Of a stretch of 45,359 bases of DNA, positions 1-45,359 are shown piece after piece; positions within the stretch are counted from its first letter, which is position 1; every line of letters starts with the position of its first letter. A program made the translations under genes and the position numbers. A model generated the notes under the pieces. That model saw only the letters and a list, made by a program, of their open reading frames with translations, searched no databases and was not told where the DNA came from. Source of the DNA: Alphaproteobacteria bacterium. GTDB lineage: Bacteria; Pseudomonadota; Alphaproteobacteria; CAAHEQ01; UBA3637. The DNA lies in the NCBI GenBank assembly GCA_017466695.1, contig JAFTTR010000029.1:1-45359 (forward strand), in the 5' to 3' direction.

Positions 1-213
1 AAAAGCTGTTTTAGCAGCTCATGTAATTGTAATACCAAGTTCTTGTTCTTGTTCCATCCAGTACATTGTAGCAGCGCCATCATGAACTTCGCCGATTTTA
101 TGTGACTTACCTGTGTAAAACAAAATACGTTCTGTTGTAGTTGTTTTACCAGCATCAATGTGAGCCATAATACCAATATTTCTATATCTTTCAATCGGTA
201 TTGTACGAGCCAT
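1..213 (-). CDS. fusA: Elongation factor G, N-terminal fragment with in-frame stop
   Basis: This is the start of the GTPase that translocates tRNA and mRNA on the ribosome. The Walker A motif [13 protein letters not shown] follows [16 protein letters not shown], and the switch region GEVHDGAAT is present. The ATG at 213 follows a GGGGGAA ribosome site 9 bases after rpsG, so it is the third gene of the str operon. The gene runs off the left edge. Within the last 65 bases four residues that are near-invariant in EF-G are altered: Asp to Tyr (base 63), Arg to Leu (base 38), Ser to a TGA stop (base 20) and Thr to Lys (base 11). The reading frame is otherwise intact up to the edge. I infer base errors at a sequence end rather than a real pseudogene, but a decayed copy is possible. 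Confidence 0.9.
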
Positions 214-222
214 GATTTCCCC

Positions 223-705
<483 letters not shown>

Positions 706-709
706 TTAC

Positions 710-1081
710 TTATTTAGGCCGTTTAGCGCCGTAAAGCGAACGAGCTTGTTTACGTTTGGCAACACCTTGAGTATCAAGTGTACCGCGAATGATATGATAA
801 CGAACACCAGGCAAGTCCTTTACACGACCGCCTCTGATCATCACAACAGAGTGTTCTTGCAAGTTATGCCCTTCCCCAGGGATATAACAAGTAACTTCAA
901 AACCATTTGTTAAACGAACACGAGCTACTTTACGTAAAGCTGAGTTCGGTTTTTTTGGTGTTGTTGTATAAACACGTGTACAAACACCTCTTTTTTGAGG
1001 ACATGCTTGTAATGCCGGCACTTTATTTCTGGCCGTTTTTGATTTCCGTGATTTACGGATTAACTGATTAATTGTAGGCAT
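710..1081 (-). CDS. rpsL: 30S ribosomal protein S12
   Basis: S12 sits at the decoding centre and controls accuracy. It has 123 residues, the normal short bacterial form. The [12 protein letters not shown] and [13 protein letters not shown] segments are diagnostic. Lys43 and Lys88 are both present, which are the residues whose substitution gives streptomycin resistance in other bacteria, so the gene has the sensitive genotype; Asp89, the methylthiolation site in some species, is also kept. It is the first gene of the str operon, with a sigma70-like promoter near 1268-1296 and a leader of roughly 180 bases. Confidence 0.97.
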
Positions 1082-1480
1082 TAAAATATTTCCTTTAATC
1101 TTACCTATTATAACAAACTTTTACCGACCCATTTCGAGCAAATAAAAGCACTCAAAAATTGCCAATCAACATCAAGGTAACCCTTTGTTTTTATTAGCAA
1201 TACTTAAAGTAAGCGGGTGATAATTAACTGTTTTAAGTAAAAACCACCTTTAGCTTTAAGTCTTGATATTAGACCATATTTTTCAAATAAAGTCAAGTCT
1301 TTTTTTGATTTTTTTATATAAAAAATAGATTCTTAAAAGGAATTATAAAAACAAAATACATCATCTAAAAAATATTTTGTACAAAATAATTTTACACATT
1401 CACAAAAAAGCATCATCAAGCATTTTTTACTTCTTTTTTATGGATAAATTTTATTATCCAAGACAATTCCTTTTTCTCAT
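1082..1480. other. Intergenic region upstream of rpsL
   Basis: About 400 bases without a gene. It holds the str promoter and leader (1082-1296). The AT-rich stretch 1297-1480, which is also the 3' flank of the next gene, contains a 16-base palindrome, TATTTTGTACAAAATA, at 1373-1388. I see no convincing U-tract terminator for the gene ending at 1481 and no RNA gene. Confidence 0.5.
1268..1296 (-). promoter_or_regulatory. Promoter of the str operon
   Basis: On the minus strand a -35 TTGACT (1291-1296) is followed after 17 bases by TCTAAT (1268-1273); TAATAT with a 19-base spacer is an overlapping alternative -10. It lies about 190 bases upstream of rpsL. A second perfect TATAAT occurs at 1107-1112, close to the gene, without a good -35. 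Confidence 0.6.
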
Positions 1481-3025
1481 TTAACTTTTCACACGTATGT
1501 TTGCTTCTTTTTGCAATCTTCGAATCACTTTAGGCAATCGAACTTTTGCACATTCATTAACAAATTCACTAACACACAACTGTTTGTACAATACAAGCGA
1601 AGAGTCATTAAAATCCAACTCACTTTTAACACCTAAGACATCTTCAAAAAAAGCATTCATTTCATCAACAGAAGGCACAAATCCCCTACTATCTGGTTCT
1701 TCCTTTGATTTTTCCAACTCCATCTCAGCCTCTGCTAAAGAAGATTTTAACTCAAACAAAACACATTCTTTTGTTTTATTTTTTTCAGTCTTTAACTTTT
1801 GAACATAAGTCATCGTTCGCATCATTTCATAAACAGGGGCAACACCAAATTTTTCACACATACCTTCAAGCGTCAACCCATTATACAACCCTTTATAACA
1901 ACGTGATAAATTTTTATTTCCATTCACCAAAACCATTTTCAAATATTCTCCCACCACTTCATTTGACAAAGAGAAAGGCATATTTTGAATACATTTTATA
2001 ACATTTTTTAAAACTTTTAAATTTAAATCTGTTTCTCCATATGACGTTAAAAAAGTTTCCTTTTGCTCCCAACAAATCATATTTGGCAAAAAAGATTTTA
2101 TCATTTGTATCGGTTCAATTGATTTCAACTTCACATTTTGGTTCAAAAAACGAGCCTGTTCGATTAAAAAATGCTTTTGACGCAACAAGTAGTCAGAATA
2201 CAAAACACCCCCTACAATTGTCGCCACACCCAAACTCGCAGCAGATGGTAAAAAACAACTAGACGCCACCAATCCAACTAAAGAAGCGTAACGTCCAGCC
2301 GTCATAGATTTAAAAAGAACTTCATTCCCTTTTTGATAAGGCTTCCTATTAAAAAACAACCCCGTTAATTCCTTCGCCTCAAGACCATAAAAAAGAGAAC
2401 TTCTATCTTGAAAACCTGTATTAAAAAAATCCAACACATCTTCATCACATTTCGCCTGTTGCACACGTTCAAAAACACGTTGAGAAAAACACAGAGCAAA
2501 CAACTCCATTATCTCATAAGATTTAACATACGCCGTTATTGTTCTTTTTTCTTTAAAAGCAGGGACATGTCTGTTAACTGCAAAATCAAACCCTTGCAAA
2601 ACAGAATCTTTTATACCCAACCCCTCTTGCCTATTCACAATAAGTGCATAGCCTAAGGCATCATCAAGAAAAATTTTCATATTTTCATGAATATAATCAC
2701 CCATCTCTAGCATCGAAAAAGAAAATTGACCAAACTCTTTTAAAATACGACCTTCTTTAAAGACAACTCCAACCAGCCAAGCAACACCGGATCTTGAAAC
2801 CAAAGCATTGTGAAACATTTTATCCAGAGCTCGTTTTGTCTTTTTATAATGAGGTTCAAATCTTCTCGAATAATAAAAACCCAAACCCGAAACAGCTACC
2901 GTTGTTTTTATAACCGAATAAGGTTGATTTTGCACAATACCTCGCACACCAGTACCCAACATAAAGCCAAATACTGAAGGCACAACAATACGTGTAACTG
3001 TTTTTAACAAGTCTCTTTTTTGCAC
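1481..3025 (-). CDS. Uncharacterised protein, possibly membrane-associated
   Basis: I do not recognise the family. The frame is open to 3052 (TTG) with an ATG at 3049, but the only good ribosome site, GAGGAAGGA, is 7 bases before a GTG at 3025, so I take that start (514 residues). The N terminus has two moderately hydrophobic stretches (VVPSVFGFMLGTG and TTVAVSGLGFYYSRRF), and a longer one occurs near the middle (LVGLVASSCFLPSAASLGVA, then TIVGGVLYSDYLL). The rest is mixed-charge and helical, with a KSSLAEAEMELEKSKEE coiled-coil-like segment near the C terminus. The XRE regulator gene lies just upstream on the same strand, 55 bases before this GTG, so the two probably form an operon. The ribosome site is inside an inverted repeat. 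Confidence 0.75.
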   Translation of the reverse strand: MQKRDLLKTVTRIVVPSVFGFMLGTGVRGIVQNQPYSVIKTTVAVSGLGFYYSRRFEPHYKKTKRALDKMFHNALVSRSGVAWLVGVVFKEGRILKEFGQFSFSMLEMGDYIHENMKIFLDDALGYALIVNRQEGLGIKDSVLQGFDFAVNRHVPAFKEKRTITAYVKSYEIMELFALCFSQRVFERVQQAKCDEDVLDFFNTGFQDRSSLFYGLEAKELTGLFFNRKPYQKGNEVLFKSMTAGRYASLVGLVASSCFLPSAASLGVATIVGGVLYSDYLLRQKHFLIEQARFLNQNVKLKSIEPIQMIKSFLPNMICWEQKETFLTSYGETDLNLKVLKNVIKCIQNMPFSLSNEVVGEYLKMVLVNGNKNLSRCYKGLYNGLTLEGMCEKFGVAPVYEMMRTMTYVQKLKTEKNKTKECVLFELKSSLAEAEMELEKSKEEPDSRGFVPSVDEMNAFFEDVLGVKSELDFNDSSLVLYKQLCVSEFVNECAKVRLPKVIRRLQKEANIRVKS

Positions 3026-3028
3026 AAA

Positions 3029-3064
3029 ATTTTCCTTCCTCAAGACCATCAAAGGAAGGAAATT
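3029..3064 (-). promoter_or_regulatory. Hairpin covering the ribosome binding site
   Basis: On the minus strand TTTCCTTCC (complement of 3054-3062) can pair with GGAAGGAAA (complement of 3031-3039) over 9 base pairs with a loop of about 14 bases. The 3' arm is the GAGGAAGGA ribosome site for the GTG at 3025. The structure would hide the site unless melted or unless an upstream start is used. Confidence 0.5.
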
Positions 3065-3079
3065 GTATTCTATTTTAAC

Positions 3080-3475
3080 TTATTTGTCAATATTTTTATT
3101 TATACAGAAAGACAAAAAACCTCGAAGCGCTGTTATAAACTCCGGCGACTCATCTTCTAAATCAAATAAGAGCTCCAGTAAATCTGTTGAAATATTTTCT
3201 AAATTGGGGCGATCCCTGTTTAAAAACAACATATACGTTTCAACACCTAAAACATCAGCAATCGCATCCAATGTTGCCAATTTTGTCCCAGCGACATTAT
3301 TTTCAATCTGACAAATCATTTCAACCGTCTTGTTCACTTTTTTAGCAAGCTCTAACTGTGTCAACCCTCTTTTTCGGCGAAGCATCTTAATATTGCGAGA
3401 AACAATAAAGCGAGATTCATTTCGAACAATACCTTCTATTTCCGAGCGTTCAATACGATTTTCTTTTTTCTTCAT
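3080..3475 (-). CDS. XRE-family helix-turn-helix regulator
   Basis: This is a 131-residue DNA-binding protein. A Cro/C1-type helix-turn-helix spans about residues 27-85, with LTQLELAKKVNKTVEMICQIE as the core, followed by an acidic C-terminal tail that ends in FLSFCINKNIDK. The ATG at 3475 has AAAGGAA at good spacing. An inverted repeat covers its own -10 region (3500-3520), which suggests autoregulation. It is followed by the unknown 514-residue gene in the same direction. It could be a stand-alone regulator or the antitoxin-like half of a two-gene module; nothing in the partner identifies a toxin. Confidence 0.85.
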   Translation of the reverse strand: MKKKENRIERSEIEGIVRNESRFIVSRNIKMLRRKRGLTQLELAKKVNKTVEMICQIENNVAGTKLATLDAIADVLGVETYMLFLNRDRPNLENISTDLLELLFDLEDESPEFITALRGFLSFCINKNIDK

Positions 3476-3499
3476 TTTAAATTCCTTTTCAACTTTTAT

Positions 3500-3530
3500 T
3501 TAAATTACACTTAAATTTAACAACTGTCAA
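3500..3530 (-). promoter_or_regulatory. Promoter and likely operator of the XRE gene
   Basis: On the minus strand TTGACA (3525-3530), a 17-base spacer and TAATTT (3502-3507). The inverted repeat TTAAATT-N7-AATTTAA (3500-3520) overlaps the -10 and spacer, as expected for a self-repressing XRE protein. The assignment of the operator is inference. Confidence 0.5.
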
Positions 3531-3580
3531 TTTATATTTTTATTTCAATAAAAAAAATCCCTTTTTCAACCACTTTAAAC

Positions 3581-3609
3581 TTGCAATAGGTTAAAAAATG
3601 TAATATAAA
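3581..3609 (+). promoter_or_regulatory. Promoter of the CPVC operon
   Basis: TTGCAA (3581-3586), a 17-base spacer, then TATAAA (3604-3609), 40 bases before the ATG at 3650. Confidence 0.55.
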
Positions 3610-3649
3610 AAAATCAACTTTATTCATCTATAAATATCAAGGAGTACCT

Positions 3650-4213
3650 ATGTTAAAGTTTCTTACTTTGCTAACTGCTTTTTTTTCATCCTTTAAAGCT
3701 TTTGCAAATCCTGCTTGTCCGGTTTGTATGGTAACAGTTGGGGCCTCCTTATATTTAGCTGAAAAATCCGGTTTAGATAAATGTGTTATTGGTGTTTGGT
3801 CCGGGGCATTATTAGCCATTTTTGGGTATTTTTTAATTCGCTATTTTAACAAAAAGAATTGGAATTTTTATAAACGTGATTTCATTTTAATGACATCCTC
3901 CATTGCCTCTATTGGATTTATGTATTTAGGGTCCTTGCCTTATGAGCCAATGATTATTGGTTTTTTATATATTGACTCATTTTTATTAAGTAATATTTTG
4001 GGAGCATTTGCCTTTATTATTGGTATTCATCTATATGATTGGATGAAGAAAAAAAATGGCGGACACGCACACTTTCCTTTTGAAAAAGTTGTCGTTCCTG
4101 TCGTTACAACAGCTTTGCTCAGTGCTTTATTTTATTTTTATCCACTTTGCAACTGCAACACACCTCAACCATCATCAGCACCAGAAGTTGAAATGATCCC
4201 CGTTTTAGAATAG
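3650..4213 (+). CDS. CPVC-motif integral membrane protein
   Basis: This 187-residue protein has a hydrophobic N terminus that resembles a signal peptide (ending KAFA, then NPACPVC), so the CPVC pair (Cys23 and Cys26) sits at or near the outer face. About four further hydrophobic segments follow (GVWSGALLAIFGYFLIRYF; MTSSIASIGFMYLG; LSNILGAFAFIIGIHLY; VVVPVVTTALLSALFYFY), then a Cys-containing tail with PLCNCN. The layout resembles, from memory, uncharacterised CPVC membrane proteins common in Patescibacteria; this is unverified. It is the first gene of an operon, 10 bases before the next gene. A thiol-redox role is possible but not shown. The start has AAGGAG 6-7 bases upstream. Confidence 0.8.
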   Translation: MLKFLTLLTAFFSSFKAFANPACPVCMVTVGASLYLAEKSGLDKCVIGVWSGALLAIFGYFLIRYFNKKNWNFYKRDFILMTSSIASIGFMYLGSLPYEPMIIGFLYIDSFLLSNILGAFAFIIGIHLYDWMKKKNGGHAHFPFEKVVVPVVTTALLSALFYFYPLCNCNTPQPSSAPEVEMIPVLE

Positions 4214-4223
4214 GAGAAACAAA

Positions 4224-4820
4224 ATGGAAAAAGCAAAAAACGTTAAAGAATTTGTCGAACGTATTGACAATATGAAGAAAAAAAATCCAAAAGATTTATC
4301 TTCAGATCAAGATTTAACCATCGCCATTATGAACCTTATTTCTATTGAAGAACACCTTATTTTTTCTGGCGCAAAAACAGGTAAAAATTCATTTTACGCT
4401 ATGGTAAATGACATTCGTGAAATGCGCAAAAACTTAATGCAAAAAATTATCCCCTCATATGAAGGAGAAGTCTGGTGCATTTCAAAACACTTACTTGCAA
4501 CTTCTATGCGTTTGATGGAAGTTGGCACAAAACAACAAAGCATGGGCAATACAAAAGACGCCTATGATTTGTTCAATCAAGCTTATGATTTATACTGCTT
4601 ATTCTGGGGCTTAAATATGAACATCATTGATGCAAAAGAAATCAATTGGAAACCAGATACAGTTGAATCTGTCAAGCAAGAGGCTGCTCAATTGATTGAA
4701 AGTCAAAAAGCTGTATCTTCAAACGAGACAACCACAACTCAACCACAACCAGAAGCAACAACATTAATGGGTAAATTAAAAAGTGTTGTTAGAAAAGCTG
4801 TAGACTGCTGTATTGAATAA
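4224..4820 (+). CDS. Uncharacterised helical cytosolic protein
   Basis: This is a 198-residue soluble protein with no signal peptide. It is predicted by eye to be almost all helical, with a conserved-looking core GEVWCISKHLLATSMRLMEVG at about residues 87-107 and AYDLFNQAYDLYCLFWGLNM after it, then a Thr/Gln/Pro-rich linker and a basic amphipathic C-terminal end (KLKSVVRKAVDCCIE). I cannot name the family, although the core reminds me of hypothetical proteins in Patescibacteria. It sits between the CPVC membrane protein (10 bases) and the CorA-type transporter (27 bases), with AGGAG ahead of the ATG. Co-transcription suggests that it works with one of them. Confidence 0.8.
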   Translation: MEKAKNVKEFVERIDNMKKKNPKDLSSDQDLTIAIMNLISIEEHLIFSGAKTGKNSFYAMVNDIREMRKNLMQKIIPSYEGEVWCISKHLLATSMRLMEVGTKQQSMGNTKDAYDLFNQAYDLYCLFWGLNMNIIDAKEINWKPDTVESVKQEAAQLIESQKAVSSNETTTTQPQPEATTLMGKLKSVVRKAVDCCIE

Positions 4821-4847
4821 TTTAATCCCTTAAAAAAGGAGACACCC

Positions 4848-5816
4848 ATGGCAATTACACCAGAATTTTGCGTTAGTCTTGACGGAAAAGGTGGGTCAAA
4901 ACCACTTGATTGGGACAAAGTCCCCAACAAACCAACAAAACCTTTATGGATTCATATCGACTATAAAGATGAAGAAAATCAAGAATGGCTCAAGGATATG
5001 GGCCTAGATGATCGTGTCATTGAAAATCTTCTTGATGAAGATACGTCTCCTCGTTATTTCCCTCGTAAAAATGGGATTCTTGTTGTTGTTCGTGGCGTCA
5101 ATATGCAAAAATCTGCTGACATTGACGATATGATTGCTTTGCACATTTGGGTCGAAGAAAAACGCATTTTAACACTTTCCCACCGTTCTATGTTAGCCGT
5201 GAAAAAAGTACGCAATTTACTCAAAAAAGGGAAAGGGCCTAAAACACCATCCGATATTTTTATTGCCTTAAACAAGCTATTAACAGAACAAATTGAAACA
5301 GCTATTGCTAAAATTGCTGACGAAGTTGATGAATTAGAAGAACTAGTCATTGAAGCTGAAAGTTTCAAAAACAAATCCATTCGTGAAAATTTAAGCCAAT
5401 TAAGGCACAAAATCGTTGGTCTACGCCGCTATATTGTTCCCCAAAGAGATGTGGCAAAAGTTCTGCGCAATGTGGACCACCCTATTTTGACAGAAGAAAA
5501 CACAAACCAATTACGTGAAATTTATCTCGACATGTCAAAAGCTGTGGAAGATTTAAACTCAGCACGGGATCACTCCACAGTGACACAGGAAGAATTAGAT
5601 TCTAGAACCAATGTCAACCTCAACCAAACCATGTATTTAATGTCCATTGTAATTGTTATCTTTACGCCACTCACATTTATCACTGGGTTATTAGGCGCAA
5701 ATATTGGAGGCATTCCCTTTAATCAAGATGAAAGAGGCTTTGTGACCATTGCCCTATTCTTGTTTGTAATTGCCCTTTTGCAACTTTCTTTCTTGAAAAA
5801 AATGCGTTGGTTTTAA
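4848..5816 (+). CDS. CorA/ZntB-family divalent cation transporter
   Basis: This is an inner-membrane channel-type transporter of the CorA superfamily, 322 residues, the usual length. A long cytoplasmic domain with helical stalk (about residues 1-260) is followed by two C-terminal membrane segments (MYLMSIVIVIFTPLTFITGL and FVTIALFLFVIALLQLSF), then a basic tail. The pore signature reads GAN (283-285) followed by IGGIP, where CorA has GMN and ZntB has GIN followed by VGGIP. The IGGIP context favours the ZntB branch, which moves zinc, but substrate cannot be settled from sequence. It is the last gene of the three-gene operon; AAGGAG precedes the ATG. Confidence 0.88.
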   Translation: MAITPEFCVSLDGKGGSKPLDWDKVPNKPTKPLWIHIDYKDEENQEWLKDMGLDDRVIENLLDEDTSPRYFPRKNGILVVVRGVNMQKSADIDDMIALHIWVEEKRILTLSHRSMLAVKKVRNLLKKGKGPKTPSDIFIALNKLLTEQIETAIAKIADEVDELEELVIEAESFKNKSIRENLSQLRHKIVGLRRYIVPQRDVAKVLRNVDHPILTEENTNQLREIYLDMSKAVEDLNSARDHSTVTQEELDSRTNVNLNQTMYLMSIVIVIFTPLTFITGLLGANIGGIPFNQDERGFVTIALFLFVIALLQLSFLKKMRWF

Positions 5817-5828
5817 ACACAAGAAAAT

Positions 5829-6467
5829 TTACCAATTTTTACATTTTCTTTGAACTTTGCGATAAGCCTCATCTGTATCAATAAGGCCTTGCTTTTCGAT
5901 AATTTTTTTATTCACATGTTTTAAAAGGGGTTGAATTTTTCGCAACACCTCTTTTGCCTGTTTATCAAAAACTTGTTGCGCTCTTTCTTGAGAATAAACC
6001 TTTTCAGGTCTGATTTGGGCCACAGCTTTTTTAATCGCCTTTTTAATATCTGGCGAAAAAAATTGAACAGCTTCATTAAAAATAGTTACATGCTCATCTT
6101 CATGCTTTTTAACAGCTATAAATTCACAGGTATTTTTCTTATATTTTTTATCTACAAAAACCTTAAAGTAGTCATATCCAATATAAAAATCAACCTTTTT
6201 AACCCCAGCGCAATATCCATCTTTATGCTTAAAAACACGCCCCTCAGCCCCATAAGAAACACCCAACTCACCAATGGTTAATCCCCTAACAATTCTTGAC
6301 ATCGGCGCTGGAGAATATTTTTCAAAATCTTTATGGGACAAATTGTAATTATATAGCACTTTACCATATTTTCTTTTAAAAGCAACTTCTATATCCTTTT
6401 TAGGACAAATAGCAGTTGCATTTACACTCAAGAAAAGGCATACTAAAAAGGTTAAAATTCTTTTCAT
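5829..6467 (-). CDS. Secreted protein with HExxH metalloprotease motif
   Basis: This is a 212-residue exported protein. A signal peptide (MKRILTFLVCLFLSVNATA) is followed by a mature part rich in Lys. HEDEH at residues 122-126 fits the HExxH zinc site, in the context FIAVKKHEDEHVTIFNEA. This resembles the layout of DUF922-type predicted zinc proteases, although I cannot confirm membership. Four Cys in the mature part (21, 86, 114 and 209) could form disulfides. The gene converges on the CorA-type gene with 12 bases between them and diverges from exonuclease III with 29 bases between start codons. No strong ribosome site is visible. Confidence 0.75.
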   Translation of the reverse strand: MKRILTFLVCLFLSVNATAICPKKDIEVAFKRKYGKVLYNYNLSHKDFEKYSPAPMSRIVRGLTIGELGVSYGAEGRVFKHKDGYCAGVKKVDFYIGYDYFKVFVDKKYKKNTCEFIAVKKHEDEHVTIFNEAVQFFSPDIKKAIKKAVAQIRPEKVYSQERAQQVFDKQAKEVLRKIQPLLKHVNKKIIEKQGLIDTDEAYRKVQRKCKNW

Positions 6468-6496
6468 AATTTAAATATAACAAAGGGGGATTTAAA

Positions 6497-7285
6497 ATGC
6501 AAATTATTTCTTGGAATGTCGCATCTGTTCGAGCGAGATTAAATTTGATTATCGAGCTTTTAAAAGAAAAAAATCCTGATGTTCTTTTTTTACAAGAAAT
6601 CAAAGCAACAGATGAAACCTTTCCCTTTGAGCATTTTAATCAATTGGGCTATAGGGCCATCATCAGTGGGCAAAAATCCTTCAATGGCGTTGCAATTTTA
6701 ACAAAATTAGCTGTATCAGAACCCCTTTATCAACTCCCCACCTGGAAAGGAGAAATACAACAAGCAAGATTTGTTCAAACAACATATAAAAACATTCGTT
6801 TTATCAGTGTTTATATCCCTAATGGAAACCCACCTGAAAAAGACCCAACCGACACCAGCCGTTTAACATACAAACTGGACTGGATGAAAGCATTAACAGA
6901 TTATTTAAAAAATTTATCAGCGTTAAAACTCCCCTTTATTATTGGAGGTGATTTCAACGTTATTGAAAAAGATTATGATGTGTATAACCCAGAACTTTAT
7001 AGAGAAAACGCCCTTATGCTTCCAAGGGTTAGAGACGCCTTTAGCCTTTTAAATTCTTTGCCCATTACAAACACGCTTAGACATTTAAACAAAGAGCCTC
7101 ATCTTTATTCTTTTTGGGATTTTCAAGGAGGTGCGTGGCAAAAAAATCTCGGCATGCTCTTAGATCATATTTTTGTTTCAAAAGAACTGGAAAGTGGTAT
7201 AAAATTTTCAGGTATTTACAAAGACTATAGAGGAAAAGAAAAACCATCAGACCACACCCCTATTTTTTGTCAAATTGACTTATAA
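6497..7285 (+). CDS. xthA: Exodeoxyribonuclease III
   Basis: This is an AP endonuclease and 3'-5' exonuclease of base-excision repair, 262 residues, typical for the family. It begins MQIISWNVASVRARL, followed by the metal-binding LQEIKA, the catalytic GDFNV and the C-terminal SDHTPI motif (endonuclease/exonuclease/phosphatase fold). The ATG at 6497 is preceded by AAGGGGGAT. It is divergent from the secreted HExxH gene, so any promoter must overlap that gene's 5' end. Whether it acts mainly on AP sites or as an exonuclease cannot be told from sequence. Confidence 0.95.
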   Translation: MQIISWNVASVRARLNLIIELLKEKNPDVLFLQEIKATDETFPFEHFNQLGYRAIISGQKSFNGVAILTKLAVSEPLYQLPTWKGEIQQARFVQTTYKNIRFISVYIPNGNPPEKDPTDTSRLTYKLDWMKALTDYLKNLSALKLPFIIGGDFNVIEKDYDVYNPELYRENALMLPRVRDAFSLLNSLPITNTLRHLNKEPHLYSFWDFQGGAWQKNLGMLLDHIFVSKELESGIKFSGIYKDYRGKEKPSDHTPIFCQIDL

Positions 7286-7301
7286 TTTTTTTAAAAATTT
7301 C

Positions 7302-7329
7302 TTGCAAAAAAACAAAATATATCTATACT
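7302..7329 (+). promoter_or_regulatory. Promoter of pagP
   Basis: TTGCAA (7302-7307), 16-base spacer, TATACT (7324-7329). It fits transcription starting just before the AAGGGA ribosome site of the ATG at 7362. Confidence 0.55.
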
Positions 7330-7361
7330 TCAGTTACAGCATAAAAAAGGGAATTTACCAC

Positions 7362-7910
7362 ATGAAAAGATTAATTTTAACAGCACTTATTTGTTTGTGC
7401 CCACTTGTTTCAAATGCTACAGAAGGAGAAAAAAAATCCTTCACACAAACGGTTAAAAAAACATTTTGTAACATTTTTAATTCAAAAGATTATTCTTTAC
7501 TCATCCCTGTCAACACCTGGCATAACAGATACTTATACGATAAAGAAAAAACAGATTCATACAATGAACGGCCTTGGGGTTTTGGTTTTAGCAAAGATTA
7601 TATCGATAAAAATGAAAACAGGCATTCTCTCTTTTTTATGAAATTTCAAGATTCTCACAACAAAACGGAACCTTTTTTTGGTTATGCCTACACAGCTAGA
7701 TGGGCTCTGAATAAGAAAAAAGACTTATTCCTTTTAGCCGGTGCCACATTAGGCATTACAGCAAGAGAAGAGTATAATTATATTCCTTTCCCAGCACCTT
7801 TACCCATTTTCGGCATTGAATATAAAAACTTTGTTCTTGAAAATACATATATCCCAGGTGGAAAAAACAATGGGAATGTGCTTTTCACATGGATTAGGTG
7901 GAAATTTTAA
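7362..7910 (+). CDS. pagP: Lipid A palmitoyltransferase PagP
   Basis: PagP is an outer-membrane beta-barrel enzyme that moves palmitate from phospholipid to lipid A. The mature region closely follows the E. coli protein: TWHNRYLYDKEKTDSYNERP with the catalytic His, FQDSHNKTEP with the catalytic Asp-Ser pair, and the C-terminal TYIPGGKNNGNVLFTWIRWKF-like strand ending in Phe (read as short pieces). The frame is open from 7275, but the ATG at 7362 has AAGGGA upstream and starts a clean signal peptide (MKRLILTALICLCPLVSNA), giving 182 residues. A promoter and a terminator bracket the gene, so it is transcribed alone. Its presence implies a lipid A outer membrane. Confidence 0.93.
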   Translation: MKRLILTALICLCPLVSNATEGEKKSFTQTVKKTFCNIFNSKDYSLLIPVNTWHNRYLYDKEKTDSYNERPWGFGFSKDYIDKNENRHSLFFMKFQDSHNKTEPFFGYAYTARWALNKKKDLFLLAGATLGITAREEYNYIPFPAPLPIFGIEYKNFVLENTYIPGGKNNGNVLFTWIRWKF

Positions 7911-7935
7911 AAAAATATTTCTCTATTCATTTTTC

Positions 7936-7967
7936 AACTCCTTTGTTTTTAAAGGAGTTTTTTATTT
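7936..7967 (+). terminator. Terminator of pagP
   Basis: AACTCCTTT (7936-7944), a 6-base loop, then AAAGGAGTT (7951-7959), followed by a T-rich run. Confidence 0.8.
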
Positions 7968-8016
7968 TGCTTAAAACAAGATTTGGTTATTTGATTTTTT
8001 AAATTATAAAAAAACA

Positions 8017-8045
8017 TTGACGGGAATTTTACAATATGCTAGTCT
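8017..8045 (+). promoter_or_regulatory. Possible promoter of glk
   Basis: TTGACG (8017-8022), 17-base spacer, TAGTCT (8040-8045). The -35 is good and the -10 is weak. Confidence 0.35.
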
Positions 8046-8079
8046 TTAAAACTACAGTCATATTTTAAAGAGGATTTAG

Positions 8080-9285
8080 ATGAAAAAAGAACTTGTACTT
8101 TTAGCAGACGTTGGTGGAACAAATGTGCGTTTAGGCACTTATCAACAAGGAGATATAACAGCTCATTTTGATAAAAAATATCTTGTTTCTAAATTTAAAT
8201 CATTTGAAGAAGTTGTCCAAGCATACTTGGATGAAACAGGGAAAAAACCAACACTCTGTGTTATTGGAGCAGCAGGCAATATTGATGAAGAACGGGGCGA
8301 AGTCTTAACATCCAACACTCCTTGGCGAGTCAGCATTCCAAAACTAAAGGCAAAGTTTCCTCAATTTAAAAAAGCAAGTTTAGATAACGACTTTGCACTT
8401 CAAGGGTGGGCCATTGAAGGCTTAGAAAGACACCAATATCGTTCATTATTCAACTCACCCCAAACAACAGATTTAACATCTTCAAAAGTAGCCGTACTCG
8501 GTCTTGGTACAGGATGTGGCACTTGTTTATTGATGAAAAATGGCGAAATTGATCAAACAATTTTCACCTCTGAATCTGGCCACAGCTCATTACCCCATGT
8601 TGACTTTGGCAACAAAGATAATGAATTAAGGGACAAAGTCATAAAAGCATTAAATGAAAAATATACTAAAAATGGTAAAGGAATTGTAGTTGAACACATC
8701 ATTTCTGGCACAGGGATTAGAAACGTTTATCATGCATTGAAAGATGGGGTTATTCCACCTGATTCAAACAACCTCATTGATGCACTTAATATTGAAAAAT
8801 TAGCAGAAGCTGGTGACCCTACTGCTCTTAAAACATTTGACATTGTCTTTGCATATTTAGGAGCTCATACAGGTTCTATTGCTTCAACAATCAAGGCTGA
8901 CAACATCTTTTATTGTGGAGGTTTATTAGCGAGCTCCTGGGTTCAAGGAAGACTAGAACAATCAACCTACTTTAAAACTCAACTTGAACGGCGTGCCGGT
9001 ATGACAAATGCAATGAAAAATTTACGCTTTAGCGTTTCACTTTATCGTGAAATGGCTGAAAAAGGCGCTATTGTTAGAGCAAACAGATTGATTGAAGATG
9101 TTTCATCCGAAGAAGAAAAACGAAAATCAAACAGAAACCTGCTTCAAGCTATGACAACGGTTTACACTTTACTTGAGGAACAATGTCCACAAGCTGTTCC
9201 CAAAATGCAAAAAGTGTTTGATGCTGTGCACCGTTTCAAATTAGCAACCAAAAAAGTATCACACACACATCAAAACCAAGAATAA
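8080..9285 (+). CDS. glk: Glucokinase with C-terminal extension
   Basis: This enzyme phosphorylates glucose to glucose 6-phosphate with ATP, the entry step of glycolysis. The N-terminal phosphate motif LADVGGTNVRLG, AAGNID, the sugar-binding SNTPW and DNDFALQGW, and the GLGTGCGTCL loop mark the proteobacterial Glk family rather than ROK kinases. At 401 residues it is about 60-70 longer than usual; the extra part, after about residue 340, is a charged helical tail ending in HTHQNQE. AGAGGA precedes the ATG. It is transcribed alone and ends in a terminator shared with mnmA. With gap and pgk elsewhere in the window it supports a glucose-using metabolism. Confidence 0.92.
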   Translation: MKKELVLLADVGGTNVRLGTYQQGDITAHFDKKYLVSKFKSFEEVVQAYLDETGKKPTLCVIGAAGNIDEERGEVLTSNTPWRVSIPKLKAKFPQFKKASLDNDFALQGWAIEGLERHQYRSLFNSPQTTDLTSSKVAVLGLGTGCGTCLLMKNGEIDQTIFTSESGHSSLPHVDFGNKDNELRDKVIKALNEKYTKNGKGIVVEHIISGTGIRNVYHALKDGVIPPDSNNLIDALNIEKLAEAGDPTALKTFDIVFAYLGAHTGSIASTIKADNIFYCGGLLASSWVQGRLEQSTYFKTQLERRAGMTNAMKNLRFSVSLYREMAEKGAIVRANRLIEDVSSEEEKRKSNRNLLQAMTTVYTLLEEQCPQAVPKMQKVFDAVHRFKLATKKVSHTHQNQE

Positions 9286-9301
9286 TTTTATTCCCAAATT
9301 C

Positions 9302-9331
9302 AAAAAGCCTCGATTAAACGAGGCTTTTTTT
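9302..9331. terminator. Bidirectional terminator between glk and mnmA
   Basis: AAAAAGCCTCG (9302-9312) and CGAGGCTTTTT (9319-9329) form an 11-base-pair stem with T-runs on both strands. It serves glk on the plus strand and mnmA on the minus strand. Confidence 0.85.
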
Positions 9332-9349
9332 ATTCTTCCTAAAACATTA

Positions 9350-10420
9350 TCAAGCAGTGATAATACCCCCACAAATAACTTCACCTTCCAAGTTATAACA
9401 CACAACAGATTGCCCTTTTGTCAAAGCACTTTGAGGCTCATCAAAAACGACTTCAATTTCATCTTTTGACTTAACTTTTAAAGTAGCAGGCACGCATTTT
9501 CCAGCTGAACGATACTTTGCTTGAACAGGCATTTCAACGGTATCAAAGAGTAAAACCCCTCCCCAAACAACCTCTTTTGCCACACAAGATTTTTGAAAAG
9601 TAGCCTCTTTTTCAGCCACAATAACTTCATTATTTTCAGCATCTAATTCCACTACATAAAGTGGAACAGGATAAGCAATTCCAAGTCCTTTTCTTTGCCC
9701 AATGGTGTAATTAAAAAATCCTTGATGCTCGCCTAAAACAGTCCCTTTTATATGACGAATAACACCTTTTTTAGGCGCTTGCTCTAAAAGGTCTGTATAA
9801 TCGCCACTATAAAAATCTTGACTGTCTTTTTTTTCAGCAACTGGCAAGTTCCTTTCAAGAGCCATTTTACGCACATCTTCTTTCAAATAATCTCCTAAAG
9901 GGAACAACACCTTCGACAGTTGATCTTGTGTTAAGCGATACAAAAAATAGCTTTGATCTTTTTTTTCATCTTTGCCTTTTGCAAGGATATATCGCCCTTC
10001 TTTTTCATACACTCTTGCATAATGTCCTGTTGCAAAATAGTCAAACTGAACTCCTTCTTTTTGCGCCTTTTCGAGCAACAAGCCAAACTTCATTTCAGCA
10101 TTACATTTGATACAAGGATTCGGCGTTACACCTTCTAAATAAGCCTCTTTAAAATACTTTAAAACAATTTGTTTATATTCATTAGAGCAATCTAAAATAA
10201 CCGTTTCAATCCCCTCTTTTTTTGCCCAAATTTGAGCTTGTTTATAGTCCGTTTTTTCTTTTGGTCCATAACAAGAATTAACAGATTCTTTCATATTGGG
10301 AATATCTGGATTATAAAATGACATACTCAACCCCACAACATCATATCCTTGCTCTTTGAGTAAAAGAATTGCAAGAGTTGAATCCACACCACCACTTAAA
10401 CCAACTGCCACACGAACCAT
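9350..10420 (-). CDS. mnmA: tRNA-specific 2-thiouridylase MnmA
   Basis: MnmA puts sulfur on U34 of tRNAs for Lys, Glu and Gln. It is 356 residues, normal length. The PP-loop GLSGGVDST (7-15), the tRNA/sulfur segment PNPCIKCNAEMKFG with Cys103 and Cys106, and TGHYARV are clear. The usual third cysteine, in a GICF/DICF context after the DSQ motif, is missing: here the segment reads DSQDFYSGDYTDLL. Instead Cys50 lies in NSCYGPKEK. I recall a separate MnmA subgroup of this type in other phyla, so transfer is possible. The gene follows the Ca2+/Na+ exchanger gene by 13 bases and is likely co-transcribed with it. Confidence 0.94.
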   Translation of the reverse strand: MVRVAVGLSGGVDSTLAILLLKEQGYDVVGLSMSFYNPDIPNMKESVNSCYGPKEKTDYKQAQIWAKKEGIETVILDCSNEYKQIVLKYFKEAYLEGVTPNPCIKCNAEMKFGLLLEKAQKEGVQFDYFATGHYARVYEKEGRYILAKGKDEKKDQSYFLYRLTQDQLSKVLFPLGDYLKEDVRKMALERNLPVAEKKDSQDFYSGDYTDLLEQAPKKGVIRHIKGTVLGEHQGFFNYTIGQRKGLGIAYPVPLYVVELDAENNEVIVAEKEATFQKSCVAKEVVWGGVLLFDTVEMPVQAKYRSAGKCVPATLKVKSKDEIEVVFDEPQSALTKGQSVVCYNLEGEVICGGIITA

Positions 10421-10433
10421 TTAAAATCCCTCT

Positions 10434-11351
10434 TTAAAACAAATAAAACACATACCCAATGTATGACAAAACAAACAAAAGACCAACACTTCTTGAAAAT
10501 TCTTTTTTCCAAAAAGCAATCCCTGTCAAAACAGAAGCAACAAGCAGCATGATTAAAGAATCGATTTGCATTGAAGCATCAATTTTAATTGGTAACAGCA
10601 ATGCAACAGTGCCCAAAATAAACAAAGCATTATAAATATTTGAACCCACAACATTGCCAAAAGCAACACCATTTTCTTTTTTAATTGAGGCAATCACAGA
10701 CGCTGTTAATTCAGGTAACGAAGTCCCCACTGCCACAATTGTCAACCCAATCACAGCTTCAGAAACACCCCAAAGACGAGCTAATGTGATTGCATTATCA
10801 ATCAAAAATTTTGCACCCAACATGGTCAAAGCAATTCCTATAATAGATTTAAACAATGCTTTAGGAAGAGATAATGTATTTTGAGGTATTTCAATTTCAT
10901 CTTGATGATTTTTCTTATCCGTTTTGTAACAATAATAAACATAACCCATCAAAACTAAAACAAATACAAGCCCCATAAGACGATTGATTATCCCCAAAAA
11001 TGAGGCGCCTAAAACCATCAAGGAAGCAACCATCAACACAACCCCATCTCGTTTAAAATCCTTAATATCAATTTGAATGGGATGAACCAAAGCAGCCAAA
11101 CCAAGCACTAATAAAATATTAGCAATATTAGATCCAATCACATTACCAACTGCAATCCCATTTGACCCTTTATAAACAGAAATAAGAGATGCTAATAACT
11201 CAGGGGTTGATGTTCCAAATCCGACCAGAACAAGCCCAATTACTAAAGAGGATAACCCCATTTTTTTTGCAACAACCACTGAACCATCAACCAACATATT
11301 GCCACCATAAACCAACAAAAATAAGCCTAATGCAAGCATTAAATAAACCAT
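10434..11351 (-). CDS. Calcium/sodium antiporter, CaCA family (YrbG-like)
   Basis: This is an inner-membrane cation exchanger of 305 residues with about ten hydrophobic segments in two homologous halves. Both alpha repeats are visible: GFGTSTPELLASLISVYKG with GNVIGSNIANILLVLG in the first half, and AVGTSLPELTASVIASIKKE with GNVVGSNIYNALFILG in the second. The acidic Glu in each TPEL/LPEL is the expected ion ligand. It has its own promoter (11387-11415) and leads into mnmA. The cation pair (Ca2+/Na+ or Ca2+/H+) is family knowledge, not shown here. Confidence 0.92.
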   Translation of the reverse strand: MVYLMLALGLFLLVYGGNMLVDGSVVVAKKMGLSSLVIGLVLVGFGTSTPELLASLISVYKGSNGIAVGNVIGSNIANILLVLGLAALVHPIQIDIKDFKRDGVVLMVASLMVLGASFLGIINRLMGLVFVLVLMGYVYYCYKTDKKNHQDEIEIPQNTLSLPKALFKSIIGIALTMLGAKFLIDNAITLARLWGVSEAVIGLTIVAVGTSLPELTASVIASIKKENGVAFGNVVGSNIYNALFILGTVALLLPIKIDASMQIDSLIMLLVASVLTGIAFWKKEFSRSVGLLFVLSYIGYVFYLF

Positions 11352-11386
11352 TTATTTCCTCTTTCAGTTTAAATTTTAGTTGGCCT

Positions 11387-11415
11387 ATTGTACTGTTTTT
11401 TATCTTTTTTTGCAA
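11387..11415 (-). promoter_or_regulatory. Promoter of the exchanger-mnmA operon
   Basis: On the minus strand TTGCAA (11410-11415), 17-base spacer, TACAAT (11387-11392), 36 bases before the ATG. Confidence 0.6.
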
Positions 11416-11447
11416 TTTTAAAAATCACTTTTTCAACTCTTTTTTTA

Positions 11448-11509
11448 TGTTACATTATTGTTACATATTGAATACACATTTATGACAATTTGTTACAAAA
11501 TGACATAAT
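11448..11509 (+). promoter_or_regulatory. Promoter of the FadL-type gene with helically phased ACA heptamers
   Basis: A likely core promoter is ATGACA (11482-11487), 16-base spacer, CATAAT (11504-11509). Heptamers ending in ACA occur at 11448 (TGTTACA), 11459 (TGTTACA), 11470 (GAATACA), 11481 (TATGACA) and 11491 (TGTTACA), at spacings of 11, 11, 11 and 10 bases, so they lie on one face of the helix. A cooperative regulator binding here is inference. Confidence 0.45.
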
Positions 11510-11578
11510 TAGTTTTTTTTTCATAAAATTTTATGTAGAGAAAAAATGTCTCATAAAATAATTTAAGGAGTTTTTATT

Positions 11579-12886
11579 ATGAAAAAAATTTTATTACCAG
11601 CCGTTGCCTTAAGCGCTTTAATTGCTTCAACAGGTGCTGAAGCTGCTGGTTACCATTTATCAGAATATACAACCACAGGTTTGGGTCGTTCATTCGCTGG
11701 TGTTGGCGTCATGGGGGATGACTATTCTGCAATCGGTTTTAACCCTGCTGGTATGCAATATAATGCAAAAAGTGGTGGACAAGTTGGCGTAACAATGGTC
11801 AGCCTCCACACAGATTATAAGGGAAGTGTAGAAGATAATCAACTCAATGGATTAGCTCAAGGTCCTTCTGTTACTCCTGGAATAAAAACAGGTTACGGAC
11901 ACACCCGTCCAACACGTGTGTTACCAAATGTGTTTGCGCAACATAAATTAAATGATAAAATGACATTTGGTATTGGTGCTTATGTTCCCTTTGGTTTAGC
12001 AACAGACTATAAGAATGGTTGGTTTGGTGAAACACACGCTGAGCTCTCACAAGTATCTGCTCAAACAGTCAGCCCTTCACTTTCCTATCAAGTGACAGAT
12101 ACCATTGCCTTAGGGGCAGCTGTCAATTTGCAATATATTGAAGCCAAATTAACTGGAGCTGTTTCCACCAATTATGCTGGTACGGCTATTTCTATCCCTG
12201 GAGCGACCAATAACCTCCGTGGAGATGATATGGGTGTGGGTTATACACTCGGTTTAACATATACGCCAAGAAAAGACGTGCGTTTGGGTGTGTCATATCG
12301 TTCAAAAGTCAAACACAAATTGGAAGGGGATGTTAAATTAACTGGCATGCCCACTTATGTTGCCCCTTTAGGATATTCAAACGGCAATAAAGACATTTTC
12401 ACAAAAATCACAACACCTGAGGTATTATTATTCTCTGGTGCTTGGGATATGAACAAATGTTTCACATTAACAGGTACTGCTAGATGGACACGCTGGAGCC
12501 AATTTGACCGTTTGGACATTTATGAAACAAAAACAGGCAAGTTGCTCACAGGCACATATGAAAATTGGAAAAACACTTGGTATTATGCCATTGGGTTAGA
12601 TTACAGACGCAACCAAAATTGGACATTCAGAACTGGTATTGGTTATGACGAAACAGTGATTAAATCACCTGAATATAGAACTGCTCGTATTCCAGATGGT
12701 CGCCGTGTGTTAACTTCTCTTGGTTTGTCATATAAGAAAAATAATTGGCAAATTGATGCCGGTTATATGCACATTTTCATTCATGGTTCAAACGCTTATG
12801 GTACGGCTGATGGAGCCTCAAGAATGAACATGAAATACACATCCAGTGCTGATTTGCTCAGCTTTGGCGTGCAATACAAGTTCTAA
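11579..12886 (+). CDS. FadL/OmpP1-type outer-membrane transport protein
   Basis: This is an outer-membrane beta-barrel of the FadL family, which lets hydrophobic molecules such as long-chain fatty acids through. It has 435 residues. The signal peptide (MKKILLPAVALSALIASTGA then EAAG) is followed by the N-terminal hatch signature, with the SFAGVGVMGDDYSAIGFNPAG region containing the NPAG motif, then alternating strands and a C-terminal strand ending in VQYKF with terminal Phe for BAM insertion. TAAGGAG precedes the ATG. It stands alone between a regulated-looking promoter and a strong terminator. No fatty-acid genes are nearby, so the substrate is open. Confidence 0.92.
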   Translation: MKKILLPAVALSALIASTGAEAAGYHLSEYTTTGLGRSFAGVGVMGDDYSAIGFNPAGMQYNAKSGGQVGVTMVSLHTDYKGSVEDNQLNGLAQGPSVTPGIKTGYGHTRPTRVLPNVFAQHKLNDKMTFGIGAYVPFGLATDYKNGWFGETHAELSQVSAQTVSPSLSYQVTDTIALGAAVNLQYIEAKLTGAVSTNYAGTAISIPGATNNLRGDDMGVGYTLGLTYTPRKDVRLGVSYRSKVKHKLEGDVKLTGMPTYVAPLGYSNGNKDIFTKITTPEVLLFSGAWDMNKCFTLTGTARWTRWSQFDRLDIYETKTGKLLTGTYENWKNTWYYAIGLDYRRNQNWTFRTGIGYDETVIKSPEYRTARIPDGRRVLTSLGLSYKKNNWQIDAGYMHIFIHGSNAYGTADGASRMNMKYTSSADLLSFGVQYKF

Positions 12887-12912
12887 TTTAAACAAAACAT
12901 AAAGACTCAAAA

Positions 12913-12950
12913 TAAAGAGCGAAGAAAAAACTTTGCTCTTTATTTTTTTT
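12913..12950 (+). terminator. Terminator of the FadL-type gene
   Basis: TAAAGAGCGAAG (12913-12924), an A6 loop, and CTTTGCTCTTTA (12931-12942), followed by eight T. The 12-base-pair stem has one G-U pair. Confidence 0.85.
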
Positions 12951-12972
12951 AAACAAATCAAAAGTTTTTTTA

Positions 12973-13002
12973 TTGACATTTCATTTGAGATACAGCTATA
13001 AA
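12973..13002 (+). promoter_or_regulatory. Promoter of the DsbA-like gene
   Basis: TTGACA (12973-12978), 18-base spacer, TATAAA (12997-13002), 33 bases before the ATG at 13036. Confidence 0.65.
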
Positions 13003-13035
13003 CATAAATAGGTTCATAAAAAAAGGAGAGACATT

Positions 13036-13992
13036 ATGACTAAAAAAACAAAAACCGTTCCTGTTGTTGACAAAAAAGAATGTTGCCATAACAGTTGCGA
13101 ATACACAAAAGAAACAAAATGCTGCGATTCTTGCACATGCGCAGAAAGTGACTCTTGCTGCTGTTCAAAAAGTGGTTGCAACAAATCATCTTGCAAAACA
13201 TTCATCAAATGTTTCACAACATTAACAAGTGCATTGATGATTTCAGCTTCTATTTTAATTGTTGGTTCAGAATGCTCAAAACCTCAACCAGCTTCTCAAA
13301 CAATGCCAAACATCAACCTTCAAATCACAAAATATTTGAATGAAAACAGTGCTTTTGTCGCTCAAATTGTTGAAAAAGAAAAAATTCGTATCGAAGCTGA
13401 GAAAAAAGCTGAAGAAGCAAGAATTCGCAAAATTGAAGAAGAAAAGCAAGCTCAAAAAGTTGCAGAACACAAAGACAAAATCATTGCTGACAAAACAAAC
13501 TATTCTCTTGGAAACAAGGATGGTAAATTTGTTATCATTGAATTTTTCGACTATCGCTGTGGCTGGTGTAAAAAAACAAACGCAGCTTTGTGGGAAAAAA
13601 TTGAAAGCAAAAAAGCACCTAATGTTCGTTGGATTCCAATTGATTCCCCAATCTTTGGTGAAGGCAGCGCCCTTATTTCTCGCTACGTCTTAGCTGCTGG
13701 GAAACAAGGCAAATATGAAGCAATGCACCACGAAGTTGTAAAAGCTCAAGGAAATCTTGATAAAGCAGCTCTTGTTGCACTTGGTAAAAAAGTCGGCTTA
13801 AATGTCGAACAATTATCAAAAGACGCTGAATCAGAAGAAATCAAAGCAAAAATTGATGCAAACATCAAACTCTCTCAAGAAATTGGCGTTAGAGGTGTTC
13901 CATATATGATTGTGAACGGAAAACCACATGGTGGGGCCTTACTCAATCAAGCATTAGAAAATGCTATCAAAGAATCAAATGAAATGAAATAA
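13036..13992 (+). CDS. Membrane-anchored DsbA-like thiol oxidoreductase with cytoplasmic Cys-rich domain
   Basis: This 318-residue protein has four parts. Residues 1-59 are soluble and contain 13 cysteines between 16 and 59, many in CC or CxxC pairs. One membrane helix (about 60-78) follows, oriented so that the rest is periplasmic. Residues about 100-150 are a Lys/Glu-rich coiled coil. The C-terminal domain is a DsbA-type thioredoxin fold with active site CGWC (175-178) in EFFDYRCGWCKKT and the cis-proline loop GVRGVPYMIVNG. The coiled coil plus thioredoxin layout resembles Com1/ScsC-type proteins, some of which trimerise and act as disulfide isomerases. The Cys-rich head is not part of that family as I know it. 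GGAGAG precedes the ATG. Confidence 0.88.
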   Translation: MTKKTKTVPVVDKKECCHNSCEYTKETKCCDSCTCAESDSCCCSKSGCNKSSCKTFIKCFTTLTSALMISASILIVGSECSKPQPASQTMPNINLQITKYLNENSAFVAQIVEKEKIRIEAEKKAEEARIRKIEEEKQAQKVAEHKDKIIADKTNYSLGNKDGKFVIIEFFDYRCGWCKKTNAALWEKIESKKAPNVRWIPIDSPIFGEGSALISRYVLAAGKQGKYEAMHHEVVKAQGNLDKAALVALGKKVGLNVEQLSKDAESEEIKAKIDANIKLSQEIGVRGVPYMIVNGKPHGGALLNQALENAIKESNEMK

Positions 13993-14012
13993 TTTTTCAA
14001 ATTCATTTGATG

Positions 14013-14044
14013 AAAAAGGTGGTTTTTATAACCACCTTTTTTTA
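14013..14044 (+). terminator. Terminator of the DsbA-like gene
   Basis: AAAAAGGTGGTT (14013-14024), loop of 5, AACCACCTTTTT (14030-14041), more T after it. The A-run at the 5' side makes it potentially bidirectional. Confidence 0.85.
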
Positions 14045-14071
14045 TACCTCATAATCAAATAAACAAATAAA

Positions 14072-14275
14072 AAAACACTTCTCAGAGTGTAGAATAAGTT
14101 GCAAAAATGTTTTAAATTAAACACCAAGTATAAAACAAAAATAAAACCTTAGATAGTATAAAACGCCTTCCGTAGTGTAGAAAAAAAAATGTAGAGTTAG
14201 GACTTGCTTTAGTCTAATGGCATAAAAATCTTCAAAAACGGATAGATAAAAGAAAAACGCTCCTCGTAGTGTACA
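14072..14275. repeat. Three degenerate copies of a 22-base motif at about 90-base spacing
   Basis: The copies start at 14072, 14160 and 14254 and share the pattern AAAAC(A/G)C, four variable bases, C, two variable bases, then AGTGTA(G/C)A. Copies 2 and 3 agree at 17 of 22 positions, and copies 1 and 2 at 16 of 22. Copy 3 is the distal arm of the thrS terminator, and copy 1 can also form a small hairpin ACACT/AGTGT with a T-run on the minus strand. Confidence 0.45.
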
Positions 14276-14300
14276 ACTAGCTACATGAGAGGAGCGTTTT
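14254..14300 (-). terminator. Terminator of thrS
   Basis: AAAACGCTCCTC (14254-14265) and GAGGAGCGTTTT (14289-14300) form a 12-base-pair stem; the loop contains a second small stem GTAG/CTAC. On the minus strand a T-rich run follows, 28 bases after the thrS stop. Confidence 0.8.
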
Positions 14301-14327
14301 GCTTTTAGATGCTGTTTTTCAAGATTT

Positions 14328-16253
14328 TTAATCTTCGTATTCGATACTAGGATACCTACCCTCAATTTTGAAATCTTTGATAGCTTGTGCTAAAGATTTA
14401 ACTTCTTGAGTTTGGGACCCTAAGCGACGAATTGTGACGGTTTCTTCTGCTTCTTCTTTTTTACCTACAACGAGAATAACTGGGATTTTTTTCAAAGAAT
14501 GTTCTCTGATTTTGTAGCCCACTTTTTCGCTACGTAAATCTGTTTCAGCACGAAGACCTGCTACATTGAGTTTGTGTGCAACTTTTTTAGCATATTCATC
14601 TTGATCGTTTGTAACTGGCATAACCATCACTTGAACAGGAGCCAACCAGAATGGGAGATGGCCAGCGCAAATTTCAAGAAAAACACCTGCAAAACGTTCC
14701 AAAGAACCAAAAAGAGCTCTGTGCAACATAATTGGACGATGTTTTTCCCCATCTTCACCAATGTAGGAAACATCAAAACGTTCTGGTAAATTCAAGTCAG
14801 CTTGCAACGTTCCTAATTGCCATTCACGACCCAATGCGTCACGCATTTTAAAGTCTAATTTTGGACCATAGAATGCACCATCACCTGGGTTGATTGTATA
14901 GGTATAACCCATATCTGTTAAAGCTTCAGCTAATGAATTTTCAAGCATATCCCAAACCTCATCAGACCCAATTCGTTCAGCTGGTCTTGTTGAAAGTTTA
15001 ATTGACATATCACTCAATCCAAAATCAGCATAAATACTCAACATTAAACGAACAACTTTTTGTAATTCTTCTTTCAATTGCTCTGGAGTACAGAAAATAT
15101 GCGCATCATCTTGCGTAAAGGCACGTACACGCATTAACCCATGTAATGCACCAGAAGCTTCATTACGATGAACACGTCCAAATTCACCAATATATTGAGG
15201 CAAATCACGATAGCTTGTAATCCCTTGTTTAAAAATGAGCATACCACCAGGGCAGTTCATTGGTTTTAAAGCAAAGGCTTTACCTTCAATTTCCGTTGTA
15301 TACATATTTTCATGATACCAATCCCAGTGACCAGATGTTTCCCAAAGAACTCTGTTCATTAATTGTGGCGTATTCACTTCAACATAGCCAACAGCTTTTT
15401 GACGTTTGCGCATATAATCAATCAACGTTTGGAAGAATGTCCACCCTCTTGGATGCCAGAAAACATCCCCTGGAGCATATTCTTCAAAATGGAACAAGTC
15501 CATTTCTTTTCCCAACTTTCTATGATCTCTTTTTTCAGCTTCTTCAATAAGCGTGAAATAATTTTTAAGATCTTTTTCGTTGAAAAAGGCCGTACCATAG
15601 ATGCGTTGTAATGATTCACGAGACGCATCTCCACGCCAATAGGAAGCAGACACTTTCGTTAATTTAAATGCTTTCCCAACTTTACCCGTGCTGGATAAGT
15701 GTGGACCACGGCATAATTCAACATAGTCATCCTGCGTGTATAAAGAAACTTCTTGAACATCTTCTGGCATGTCATGCAAAATTTCAAGCTTATACTTTTC
15801 ACCTCGTTCTGAGAAAACTTTTTCAGCCTCAGCACGTGAAACAATCGTTTTAACAATTGGATAGTCAGCATCAATGATTTTTTGCATTTCTTTTTCAATT
15901 GCTGGCAAATCAGCTTCTTTAACAACAATACCATAAAAGTCATAATAAAAGCCATTTTCAATTGCAGGGCCAATTGTGACTTGAGCGTCTTTGTACAAAC
16001 GTGTTACAGCATGAGCTAAAACGTGCGCTGTTGTGTGACGCAAAACTTCAAGAGCTTCTTCATTTTTCGTTGTAATAATAGAAATCTCAGAATTGGTTGT
16101 GATAGGTGTTGTTGTATCAGTCAATTCTCCATTCAAACGAACGGCAACAGCATTTTTTGCTAAGCCCTCACTGATTTTTTTTGCAACATCTAACCCATTC
16201 ACACCTGAGTCAACCATCATTTTTGACCCATCTGGTAATTTAATTTCTATCAT
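14328..16253 (-). CDS. thrS: Threonyl-tRNA synthetase
   Basis: This class II synthetase charges tRNA-Thr. It has 641 residues, the full bacterial length, with an N-terminal TGS domain (IKLPDGSKMMVDSGVNG), the editing domain with HTTAHVLAHA, the catalytic core with motif 2 (RVHRNEASGALHGLMRVR), the zinc ligand in LKPMNCPGG, motif 3 (ISYRDL...LHRALFGSLERF region) and a C-terminal anticodon-binding domain (LAPVQVMVMPV). The ATG at 16253 is preceded by AAAAGGA. A consensus-perfect promoter and an inverted repeat precede the gene, and a strong terminator follows. No infC or rpmI lies downstream, unlike in many bacteria. Confidence 0.97.
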   Translation of the reverse strand: MIEIKLPDGSKMMVDSGVNGLDVAKKISEGLAKNAVAVRLNGELTDTTTPITTNSEISIITTKNEEALEVLRHTTAHVLAHAVTRLYKDAQVTIGPAIENGFYYDFYGIVVKEADLPAIEKEMQKIIDADYPIVKTIVSRAEAEKVFSERGEKYKLEILHDMPEDVQEVSLYTQDDYVELCRGPHLSSTGKVGKAFKLTKVSASYWRGDASRESLQRIYGTAFFNEKDLKNYFTLIEEAEKRDHRKLGKEMDLFHFEEYAPGDVFWHPRGWTFFQTLIDYMRKRQKAVGYVEVNTPQLMNRVLWETSGHWDWYHENMYTTEIEGKAFALKPMNCPGGMLIFKQGITSYRDLPQYIGEFGRVHRNEASGALHGLMRVRAFTQDDAHIFCTPEQLKEELQKVVRLMLSIYADFGLSDMSIKLSTRPAERIGSDEVWDMLENSLAEALTDMGYTYTINPGDGAFYGPKLDFKMRDALGREWQLGTLQADLNLPERFDVSYIGEDGEKHRPIMLHRALFGSLERFAGVFLEICAGHLPFWLAPVQVMVMPVTNDQDEYAKKVAHKLNVAGLRAETDLRSEKVGYKIREHSLKKIPVILVVGKKEEAEETVTIRRLGSQTQEVKSLAQAIKDFKIEGRYPSIEYED

Positions 16254-16278
16254 TTTAAATCCTTTTCATATAGTTAAA

Positions 16279-16329
16279 CAATCTTGCCTAACAAAAAAAG
16301 CAACACCTCTTTATCATTAGGCAAGATTG
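16279..16329 (-). promoter_or_regulatory. 13-base inverted repeat at the thrS start site and leader
   Basis: CAATCTTGCCTAA (16279-16291) and TTAGGCAAGATTG (16317-16329) are perfectly complementary, separated by 25 bases. The promoter-proximal arm overlaps the expected transcription start (about 16324), so the transcript can form at least an 8-base-pair hairpin. The loop includes GAGGTGTTGC. It may act as a DNA operator or as an RNA operator for ThrRS self-control; both are inference. Confidence 0.5.
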
Positions 16330-16330
16330 A

Positions 16331-16359
16331 ATTATACGAATTTTTATTTAAAATGTCAA
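16331..16359 (-). promoter_or_regulatory. Consensus promoter of thrS
   Basis: On the minus strand a perfect TTGACA (16354-16359), 17-base spacer and perfect TATAAT (16331-16336). It is the only exact consensus pair at ideal spacing that I found in the window. Confidence 0.75.
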
Positions 16360-16397
16360 AGAAATTTCAACAATACCAACAAAAATAAAGAAAAATT

Positions 16398-17246
16398 TTA
16401 TCTTTGATATTCATCTTTTGAAAATCTAAGCGCAACCAAATGAGGATACCACCTTCTTGAAGCAACTTTTTTTGCTTTTCTAGCGCCTAATTCAGCTTTT
16501 TCTTTTCTTGTAAGAGGGTGCCTTGTTTTACCCTCTCGTCTATCATTCCAATATTTTCGAATCTGCATTCCTTTTCGACGATATTCTGTATTTTTAGCTC
16601 GAATTTTACGCTCAATAACATCAATAATTTGCTCGCTTTTTTCTCGCTCTTCTTCATCATCACAAAAAAGAATATCCCTTTTTAATTGCTCAGCAAAACG
16701 CATTGAGGCAACATAATCAGTTGAAAATTCGTTTGGACGTTTATATACAGGCATTTGACCTGTTCTCAAATCTTCTTCCATATCCAAAACTTCTTGCTGA
16801 GTGAAAAAAAGATGCGCATCACTTGCAAGCAACACCTCTTGTTTAATTGGCAATGAAATATAAGATTTTTTATGTGTTCCATCCAACTTTACATCACGAT
16901 AAATCGGCTCTAACAAATAAGAGTGAAGCCATTTATGAAGTTTACGCTCAATCACACATAAATTGGATTCTTCATTCTTTCCACCTAAACCTAATGGCAC
17001 ATAATGGTGCACATTAAATTTTTTTGGCAATATCCCTGTTTTGATTGCATGAATAATTTCTCGTCTTTTTAAAATACCATTTAAAAGACCTTTTTTTGCA
17101 ATCTTTTTAACAAATTCATTTGCAACTTCTTGACGTTCTTTAATCGTAATAATACGTGGCGTTTGAGAAAGTAAATAAATACTTTTTTTCTCCCCCTCAC
17201 CCACTTGATAGATTTTTTTATCTTCTGTTTCAATCTTATTATACAT
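16398..17246 (-). CDS. HNH-motif protein A (paralogue of its upstream neighbour)
   Basis: This 282-residue protein is a likely nuclease of the HNH/beta-beta-alpha-metal type. The motif is HHYVPLGLGGKNEESNLC with His80-His81, Asn95, His104 and His108, the same HHxxP...GG...N...H...H spacing used by colicin-type DNases and many HNH endonucleases. A long Lys/Arg/Glu-rich C-terminal part follows (RKYWNDRREGKTRHPLTRKEK, and RKAKKVASRRWYPH), which could bind nucleic acid. It lies 6 bases after a shorter paralogue and is surely co-transcribed with it. No signal peptide, immunity-like gene or phage gene is next to it. The substrate is unknown. Confidence 0.8.
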   Translation of the reverse strand: MYNKIETEDKKIYQVGEGEKKSIYLLSQTPRIITIKERQEVANEFVKKIAKKGLLNGILKRREIIHAIKTGILPKKFNVHHYVPLGLGGKNEESNLCVIERKLHKWLHSYLLEPIYRDVKLDGTHKKSYISLPIKQEVLLASDAHLFFTQQEVLDMEEDLRTGQMPVYKRPNEFSTDYVASMRFAEQLKRDILFCDDEEEREKSEQIIDVIERKIRAKNTEYRRKGMQIRKYWNDRREGKTRHPLTRKEKAELGARKAKKVASRRWYPHLVALRFSKDEYQR

Positions 17247-17252
17247 GAGAAA

Positions 17253-17864
17253 TTAACAACCTCCTCTATTTAAAGACCGAGATTGGCAAAAAGCATCCCT
17301 AAATCCCATGTCAGAGTTACAATTCGTCCGACGGTGCCGTGTCACAAAATTTCGTGTCGATTCTTCAAATTTTCTAAGTTCAGAATATAAAAAGAAGTCT
17401 TCCCTATCATCCTTAACAATCACACGTTTAAATTCTGGCAAAATCAGAACACCTTCATCATTCACTTCTAATCGATCCAATACAGGTTGATAAATCAAAC
17501 GATGCATTAACATATGTGTTTCAGCATCAACGACACACAAATTGTCAATATCATTTGAACCACCTAATTTTAAAGGAACAATATGATGTACTTGCATACC
17601 TTCTGGTAAACACCCTTTCTTTTTTGCCAAACGGACAGCATTATTACTCATTAACCCATCGAAAAAGCCAGCTTCTGCCATTTGTTGCACAACCTTGATT
17701 GGCTTTCCATTTTCATAGCCATGCATTTCATACATATACCGAGCATCAATCAATTCAGGTCTTGGCAATTTTTTAATCTTGTGCGCCGTTGTTTTTCTAT
17801 CTTTATACAACACACTTGAAAGCATAAAAGTTGGCTTATCAGAACCAATAATTTCTTGTATCAT
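17253..17864 (-). CDS. HNH-motif protein B (shorter paralogue)
   Basis: This 203-residue protein carries the same HNH core as the following gene: HHIVPLKLGGSNDIDNLC with His93-His94, Asn108, His117 and His121. The spacing between His, Asn and His is identical, and the flanking residues (CLPEGMQVHH against ILPKKFNVHH) show recent common ancestry. The C terminus is short and Cys-containing (NRGGC). It is the first gene of the pair, with a promoter embedded in the prfC terminator. The N-terminal half (about 1-60) is unlike protein A's and may give a different partner or target. Function is unassigned. Confidence 0.8.
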   Translation of the reverse strand: MIQEIIGSDKPTFMLSSVLYKDRKTTAHKIKKLPRPELIDARYMYEMHGYENGKPIKVVQQMAEAGFFDGLMSNNAVRLAKKKGCLPEGMQVHHIVPLKLGGSNDIDNLCVVDAETHMLMHRLIYQPVLDRLEVNDEGVLILPEFKRVIVKDDREDFFLYSELRKFEESTRNFVTRHRRTNCNSDMGFRDAFCQSRSLNRGGC

Positions 17865-17876
17865 AACCCATCCATT

Positions 17877-17926
17877 AAAAAAATAAAAAGTGCATGTATT
17901 TTATCATAAAACACATGCACTTTCAA
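17877..17926 (-). promoter_or_regulatory. prfC terminator hairpin containing the promoter of the HNH pair
   Basis: AAAGTGCATGT (17887-17897) and ACATGCACTTT (17913-17923) form an 11-base-pair stem; on the minus strand the run TTTTTATTTTTTT follows (17877-17889), making it the prfC terminator. In the same strand TTGAAA (17921-17926), a 17-base spacer and TAAAAT (17898-17903) form a promoter for the HNH pair inside the hairpin. Confidence 0.6.
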
Positions 17927-17958
17927 GATTTTTTTCAAAAATATAGACAAGAGTGTCA

Positions 17959-19545
17959 TTATTCTTTAATTTTCAACAACTCAATATCTGGAAAATCATC
18001 TATCGCCTTATTCAAATGCCATGCATTGCGCGCTAAAAAGACGGGTGCTTCATCATGATCCGTCGCCATCGTACTTGCATTTAATGTTTTAAAACGTTCA
18101 ACTTTTGATACCTCACCCCTCACCCATCTAGCTGTATAATAACTGGTTGGTTCAAAAATAACAGGCACATCAAATTCTGTTCGAATTCTATCAGCCAAAA
18201 CTTCAAATTGCAAAACACCAACAACACCTACAATCCATTCAAACCCGTGAACAGGTTTAAAAATACTAGCACCCCCTTCTTCAGCAATTTGATCCAACGC
18301 TTTTGCTAAATGTTTTGCCTTTAAAGGGTCTTGTGGACGCACTTTTTTCAAAAGTTCTGGCGCAAAAGAAGGAATTCCTTTAAATTGCAAAACTTCTCCT
18401 TCTGAAAAAGAATCTCCAATGCGCATTCCCCCATGATTTGGAATTCCAATAATATCGCCAGCAAAAGCCTCTTCAGCTACCTCTCTATCTTGTGCTAAAA
18501 ACATAACCGGATTATGCAAAATCATTTGTTTTTGACTTCTTAAATGCAACAATTTCATCCCACGCTTAAAATGGCCAGAGCAAACACGCATAAAGGCAAT
18601 TCTATCCCTGTGTTTTGGATCCATATTCGCTTGAATTTTAAACACAAAACCTGAAACTTTTTCTTCATCAGGCAAAACTTGTCTCGAAGCTGTTTCTTGC
18701 GCTTTAGGAGATGGCGCAAATTTCACAAGCGCATCTAACAACTCCTTCACCCCAAAATTGTTAACAGCAGAACCAAAAAAGACCGGCGTCATCGACCCTT
18801 CTAAATAAGCCTCTTTGTCAAATTCAGGACAAAGCCCTTTTGCCATTTCAACTTCATCTTTTAATGTTTCAATGACATCTTCAGACAATACTTTAGAAAG
18901 TTTTTCATCATCAAGACCTTTAATTTCAGCCGCTTCTTGTGGCAAAACAGATTTGTTCACGCCCTTTTCAAACAAACAAAGTCTATCATTTAACAAATCA
19001 TAACACCCTTTAAAATCACGCCCCATGCCAATTGGCCAAGAAGCAGGTGATACATCCAATGCCAAAGTCTGTTCAATTTCTTCTAACAACTTAAAAGGCT
19101 CATGTCCATCTCGGTCAAGCTTGTTGATAAATGTAATAATTGGAATATCACGCAAACGACACACTTCAAACAATTTTTTTGTTTGAGCCTCAATCCCTTT
19201 TGCACTATCAATCACCATCACAGCCGAATCAACAGCTGTTAAAACACGATACGTATCTTCAGAAAAGTCTTCATGCCCTGGGGTGTCTAATAAGTTAAAT
19301 GAACAGCCTCCATATTCAAAACTCATCACGGAAGAGGCAACCGAAATACCCCTTTCTTGTTCCACCTTCATCCAGTCAGAATGAGCCCGTCTATTTTCAC
19401 CACGAGCTTTCACAGCCCCTGCTTGATTAATCGCACCCCCAAAAAGCAAAAGTTTTTCAGTCAAAGTTGTTTTACCTGCGTCAGGGTGAGAAATAATCGC
19501 AAATGTGCGTCTTTTAGATGTAATTTCAGTCAAATTATTAGGCAT
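17959..19545 (-). CDS. prfC: Peptide chain release factor 3
   Basis: RF3 is the GTPase that recycles RF1 and RF2 after termination. The frame opens at 19602, but the ATG at 19545 (MPNNLTEITSKRRTF) has AAGAGA upstream and yields 528 residues, matching the usual 527-529. Walker A is SHPDAGKTTLTEK; ERGISVASSVM, LLDTPGHEDFSEDT and FINKLDRDG are the other G motifs. The C-terminal part has the RF3-specific GVVGVLQFEVLADR segment. It has its own promoter (19592-19620) and a terminator at 17877-17923. Confidence 0.96.
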   Translation of the reverse strand: MPNNLTEITSKRRTFAIISHPDAGKTTLTEKLLLFGGAINQAGAVKARGENRRAHSDWMKVEQERGISVASSVMSFEYGGCSFNLLDTPGHEDFSEDTYRVLTAVDSAVMVIDSAKGIEAQTKKLFEVCRLRDIPIITFINKLDRDGHEPFKLLEEIEQTLALDVSPASWPIGMGRDFKGCYDLLNDRLCLFEKGVNKSVLPQEAAEIKGLDDEKLSKVLSEDVIETLKDEVEMAKGLCPEFDKEAYLEGSMTPVFFGSAVNNFGVKELLDALVKFAPSPKAQETASRQVLPDEEKVSGFVFKIQANMDPKHRDRIAFMRVCSGHFKRGMKLLHLRSQKQMILHNPVMFLAQDREVAEEAFAGDIIGIPNHGGMRIGDSFSEGEVLQFKGIPSFAPELLKKVRPQDPLKAKHLAKALDQIAEEGGASIFKPVHGFEWIVGVVGVLQFEVLADRIRTEFDVPVIFEPTSYYTARWVRGEVSKVERFKTLNASTMATDHDEAPVFLARNAWHLNKAIDDFPDIELLKIKE

Positions 19546-19591
19546 AAATTTCTCTTTCATAAATATTTCATATTCAAAAATAAGTGGCACA

Positions 19592-19620
19592 ATTATAGTC
19601 AAAAAAAGTTATTTTTTCAA
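19592..19620 (-). promoter_or_regulatory. Promoter of prfC
   Basis: On the minus strand TTGAAA (19615-19620), 17-base spacer, perfect TATAAT (19592-19597), 46 bases before the ATG. Confidence 0.65.
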
Positions 19621-19770
19621 GAAAATTATCTTTTTTATTTTAAAAAACGAACAAAAAACACTTTCTTTTTTATCAAATATATGTTATATAGACTATTGCA
19701 AATGAAAAAATGCAAAAGTATCACGAGCATTAAAATATAATTTTATCTTATTTTTCAAGATATTACTAAT

Positions 19771-19854
19771 GCGGATGTGGTGGAATGGTAGACACGACGG
19801 TCTTAGAAGCCGTTGCCGAGAGGCGTGGGAGTTCGAGTCTCTTCATCCGCACCA
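19771..19854 (+). tRNA. tRNA-Leu (anticodon TAG)
   Basis: The 84 bases fold as a class II tRNA. The acceptor arms GCGGATG and CATCCGC pair fully; the discriminator A and an encoded CCA follow. The anticodon stem ACGGT/GCCGT holds the loop CTTAGAA, giving TAG, which reads CUA-type Leu codons. A variable arm (TTGCCGAGAGGCG) and the TTCGAGTC T-loop are present. A weak promoter TTGCAA-N17-TATCAC lies at 19696-19724. Trigger factor starts 31 bases later with no terminator between them, so the two may share a transcript. Confidence 0.97.
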
Positions 19855-19885
19855 ACTATAGTTAGATATAAAGAGGAATTAAGAA

Positions 19886-21199
19886 ATGACAAAAACAAAG
19901 TTAGCTCATTCTTTCACTGTTGTGATTAGTGCTCAAGATTTTCAAGACAAAATCACAGCTAAGTTAGAAGAAGTTCGCAAAGAAGCTAAAATTCAAGGCT
20001 TCCGTCCAGGTCAAGCCCCTATGAACCTTATCAAAACAAAATATGAAAATGCTGTTAAAGGTGAAGTTCTTGATGATTTAATTCAAGAAAGAGCCACAAA
20101 AACTTTAGAAGAAAATAAAATTCGCCCAGCATTACGTCCAAAAATTGAATTAACAACTTTTGAAGATGGCAAAGATATCGAATTTAAAATGGATGTCGAA
20201 GCTCTTCCAGAAATTAAACCAGCCGATTTAACAAAATTAGAAGTTAAAAAATTAGTTGCTACTGCAACAGATAAAGAAATCAACGCTGCTTTAGAAAAAT
20301 TAGCAAATGCTAAAAAAACAACAGTCCCTTGTGATGAAAAACGTGAAACAAAAACGGATGATGTGATTGTTATCGACTTCACAGGTACAATTGATGGCGA
20401 AGAATTCAAAGGTGGCAAAGGAAAAGATTACTACCTCGCTCTTGGTTCAAACACATTCATTCCAGGATTTGAAGAACAATTAACAGGTAAAAATATTGGC
20501 GAAACTGTTGACGTTAACGTTACATTCCCAGAAACTTACCATGCTAAAGATTTAGCTGGCAAAAAAGCTCTTTTCAAAGTTGTCATTAAAGAATTACGCA
20601 AAATGTCAACACCTGAAATCAATGATGAATTTGCCAAAATGTTCGGCAGCGAATCACTTGAAAAATTAAAAGAAATGATTAAAACTGAGTTAGATAAAGA
20701 ATATGCTAATATTGCACGCATGCACACAAAACGTGCTCTGTTAGATGCTCTTTCAGACTCTCATTCTTTTGAAGTTCCACAAGGTATGGTCGACTTAGAA
20801 TTTGATTCAATTTGGAAACAATTTGAAGAAGCTAAAAAGAACAACCAATTGGATGAAGAAGAAAAAGCAAAATCAGAAGATGATTTAAAAACTGAATATC
20901 GCAAAATCGCTGAACGCCGTGTTCGTTTAGGGCTTTTATTAGCTGAAATTGCAAATGAAAACAAAATCACTTTAACACAAGATGATTTAACAAAAGCAGT
21001 TATGGCTGAAGCTCGTAGATATCCAGGACAAGAAAAAGTCGTCTTTGAATACTATCAAAAAAATCCACAAGCATTGGATGGTTTAAGAGCCCCATTGTTT
21101 GAAGAAAAAGTCGTTGATCATGTTTTAACAGTTGTAAAAGTAAATGAAGAAGCATTATCTGCTGATGAATTATACGCTTACAACCCTGACAAAAAATAA
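19886..21199 (+). CDS. tig: Trigger factor
   Basis: This is the ribosome-bound chaperone that meets nascent chains at the exit tunnel. It has 437 residues, as usual. The ribosome-docking signature GFRPGQAP lies near residue 38, the FKBP-type peptidyl-prolyl isomerase domain is at about 150-240 ([20 protein letters not shown] with [11 protein letters not shown]), and a long helical C-terminal arm follows. AGAGGAATT precedes the ATG. It heads the conserved tig-clpP-clpX-lon order; the gap to clpP is 26 bases. It follows tRNA-Leu directly, with 31 bases between. Confidence 0.97.
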
Positions 21200-21225
21200 C
21201 GACAACACAACAAGGAGTTTTTAAC

Positions 21226-21846
21226 ATGCGTTACACAGATTTTATGACACCTATGGTAAACACACTCGTTCCAACCGTCATTGAACAAACAGGTCGTGGA
21301 GAAAGAGCTTTTGATATCTATTCCAGATTATTAAAAGAAAGAATTATCTTTTTAACAGGACAGGTCAATGATGACGTTGCCAGTTTAATCTGTGCTCAAC
21401 TTTTATTTTTAGAAGCTGAAAACGCAAAAAAAGAAATTTCTTTTTATATCAACTCACCAGGAGGCGTTGTCACATCCGGCCTTGCCATTTTGGACACAAT
21501 GAATTACATTAAATGTCCAGTTTCAACAGTCGTGATGGGACAAGCCGCCTCAATGGGGAGTTTGTTATTATGTTGTGGTGCAAAAGGCAGACGTTTTGCC
21601 CTTCCAAATTCACGTGTGATGATTCACCAACCTTCTGGTGGATTCCAAGGTCAAGCAACAGACATTGAAATTCATGCTAAAGAAATTTTAGCCATCAAAG
21701 CTCGTTTAAATCAAATTTATGTTGAACAAACAGGAAAACCCTTATCTGTTATTGAACAAGCCATGGAAAGAGATAATTTTATGACAGCCTATGAAGCAAA
21801 AGAATTTGGCTTAATTGATGAAGTTATTACAAAACCGGAGAAATAG
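21226..21846 (+). CDS. clpP: ATP-dependent Clp protease proteolytic subunit
   Basis: ClpP is the serine protease that forms the double heptameric chamber of ClpXP and ClpAP. It has 206 residues. The triad is Ser109 in GQAASMGS, His134 in IHQPSGG, and Asp183 in RDNFMTA. The N terminus has [19 protein letters not shown], the usual processed region. AAGGAG lies ahead of the ATG at 21226. Its stop codon directly abuts the clpX ATG, so the two are translated together. Confidence 0.97.
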
Positions 21847-23127
21847 ATGATTAAAAATGATATGCCCAATTCAACTGATTTAAAATGCTCCTTTTGTAAC
21901 AAAACACAAAATGAAGTCAATCGTCTCATCGCTGGAAAACCACAAAAAATGGAAGATGGCAAAACAAGAACTGTCTTTATTTGTGATGAGTGTATTGAAT
22001 TATGCAAAAGCGTTTTAGATGAAGACAAAGATGCAAAAGAAAAAGCTGAGAACACAGAGCTTTCTTTAACATTAAAGTCTCCAAAACAAATTCATCAATT
22101 TTTAGATGAATATGTCATTGGGCAACATAAAGCTAAAAAAGCTTTAGCTGTTGCTGTTTACAATCACTATAAAAGATTACTTGCTGGGAAAGATAAAGAC
22201 AGTGTTGAAATTGAAAAATCAAACGTCCTTTTCTTAGGGCCAACAGGCAGTGGTAAAACACTTTTGGCAAAAACCCTTGCAAAAGTTTTAAATGTTCCAT
22301 TTGCAATTGCTGATGCAACCACATTAACCGAAGCAGGATACGTTGGTGAAGACGTTGAAAACGTTGTTTTAAAACTCTTACAAAATGCCAATTATGATGT
22401 TGAAAAAGCAGAACGAGGCATCATCTATATTGATGAAATTGATAAAATAGCTCGTAAATCTGACGGCCCTTCAATCACAAGAGATGTCTCTGGTGAAGGC
22501 GTTCAACAAGCCTTACTTAAAATGATTGAAGGAACTATTGCCTCTCTTCCACCTCAAGGAGGGCGTAAACACCCAAATCAAGAATATATCAAAGTAAATA
22601 CTCAAAATATTCTCTTTATTTGTGGGGGTGCTTTTGCAGGTATTGAAAAAGTTATTGCAAGAAGAGAAGCAGCCTACTCCATTGGCTTTGGCGCTGAAAC
22701 AAAATCAGGTGAAGAACAAAACATTTCAGAATTACTCGAAAAATTACAACCAGATGACTTGTTAAAATTTGGTTTAATTCCCGAATTTATTGGGCGTTTA
22801 CCTGTTATTGTCAGCTTAGAAGAGCTGGATGAAGAAGCGCTTATTTCCATTTTAAAAGAACCAAAGAATGCGCTTGTTAAACAATATCAAACGCTTTGCA
22901 AAATGGATAATGTCGAATTAACCGTAACTGATGAGGCATATAAAGCCATTGCTCAAAAAGCAATAGAACGCAAAACAGGTGCTAGGGGTTTACGTTCCAT
23001 TATGGAAAATCTCTTACAAGATGTTATGTACACGCTTCCGGATCAAAAAGATGTGAAAGAAGTCATTATTGACAAGGACAGCGTCTTGGGTGAGAAAAAA
23101 CCAAAATTTGTCAAAAAAGGCAAATAA
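21847..23127 (+). CDS. clpX: ClpX ATPase, unfoldase subunit of ClpXP
   Basis: This AAA+ unfoldase recognises tagged substrates and feeds them to ClpP. It has 426 residues. The N-terminal zinc-binding domain has Cys14, Cys17, Cys46 and Cys49 (CSFC and CDEC). Walker A is GPTGSGKT, Walker B is [11 protein letters not shown], the pore loop region contains GYVGEDVE, and the [22 protein letters not shown] stretch (quoted in part as [16 protein letters not shown]) is ClpX-specific, as is the [14 protein letters not shown] sensor 2. The ATG at 21847 directly follows the clpP stop; ATG at 21862 is an alternative start. A terminator at 23153 separates it from lon. Confidence 0.97.
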
Positions 23128-23152
23128 GAATTAACAAAAAGTTAACAAATTC

Positions 23153-23182
23153 AAGGAGTGATAAAAAATCACTCCTTTTTTT
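23153..23182 (+). terminator. Terminator after clpX
   Basis: AAGGAGTGAT (23153-23162), loop of 5 A, ATCACTCCTT (23168-23177), then T-run. Confidence 0.85.
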
Positions 23183-23362
23183 GTATAAAAAAGAAAAGTC
23201 CTCTTTACATTTCAAAAAAAACAACATACATTCATATATTATACAAAAAGAAGAAAAAACAAGACCATTGAGTTGGTTTATTTTATTTATTTAACGCCTA
23301 TCTAAACAAAGTAAATAAATCTGTTTTTTAGCAAACTGAATAACCAGATGAAGAGAGGAAGC

Positions 23363-25744
23363 ATGAATACTTCAGAAATGATTGATGGATTATATCCCGT
23401 TTTGCCATTACGAGACATTATCGTCTTTCCACACGTTGTTGTCCCCCTTTTTGTAGGTCGAGACAAATCCATTGCAGCTCTTGAAAATGCAATGTCAACG
23501 AACAAACAGATTCTTCTTGTAGCGCAAACAGACGCTCTTGTTGATAATCCTTATATTGGCGATCTTTACAAAACAGGTACACTTGCCAATATTTTGCAAC
23601 TTCTTAAATTGCCAGATGGAACTGTTAAAATTTTAATTGAAGGTGTTTGCAGAGCCAAAATCATCGACTTTACTCAAAATACCAGCTTTTTTGAAGCACA
23701 TGCAGAACTTCTTCCTGACATAGTGGATAAAGAAACAGAAATTGAAGCTCTCAACCGTTCAGTTGCCATTCAGTTTGAAAATTATGTTAGATTAAACAAA
23801 CGTATTGGTCCTGAAGTTTTGGTGGCCATTTCACAAATCAAAGAACCAGAAAAATTCGCAGATATTGTCGCAACACACCTTTCTCTTAAAGTTGAAGAAA
23901 AACAAAAGATTTTAGAGATTGATTCTGTGAGTAAAAGATTAGAAGCACTTTATCAAGCTATGGAAAAAGAAATTGGTGTTTTACAGGTCGAAAGAAAAAT
24001 TAGAAAACGTGTGAAACGACAAATGGAAAAAAGCCATCGTGAATATTATTTGAACGAACAAATGAAAGCCATTCAAAAAGAATTAGGCGATTCAGAAGAT
24101 GGTGGCGAAATTAAAACACTTGAAAAGAAAATCAAAAAAGCCGGCATGCCCAAAGAAGCAAGAGAAAAAGCTTTATCAGAACTTAAAAAGCTTCAAATGA
24201 TGGGGCCGATGAGTGCAGAAACAACCGTTGTGCGCAACTATCTTGACTGGCTGACAGCTATTCCATGGCGTAAGAAATCAACACTTCAAACAGATTTAAT
24301 TGAAGCACAACGTATTTTAGATGAAGACCACTATGGATTGGAAAAAGTCAAAGAACGGATTTTAGAATTTTTAGCCGTTCAAAAACGAACAAATTGTCTC
24401 AAAGGCTCCATTCTTTGTTTTGTTGGCCCTCCGGGGGTGGGTAAAACATCTTTAGGACAATCCATTGCCAGAGCAACAGGACGTAAATTTGTCCGTGCAG
24501 CTTTAGGTGGTATGCATGACGAATCTGAAATTAGAGGTCATAGACGCACCTATATTGGTGCTATGCCTGGGAAAATCATCCAAGGGATGAAAAAAGCAAA
24601 AACAGTCAATCCCCTCTTTTTATTAGATGAAATTGATAAACTTGCAAACGATCACAGAGGCGATCCCTCCTCTGCGCTTTTGGAAGTATTAGACCCTGAG
24701 CAAAACACAACTTTCAATGACAATTATATTGAAGTTGATTATGACTTATCAAATGTTATGTTCATCACAACAGCGAACTCTTTGAATATGCCTCGCCCTC
24801 TGAAAGATAGAATGGAAATTATTCATTTATCTGGTTATACAGAGGATGAAAAACTTCAAATTGCAAAACGCCATCTCATCCAAAAGCAATTCGAGTTAAC
24901 AGGCATCACTCAAAAAGAACTTAAAATTTCTGATGAAGCCATTGTTCAACTCATTCGTTGTTATACAAGAGAATCTGGTGTTCGTAACCTTGAAAGAGAA
25001 ATCGCCAAAATCGCTCGAAAAGCACTCAAGGAAATTCAACTTGAAAATATTAAATCAATTACGGTTACACCCAAAAACCTCAAAAAATACTCCGGCGTTG
25101 AAAAATTCAATTATGGCGTTGTTGAAAAAGATGATCAAATTGGAACAACTACAGGCCTTGCATGGACAGAAGTTGGTGGAGATATTTTATCCATTGAAGC
25201 TGTTATCGTCCCAGGAAAAGGCAATATTCGCTTAACTGGTCAATTAGGGGACGTGATGAAAGAATCTGTCGAAGCTGCTCTTTCATTCATTCGAGCCCAT
25301 GCTCAAGAATTTGGCATTGAAAATGAATTGTTCGAAAAGAATGATATTCACGTTCACGTACCTGAAGGCGCCACACCAAAAGATGGCCCATCAGCCGGTA
25401 TTACAATGATGACATCTCTTGTTTCAGCCTTTACCGGAATTAAGGTGAGAAAAGACATTGCTATGACAGGAGAAATCACCTTACGAGGTCGTGTATTACC
25501 TATTGGAGGATTAAAAGAAAAACTTCTTGCAGCTTTACGTGCTGGGATTAAAACAGTTATCATTCCAAAAGAAAATGTTAAAGATTTGGAGGAAATCCCA
25601 GACAATGTTAAAGAAGGATTAAAAATCATTCCTGTTGAAGAAGCGTTAACTGTTTTGCAACATGCATTGGTAAAAAAAACAACACCTATCGCAAAAAAAA
25701 CAGAAACAAAATCTAAAAAAACGACTTCAAAAACAAAAAAATAA
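23363..25744 (+). CDS. lon: ATP-dependent protease Lon
   Basis: Lon is a cytosolic AAA+ serine protease that degrades misfolded and regulatory proteins. An ATG at 23348 is also in frame but has no ribosome site; ATG 23363 (MNTSEMIDGLYPVLPL) follows AGAGAGGA, giving 793 residues. The N-terminal substrate domain (PVLPLRDIIVFPHVVVPLFVGR) is followed by a coiled coil, Walker A GPPGVGKTS, Walker B FLLDEIDK and the protease domain with the catalytic Ser in PKDGPSAGIT and the Lys in KLLAALRAG. A Lys/Thr-rich tail (KKTTPIAKKTETKSKKTT) is added at the C terminus. It has its own upstream region of 235 bases and a terminator. Confidence 0.97.
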   Translation: MNTSEMIDGLYPVLPLRDIIVFPHVVVPLFVGRDKSIAALENAMSTNKQILLVAQTDALVDNPYIGDLYKTGTLANILQLLKLPDGTVKILIEGVCRAKIIDFTQNTSFFEAHAELLPDIVDKETEIEALNRSVAIQFENYVRLNKRIGPEVLVAISQIKEPEKFADIVATHLSLKVEEKQKILEIDSVSKRLEALYQAMEKEIGVLQVERKIRKRVKRQMEKSHREYYLNEQMKAIQKELGDSEDGGEIKTLEKKIKKAGMPKEAREKALSELKKLQMMGPMSAETTVVRNYLDWLTAIPWRKKSTLQTDLIEAQRILDEDHYGLEKVKERILEFLAVQKRTNCLKGSILCFVGPPGVGKTSLGQSIARATGRKFVRAALGGMHDESEIRGHRRTYIGAMPGKIIQGMKKAKTVNPLFLLDEIDKLANDHRGDPSSALLEVLDPEQNTTFNDNYIEVDYDLSNVMFITTANSLNMPRPLKDRMEIIHLSGYTEDEKLQIAKRHLIQKQFELTGITQKELKISDEAIVQLIRCYTRESGVRNLEREIAKIARKALKEIQLENIKSITVTPKNLKKYSGVEKFNYGVVEKDDQIGTTTGLAWTEVGGDILSIEAVIVPGKGNIRLTGQLGDVMKESVEAALSFIRAHAQEFGIENELFEKNDIHVHVPEGATPKDGPSAGITMMTSLVSAFTGIKVRKDIAMTGEITLRGRVLPIGGLKEKLLAALRAGIKTVIIPKENVKDLEEIPDNVKEGLKIIPVEEALTVLQHALVKKTTPIAKKTETKSKKTTSKTKK

Positions 25745-25760
25745 ACTTAAAAAACATTAA

Positions 25761-25798
25761 AAAAGTGGGAAAGAAAGGCTCTTTTCCACTTTTTTTTA
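25761..25798 (+). terminator. Terminator of lon
   Basis: AAAAGTGGGAAAGA (25761-25774) pairs with TCTTTTCCACTTTT (25780-25793) with one G-U pair, followed by more T. Confidence 0.8.
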
Positions 25799-25949
25799 TA
25801 AAAAAAACAAAAAAAAATAAATTTTTTTCATTTAAAGCGTTTTTTATTTTTATTCTTATTTTTCAATACATTACAGAAATAAACACTTAAATACATACAT
25901 TTTTATGAAAAAAAAATATCATTTTTCCCAAATAATTAAAAAAAGATTG

Positions 25950-25979
25950 TTGACATTCCTCTAAAACAGCCATTAAGAT
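25950..25979 (+). promoter_or_regulatory. Promoter of the HU gene
   Basis: TTGACA (25950-25955), spacer of 17-18, TTAAGA or TAAGAT (25973-25979). The 150 bases before it are nearly pure A/T, as in UP-element-like regions. Confidence 0.65.
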
Positions 25980-26038
25980 AGGATTCGTAAGGGATTGTCC
26001 CTGTTTAACTCAAACAAAAAGTTTCAAAGGAGTTCATT

Positions 26039-26323
26039 ATGAATAAACAAGAATTAGTTGATGCAATCGCAAGCGCATCAGGTTTAACAAAAACAGTTTC
26101 ATCACAAAGTTTAGAAGCTTTTATTGATGTTGTTTCAACAACATTAAAAAGCGGTGACGAAGTACGTATCACAAACTTCGGTACATTCTGCGCAACAAAA
26201 CGTGCAGCAACACAAGGCCGCAACCCACAAACAGGCGAAACAATCAAAATCCCAGCATCATACCAACCAAAATTCCGTGCTGGTAAAGGTTTGAAAGAAA
26301 CAATCAACAAAAACAAAAAATAA
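26039..26323 (+). CDS. hup: DNA-binding protein HU
   Basis: HU is the histone-like nucleoid protein that bends DNA as a dimer. It has 94 residues. The family signature GDEVRITNFGTF is present; the beta arm has GRNPQTGETIKIPASYQPKFRAGKGLK with Arg-Asn-Pro at the tip. KGAGGAGTT-like spacing is provided by AAGGAG just before the ATG. Its place after lon is the classic order. It ends in a terminator that also contains the tRNA-Val promoter. The paralogue IHF cannot be excluded by length alone, but position and arm favour HU. Confidence 0.95.
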   Translation: MNKQELVDAIASASGLTKTVSSQSLEAFIDVVSTTLKSGDEVRITNFGTFCATKRAATQGRNPQTGETIKIPASYQPKFRAGKGLKETINKNKK

Positions 26324-26334
26324 TTATTTTTTTG

Positions 26335-26363
26335 TTGACAAACCAAAAAAAGGATGATATAAA
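26335..26363 (+). promoter_or_regulatory. Promoter of tRNA-Val inside the HU terminator
   Basis: TTGACA (26335-26340), 17-base spacer, TATAAA (26358-26363). The -10 spans the loop of the HU terminator hairpin. The expected start, about 26370, is 12 bases before the mature tRNA. Confidence 0.65.
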
Positions 26364-26380
26364 CGTATCATCCTTTTTTA
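26346..26380 (+). terminator. Terminator of the HU gene
   Basis: GGATGATA (26352-26359) and TATCATCC (26366-26373), flanked by A-run and T-run. It overlaps the tRNA-Val promoter. Confidence 0.75.
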
Positions 26381-26381
26381 A

Positions 26382-26458
26382 GGGCGACTAGCTCAGCTGG
26401 TTAGAGCACCTCGTTTACACCGAGGGGGTCTGCGGTTCGAATCCGTAGTCGCCTACCA
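26382..26458 (+). tRNA. tRNA-Val (anticodon TAC)
   Basis: This is a 77-base class I tRNA. Acceptor arms GGGCGAC and GTCGCCT pair with a G-U at the top, followed by discriminator A and encoded CCA. The D arm is GCTCAGCTGGTTAGAGC, the anticodon stem CCTCG/CGAGG holds loop TTTACAC with TAC, and the T arm has GGTTCGAATCC. It has its own promoter upstream and a terminator at 26466-26491. The last 14 bases are repeated 176 bases downstream. Confidence 0.98.
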
Positions 26459-26505
26459 ACAAAAGAACCACTCCTTGCGAGTGGTTTTTTGTTATGTAGC
26501 GAACT
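26445..26505 (+). repeat. tRNA 3' end and terminator repeat, copy 1
   Basis: About 60 bases covering the last 14 bases of tRNA-Val with CCA, the terminator and a GTTATGTAGCGAAC tail. It recurs at 26621-26681 with a single extra T in the T-run. Confidence 0.9.
26466..26491 (+). terminator. Terminator of tRNA-Val
   Basis: AACCACTC (26466-26473), loop CTTGC, GAGTGGTT (26479-26486), followed by T-run. The element is duplicated at 26642-26667. Confidence 0.85.
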
Positions 26506-26510
26506 ATGGA

Positions 26511-26539
26511 GAGAGCGCAGACCCCCGAGGAAGAGGGGG
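26511..26539 (+). repeat. GC-rich repeat R2, copy 1
   Basis: The AGAGCGCA...CCCCCGAGGAAGAGGG element follows repeat copy 1 and recurs, with one base fewer and small changes, at 26687-26713 after copy 2. It is far richer in G and C than its surroundings. Confidence 0.8.
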
Positions 26540-26565
26540 CAAGGTTCGGCGAGCTTTGCGAGCGA

Positions 26566-26599
26566 TGCCGTAGGCAGTCCGAGGCACGAGGACGAGGAA
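26566..26599 (+). repeat. GC-rich repeat R3, copy 1
   Basis: A 34-base element with GTAGGCAGTCCGAGGCACG at its core. It recurs at 26885-26918 with one mismatch (G to A at the fifth base). A short hairpin GGAAC/GTTCC follows copy 1. Confidence 0.9.
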
Positions 26600-26620
26600 C
26601 TATAAGTTCCGAGCAATCAA

Positions 26621-26681
26621 GTAGTCGCCTACCAACAAAAGAACCACTCCTTGCGAGTGGTTTTTTTGTTATGTAGCGAAC
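26621..26681 (+). repeat. tRNA 3' end and terminator repeat, copy 2
   Basis: Near-identical to 26445-26505. Only 14 bases of tRNA (GTAGTCGCCTACCA) are kept, so there is no second tRNA gene. A second terminator, AACCACTC/GAGTGGTT, lies at 26642-26667. Confidence 0.9.
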
Positions 26682-26686
26682 GAAGG

Positions 26687-26713
26687 AAAGAGCGCAACCC
26701 CCGAGGAAGAGGG
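26687..26713 (+). repeat. GC-rich repeat R2, copy 2
   Basis: Second copy of the 26511-26539 element, again directly after the tRNA-end/terminator repeat. Confidence 0.8.
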
Positions 26714-26884
26714 AAAATAAAAAGCACAACCTCTTGTACGTTAAAATGCCCCACTAAATGGCACCTCATAATAAAACACCTCCTTTATGTACCCAAGCGA
26801 TTGTACACTGCAGTCAGCGTTTTATTTATTATCTGCCTATTTATTATGCACATTTTAACCCATCCATTATATCGAGGTTATTAC

Positions 26885-26918
26885 TGCCATAGGCAGTCCG
26901 AGGCACGAGGACGAGGAA
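26885..26918 (+). repeat. GC-rich repeat R3, copy 2
   Basis: 33 of 34 bases match 26566-26599. It lies alone in AT-rich sequence, about 320 bases downstream of copy 1, and no tRNA-end repeat is next to it. Confidence 0.9.
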
Positions 26919-27030
26919 TGTTTTATTTAGATGCCCCTGCCCTAAAAAGTATTTTGATAAAAAATAAATATCCTTGCTTTTTCAAATTAAATATGCCCTA
27001 CTATGATAAATACTACAAACAATGGTTATC

Positions 27031-27759
27031 ATGAAATTAATCGCTTTTATTATCAGTTTATTCTTATTTATACAAGCACACGCTTATCCTCAATTAACAG
27101 GGCAAATTGTTGACGAAGCCAACATAATTCACCCTGAAATTGAAAACACAATCATTCAAACACTCACAAAATACAATGCTCAGAATATCGTTATCACAAC
27201 GATTAATTCTTTAGAGGGCATTCCAATCAACGAATATGCTAAAAACCTTGGCAACTTATGGGGGATTGGAGATAAAAAATTAAACAATGGTATTGTCATG
27301 CTTATAGCGCCCAATGAAAGAAAAGTCTGGATTGCAACAGGCATAGGCATAGAAAAAACATTAACAAACTCTAAAGTTCAACAAATTATTAATAACAAAA
27401 TGTTGCCTTATTTAAAAGAGGATGATTACAACAGAGCCACAATTGCCGGCGTCAATGGATTACTTTCACATCGAAAAGACTTTGCACCCTCTTTTTGGCA
27501 CAAAATCACCCATATGAATTTTGAACTTTTAATTGGTATACTCTTTTTAATTGCTTACTCAATTGGAGGATTTATTTTTGTGTATACAGCCCCAAGAGAA
27601 GAAAAATTAAAACGCTTTGGTCTTGTACTTATTGGTCTTGTGCTTATTTTTCTTTCATTATTGAAAAATATCTTAAAAGGAAAAGCAAATTCACGTAGTG
27701 GTAGAGGCTTTGGAGGTGGAGGCCGCTTTGGTGGTGGCGGTGCTGGCGGTTCTTTTTAA
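27031..27759 (+). CDS. TPM-domain membrane protein (YgcG-like)
   Basis: This 242-residue envelope protein has a signal peptide (MKLIAFIISLFLFIQAHA) followed by a TPM domain (about 20-140: LTGQIVDEANIIHP, then NLWGIGDKKLNNGIVMLIAP and WIATGIGIEKTLT). Two membrane helices follow (LIGILFLIAYSIGGFIFVY and FGLVLIGLVLIFLSLL). The tail is Gly-rich (GRGFGGGGRFGGGGAGGSF), typical of YgcG-like proteins. An ATG three codons upstream (27022) is also possible; neither start has a clear ribosome site. TPM proteins are linked to membrane protein turnover and photosystem repair in plants; the bacterial role is unsettled. It appears to stand alone. Confidence 0.87.
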   Translation: MKLIAFIISLFLFIQAHAYPQLTGQIVDEANIIHPEIENTIIQTLTKYNAQNIVITTINSLEGIPINEYAKNLGNLWGIGDKKLNNGIVMLIAPNERKVWIATGIGIEKTLTNSKVQQIINNKMLPYLKEDDYNRATIAGVNGLLSHRKDFAPSFWHKITHMNFELLIGILFLIAYSIGGFIFVYTAPREEKLKRFGLVLIGLVLIFLSLLKNILKGKANSRSGRGFGGGGRFGGGGAGGSF

Positions 27760-27849
27760 AAAGGCTTTTTATTCAATTTTTTAACTTTATTTTGCTAAAA
27801 TAAAACAAGTTTTTCTAAAAATAAAAATTTGTTTGCTTTTTTCATTAGT

Positions 27850-27877
27850 TTGACATAAAAAGTAAGAAGTATATATA
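27850..27877 (+). promoter_or_regulatory. Promoter of the glycosyltransferase gene
   Basis: TTGACA (27850-27855), 16-base spacer, TATATA (27872-27877), 17 bases before the ATG; GTGAGG is the ribosome site. Confidence 0.6.
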
Positions 27878-27894
27878 AAAAAAAGTGAGGTTCT

Positions 27895-28947
27895 ATGTTT
27901 TTTAAATCATCCAAATTCATCAAATTACTTCTCATTGCAACTTGCTGCGTTATCATTTCATTTCATTTTTTGAAAAAACCTTATTTTTCTATTATCATCT
28001 GTTCTTATAATTATGGACATTATTTACCACAAACAATTGATTCAGTTCTCGATTCCACATTTAAAGACTACGAACTTATTGTCGTAAATGATGGCTCCAC
28101 AGATAAAACTTCTGAAATATTAAAAAAATATAAAAACAACCCTAAAATAACCATTATTGAACATGAAAACATGGGTCTTTCACTCTCTCGAAATAAAGCG
28201 ATGAAAATTGCTAAAGGAAAGTACTTTTGGTTTGTAGATGCTGATGATTGGATTGACAAAAAAGCACTTGAAATTTTGCACAAAAAGACAACCGGAAAAA
28301 CAATGGATATGGTATCATTTTACACAGGTCACGTTAATGAAAAAGGCCACTTTATGGGAATTGGAGGATATGACCGACTGCCCATTCGCTTAGAGATGAA
28401 CCCACACGACATTCATACTGTAGAAGATTTCTCTGCTGGAGAACTATCAGGATACCCTGTAACATCTGGGAAACAAATTTACAGACGTGAATTCATCCAA
28501 AAAAATAACATTGAATTTCCTCCTCGAACATTATTTGAGGATGATGTATTCTTCTTTCACACACTCTTTTCAGATGCACGTATTGGCTCAATTTCAAGAG
28601 TCCTCTATTATAAAAGAGCTCATGCCAAAGCCATCACTGCTGATAAATCAAAATATTTCGATTCCTATACCAGAATTGCAAGATATATTTGGGAAAGAAC
28701 CCATTTAAACCCCAAACATCAAGAAAAAGCGACAATAGTTGCAAATGTATATATCAACGGTGTTCCAGCTCGTTGGAATTGGTTAAAAGAAGATTTGAAA
28801 TATAAATTTTATCCAGATCTTGTTAAATTAAAAGAATTCTTTGATGCACAACCAGATGATGATTATTGGAAAAATAAAAAAGAATGGTATAATGATTTTT
28901 TAAATTCGCCAGAAATTCAAAAATACAAAGAAAGACCTCAAAATTAA
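27895..28947 (+). CDS. Family 2 glycosyltransferase, membrane-anchored
   Basis: This 350-residue GT-A fold enzyme transfers a sugar from a nucleotide donor. An N-terminal helix (FIKLLLIATCCVIISFHFL, residues 8-26) should anchor it with the catalytic part after it. The donor-binding IIICSYNYGHYLPQTIDSVL and VVNDGSTDKT come first, the DxD-type metal motif is DADD (115-118), and FEDDVFF lies at about residue 214, where GT2 enzymes have the catalytic acidic motif. It has a promoter and terminator of its own, so it is not part of a polysaccharide cluster. If the helix is a true membrane anchor, topology with the catalytic part outside would be unusual for a nucleotide-sugar enzyme. Acceptor unknown. 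Confidence 0.88.
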   Translation: MFFKSSKFIKLLLIATCCVIISFHFLKKPYFSIIICSYNYGHYLPQTIDSVLDSTFKDYELIVVNDGSTDKTSEILKKYKNNPKITIIEHENMGLSLSRNKAMKIAKGKYFWFVDADDWIDKKALEILHKKTTGKTMDMVSFYTGHVNEKGHFMGIGGYDRLPIRLEMNPHDIHTVEDFSAGELSGYPVTSGKQIYRREFIQKNNIEFPPRTLFEDDVFFFHTLFSDARIGSISRVLYYKRAHAKAITADKSKYFDSYTRIARYIWERTHLNPKHQEKATIVANVYINGVPARWNWLKEDLKYKFYPDLVKLKEFFDAQPDDDYWKNKKEWYNDFLNSPEIQKYKERPQN

Positions 28948-28951
28948 ACTT

Positions 28952-28980
28952 TAAGCCCCTTCGAAAGGGGCTTTTATTTT
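28952..28980 (+). terminator. Terminator of the glycosyltransferase gene
   Basis: AAGCCCCTT (28953-28961) pairs with AAGGGGCTT (28965-28973), then TTATTTT. Confidence 0.85.
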
Positions 28981-29007
28981 AAACAACACGTTAAAACCCC
29001 TTTTTAC

Positions 29008-29036
29008 TTGACAAAATTTAAAAGATAATATATTAT
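29008..29036 (+). promoter_or_regulatory. Promoter and likely operator of the hipBA-type module
   Basis: TTGACA (29008-29013), 17-base spacer, TATTAT (29031-29036). The perfect palindrome ATAATATATTAT (29025-29036) covers the -10, and GATAATATA occurs at 29024-29032 and again at 29065-29073, just before the ATG. Binding by the antitoxin is inference. Confidence 0.55.
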
Positions 29037-29073
29037 ATATAAAGCACAATAAAACAAGTTAACGGATAATATA

Positions 29074-29376
29074 ATGACTTTTATTTTAAAAACACCAACA
29101 GAAATAATGACAGATTTAGCCTTTCGAATTAAATCTAAACGATTGGAATTAAATTTAACACAAGAAGGTATTTGTTCCAGATCTGGCGTTAGCCTAGGGT
29201 CTTTAAAAAGATTCGAAGCAACAGGCCAAATTTCTCTTGAATCCCTTTTGAAACTAGCTCACGCTGTTGGGGCTTTGTCCGATTTTGACACACTCTTTTC
29301 ATCTCAAAAAAATAGAACCAGTTTATTCTCTTTAAATACCTGTTCAAAAAAACGCCAACGAGGGAAACTAAAATAA
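29074..29376 (+). CDS. XRE-family antitoxin (HipB-like)
   Basis: This 100-residue DNA-binding protein lies 10 bases upstream of a HipA-type kinase gene and is therefore its likely antitoxin and repressor. The helix-turn-helix is about residues 13-70, with LNLTQEGICSRSGVSLGSLKRFE at its core (shortened here: TQEGICSRSGVSLGSLKRFE). The C-terminal 25 residues are basic (SKKRQRGKLK) and probably disordered. A palindrome over the -10 fits autorepression. Ribosome site is weak (AACGGAT). Confidence 0.85.
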   Translation: MTFILKTPTEIMTDLAFRIKSKRLELNLTQEGICSRSGVSLGSLKRFEATGQISLESLLKLAHAVGALSDFDTLFSSQKNRTSLFSLNTCSKKRQRGKLK

Positions 29377-29386
29377 AGGGGAAAAT

Positions 29387-30580
29387 ATGATTAAGCTAAA
29401 AGTCTTTTTTAATGCTTATCAAAAAAAAATATTCGTTGGAATTCTTGAACAAAGAGACACCATCTTATTTGAATATGCTCCCTCTTTTTTAAAATTAGGG
29501 ATTAGTTTATCCCCCTTTATGCTCCCCTTGCAACCTGGTATTTTTGAAGATAAAAAACAAACTTTTGATGGCTTGTTTGGGCTCTTTAATGACTCTTTAC
29601 CAGACGGTTGGGGTTGTTTGTTGTTAGACAGATATTTACAAAAACAAGGGCTATCATATTACGAAATTACTCCCCTGCACCGTCTTTCTATTATTGGAGC
29701 ACAAGCACCTGGAGCGCTTGAGTATGAACCAGAAAGCACGCCAAATGCACCGGATTTTGAAGAACTCAAATTAGATGTTCTTTCTGCAGGAGCTGATAAA
29801 ATCATTCAAGGTGAAAGTTCCGAATTTTTGGAACACCTACGTACATTAAATGGCTCAACAGCTGGTGCAAGACCGAAGATAACAGCTCTTGTTTCAAAAG
29901 ATTTTAAAACGATTAAAAGTGGTAGAGAATGTGTTGACTCTTTCACACCTTGGATTATTAAATTCTCCTCAGATTCTGATGATCGAAATTTAGGGGCATT
30001 GGAATACATTTATTCATTAATGGCAAAAGATGCTGGTATAGAAATGCCTGAAACGCACCTTTTTCCTTCTCAAAATTCAAGAGGGCACTTTGCAACTCAG
30101 CGATTTGATAGAGAAGGCGTGAATAAAATCCATGTCCACAGTGCCTGTGGATTACTTCATGCGTCCCACCGTATTCCAACACTTGATTATGAAAATCTTA
30201 TTCGTCTCACTTCCCATTTAACCCATGACGAACGAGAGGTTGAAAAAATGGTTCGCCTCATGATTTTCAACGTCAAATCTGGGAACAAAGATGATCACAC
30301 AAAAAACTTTGCGTATCTTATGACAAAAGATTATCATTGGAAAATGACCCCTGCTTTTGACATTACACCTTCTGCTGGGATTAATGGGGAACAAACAGCA
30401 ATGGTCAATGGGAAAGGGCGTAAAATTTTAAATGAGGACCTTATTCAAGCTGCGAAAATTTCTGGATTACCTTTACAAAAAATCACCCAAATTATAGAAG
30501 AAGTTGAAGCTGCACTTTCAAAATATCCACGCCTTTTAAAAGAGTATGATATCCAAACAAATTTAGGCCCAAATATTTAA
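29387..30580 (+). CDS. HipA-family serine/threonine kinase toxin
   Basis: This 397-residue protein has the HipA fold: N-terminal subdomain with GLFGLFNDSLPDGWG (62-76), the Gly-rich loop GSTAGARPK (156-164), ATP-binding Lys in WIIKF (192), the catalytic loop GNKDDHTKN with Asp302 and Asn307, and the metal-binding Asp in FDITPS (325). E. coli HipA phosphorylates glutamyl-tRNA synthetase and stops translation; the target here is unknown. All key residues are kept, so it is likely active. It forms an operon with the HipB-like gene. GGGGAAAAT precedes the ATG. Confidence 0.9.
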   Translation: MIKLKVFFNAYQKKIFVGILEQRDTILFEYAPSFLKLGISLSPFMLPLQPGIFEDKKQTFDGLFGLFNDSLPDGWGCLLLDRYLQKQGLSYYEITPLHRLSIIGAQAPGALEYEPESTPNAPDFEELKLDVLSAGADKIIQGESSEFLEHLRTLNGSTAGARPKITALVSKDFKTIKSGRECVDSFTPWIIKFSSDSDDRNLGALEYIYSLMAKDAGIEMPETHLFPSQNSRGHFATQRFDREGVNKIHVHSACGLLHASHRIPTLDYENLIRLTSHLTHDEREVEKMVRLMIFNVKSGNKDDHTKNFAYLMTKDYHWKMTPAFDITPSAGINGEQTAMVNGKGRKILNEDLIQAAKISGLPLQKITQIIEEVEAALSKYPRLLKEYDIQTNLGPNI

Positions 30581-30582
30581 TG

Positions 30583-30611
30583 TTGCCATATTTTTAAAAA
30601 TGTGGTATAAT
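30583..30611 (+). promoter_or_regulatory. Promoter of the 71-residue gene
   Basis: TTGCCA (30583-30588), 17-base spacer, perfect TATAAT (30606-30611). It begins within 3 bases of the hipA stop codon. Confidence 0.7.
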
Positions 30612-30646
30612 AATTAGAAAGAAAAAACTTTTAGGAGGGGGCTACC

Positions 30647-30862
30647 ATGGTTGCAGAAGAAACAAAAAAAGCATTTGAAGAAATTGCTGAAGGATTACTG
30701 GGTGGCACGCAAGCTCAAGTAGATGCAAAAAATGCTGCAGAAGAAACTAAAAAAGAAGAAGCTATAAATGTTTCTAATATGCTAGCCCAAAACGGACAAA
30801 ACATTACCGAGGGAACTTCAGAGATTACACCTCTTGAAAAAGATCGTGGTAATGGTATGTAA
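30647..30862 (+). CDS. Small acidic helical protein of unknown function
   Basis: This 71-residue protein has no recognised relatives. It is acidic and rich in Ala, Glu and Gln, predicted by eye as mainly helix, with no membrane segment and no Cys. AGGAGGGGG is an unusually strong ribosome site, and it has its own near-consensus promoter and terminator, so it is probably well expressed. Both neighbours are unrelated (HipA and an AsmA-like protein). It might be a stress or structural small protein; nothing in the sequence decides this. Confidence 0.7.
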   Translation: MVAEETKKAFEEIAEGLLGGTQAQVDAKNAAEETKKEEAINVSNMLAQNGQNITEGTSEITPLEKDRGNGM

Positions 30863-30880
30863 TTTCTAATCACAAACACA

Positions 30881-30912
30881 AAAAAAGGCGCCTTTAAAAG
30901 CGCCTTTTTTTA
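30881..30912. terminator. Bidirectional terminator
   Basis: AAAAAAGGCGC (30881-30891) and GCGCCTTTTTT (30900-30910) with T-runs on both strands; it serves the 71-residue gene and the AsmA-like gene. Confidence 0.85.
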
Positions 30913-30931
30913 ATAGTTCACTCCTTTAAGA

Positions 30932-31738
30932 TTAAAAAATACCTTTCACAGCATTTATCAATCCTTCAGAATTCTTTTTTGCATCTTCAACAATAGCCCC
31001 TGCCCCTTTCAATGCTTCAGAAGCACTTTTCTTCAACAATTCTTGAGCGCTTTTAGCTGTTGCTTTGATACTTTCAACAGAAATCATTTCAAAAATCATA
31101 ACAACTGTATCTTTAAGTGTTTTCTTTTGACCTTTTTCTCCAATATTTTTTTGTTGAATATTAGGCAATGGAACATCCATTGATTGACTTAATAATCCAA
31201 CAGTCAGAGAAGAATTATTAATTTGTAAATCTTTAATCACAACAGCTTTTGAAGAAGATGTAGACTCTTTTGATGTTTCTTTCTTCACTTCTACTTTTTG
31301 AGAAGGCTCTGTTGTTGCTGATTTTTTCACAAACTGATCAACATTATTTTTAATCGTTGTTAAATTTGAAGTAATAGCACCATCTTTATACGTTGCCTCT
31401 GCTGAAACATGTGTCCCGTCAATTAAAATCTTATTGATAACAATTTTATCCTCTAACACTGTTTTAGGATCAATTTGTACATAAATCTTTTTCACTGAAA
31501 AAACATCTGGAGAATTGTATCCCTTAACATTTGAAATTGTCAAACCTGACAATGAAATTTCACCTTTAAACAAAGATAAATTCATACCATCTAATTTTGC
31601 AGCTGTTCCCGTTACTTGAGGAACATAGGTTTCAACTGCTTTTTTGACAATCTCACCAGCATAAAAATATGCTCCAACTAAAGCAGCTATAATTAACAAT
31701 AATAAAATTAAAATCGTTTTAAATAAAAATTTTAACAT
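30932..31738 (-). CDS. AsmA-like inner-membrane protein
   Basis: This 268-residue protein has an N-terminal anchor (FLFKTILILLLLIIAALVGA) and then a periplasmic region that looks like the start of an AsmA-type domain: VKKAVETYVPQVTGTAAKLDG, LSLFKGEISLSGLTISNVKG and FSVKKIYVQIDPKT. AsmA-type proteins have been linked to outer-membrane lipid transport and assembly; this one is short for the family. A Ser/Lys-rich linker and a helical C terminus (SAQELLKKSASEALKGAG) follow. The ATG has GGAG upstream. It has its own promoter and shares a terminator with the small gene. Confidence 0.78.
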   Translation of the reverse strand: MLKFLFKTILILLLLIIAALVGAYFYAGEIVKKAVETYVPQVTGTAAKLDGMNLSLFKGEISLSGLTISNVKGYNSPDVFSVKKIYVQIDPKTVLEDKIVINKILIDGTHVSAEATYKDGAITSNLTTIKNNVDQFVKKSATTEPSQKVEVKKETSKESTSSSKAVVIKDLQINNSSLTVGLLSQSMDVPLPNIQQKNIGEKGQKKTLKDTVVMIFEMISVESIKATAKSAQELLKKSASEALKGAGAIVEDAKKNSEGLINAVKGIF

Positions 31739-31768
31739 TTTGCTTCTCCTTTAATAAAAACTTTCTCT

Positions 31769-31797
31769 ATATTAAGTTTTTTTAACATAAAAATCAA
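31769..31797 (-). promoter_or_regulatory. Promoter of the AsmA-like gene
   Basis: On the minus strand TTGATT (31792-31797), 17-base spacer, TAATAT (31769-31774), in the short gap after the U32 gene. Confidence 0.55.
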
Positions 31798-31806
31798 TAC
31801 ACTATA

Positions 31807-34065
31807 TTAGGCAAACTTCTTTTTAAAGTTCCCCGTAAACGAATTTTTAATCATTTGATGAGCTTTTGCTTTTTCAATAACAGACAAAACCTCTTCCTCC
31901 AAGTAAACACGATGACAAAAATCTAAACGGTAGTATGTAGGTGAAATTGTTTTTACCTCAACACCGATATAATATGGTGTTTGACGCATCACAACTGTTT
32001 GACAATCCTTTGAAATCATAATAAACGAATCTTTACCATTTTTAATGATATCTGTTAACGGCTTATGCGTACACTCAGCACACGTATTTTGACGAACACA
32101 ATTAGCTGAAATAAACAAAGGCACATCTTGATACACAACAAGAGTTGTATTTTGAATATCCGTTGCTAATTTTTGAATATTTTCTTGTGTGTCTTCAACA
32201 CTAAATGTTATCCCTTTCACCTTATGATCAAAAGCATAAGCTATCGCCTGCGTGTTTAACATACCAATTGTATTATCAAAAGAAACTTCAGCTTTTTGTG
32301 GCAACAATGAAAGACCTGAAATATTCCCAATTAACCATTTTTGATACCCTAATTTATAAAATTTATTAATTGTTTTTTCCCATTTTTCTTGAGGTCGAAC
32401 CACACAAGGAATTGATAACACAATTTTATCTTTTGGAATGAATGAAAATTCTTCCTCCATTAAAGTGGGATTGATTTCAATAATAACTTGAGCAAAATCT
32501 GACAAATCAACTTTTTTTAACAACCAAGGTTGATCCGTTTTAATCGTCCACTGAGGCGCCTCGTGTTCTTTTTTAAAAGTATATGCTGGCATTTTGGGCA
32601 TTTTGCTATCTACATCAATCAAGGCATAAAGCTGGCGCCTTAATTCGTTTAAAAGAGAAACAGGCACAAAATATCCTTCCTTATTTTCCAAATGTAAACT
32701 TCTTAATTTAAAAGGAAGATCCCCTGTTTTGTTAAAAGAAGATTTAACATTCTCGTAAACTTTATCCACTTGTTTGGCTGGTGAAAATTCCCCACTCAAA
32801 CTCACACTTTGTTCTAAAGCACAAGCTGTGATTAAATTTTGTTCTACAAATACCAAAACATCGATTTCTTTTTGATTGATAAATTCTTTTGGTTTTGGCT
32901 TGGTATAAGAATAAGCACCTTTGACCCTTGTAGAAGAGGATAAATAAACAAAATATCCTTTTTTAATATAAGGAGAATTATTCGGTAATTTTATGGAAAC
33001 TTTTTGTCCTTTTGAAACTTCAAAAACACTTTTTTTATTCACAAACAACTTTTCAGCCGAAAAACCAAAAGGTTTTTCAACCCCTGGAATGTCAATTTGA
33101 ATCCCATCATAGCGCTCAATGGGATATCTGGTTCTAAATGTCAATTCCCCATTTACAACCATTTCAACTTCGCCAATTAAAAGTCCTCTATGCCCTACAA
33201 AATTTTCATCTATAATATCTTTGTTTTTCCCTTGAAAATGAAGCTTTGTCCAAGGACGAGCAAAAATTTGTTTTAAATTATCCGTTAAAGATAAATTCAC
33301 TTTCCCCGTGTCTAAAATCCGGCGATAATAATCTGTAACAGCACCCACATAAAGAGCTGTTTTTTTTCTACCTTCAATTTTCAAAGAAATGCCTTTGAGT
33401 TTTAAAACATCTTTTTCAAGAGCCAAATCTTTCATTGAAAAAAGATGAGATTTTTTCCCATTTCTTTCAAACAAGGACCTGCAAGAATAGACACACTTCC
33501 CCCTATTAGCACTTCTCGAAGTGGTTAATGATGAAAACTGACACAATCCACTATAAGAATAACACAAAGCGCCATGCACAAAGACTTCAATTTCTACACC
33601 TGCTTTTTCCTGAATATGCAAAATTTCAGCCAGTGACAATTCTCTTGCCAAAACAACACGTTCAAAGCCTTGTTTTTTTAGCGCCAACGCCCCTGCTAAA
33701 TTATGAACAGCCATTTGCGTACTCGCATGCAACGCCAATGATGGAAAACATCTTTTAACCAAACGAGCCACACCCAAATCTTGCACAATCACAGCATCCA
33801 CATTGCAATCGGAACAAATTTTAAGACTTTCCATCAACGTGGGTAATTCTGCTTCTTGCATCAACGTATTAATGGCAACATAAACTTTTTTTCCCAAGTG
33901 ATGGGCATAGGCTGTAATTTCATCTAAATCAGCTTTATCAAAATTAACTGCTTCTGCTCTCGCAGAAAAATGCTTTAATCCCAAATAAATAGCATCAGCA
34001 CCAAAATAAAATGCACTGTATGCTGCTTCTTTATCCCCAGCTGGCGCTAAAAGCTCTGTTTCCAT
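31807..34065 (-). CDS. Peptidase U32 family protein (RlhA/YegQ-like)
   Basis: This 752-residue protein carries the U32 signature VFVHGALCYSYSGLCQFSS (from 161) with Cys168, Cys175, Cys191 and Cys195, which in RlhA and TrhP-type members are required for hydroxylation of rRNA or tRNA and probably hold an iron-sulfur centre. The long C-terminal region, with further Cys (AECTHKPLTDI), fits the two-domain RlhA layout with its DUF3656-type part. AAAGGATAAA precedes the ATG. It follows ldcA by 10 bases and ends the Mur ligase-ldcA operon. RNA modification is the likelier role; the older protease label is not supported by any protease motif I can see. Confidence 0.86.
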   Translation of the reverse strand: METELLAPAGDKEAAYSAFYFGADAIYLGLKHFSARAEAVNFDKADLDEITAYAHHLGKKVYVAINTLMQEAELPTLMESLKICSDCNVDAVIVQDLGVARLVKRCFPSLALHASTQMAVHNLAGALALKKQGFERVVLARELSLAEILHIQEKAGVEIEVFVHGALCYSYSGLCQFSSLTTSRSANRGKCVYSCRSLFERNGKKSHLFSMKDLALEKDVLKLKGISLKIEGRKKTALYVGAVTDYYRRILDTGKVNLSLTDNLKQIFARPWTKLHFQGKNKDIIDENFVGHRGLLIGEVEMVVNGELTFRTRYPIERYDGIQIDIPGVEKPFGFSAEKLFVNKKSVFEVSKGQKVSIKLPNNSPYIKKGYFVYLSSSTRVKGAYSYTKPKPKEFINQKEIDVLVFVEQNLITACALEQSVSLSGEFSPAKQVDKVYENVKSSFNKTGDLPFKLRSLHLENKEGYFVPVSLLNELRRQLYALIDVDSKMPKMPAYTFKKEHEAPQWTIKTDQPWLLKKVDLSDFAQVIIEINPTLMEEEFSFIPKDKIVLSIPCVVRPQEKWEKTINKFYKLGYQKWLIGNISGLSLLPQKAEVSFDNTIGMLNTQAIAYAFDHKVKGITFSVEDTQENIQKLATDIQNTTLVVYQDVPLFISANCVRQNTCAECTHKPLTDIIKNGKDSFIMISKDCQTVVMRQTPYYIGVEVKTISPTYYRLDFCHRVYLEEEVLSVIEKAKAHQMIKNSFTGNFKKKFA

Positions 34066-34075
34066 TTTTTATCCT

Positions 34076-34945
34076 TTATTTATAACTATCAAAAACAAGG
34101 GTCCCTTTTGTTGCATCAAGAGTAGCTGTTTGCCCAATTGGGAAAACAATTCTGTCTGGCGTATGCCCATATGGAAAATTTGTCACAACAGGGATACCCA
34201 GTTTTCCAAAAAAATCATTAAAAACAGTGGCAACATCTCCATCAGCTTTATCCTTCGCTGTACAATCTGCACAAGTGGATAAAATAACCCCTGCCAACTT
34301 GTTCAAATATCCACCTAAACGCAATTGATTAAGCATTCTGTCAATACGATAAGGAGATTCATGCACCTCTTCAACAACAAGCAACGCCCCATCTAATTTG
34401 GGCATAAAAGGCGTTCCCATAAGCCCAACAAGCATTGTTAATGTTCCGCCTAACACAACACCTTGAGCTTGACCTAATACAACAGGCGTTAAATTTTGAA
34501 GAGACATTCTTCTTTTTTCAACAGCCCCACGAAATGTTTCCAACAATTGAGGGCCAACTCCTCTAAAAGCACAATCAGCATTAAACCCTGTATAGGTTAT
34601 CATTTTACACTTTTTGAACAAGGCCAATTGCAAAGCTGTATTATCACTAAACCCAAAAAAAGGTTTATTTGCTTTTTTGATGGCTTTATAATCCAATTTA
34701 TCTAACAAACGAGGAGAACCATATCCCCCTCTTAATGCAACAACAATGTCGGTTTCTTTATCTGTTAACGCCTTGTTTAAATCCCCTGCTCTGGCCTCAT
34801 CAGTCCCTGCCAAATATCTTTCAGCATCAAATACATGAGGCGCAAATCGAACTTGAAACCCTTCTTGATTAAAAAATTTTTCAATCGCTTTTTTTTGCTC
34901 CTTTGGTGCAGGTGAAGCCGGTGCGACAATGGTTGCTACTTTCAT
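34076..34945 (-). CDS. ldcA: LD-carboxypeptidase (peptidase S66)
   Basis: This 289-residue protein removes the terminal D-Ala from murein tetrapeptides during cell-wall recycling. The S66 triad is visible: Ser100 in GFSDNTALQ, Glu192/193 in VVEEVHESPYRI, and His261 in FPYGHTPDR. RGGYGSPRLL precedes the Ser. No signal peptide, as expected for the cytosolic recycling enzyme. Its ATG overlaps the stop of the Mur ligase by 4 bases (ATGA), so translation is coupled. Confidence 0.94.
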   Translation of the reverse strand: MKVATIVAPASPAPKEQKKAIEKFFNQEGFQVRFAPHVFDAERYLAGTDEARAGDLNKALTDKETDIVVALRGGYGSPRLLDKLDYKAIKKANKPFFGFSDNTALQLALFKKCKMITYTGFNADCAFRGVGPQLLETFRGAVEKRRMSLQNLTPVVLGQAQGVVLGGTLTMLVGLMGTPFMPKLDGALLVVEEVHESPYRIDRMLNQLRLGGYLNKLAGVILSTCADCTAKDKADGDVATVFNDFFGKLGIPVVTNFPYGHTPDRIVFPIGQTATLDATKGTLVFDSYK

Positions 34946-36321
34946 TTAATTTCTCCCATATTATTTAAAATTTCTTTTGCAAATAAAGAAAGGGTATCAT
35001 CTCTTGCCCCCATAACAGCAATAACATCTCCTTTATTTACATTTTTTGTTAAATATGAAATAACCTCATTCCGTGTTTCAAAAAAACAAGCATTCTTTTG
35101 ACACTCAATCAATGGCGTAACAATATCTTGTGATGAAATTGTTTTTTGAACCGTGCCCCCCGCATAATAAACAGGCAACATAAGCCAATGGATATTTTCG
35201 CTTAATTCACTTTTAAGCATTTGAGTTAATCCCTCTTTCATCAATTTAAGAGGGGCAAACCCGTGTGGTTGATAAATGATATATAAATTTTTTCCCATTC
35301 CTTTAAGGGCCGATAAGGACGCTTTAATTTTTTCTTCATTATGTGCATAATCATCAATGACGGTAACTTCATTTACTGACCCCACCTTTTCTAATCGTCT
35401 TTTTGTGCCTTTAAAAGAGGACAAAGCCATTAACGCCTCGTTTTTCGAAACCCCTAACAACATACAAGCTGCAACAGCTGTTAATGCATTTGCAAGATTA
35501 TGAACTCCAATGAATGGCAAAACATAATTTTGCCCATTTAAGTTAAAGGAAATACCGTTTTCTGTTTGACGAACATCTTTTGCAAATAAGGAGGCTGACG
35601 CATCTTTTTCAATAGAGAAAGAAACAATCTGACTATCTGGCAAAATTAAATTCTTTGTTTCAACACAATCTTTGTTAATCACACACCCTATTTTTGCTCT
35701 TTTTAAAAAGGCTTCAAATAATGGTTTAATTTCTTCCAACGGTTTATGGTCCAAGGATACATTTGTCAAAACAGCAACTGACGGCGTATATAATTCAATT
35801 GACCCGTCCGATTCATCAGCTTCAATCACACACGTATCGCCTGTATCAAAAATCAAATTTGACAGGGATTCATTATGATAGGCATTCAACCCAATCCCCC
35901 CATTTATCATCACAGGATGAAATTGTGTTTGATACAAAATATGCCCAGTCATAGCTGTTACAGTTGTTTTACCACTGGTTCCTGCAATGGCAATCTTATT
36001 TTTAAAAGTATGAAAAATATCAGCCAATACTTCAGCTCTTTTTTGAATTTTAATACCTAAATCCAAAGCTTTTTTCACATCCAAAATGGATGGTTCAACA
36101 GCTGATGAAACAACCAGCATATCAACCGTTTTTGACACCCCTGTTCCATCTTGAGGATACAGCATAATTCCTTGAGAAAGAAGTGTTTCTTTCATCAATA
36201 AGTTTTTTTCCATATCAAATGCTCGATCTGACCCCAAAACAGTGTGACCTGATTTTTTTAAATAAAGCGCAATAGCACTCATACCAATGCCACCTACACC
36301 ACAGAAAAAAAATGTTGCCAT
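34942..36321 (-). CDS. Mur ligase family protein (MurC/Mpl-like)
   Basis: This 459-residue ATP-dependent amide ligase has the N-terminal nucleotide site FCGVGGIGMSAIALYL, a P-loop GTSGKTT (114-120) where MurC and Mpl have GTHGKTT, VIEADESDGSI, and TNVSLDHKPLEE with the carbamate/Mg2+ His. The C-terminal domain has IDDYAHNEEKI and IYQPHGFAPLK. I recall a MurC-like alphaproteobacterial paralogue group with GTSGK(S/T)T. Its translational coupling to ldcA suggests a recycling ligase that attaches a peptide to UDP-MurNAc, like Mpl. MurC proper cannot be excluded from sequence alone. Confidence 0.85.
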   Translation of the reverse strand: MATFFFCGVGGIGMSAIALYLKKSGHTVLGSDRAFDMEKNLLMKETLLSQGIMLYPQDGTGVSKTVDMLVVSSAVEPSILDVKKALDLGIKIQKRAEVLADIFHTFKNKIAIAGTSGKTTVTAMTGHILYQTQFHPVMINGGIGLNAYHNESLSNLIFDTGDTCVIEADESDGSIELYTPSVAVLTNVSLDHKPLEEIKPLFEAFLKRAKIGCVINKDCVETKNLILPDSQIVSFSIEKDASASLFAKDVRQTENGISFNLNGQNYVLPFIGVHNLANALTAVAACMLLGVSKNEALMALSSFKGTKRRLEKVGSVNEVTVIDDYAHNEEKIKASLSALKGMGKNLYIIYQPHGFAPLKLMKEGLTQMLKSELSENIHWLMLPVYYAGGTVQKTISSQDIVTPLIECQKNACFFETRNEVISYLTKNVNKGDVIAVMGARDDTLSLFAKEILNNMGEIK

Positions 36322-36359
36322 TTAAAATAGTTTCCTCTAATATAGTTAATACGAAGCAT

Positions 36360-36388
36360 AGCATACCTTAAAATCAACAAAATGTAAA
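36360..36388 (-). promoter_or_regulatory. Promoter of the Mur ligase-ldcA-U32 operon
   Basis: On the minus strand TTTACA (36383-36388), 17-base spacer, TATGCT (36360-36365), 39 bases before the ATG. Confidence 0.5.
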
Positions 36389-36400
36389 GAGAGGTTAAAG

Positions 36401-37021
36401 ATGAGAAAATACTTTTTATTAACAATTTGCGCTTTATCTTTTTTAAGCATTACAAATGCACAAGCGAATGAGGCTCTTTTCCCTGATTTAGCGAAAATTC
36501 AAGCTCAAAAGCAAGAAAAAGAAAAAATCGCAAATGAACCTGTTAAACTTTTTGAATCTGAACTGAGCGTCAATGAACCAGTCTTGAATGAAGATGATGG
36601 ATTTGTTGAAGTTGAAACAGAAAAAAAACCTCAAAAAACACCTGAAACAGAAACCAAAAAAGAAACAGAAGAAGATGAAAAAGCAAAAAGTGGCTTTTTT
36701 GAAATTTATCCCCACGATATTGAAATTGTAACGCCTCCAATTGATGCTTCTTCTCAATTTTGTAAAGGGTCTTTAACACTTGAAAACCAAACAAAATACG
36801 ATTTAAAAGAATTACAACTAATTATTCAATACGGTGAAGCAAAAGTTCCTTATTCATTTAGAGGTATTCCAAGTGGTGTTGCAGGCTCTGGAAATATTTT
36901 CTTAATGGGTAAGAGTTGCCAACATTTAGCACAAACAGCCAATGTTGAAGTAAAAGCATGTAAGGCTGAAAAAATCAGCAGCAGCGAGTGTAAACAACTG
37001 GTCAAATACTTGTTACGATAA
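36401..37021 (+). CDS. Periplasmic protein of unknown function
   Basis: This 206-residue protein has a signal peptide (MRKYFLLTICALSFLSITNA then QA). A highly charged, probably disordered stretch (about 30-100, Lys/Glu/Thr-rich) precedes a compact C-terminal domain with four Cys (residues about 123, 175, 190 and 198; CKGSLTLENQT and SCQHLAQ, VKACKAEKISSSECKQ) that could form two disulfides. The family is not recognised. The stop codon abuts the ATG of the lytic transglycosylase, so they are translated together; a helper role in the cell wall is inferred from that alone. AGAGAGG precedes the ATG. Confidence 0.78.
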   Translation: MRKYFLLTICALSFLSITNAQANEALFPDLAKIQAQKQEKEKIANEPVKLFESELSVNEPVLNEDDGFVEVETEKKPQKTPETETKKETEEDEKAKSGFFEIYPHDIEIVTPPIDASSQFCKGSLTLENQTKYDLKELQLIIQYGEAKVPYSFRGIPSGVAGSGNIFLMGKSCQHLAQTANVEVKACKAEKISSSECKQLVKYLLR

Positions 37022-38716
37022 ATGAAAAAGATTTTTTCATACTTTTTGACAATTCTTTTAATTGTCTTTATCAATTTTACAGCGCACGCGTCCGTTCTTA
37101 ACAAAACGGACGTGAAGCTTTACAAAGAAATTTTTCAAGCTCATCAAAAAGGCCATTATATCACAGCTCAAAGCTTGGAAAAAAAACTTTCTAACAAACT
37201 GTTAAAAGGCTATATTTTATTTGATAAATATTTTTCCAGCAAATATAAAACTTCAAAACAAGAGATTAATTCCTTTATCAAAACATACAGTCATCTTCCT
37301 ATTGCAAATGATGTTTATGCTTTAGGGAAAAAAAAGAATTTTCGTCTCTCATCAAAATCACCTAAAGACCCTGTATATGGAAGTAAAGCCGGTTCTTGTT
37401 CTTATGTAAGAAGAGATGAACCTATCAACCTTGTTTCTCGACAAAAATTTTCTTATTTATCTCCTTCAAAAAGAAATGAAGCAAAAAAACTTTCAAAAAA
37501 CCTAAAAAAACTGATTGAACAAAAAAGACTAACAAAGGCTTTAGAATTACTTGAAAGCAAAAAAGTTTCTTCTCTTTTTAATCAAACAGATATTGATATT
37601 GTATACACAGCAATTGCTTTTTCATACTTTTTAGATGGAAATGATGATAAATCCCTAAAATACGCAAAAAAAGCAATCAACACCTCCGGAGACAGTCTCC
37701 CTCTTGCTCATTGGACAGCAGCCCTTTCTTCCTGGAGAACAAAAGATTATAAAAACGCAGCTCACTATTTCTCAACAGCAGCTGAACATGATGAAGGATA
37801 TCCACTTTTAAAATCAAGCGCTGGTTTTTGGGCTGCGAGAGCTTATCTTAAAATGGGTGAATTTCAAAAGGTGGGAAACTACTTAGAACTTGCTTCAGGC
37901 CAACCCAGAACATTTTATGGTTTGCTTGCCCTTTATATGATGGGTGATCATCTCGAAAATATTTTAGATGAAGAATCTCATCCAGAAATTGTCACAAAAA
38001 CCTCTTTTTCACATCCTGCATTAAACAGATTTTACGCATTAAAACAAGTTGGGAAAACAGCCCTGGCTGAAAAAGAACTCGCAGCTCTTTATTTAAGTTT
38101 AAGTAAAGAAAAGAAAGAAAAATTTATTCAATATGCAAGACAAAGGGGATTTTACAAAGAGCTAACCTCTTTAACAGGTGTTTCTCTTGACACAAAAGAA
38201 AGGTTTCCCCTTCCAAATTGGACTCCTTTGAATAATTGGCGTGTCAAAAAAGAATTAGTCTTTGCTTTTGTGAGACAAGAATCTTGTTTCAACAAACATG
38301 CAAGAAGTATCGTTGGGGCCAGAGGATTAATGCAAATCATGCCACAAACAGCAAAAATTATTGCAAAAATGAGTGGCATTAATTTCAACATATCTAAAAT
38401 GGAAAACGAATCATATAATTTAGCATTGGGACAAAACTATTTGCTTTATTTAATGGAATTACCAGCGATTAATTACAATTTAATCTTTACAGCTGTTGCC
38501 TATAATGCTGGTCCAGGTAATTTAATTAAATGGAAAAAACAAATGCTCTATCAAGAAGACCCCCTCCTCTTTATCGAGAGCATTCCTTCCCGTGAAACAC
38601 GTGGATTTGTTGAGAGAATTATGGTTAATTTCTGGATTTATAGCTCACTAACAAAATCATCTTTTGAGAGTATTGATGCTGTTATTCAAGGCAAATGGCC
38701 AATGTATCAACCTTAG
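37022..38716 (+). CDS. slt: Soluble lytic murein transglycosylase
   Basis: This enzyme cleaves the glycan strands of peptidoglycan with 1,6-anhydro ring formation. It has 564 residues, with a signal peptide (ILLIVFINFTAHA), helical superhelix repeats in the middle (about 150-390; YAKKAIN, SWRTKDYKNAAHYF) and a C-terminal SLT domain with catalytic Glu420 in RQESCFN, GLMQIMP (435-441), and AVAYNAGPGN. The ATG directly follows the previous stop. Its stop overlaps the stop of the convergent gene by 4 bases. With LdcA and the Mur ligase nearby, it feeds the recycling of muropeptides. Confidence 0.93.
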   Translation: MKKIFSYFLTILLIVFINFTAHASVLNKTDVKLYKEIFQAHQKGHYITAQSLEKKLSNKLLKGYILFDKYFSSKYKTSKQEINSFIKTYSHLPIANDVYALGKKKNFRLSSKSPKDPVYGSKAGSCSYVRRDEPINLVSRQKFSYLSPSKRNEAKKLSKNLKKLIEQKRLTKALELLESKKVSSLFNQTDIDIVYTAIAFSYFLDGNDDKSLKYAKKAINTSGDSLPLAHWTAALSSWRTKDYKNAAHYFSTAAEHDEGYPLLKSSAGFWAARAYLKMGEFQKVGNYLELASGQPRTFYGLLALYMMGDHLENILDEESHPEIVTKTSFSHPALNRFYALKQVGKTALAEKELAALYLSLSKEKKEKFIQYARQRGFYKELTSLTGVSLDTKERFPLPNWTPLNNWRVKKELVFAFVRQESCFNKHARSIVGARGLMQIMPQTAKIIAKMSGINFNISKMENESYNLALGQNYLLYLMELPAINYNLIFTAVAYNAGPGNLIKWKKQMLYQEDPLLFIESIPSRETRGFVERIMVNFWIYSSLTKSSFESIDAVIQGKWPMYQP

Positions 38717-40260
38717 TTATTGCTTCTTCCTTTATCTGTCGTAGGCATTCTTTCATCCCCAGAAGATACAGGAACAACTTGTGAAGCCCCTGACAAAGCA
38801 TCAGGCGCCTGCCTTTGCGATTGGTCTGGAACTTTTGTTGCTTGCCCTTTGTCATCCACATTAACAGCTGTTGCTTCAGCATGCCCCATTCCCGAAAGAA
38901 CAGGCTCGGTTTTGTTTGAAGCTCTTTCACTTGTTTCTGCAGCACGAACAATATTTCCCAATGGGGACGACCCCTTTTGAGAGGCTAATTCTTGCATACC
39001 CTTAGCAAGACCAATTCCCACCAATTTTGCAGCAGCCTGGCCAAAAGCTTCAGGTTTTATTTGACTGGCTTCTTGTTGCGCAGTTGTACGCAATTGTTGT
39101 TGCATTGCATAATCTTTATCAGACTGAGAAACAACAACTGAAACAGGAATAATCGGCGCAGCTACACGCTGAGCCATCATTTGATCTTTTTCAGCCTGAA
39201 TATTTGCTCGCTCACTCATTTGAAGAGCCTTTTGTTCTTGTTCTTTTTTTAGTTCAGACGTTTCTTTTATTTTTGAGGATTGTTCTGCAAGAAAAGAAGG
39301 ATTTTTTCCCTCTTTAGAAGAAGTTTTTAAAGCATCCAACTTCGTTGCTTGAGAAAGGCGCTTTTCCTCTTCTTTCAATCTTTGCTCTTCCTTTTCAACA
39401 GCTAAAAGGATTTTTTTAGCTTCTTCTTTTGTAAAGGCAATATTTTCTTTTTTAGCAACTGGAGCCCCAACTTTTGCAGGGCGTTGTGGTGCTTTCAAAA
39501 TCTGAATAATATCTTTATTCTGAGGTAAAAGCCCATCATTTTGAGCTCTTTTTTGAGCTTCTTTTTCAAGAACAGAGGTTAAAGACTTTTTTTCGGCCTG
39601 AACAACTTTTTTTTGCAAATCTGGGAGTACAGATTTTAGTTCCGAATCCTTATTAATGCGCTTTTTAAGTGCATTAAACATTTTTTGCAAAAAGGTCATA
39701 TCATCTTTACCTTTTGTCTTTTGCTTAAAATATTTCACAATCTGATTATTCAATAAAACATCTTTTAAATATGCTTTAAATCCAAGGCCTAAGAGCAACT
39801 CGTCAAACATTGAATTTTTCACCGATAAATCGCCATTCCTCAATTTAGCCCCTTGAATACCATAAAGCAACACATCAAAAAACTTTTGAAGTGGACTTCT
39901 TTGTTTTTTGTTTGGATTATCTATTTGACGTTTAAAATCTATATTTTCAGGTTGTTTGGGAATATTTAGAAACGGATCTTTTTGAACAGTTATTGGTTTT
40001 TGAACTTCTTGAACAAGCTCATTTTCATCCTCGGTCCCATCTGTATCACCAGAAGTCTCCGTGTCATCATCGTCATCATCCTCTTCTTCATCAAAATCCT
40101 CGTCCGTTTCTGGATCATCTGGATCTGTTGGAAATGGTTTCTTTTTTTTACGTTTTTTCTTTTTTCGAACAGCATAAAACGGATCCATAGCAGATGGTGT
40201 CTCTATTACATTTTGTTCAGTTTGTCCTTCAACTGGTTTTTCATCAATATCTGCTTGCAT
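38713..40260 (-). CDS. Large disordered protein with polybasic and polyacidic tracts
   Basis: This 515-residue protein is not recognised. The ATG at 40260 follows GGGAGGG and is preferred to an upstream frame start at 40308. Residues 32-41 are RKKKKRKKKK; residues 46-80 are mostly Asp/Glu with D61-D66 all Asp. Residues about 110-200 look folded and helical (FFDVLLYGIQGAKL, LLLGLGFKAYLKDVLL), followed by a Lys/Glu/Gln-rich coiled coil (EEQRLKEEEKRL) and a low-complexity C terminus. No signal peptide or membrane helix. It has a strong promoter and overlaps the slt stop by 4 bases. A scaffold or polar organiser is imaginable, but nothing proves it. Confidence 0.8.
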   Translation of the reverse strand: MQADIDEKPVEGQTEQNVIETPSAMDPFYAVRKKKKRKKKKPFPTDPDDPETDEDFDEEEDDDDDDTETSGDTDGTEDENELVQEVQKPITVQKDPFLNIPKQPENIDFKRQIDNPNKKQRSPLQKFFDVLLYGIQGAKLRNGDLSVKNSMFDELLLGLGFKAYLKDVLLNNQIVKYFKQKTKGKDDMTFLQKMFNALKKRINKDSELKSVLPDLQKKVVQAEKKSLTSVLEKEAQKRAQNDGLLPQNKDIIQILKAPQRPAKVGAPVAKKENIAFTKEEAKKILLAVEKEEQRLKEEEKRLSQATKLDALKTSSKEGKNPSFLAEQSSKIKETSELKKEQEQKALQMSERANIQAEKDQMMAQRVAAPIIPVSVVVSQSDKDYAMQQQLRTTAQQEASQIKPEAFGQAAAKLVGIGLAKGMQELASQKGSSPLGNIVRAAETSERASNKTEPVLSGMGHAEATAVNVDDKGQATKVPDQSQRQAPDALSGASQVVPVSSGDERMPTTDKGRSNN

Positions 40261-40290
40261 AAACCCTCCCAACTTCAAATTTATGTGTTT

Positions 40291-40319
40291 ATTATAACAG
40301 AAAAGCATTTTTTTGGCAA
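40291..40319 (-). promoter_or_regulatory. Promoter of the polybasic/polyacidic gene
   Basis: On the minus strand TTGCCA (40314-40319), 17-base spacer, perfect TATAAT (40291-40296), 31 bases before the ATG. Confidence 0.65.
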
Positions 40320-40333
40320 TAAAAAATGTATTT

Positions 40334-40361
40334 TTGAAAATATTCTTGATTTTTGCATAAT
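40334..40361 (+). promoter_or_regulatory. Promoter of gap
   Basis: TTGAAA (40334-40339), 16-base spacer, CATAAT (40356-40361), divergent from the promoter at 40291-40319. AAAGGAG precedes the ATG at 40437. Confidence 0.55.
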
Positions 40362-40436
40362 TTTGTGCCTAAATAAACCTCGATTAAAAATCCAGCGAAA
40401 TGCTGAAAAAGTGAACTAGAATAAAGGAGATAATAT

Positions 40437-41447
40437 ATGACAGTTCGTGTTGCTATTAACGGTTTCGGCCGTATTGGACGTTTAGTCTATCGCGCTTTCT
40501 TAGAATCAGGACGTAAAGATATTGATATCGTTGCTATCAACGACTTAGGTGATGCAAATGCAAATGCTTATCTTTTAAAATACGATTCAATTCACCGCGC
40601 AACACCATTTGATGTTCGTGCAGAAGGTGAATACATCATTGCTGGCGATTACAAAACAAAAGTTATCGCTCAACGTGATCCAACACAACTTCCTTGGAAA
40701 GAAATGGATATCGATATCGTAATGGAATGTACAGGTATCTTCACAGCTAAAGAAAAAGCTATGGTCCATATCAATGCTGGTGCAAAACGTGTTCTCGTTT
40801 CTGCTCCTTCACAAGGCGCTGATAAAACAATCGTTTATGGCGTTAACCAAGACACATTAACAGCTGAAGACCTCGTTGTTTCAAATGCATCTTGCACAAC
40901 AAACTGCTTGGCTCCTGTCGCTTATGTTTTGGATAAAGAATTTGGCATTGAACAAGGTTTCATGACAACAATTCACTCATACACAAACGATCAAAAAATC
41001 TTAGACCAAGTCCACAAAGACTTGTACCGTTCTCGTGCAGCTGCTATGAGCATGATTCCAACATCAACAGGTGCTGCAAAAGCTGTTGGTTTGGTTTTAC
41101 CTCAATTAGCTGGCAAATTAGATGGTGTTTCAATCCGTGTTCCTACACCAGACGTTTCAATCGTTGATGCAAACCTCATCTTGAAAAAAGCTGTCACAAA
41201 AGAAGAAGTTAACGCTGTGATGAAAAAATATGCAGAAACAGAATTAAAAGGTGTTTTAGGTTACAACGAATTACCACTCGTTTCTGTTGACTTTACACAC
41301 AACGCTCACTCTTCAACATTTGATGCAAACGGCACAAAAGTTATGGGTGGCACACAATTACGTGTAATGAGCTGGTACGACAACGAATGGGGCTTCTCAA
41401 ACCGTATGCTCGACACAGCTGCTTACATGGGTAGCTTAATTAAATAA
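40437..41447 (+). CDS. gap: Glyceraldehyde-3-phosphate dehydrogenase, type I
   Basis: This enzyme oxidises glyceraldehyde 3-phosphate with phosphate and NAD to 1,3-bisphosphoglycerate. It has 336 residues. N-terminal Rossmann motif VAINGFGRIGRLVYRA; catalytic Cys153 in SNASCTTNC; AAMSMIPTSTGAAKAVG; and C-terminal SWYDNEWGFSNRM. The codon choice looks optimised compared with neighbours, in line with high expression. The gene is followed by pgk, with an attenuator-like region of about 110 bases between them. Confidence 0.97.
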   Translation: MTVRVAINGFGRIGRLVYRAFLESGRKDIDIVAINDLGDANANAYLLKYDSIHRATPFDVRAEGEYIIAGDYKTKVIAQRDPTQLPWKEMDIDIVMECTGIFTAKEKAMVHINAGAKRVLVSAPSQGADKTIVYGVNQDTLTAEDLVVSNASCTTNCLAPVAYVLDKEFGIEQGFMTTIHSYTNDQKILDQVHKDLYRSRAAAMSMIPTSTGAAKAVGLVLPQLAGKLDGVSIRVPTPDVSIVDANLILKKAVTKEEVNAVMKKYAETELKGVLGYNELPLVSVDFTHNAHSSTFDANGTKVMGGTQLRVMSWYDNEWGFSNRMLDTAAYMGSLIK

Positions 41448-41456
41448 TTTTTAAAA

Positions 41457-41530
41457 GAGGCAAAAGCCTCCTTTAAAAAGGAATGCTTTAGAAGGAGGGA
41501 ATTGTAATTTTTTTGCAAATCCCTCTTTTT
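41457..41530 (+). promoter_or_regulatory. Attenuator-like alternative hairpins between gap and pgk
   Basis: Four segments can pair in mutually exclusive ways: 1 GAGGC (41457-41461) with 2 GCCTC (41466-41470); 2 CCTCCTT (41467-41473) with 3 AAGGAGG (41492-41498); 3 GAGGGAATTGTA (41495-41506) with 4 TGCAAATCCCTC (41514-41525; one mismatch, one G-U), followed by TTTTT (41526-41530). The 3:4 pair is a terminator, and 2:3 would prevent it. No regulator is identified. Confidence 0.5.
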
Positions 41531-41556
41531 AATTTAATAACAATAAAGGAAATCAA

Positions 41557-42744
41557 ATGACATATAAAACATTAAATGACTTTGACTTCAGTGGAAAAAC
41601 TGTTTTTGTTCGTGCAGACTTAAACGTTCCAGCAAAAGAAGGTAAAATCACAGATACAACTCGTATCGATAGATTTGTTCCCACACTGAAAGAACTTGTT
41701 GAAAAAGGAGCAAAAGTTGTTGTTGCTTCTCACTTTGGTCGTCCAAAAGGTGAAAAAAATCCAGAATTTACAATGGCATTTTTAGCTCCTGCTTTGGAAC
41801 AAGCAAGTGGTTTAAAAGTAACATTTGTGAACGATTGTATCGGGAATGAAAGAGACACCATTGTTCGTAACATGAACACAGGAGATGTTGTTTTACTTGA
41901 AAACCTACGCTATTACGCTGGGGAAGAAAAAAATGATAAAACTTTTGCAGAACAGCTCGCAAGTGGTATCGATATTTACGTTGATGATGCTTTCTCAACA
42001 GCTCACCGTGCACACGCTTCAACAGAAGGTATGGCTCACCTTTTACCAAGAGCAGCTGGCAGATTGATGCAAGAAGAATTAGAAGCTCTTGATAAAGCTC
42101 TTGGGAATCCAGAACGTCCAGCCGTTGCCGTTGTTGGTGGTTCAAAAGTTTCAACAAAACTTGATTTATTGGGTAACCTTGTTAAAAAAGTTGATTACCT
42201 TTGCATTGGTGGGGGTATGGCTCACACATTCTTGGCTGCAAAAGGCATTCCAATGGGAGAAGGCTCCCTTGTTGAAACAGGCATGATTTCAACAGCAAAA
42301 GAAATTATGGATAACGCAGGCAACTGTAAAATCGTTCTTCCAGTTGATCTTGTTTGGGCTGACAAATTTGGCGAAGGTCAAACGCCTCATACATCAGATG
42401 CAAATGAAGTTCCTGCAGGAAAAGTTTTGCTCGATATTGGCGAAAAATCTGTGAAAGAATTTGTTGAAGTTATTAAAAATTGTAAAACACTCATCTGGAA
42501 TGGACCTGTTGGTGCATTTGAATTAAAACCTTTTGATAAAGGCACAAATGATATTGCTACTGAGGTTGCAAAACTCACAAAAGAAGGTAAACTCACATCT
42601 GTTGCTGGTGGTGGGGATACTGTTTCAGCACTTAAAAAAGCTGGTGCAGAACCTGATTTAACATATGTTTCAGCTGCTGGTGGCGCTTTCCTTGAATGGA
42701 TGGAAGGCAAATCACTCCCAGGTGTTGCAATTTTAGAAAAATAA
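41557..42744 (+). CDS. pgk: Phosphoglycerate kinase
   Basis: This glycolytic enzyme moves phosphate from 1,3-bisphosphoglycerate to ADP. It has 395 residues. VFVRADLNVPAKEG, SHFGRPKG, LLENLRYYAGEE, VVGGSKVSTKLDLL, IGGGMAHTFL, and VAGGGDTVSALKKAG are all family hallmarks. AAAGGAAATCAA precedes the ATG. It follows gap on the same strand, separated by a terminator-like element that may lower or condition its expression, and ends in a strong terminator. Confidence 0.97.
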   Translation: MTYKTLNDFDFSGKTVFVRADLNVPAKEGKITDTTRIDRFVPTLKELVEKGAKVVVASHFGRPKGEKNPEFTMAFLAPALEQASGLKVTFVNDCIGNERDTIVRNMNTGDVVLLENLRYYAGEEKNDKTFAEQLASGIDIYVDDAFSTAHRAHASTEGMAHLLPRAAGRLMQEELEALDKALGNPERPAVAVVGGSKVSTKLDLLGNLVKKVDYLCIGGGMAHTFLAAKGIPMGEGSLVETGMISTAKEIMDNAGNCKIVLPVDLVWADKFGEGQTPHTSDANEVPAGKVLLDIGEKSVKEFVEVIKNCKTLIWNGPVGAFELKPFDKGTNDIATEVAKLTKEGKLTSVAGGGDTVSALKKAGAEPDLTYVSAAGGAFLEWMEGKSLPGVAILEK

Positions 42745-42760
42745 CTTTTCTAAAAACAAA

Positions 42761-42790
42761 AAACCACCGGCCTAGCCGGTGGTTTTTTTT
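42761..42790 (+). terminator. Terminator of pgk
   Basis: AAACCACCGGC (42761-42771), loop CTA, GCCGGTGGTTT (42775-42785), then T-run. Confidence 0.9.
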
Positions 42791-42818
42791 TGAATATCAC
42801 ACAGCTTTTAAAACACCA

Positions 42819-43067
42819 TTAATCCACCAAAGCTGTTTTTTTGGATTTATATATATGTTGATACTGCCCAGAAATATGCCCAATAACAATTCCTTGGTGA
42901 CCTTTGTTTTCTTCAATAACTTCTTTTTTTTGAACAACAATTTCTTTTTGAATAATGGGTTGTTGCCTTGAAGCTAAAAAATCATATTCAGGTGCAAACT
43001 TTTCACCAATAAAGAAAGACAAAGAAGTTAAAACTACCAAATAACTTAATCTTTTTATGATACTCAT
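42819..43067 (-). CDS. Small single-helix membrane protein (82 residues)
   Basis: Unknown. The ATG at 43067 follows GGAGGG at ideal spacing and is preferred to an ATG 4 codons upstream. A hydrophobic helix (residues 6-20, RLSYLVVLTSLSFFIG) lies at the very N terminus, followed by a Lys/Gln/Glu-rich tail (IIQKEIVVQKKEVIEENKG) and a basic end. Layout resembles the other three small membrane proteins to the right, but no sequence identity is obvious. It has a strong promoter at 43110-43137. Confidence 0.65.
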   Translation of the reverse strand: MSIIKRLSYLVVLTSLSFFIGEKFAPEYDFLASRQQPIIQKEIVVQKKEVIEENKGHQGIVIGHISGQYQHIYKSKKTALVD

Positions 43068-43109
43068 ATTACCCTCCATAACAAGGACATATCCTTTCGT
43101 TATAATACT

Positions 43110-43137
43110 ATTGTATCATATCTTTTTGTTTTGTCAA
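43110..43137 (-). promoter_or_regulatory. Promoter of the 82-residue gene
   Basis: On the minus strand TTGACA (43132-43137), 16-base spacer, TACAAT (43110-43115), about 43 bases before the ATG. Confidence 0.65.
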
Positions 43138-43191
43138 GTTATTTTAATAATGTTTTTTTTAAACACTCATAATTTAAAGTAATTTTATAAA

Positions 43192-43851
43192 TCATCTATC
43201 CTTTTGAATAAGCTCTTGCGCAATATCTTCAGGACTTTTATTTCCTTCTGTTAATAAAAATGATTCAAATTTACTTTTATCCAGTGAAGAATCGTGTTTT
43301 AAATTTGCTTTCAAACTCCATTCTGCAGCTGACATAATTAAATATTTTTCAACAGATGGATTAGCTTCTTTTTTACCATTAACTAAATAATCTTGAATAA
43401 TAAGAGGGGCTTTCATATCTCCTGTTGCAGCATAAATTGCCCATAAGCAGTCTAAATCAGCAGCTTCGTCTATTTCTTTATACCCATTTCTCATTAATCC
43501 GATTAATTGTTCACGATTCCAACTTTCCATATCAATGATATAACTCATTGATTTTGATAAAGGAAGGTCATTAATCTTTTTCTTTAAATGAGGCGTTTCT
43601 TGTACCATTCCGTGATAAAAGCACATCACAGGAACAATAGAATTAATATTTTTCCTCATTTGACGGATTCGTTCTATCTTCGAAAATTCATCTGAAAGAT
43701 ATTTCATAACTTTTAAGGCATTTTCATCACTTTTGTATAAGTGATATTTTGAAAATAACTCTTGAGCACTCAGTTCTTTGGAATAAGAATTTGAAGAGAA
43801 ACAAAAAACACATATAAAAGCAAAAAAAAGAGCACGAATCCTGTTTAACAT
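43192..43851 (-). CDS. Exported protein of unknown function
   Basis: This 219-residue protein has a signal peptide (MLNRIRALFFAFICVFCFSS, then NSYSKE). The mature part is helical and charged, with single Cys in VPVMCFYHGM and DLDCLWAIYAATGD and no recognised motif. TAGGAGATAAA is a good ribosome site. It lies among the small membrane-protein genes on the same strand and may belong functionally with them. A helical repeat fold (Sel1 or TPR-like) is possible from the AAEWSLKANL and DYLVNGKKEANPSVEKYLIM segments, but is not shown. Confidence 0.72.
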   Translation of the reverse strand: MLNRIRALFFAFICVFCFSSNSYSKELSAQELFSKYHLYKSDENALKVMKYLSDEFSKIERIRQMRKNINSIVPVMCFYHGMVQETPHLKKKINDLPLSKSMSYIIDMESWNREQLIGLMRNGYKEIDEAADLDCLWAIYAATGDMKAPLIIQDYLVNGKKEANPSVEKYLIMSAAEWSLKANLKHDSSLDKSKFESFLLTEGNKSPEDIAQELIQKDR

Positions 43852-43915
43852 TTTATCTCCTAAAAAATATATTCAAATCTAAACTTTCACATTATTTTTA
43901 ATTTTAGAACGTTCA

Positions 43916-44122
43916 TTATCTATCTTTTTGAGGTATCCAATAATTTGCCTTTTTAGGCTGTGTAGACGGTTTCAAAATTTTTTGAGGTGTATTTTCTTTC
44001 TTTTGTTCTTTATTCATCTCACCAGAAAAGTAATAAGCGCCTGTAATAATTGAAACACTCAGAAGAAAACCCAATACACCCGTCGTAAGACAACTTTTAA
44101 ATTCAGCCTTTGCAGTATCCAT
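43916..44122 (-). CDS. Small single-helix membrane protein (68 residues)
   Basis: Unknown. A short cytoplasmic N terminus (MDTAKAEFKSC) precedes one membrane helix (GVLGFLLSVSIITGAYYF) and a Lys/Gln/Pro-rich tail (KEQKKENTPQKILKP) ending in WIPQKDR. AAAGGAGG is a strong ribosome site 6 bases before the ATG, which argues that the gene is real despite its size. Confidence 0.68.
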   Translation of the reverse strand: MDTAKAEFKSCLTTGVLGFLLSVSIITGAYYFSGEMNKEQKKENTPQKILKPSTQPKKANYWIPQKDR

Positions 44123-44360
44123 AAAAACCTCCTTTACGCATCATACAATGATAGCGTATTAAATATCACCCTAAAAAACAAGTAAAATTATTTCATATAT
44201 GTTAAATATAACAAAATCTCATCTTCTTTAAAGTAAATGATAGCTTTTTTAAGTCATCTACATTTCTTATTATCATCAAAAATATAGTTAAAAAGAAGAG
44301 GAAACGCAAAAACTCCAATTATATTTAACTAGGGTAGTATAAAAAATTCTTTCTTTAAAA

Positions 44361-44585
44361 TTAATTTAAACGTTCTTTTTGTTCATTTTTATACTGAGAT
44401 TTAAGAATCTGTGTTTTCTCAGCCTTTTGAATAACCTGAGCAGGTTTAGGTTCCTCTTTTTCACTTTTTTTTGTGGTATTTGAAAAAACACCTAAATATG
44501 TTGATACAGCTAATACTGTTAACAAAGAAGAACAAACGCCTATATTTGAAATAGGTTCATAATCTTCATATACTTTTCTTTTCAT
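44361..44585 (-). CDS. Small single-helix membrane protein (74 residues)
   Basis: Unknown. The ATG at 44585 (MKRKVYEDYEPISN) follows GAGGGTACCC and is preferred to one 14 codons upstream. One membrane helix (VCSSLLTVLAVSTYLGVF) is followed by a Lys/Glu/Gln tail (EKEEPKPAQVIQKAEKTQ). It lies 16 bases after the 90-residue gene, in the same operon. Confidence 0.65.
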   Translation of the reverse strand: MKRKVYEDYEPISNIGVCSSLLTVLAVSTYLGVFSNTTKKSEKEEPKPAQVIQKAEKTQILKSQYKNEQKERLN

Positions 44586-44601
44586 GGGTACCCTCTTTTC
44601 T

Positions 44602-44874
44602 TTATCTAGAATGAACAAGTTTTTCATTTTCCTTTAAACACAAAGCATCCACCTTTTGTGAACAAACAGAAACAGGTACTTTTTGCGCTATTTCTGTCCC
44701 TTTTGAAACTGGTTGTAGGTGTCTTTCTTGAGAAGCTAATGCGACAACAGATAGTATAACCATAAAGCCTAACGTTGACCAGCCATTTTTATTAGAATGA
44801 AGCTCTTTTTCATAGCGACAACGTAACAAAAACGCTTCTTTTTCAAATTTAAAATTTTTATTTTCTTTTATCAT
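44602..44874 (-). CDS. Small single-helix membrane protein (90 residues)
   Basis: Unknown. A basic N-terminal segment of about 30 residues (KFEKEAFLLRCRYEKELHS) leads into one helix (WSTLGFMVILSVVALA) and a polar tail with two Cys (VSVCSQKVDALCLKE). AAAAGG is a modest ribosome site. First gene of a pair with the 74-residue gene; it lies downstream of the rRNA operon on the same strand. Confidence 0.6.
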   Translation of the reverse strand: MIKENKNFKFEKEAFLLRCRYEKELHSNKNGWSTLGFMVILSVVALASQERHLQPVSKGTEIAQKVPVSVCSQKVDALCLKENEKLVHSR

Positions 44875-45233
44875 GCAAAACCTTTTTTCTAGTTAACCCA
44901 AATTTGTATTTAGATAGCGATATATCCAAATGCAAATAACACTTAGTCAAAAGACTAATCCAATGTAGGCCACACTCTATTTTAATTCATTTATTTTATA
45001 CAGGAAACGAATCCTTATAAAACAAAACCGTCATCCAATAGAGACATGACACTCATACCCACAAAAAAGCATTTAAACACGCAAATAAAAGCAATTTCTT
45101 TTAACTAGGTCAAAGATAGGCATAAACATAAAAGTTTATCAAAAAACCCAAAAAAAAGGCCCCTAGGATGAGTAGGGGCAAGGAGGGTAAAGGAGGGAGG
45201 GAACAAGGAGGTAAGGAGAACGAGTGTATAAAA
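44875..45233. other. Intergenic region downstream of the rRNA operon
   Basis: About 360 bases. It holds the 5S trailer with repeated GGAGG blocks (45181-45221), the rRNA terminator (45150-45179), and a small hairpin TTAGTC/GACTAA (44943-44958). The rest is AT-rich, with no gene that I can support. Confidence 0.6.
45150..45179 (-). terminator. Terminator of the rRNA operon
   Basis: On the minus strand GCCCCTA and TAGGGGC (45159-45165 and 45173-45179) form a 7-base-pair stem with loop CTCATCC, followed by C and seven or more T. Confidence 0.85.
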
Positions 45234-45351
45234 GGTTCGGCAGTGACCTACTCTTCCGCAGCTTAAGCTGAAGTACCATTGGCGCAGTAAAGTTTCACGG
45301 CCGAGTTCGGAATGGGATCGGGTGGTACCTTTACGCAATAGCCACCGAACC
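45234..45351 (-). rRNA. rrf: 5S ribosomal RNA
   Basis: Read on the minus strand, the 118 bases begin GGTTCGGTGGC and end CACTGCCGAACC; the seven-base ends GGTTCGG and CCGAACC pair to form helix I. Inner landmarks include CACCCGATCCCATTCCGAAC, CTCGGCCGTGAAAC and GGTACTTCAG. It is the last gene of an rRNA operon whose 23S and 16S genes would lie beyond the right edge; the window stops 8 bases past it. It is followed by a pyrimidine-rich trailer and terminator. Confidence 0.95.
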
Positions 45352-45359
45352 ATTGATAC

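What the first reader, a model, noticed from the sequence alone, without database searches (positions are those of the whole stretch)
16398..17864. Tandem pair of paralogous HNH proteins with own promoter
Two adjacent genes encode proteins with identical HHxxP...GG...N...H...H spacing but different N- and C-terminal parts. No mobile-element genes, methylase or immunity gene is adjacent. They could be a two-component nuclease, a defence module or homing-type remnants.
Basis: partly seen in the sequence, partly recalled or inferred. Interest (0 to 1): 0.55.

Follow-up and report, generated by a model that had tools for sequence, protein, structure and literature searches.

The report
Two HNH nuclease genes beside thrS
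A gut alphaproteobacterium carries two neighbouring genes for related HNH-type nucleases, part of a family in its lineage whose inactive cousin sits beside a type IV secretion gene, so the pair may belong to a secretion-linked nuclease toolkit; nothing has been tested at the bench.

Summary
Window 17253-17864 (-, 203 aa, P2) and 16398-17246 (-, 282 aa, P1) are tandem paralogues with identically spaced, intact HNH residues and a promoter-like site kept in three genomes. They are not a lone pair. The host family (f1) has an HNH family with three recurrent sites: (i) directly 3' of recG, intact and more conserved than RecG; (ii) just 5' of thrS (21 of 41 genomes), fast-evolving, as singles, tandems or fused two-unit proteins, 31 of 43 scored units intact; (iii) between a T4SS coupling protein and a SUKH gene, where the catalytic base is lost in 27 of 27 scored units while the metal-site residues are kept. 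Site iii also occurs in eight other alphaproteobacterial families. The window pair belongs to site ii. Fused relatives are two copies of one fold unit, often one dead and one live, so a two-unit nuclease is plausible, but unit number and catalytic state vary. I rank a type IV secretion-linked nuclease effector first (0.36), ahead of an intracellular DNA/RNA-processing nuclease (0.28). Homing and phage-defence readings are poorly supported. The evidence is genomic context and predicted structure only.

The parts
17253..17864 (-). P2, 203 aa, first gene of the pair; HNH unit with intact H93 H94 N108 H117 H121 (motif at 17588-17502)
   Evidence: orthologues in G002, G005
16398..17246 (-). P1, 282 aa, second gene; HNH unit with intact H80 H81 N95 H104 H108 (motif at 17009-16923) plus a long basic helical C-terminal tail
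   Evidence: orthologues in G002, G005
17898..17926 (-). promoter-like site TTGAAA-17-TAAAAT before P2; similar site at nearly the same distance in G002 and G005
   Evidence: pattern match only
17877..17933 (-). inverted repeat (28-nt arms) overlapping that promoter; part of it (17924-17886) also scores as an intrinsic terminator for the upstream gene
17260..17265 (-). AGGAGG inside the last codons of P2, 13 nt before the P1 start codon (longer than the usual spacing): possible ribosome-binding site, so P1 may be coupled to P2
   Evidence: sequence; function inferred
16331..16359 (-). perfect consensus promoter TTGACA-17-TATAAT between P1 and thrS; sites of 10-12 of 12 in 20 of the 22 genomes shown
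16279..16329 (-). hairpin at the 5' end of the presumed thrS leader
14328..16253 (-). thrS, downstream neighbour to which the HNH genes stay linked
   Evidence: named by eye
17959..19602 (-). prfC-like gene, upstream neighbour (named by eye)

Best explanation
P2 and P1 are the thrS-site members of a lineage-specific HNH nuclease family that is tied to the bacterium's type IV secretion system (T4SS). Each protein is one fold unit (beta-hairpin, two helices, strand-strand-helix metal nuclease core, strand) with a complete catalytic set and its own tail; the two probably form one operon. Most likely they are metal-dependent nucleases that act as, or alongside, T4SS-delivered effectors (toxin-type nucleases), possibly as a two-unit assembly like the fused proteins of sister genera. 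Shown: the pair, its intact motifs, its retention under purifying selection, and the link of paralogues to coupling-protein and SUKH genes. Inferred: nuclease activity, pairing, secretion, target.
For: A paralogue of the same family lies between a T4SS coupling protein and a SUKH (YrhA-type) gene in this genome. In f1 the SUKH gene is found in 42 of 43 genomes at E <= 1e-4, 25 of 43 over the curated cut-off, with an HNH match within about 1 kb of it in 37 of those 42 (my tally; the coupling protein in f1 was checked by model only in G000 and seen by eye at locus edges). VirB4 is in 42 of 43. Of 13 non-f1 genomes with a coupling-protein match, 8 have the trio coupling protein-HNH-SUKH. In G010, G021 and G028 the thrS-site HNH gene is the next gene, or next but one small ORF, to virB3-like and virB4 genes. 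Imm-SUKH is a known partner of HNH-fold toxins (PMC3482391, passages); HNH-HNH-SUKH_5 occurs in L070. The fold resembles, among others, the Rhs2-CT toxin (Z 5.8-6.0, fused relative) and colicin E9 DNase (Z 4.4, P1). The C-terminal 20 residues of thrS-site proteins are rich in Arg but not Lys: Arg 0.146 vs 0.068 in the rest, 21 clusters, p 2.6e-5, a feature reported for A. tumefaciens VirB/D4 substrates (PMC10025392, passage).
Against: No SUKH gene in the window or at any thrS or recG locus of L001-L103, although an unsecreted nuclease would meet its own DNA. The Arg-rich tail is as strong in recG-type copies (0.160), which look like housekeeping proteins, so it may just bind nucleic acid. The T4SS link is direct only for the inactive paralogue; in this genome VirB4 is on another contig. 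Co-occurrence over 80 of the 99 non-f1 genomes: coupling protein in 7 of 9 with the HNH family and 6 of 71 without (Fisher p 1.7e-5), but two of the nine (G089, G111) are positive only through the coupling-protein-linked copy itself; without that circularity it is 5 of 7 and 8 of 73 (p 9e-4), and neither test corrects for phylogeny. 5 of the 13 coupling-protein genomes (G052, G056, G061, G074, G110) show no HNH or SUKH beside it. Z-scores are modest; for P1 the top rows match only its helical tail, and the best row for the fused protein is a teneurin. 12 of 43 scored thrS-site units have lost catalytic residues.
Confidence: 0.36

Rival explanations
1. Intracellular nucleic-acid-processing nucleases. 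The ancestral role is the recG-linked copy (a nuclease working with the RecG helicase or in repair); the thrS-site copies are duplicated, faster-evolving relatives with a related intracellular job, one unit often serving as a non-catalytic scaffold.
For: 22 of 22 distinct HNH genes directly 3' of recG keep the HH, H and N residues, scored without using the motif to pick them; the recG-type gene is next to recG in 21 of 29 genomes examined; dN/dS 0.03-0.04 and 91-95% identity where RecG itself has 71-83% (three genomes); no SUKH at recG or thrS loci of L001-L103; the dead N-terminal unit of fused proteins is still under purifying selection (dN/dS 0.12-0.23).
Against: thrS-site copies were not found at thrS in 20 of 41 genomes (one of them unscored), vary from one to four units, and lose both active sites in G010 and G021, unlike a core repair nuclease. 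RuvC is present in 42 of 43 genomes, so no resolvase gap needs filling.
Confidence: 0.28
2. T4SS adaptors or chaperones rather than effectors: the HNH fold is used as a protein-binding scaffold and catalysis is incidental or lost.
For: Coupling-protein-linked copies lost the second His in 27 of 27 scored units while keeping the other H, N, H, H, and most f1 members share a C-terminal tail of the DRSVYAGFS...MPGR kind; dead units are common at the thrS site.
Against: P1 and P2 keep the full catalytic set, as do their orthologues in G002 and G005.
Confidence: 0.12
3. Free-standing homing endonucleases or their remnants fixed beside conserved genes.
For: Phage genes nearest to P2 are mostly annotated as homing endonucleases; PHROG 655 and 10088; sites beside conserved genes; mixture of live and dead copies.
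Against: Copies cluster by site in the tree (10 label changes for 6 groups, shuffled mean 36.2; labels partly rest on sequence, and near-copies favour clustering); dN/dS well below 1; no plasmid match for P2 and no match for P1 among GenBank phages; dead two-unit ORFs stay open.
Confidence: 0.08
4. Anti-phage or anti-plasmid defence nuclease pair.
For: Fast divergence, tandem duplication.
Against: 0 PADLOC families for either protein; no methylase, sensor or mobile gene recognised by eye nearby; same core-gene position in many relatives.
Confidence: 0.07

Closest known systems
HNH nuclease superfamily (Pfam PF01844; Gme HNH nicking endonuclease, colicin E9 DNase, Cas8f-HNH domain)
   Same: HHxxP...GG...N...H...H core and strand-strand-helix fold
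   Different: N-terminal beta-hairpin plus two helices, tandem or fused double units, site-bound lineage-specific family
HNH-fold polymorphic toxins with Imm-SUKH immunity (PMC3482391, passages)
   Same: HNH fold; SUKH genes beside several paralogues
   Different: No long toxin carrier (the proteins are 203 and 282 aa); window pair has no adjacent SUKH; coupling-protein-linked copy lacks the catalytic base
VirB/D4 type IV secretion effectors with Arg-rich C-termini (PMC10025392, passage)
   Same: Arg-rich C-termini; VirB4 in 42 of 43 genomes of the family
   Different: Translocation untested; the tail is also present in recG-type copies
Phage HNH homing endonucleases (PHROG 655, 10088)
   Same: HNH core similarity to P2
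   Different: Bound to fixed chromosomal sites and under purifying selection

Membership tests
HNH nuclease superfamily | HH, N, H, H/N residues with conserved spacing | tested here: met
   P1 and P2 both complete
HNH nuclease superfamily | beta-beta-alpha metal fold | tested here: met
   P1 model, mean pLDDT 84.9; HNH chains among the matches at Z 4.3-5.2, modest values
HNH nuclease superfamily | metal-dependent nucleic acid cleavage | not testable with these tools
   needs an assay
SUKH-immunised HNH toxins | adjacent SUKH immunity gene | tested here: not met
   SUKH model finds no gene in the window; met for paralogues
SUKH-immunised HNH toxins | toxicity relieved by the immunity protein | not testable with these tools
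   needs an assay
T4SS effectors | T4SS present in the genome | tested here: met
   VirB4 in G000 and 42 of 43 f1 genomes; coupling protein in G000; other components not searched
T4SS effectors | C-terminal translocation signal | tested here: inconclusive
   Arg-rich tails as a group, but also in recG-type copies; window P2 itself is only average in net charge
T4SS effectors | translocation | not testable with these tools
   needs a reporter assay
Homing endonucleases | mobile, spread independently of the host tree | tested here: inconclusive
   copies cluster by site and are under purifying selection, but no gene-tree/species-tree test was run
Known defence systems | match to a defence family model | tested here: not met
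   0 PADLOC families at E <= 1 for either protein

The most novel reading that the evidence does not exclude
The family forms a self-contained secretion module: an inactive copy of the nuclease (base His lost, metal site kept) sits with a SUKH protein at the T4SS coupling protein and works as a receptor that recognises the live HNH paralogues, such as the window pair, by their shared fold and holds them inactive until they are exported. A toxin and its immunity protein would thus have been turned into the substrate-loading part of a secretion system.
Probability: 0.15. Interest if true: 0.85.

Novelty: new variant of a known kind. Interest (0 to 1): 0.5.

Why it matters
If right, the pair are exported nucleases of a little-studied group of gut alphaproteobacteria, and their inactive cousin marks a coupling-protein complex built from a toxin fold and its immunity fold. 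Text searches of the held open-access library listed no paper that I could recognise, from titles and abstract starts, as describing this; I read passages of two papers only, and most subscription journals are not held.

Tried and rejected
Replacement Holliday-junction resolvase (recG-linked HNH standing in for RuvC): rejected, RuvC in 42 of 43 f1 genomes.

HNH genes as promoter donors to thrS: a promoter-like site of at least 10 of 12 lies in the gap before thrS in 20 of 22 genomes shown (no shuffle control; the G035 start position there was my estimate), so co-transcription is not needed. Two Rfam hits in the region were far below gathering scores.

DotN/IcmJ as an HNH relative in a coupling complex: a recalled idea; the searches gave nothing for it and I drop it. 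Foldseek gave no PDB match at E 0.001 or better and VIA-align Z stayed below 8; that is no evidence of a new fold.

Limits and dropped rows. The tree has 135 columns for 82 rows and 34 open forks; P2 with the dead N-units of the g3 fused proteins and one G039 unit has SH-aLRT 91, P1 with the single genes of G003, G004, G006, G007, G009 has 82, neither starred. recG-type rows were thinned to every third there, and rows labelled thrS include L086 (G003, not at thrS) and L094 (G024, contig end). In one search recG-type was picked by a motif that contains HH, so that count is circular; one search repeats it without the motif. One search leaves out rows with five or more motif gaps (number not printed), and its thrS class holds near-copies (G026/G032, G004/G006/G007/G009). 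L068_15 was taken out of the coupling-protein class (28 rows, 27 counted) because it is not at that site. L090 and the uppS copies were left out. At thrS, G018 had no ORF called, G003 has a divergent thrS (43%), and G024 and G042 had no match at the threshold; in G020 two ORFs, and in G010, G021, G026 and G032 one small ORF, stand between HNH and thrS in the greedy calls. Gene names such as prfC, rpe, phoB, gatCAB, queA, pheA, sodB, virB3 are by eye.

Full report
The pair is real. P2 (17253-17864, -) and P1 (16398-17246, -) are adjacent same-strand ORFs with a 6-nt gap. The spacing HH-P-GG-N-H-H is identical. Pfam HNH passes its cut-off for P2 but not for P1. The AlphaFold2 model of P1 (mean pLDDT 84.9) has the HNH core preceded by a beta-hairpin and two helices and followed by a helical tail. 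A promoter-like site precedes P2 and recurs in G002 and G005, although such sites are no commoner in the region than in shuffles.

The genome holds four copies of the family: P2, P1, one directly after recG, and one after a VirD4-type coupling protein. In 385 genomes of the class the recG-type profile finds the family in 18 at E 1e-6.

thrS site. Among 41 f1 genomes with a thrS match (40 of 42 relatives plus the window's own), 21 have HNH family genes within the nearest three called ORFs upstream of thrS and 20 do not or could not be scored. Upstream of the HNH genes the neighbours differ: prfC, a lipoprotein gene, a response regulator, a transporter, a DNA polymerase gene, or virB3-like/virB4 (by eye except VirB4), while the HNH-thrS link stays. 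Unit number varies: one gene (G004, G006, G007, G009, G012, G014), two (G000, G002, G005, G020), three or four (G026, G032, G035), fused double (G022, G036, G038, G040, and in G010, G021, G028, G033). A thrS promoter-like site lies in the gap in 20 of 22 genomes shown.

The fused 373-aa protein of G040 is two copies of the P1-like unit by predicted secondary structure (mean pLDDT 85.7): N unit without the catalytic HH, C unit intact. In the tree P2 falls with such N units (SH-aLRT 91) and P1 with the single genes of its own genus (82). Both units have lost the motif in G010 and G021. Over the thrS class 31 of 43 scored units are intact. P1 and P2 orthologues show dN/dS 0.10-0.36; the dead N unit 0.12-0.23.

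recG site. The recG-type gene is directly 3' of recG in 21 of 29 genomes examined. All 22 distinct genes found directly 3' of recG, picked without the motif, keep HH, H and N. In three genomes dN/dS is 0.03-0.04 and the gene is more conserved than RecG. RuvC is present in 42 of 43 genomes.

T4SS site. In G000 the coupling protein matches Pfam T4SS-DNA_transf; the gene after the HNH copy matches the SUKH-fold YrhA family, above cut-off in L075 and just below in L074. SUKH is found in 42 of 43 f1 genomes (25 over the cut-off) and VirB4 in 42 of 43. The trio recurs in G080, G063, G115, G092, G044, G111, G089 and G073, but coupling-protein matches in G110, G052, G056, G061 and G074 have no HNH or SUKH beside them. 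In 27 of 27 scored units the second His is Leu, Ile, Val or Gln while the first His, Asn and last two His are kept; G073's copy is more degenerate. The C-termini of these 27 are not Arg-rich (0.054), unlike thrS-site (0.146, 21 clusters), recG-type (0.160, 29) and other-family copies (0.123, 11).

Co-occurrence. Over 80 of the 99 non-f1 genomes the coupling protein is found in 7 of 9 with the HNH family and 6 of 71 without (p 1.7e-5). Two positives rest on the coupling-protein-linked copy itself; moving them gives 5 of 7 and 8 of 73 (p 9e-4). Phylogeny is not corrected for. I lowered the leading reading from 0.38 to 0.36 and raised the intracellular one from 0.27 to 0.28 for this.

Interpretation. 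Context ties this HNH family to a T4SS and to SUKH proteins, which partner HNH toxins in known systems (PMC3482391, passages only). I therefore favour secretion-linked nucleases for the window pair, with an intracellular nuclease role second. The Arg-rich tails do not decide between them, because recG-type copies share them. Homing and defence are least supported.

Noticed in passing
window 16253-16359: thrS has a perfect sigma-70 consensus promoter and a strong 5' leader hairpin; most relatives shown keep a promoter-like site and many a hairpin of different sequence, which could be a thrS control element.
   Followed up: partly
L074 6366-9693 (G000:C15) and L186-L193: Coupling protein - HNH without the catalytic base - SUKH/YrhA gene trio in f1 and eight other alphaproteobacterial families.
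   Followed up: yes
L073 9973-12521 (G000:C14): recG followed at 2 nt by a 152-aa HNH gene more conserved than recG itself.
   Followed up: partly
L151, L152, L154-L159: A second SUKH gene beside a queA-like gene (by eye) in eight genomes of f1 genera g5, g7, g8, g9, with no HNH match in these loci; in L070 two HNH genes and a SUKH gene lie before a queA-like gene.
   Followed up: no
L068, L069 (G115): Several HNH family copies, some near pheA-like and queA-like genes (by eye), in family f74.
   Followed up: no
L224 539-991 and L225 8710-9162 (G001, G008): The recG-type HNH gene lies away from recG, a few kb from gatCAB-like and virB3-like/virB4 genes.
   Followed up: no
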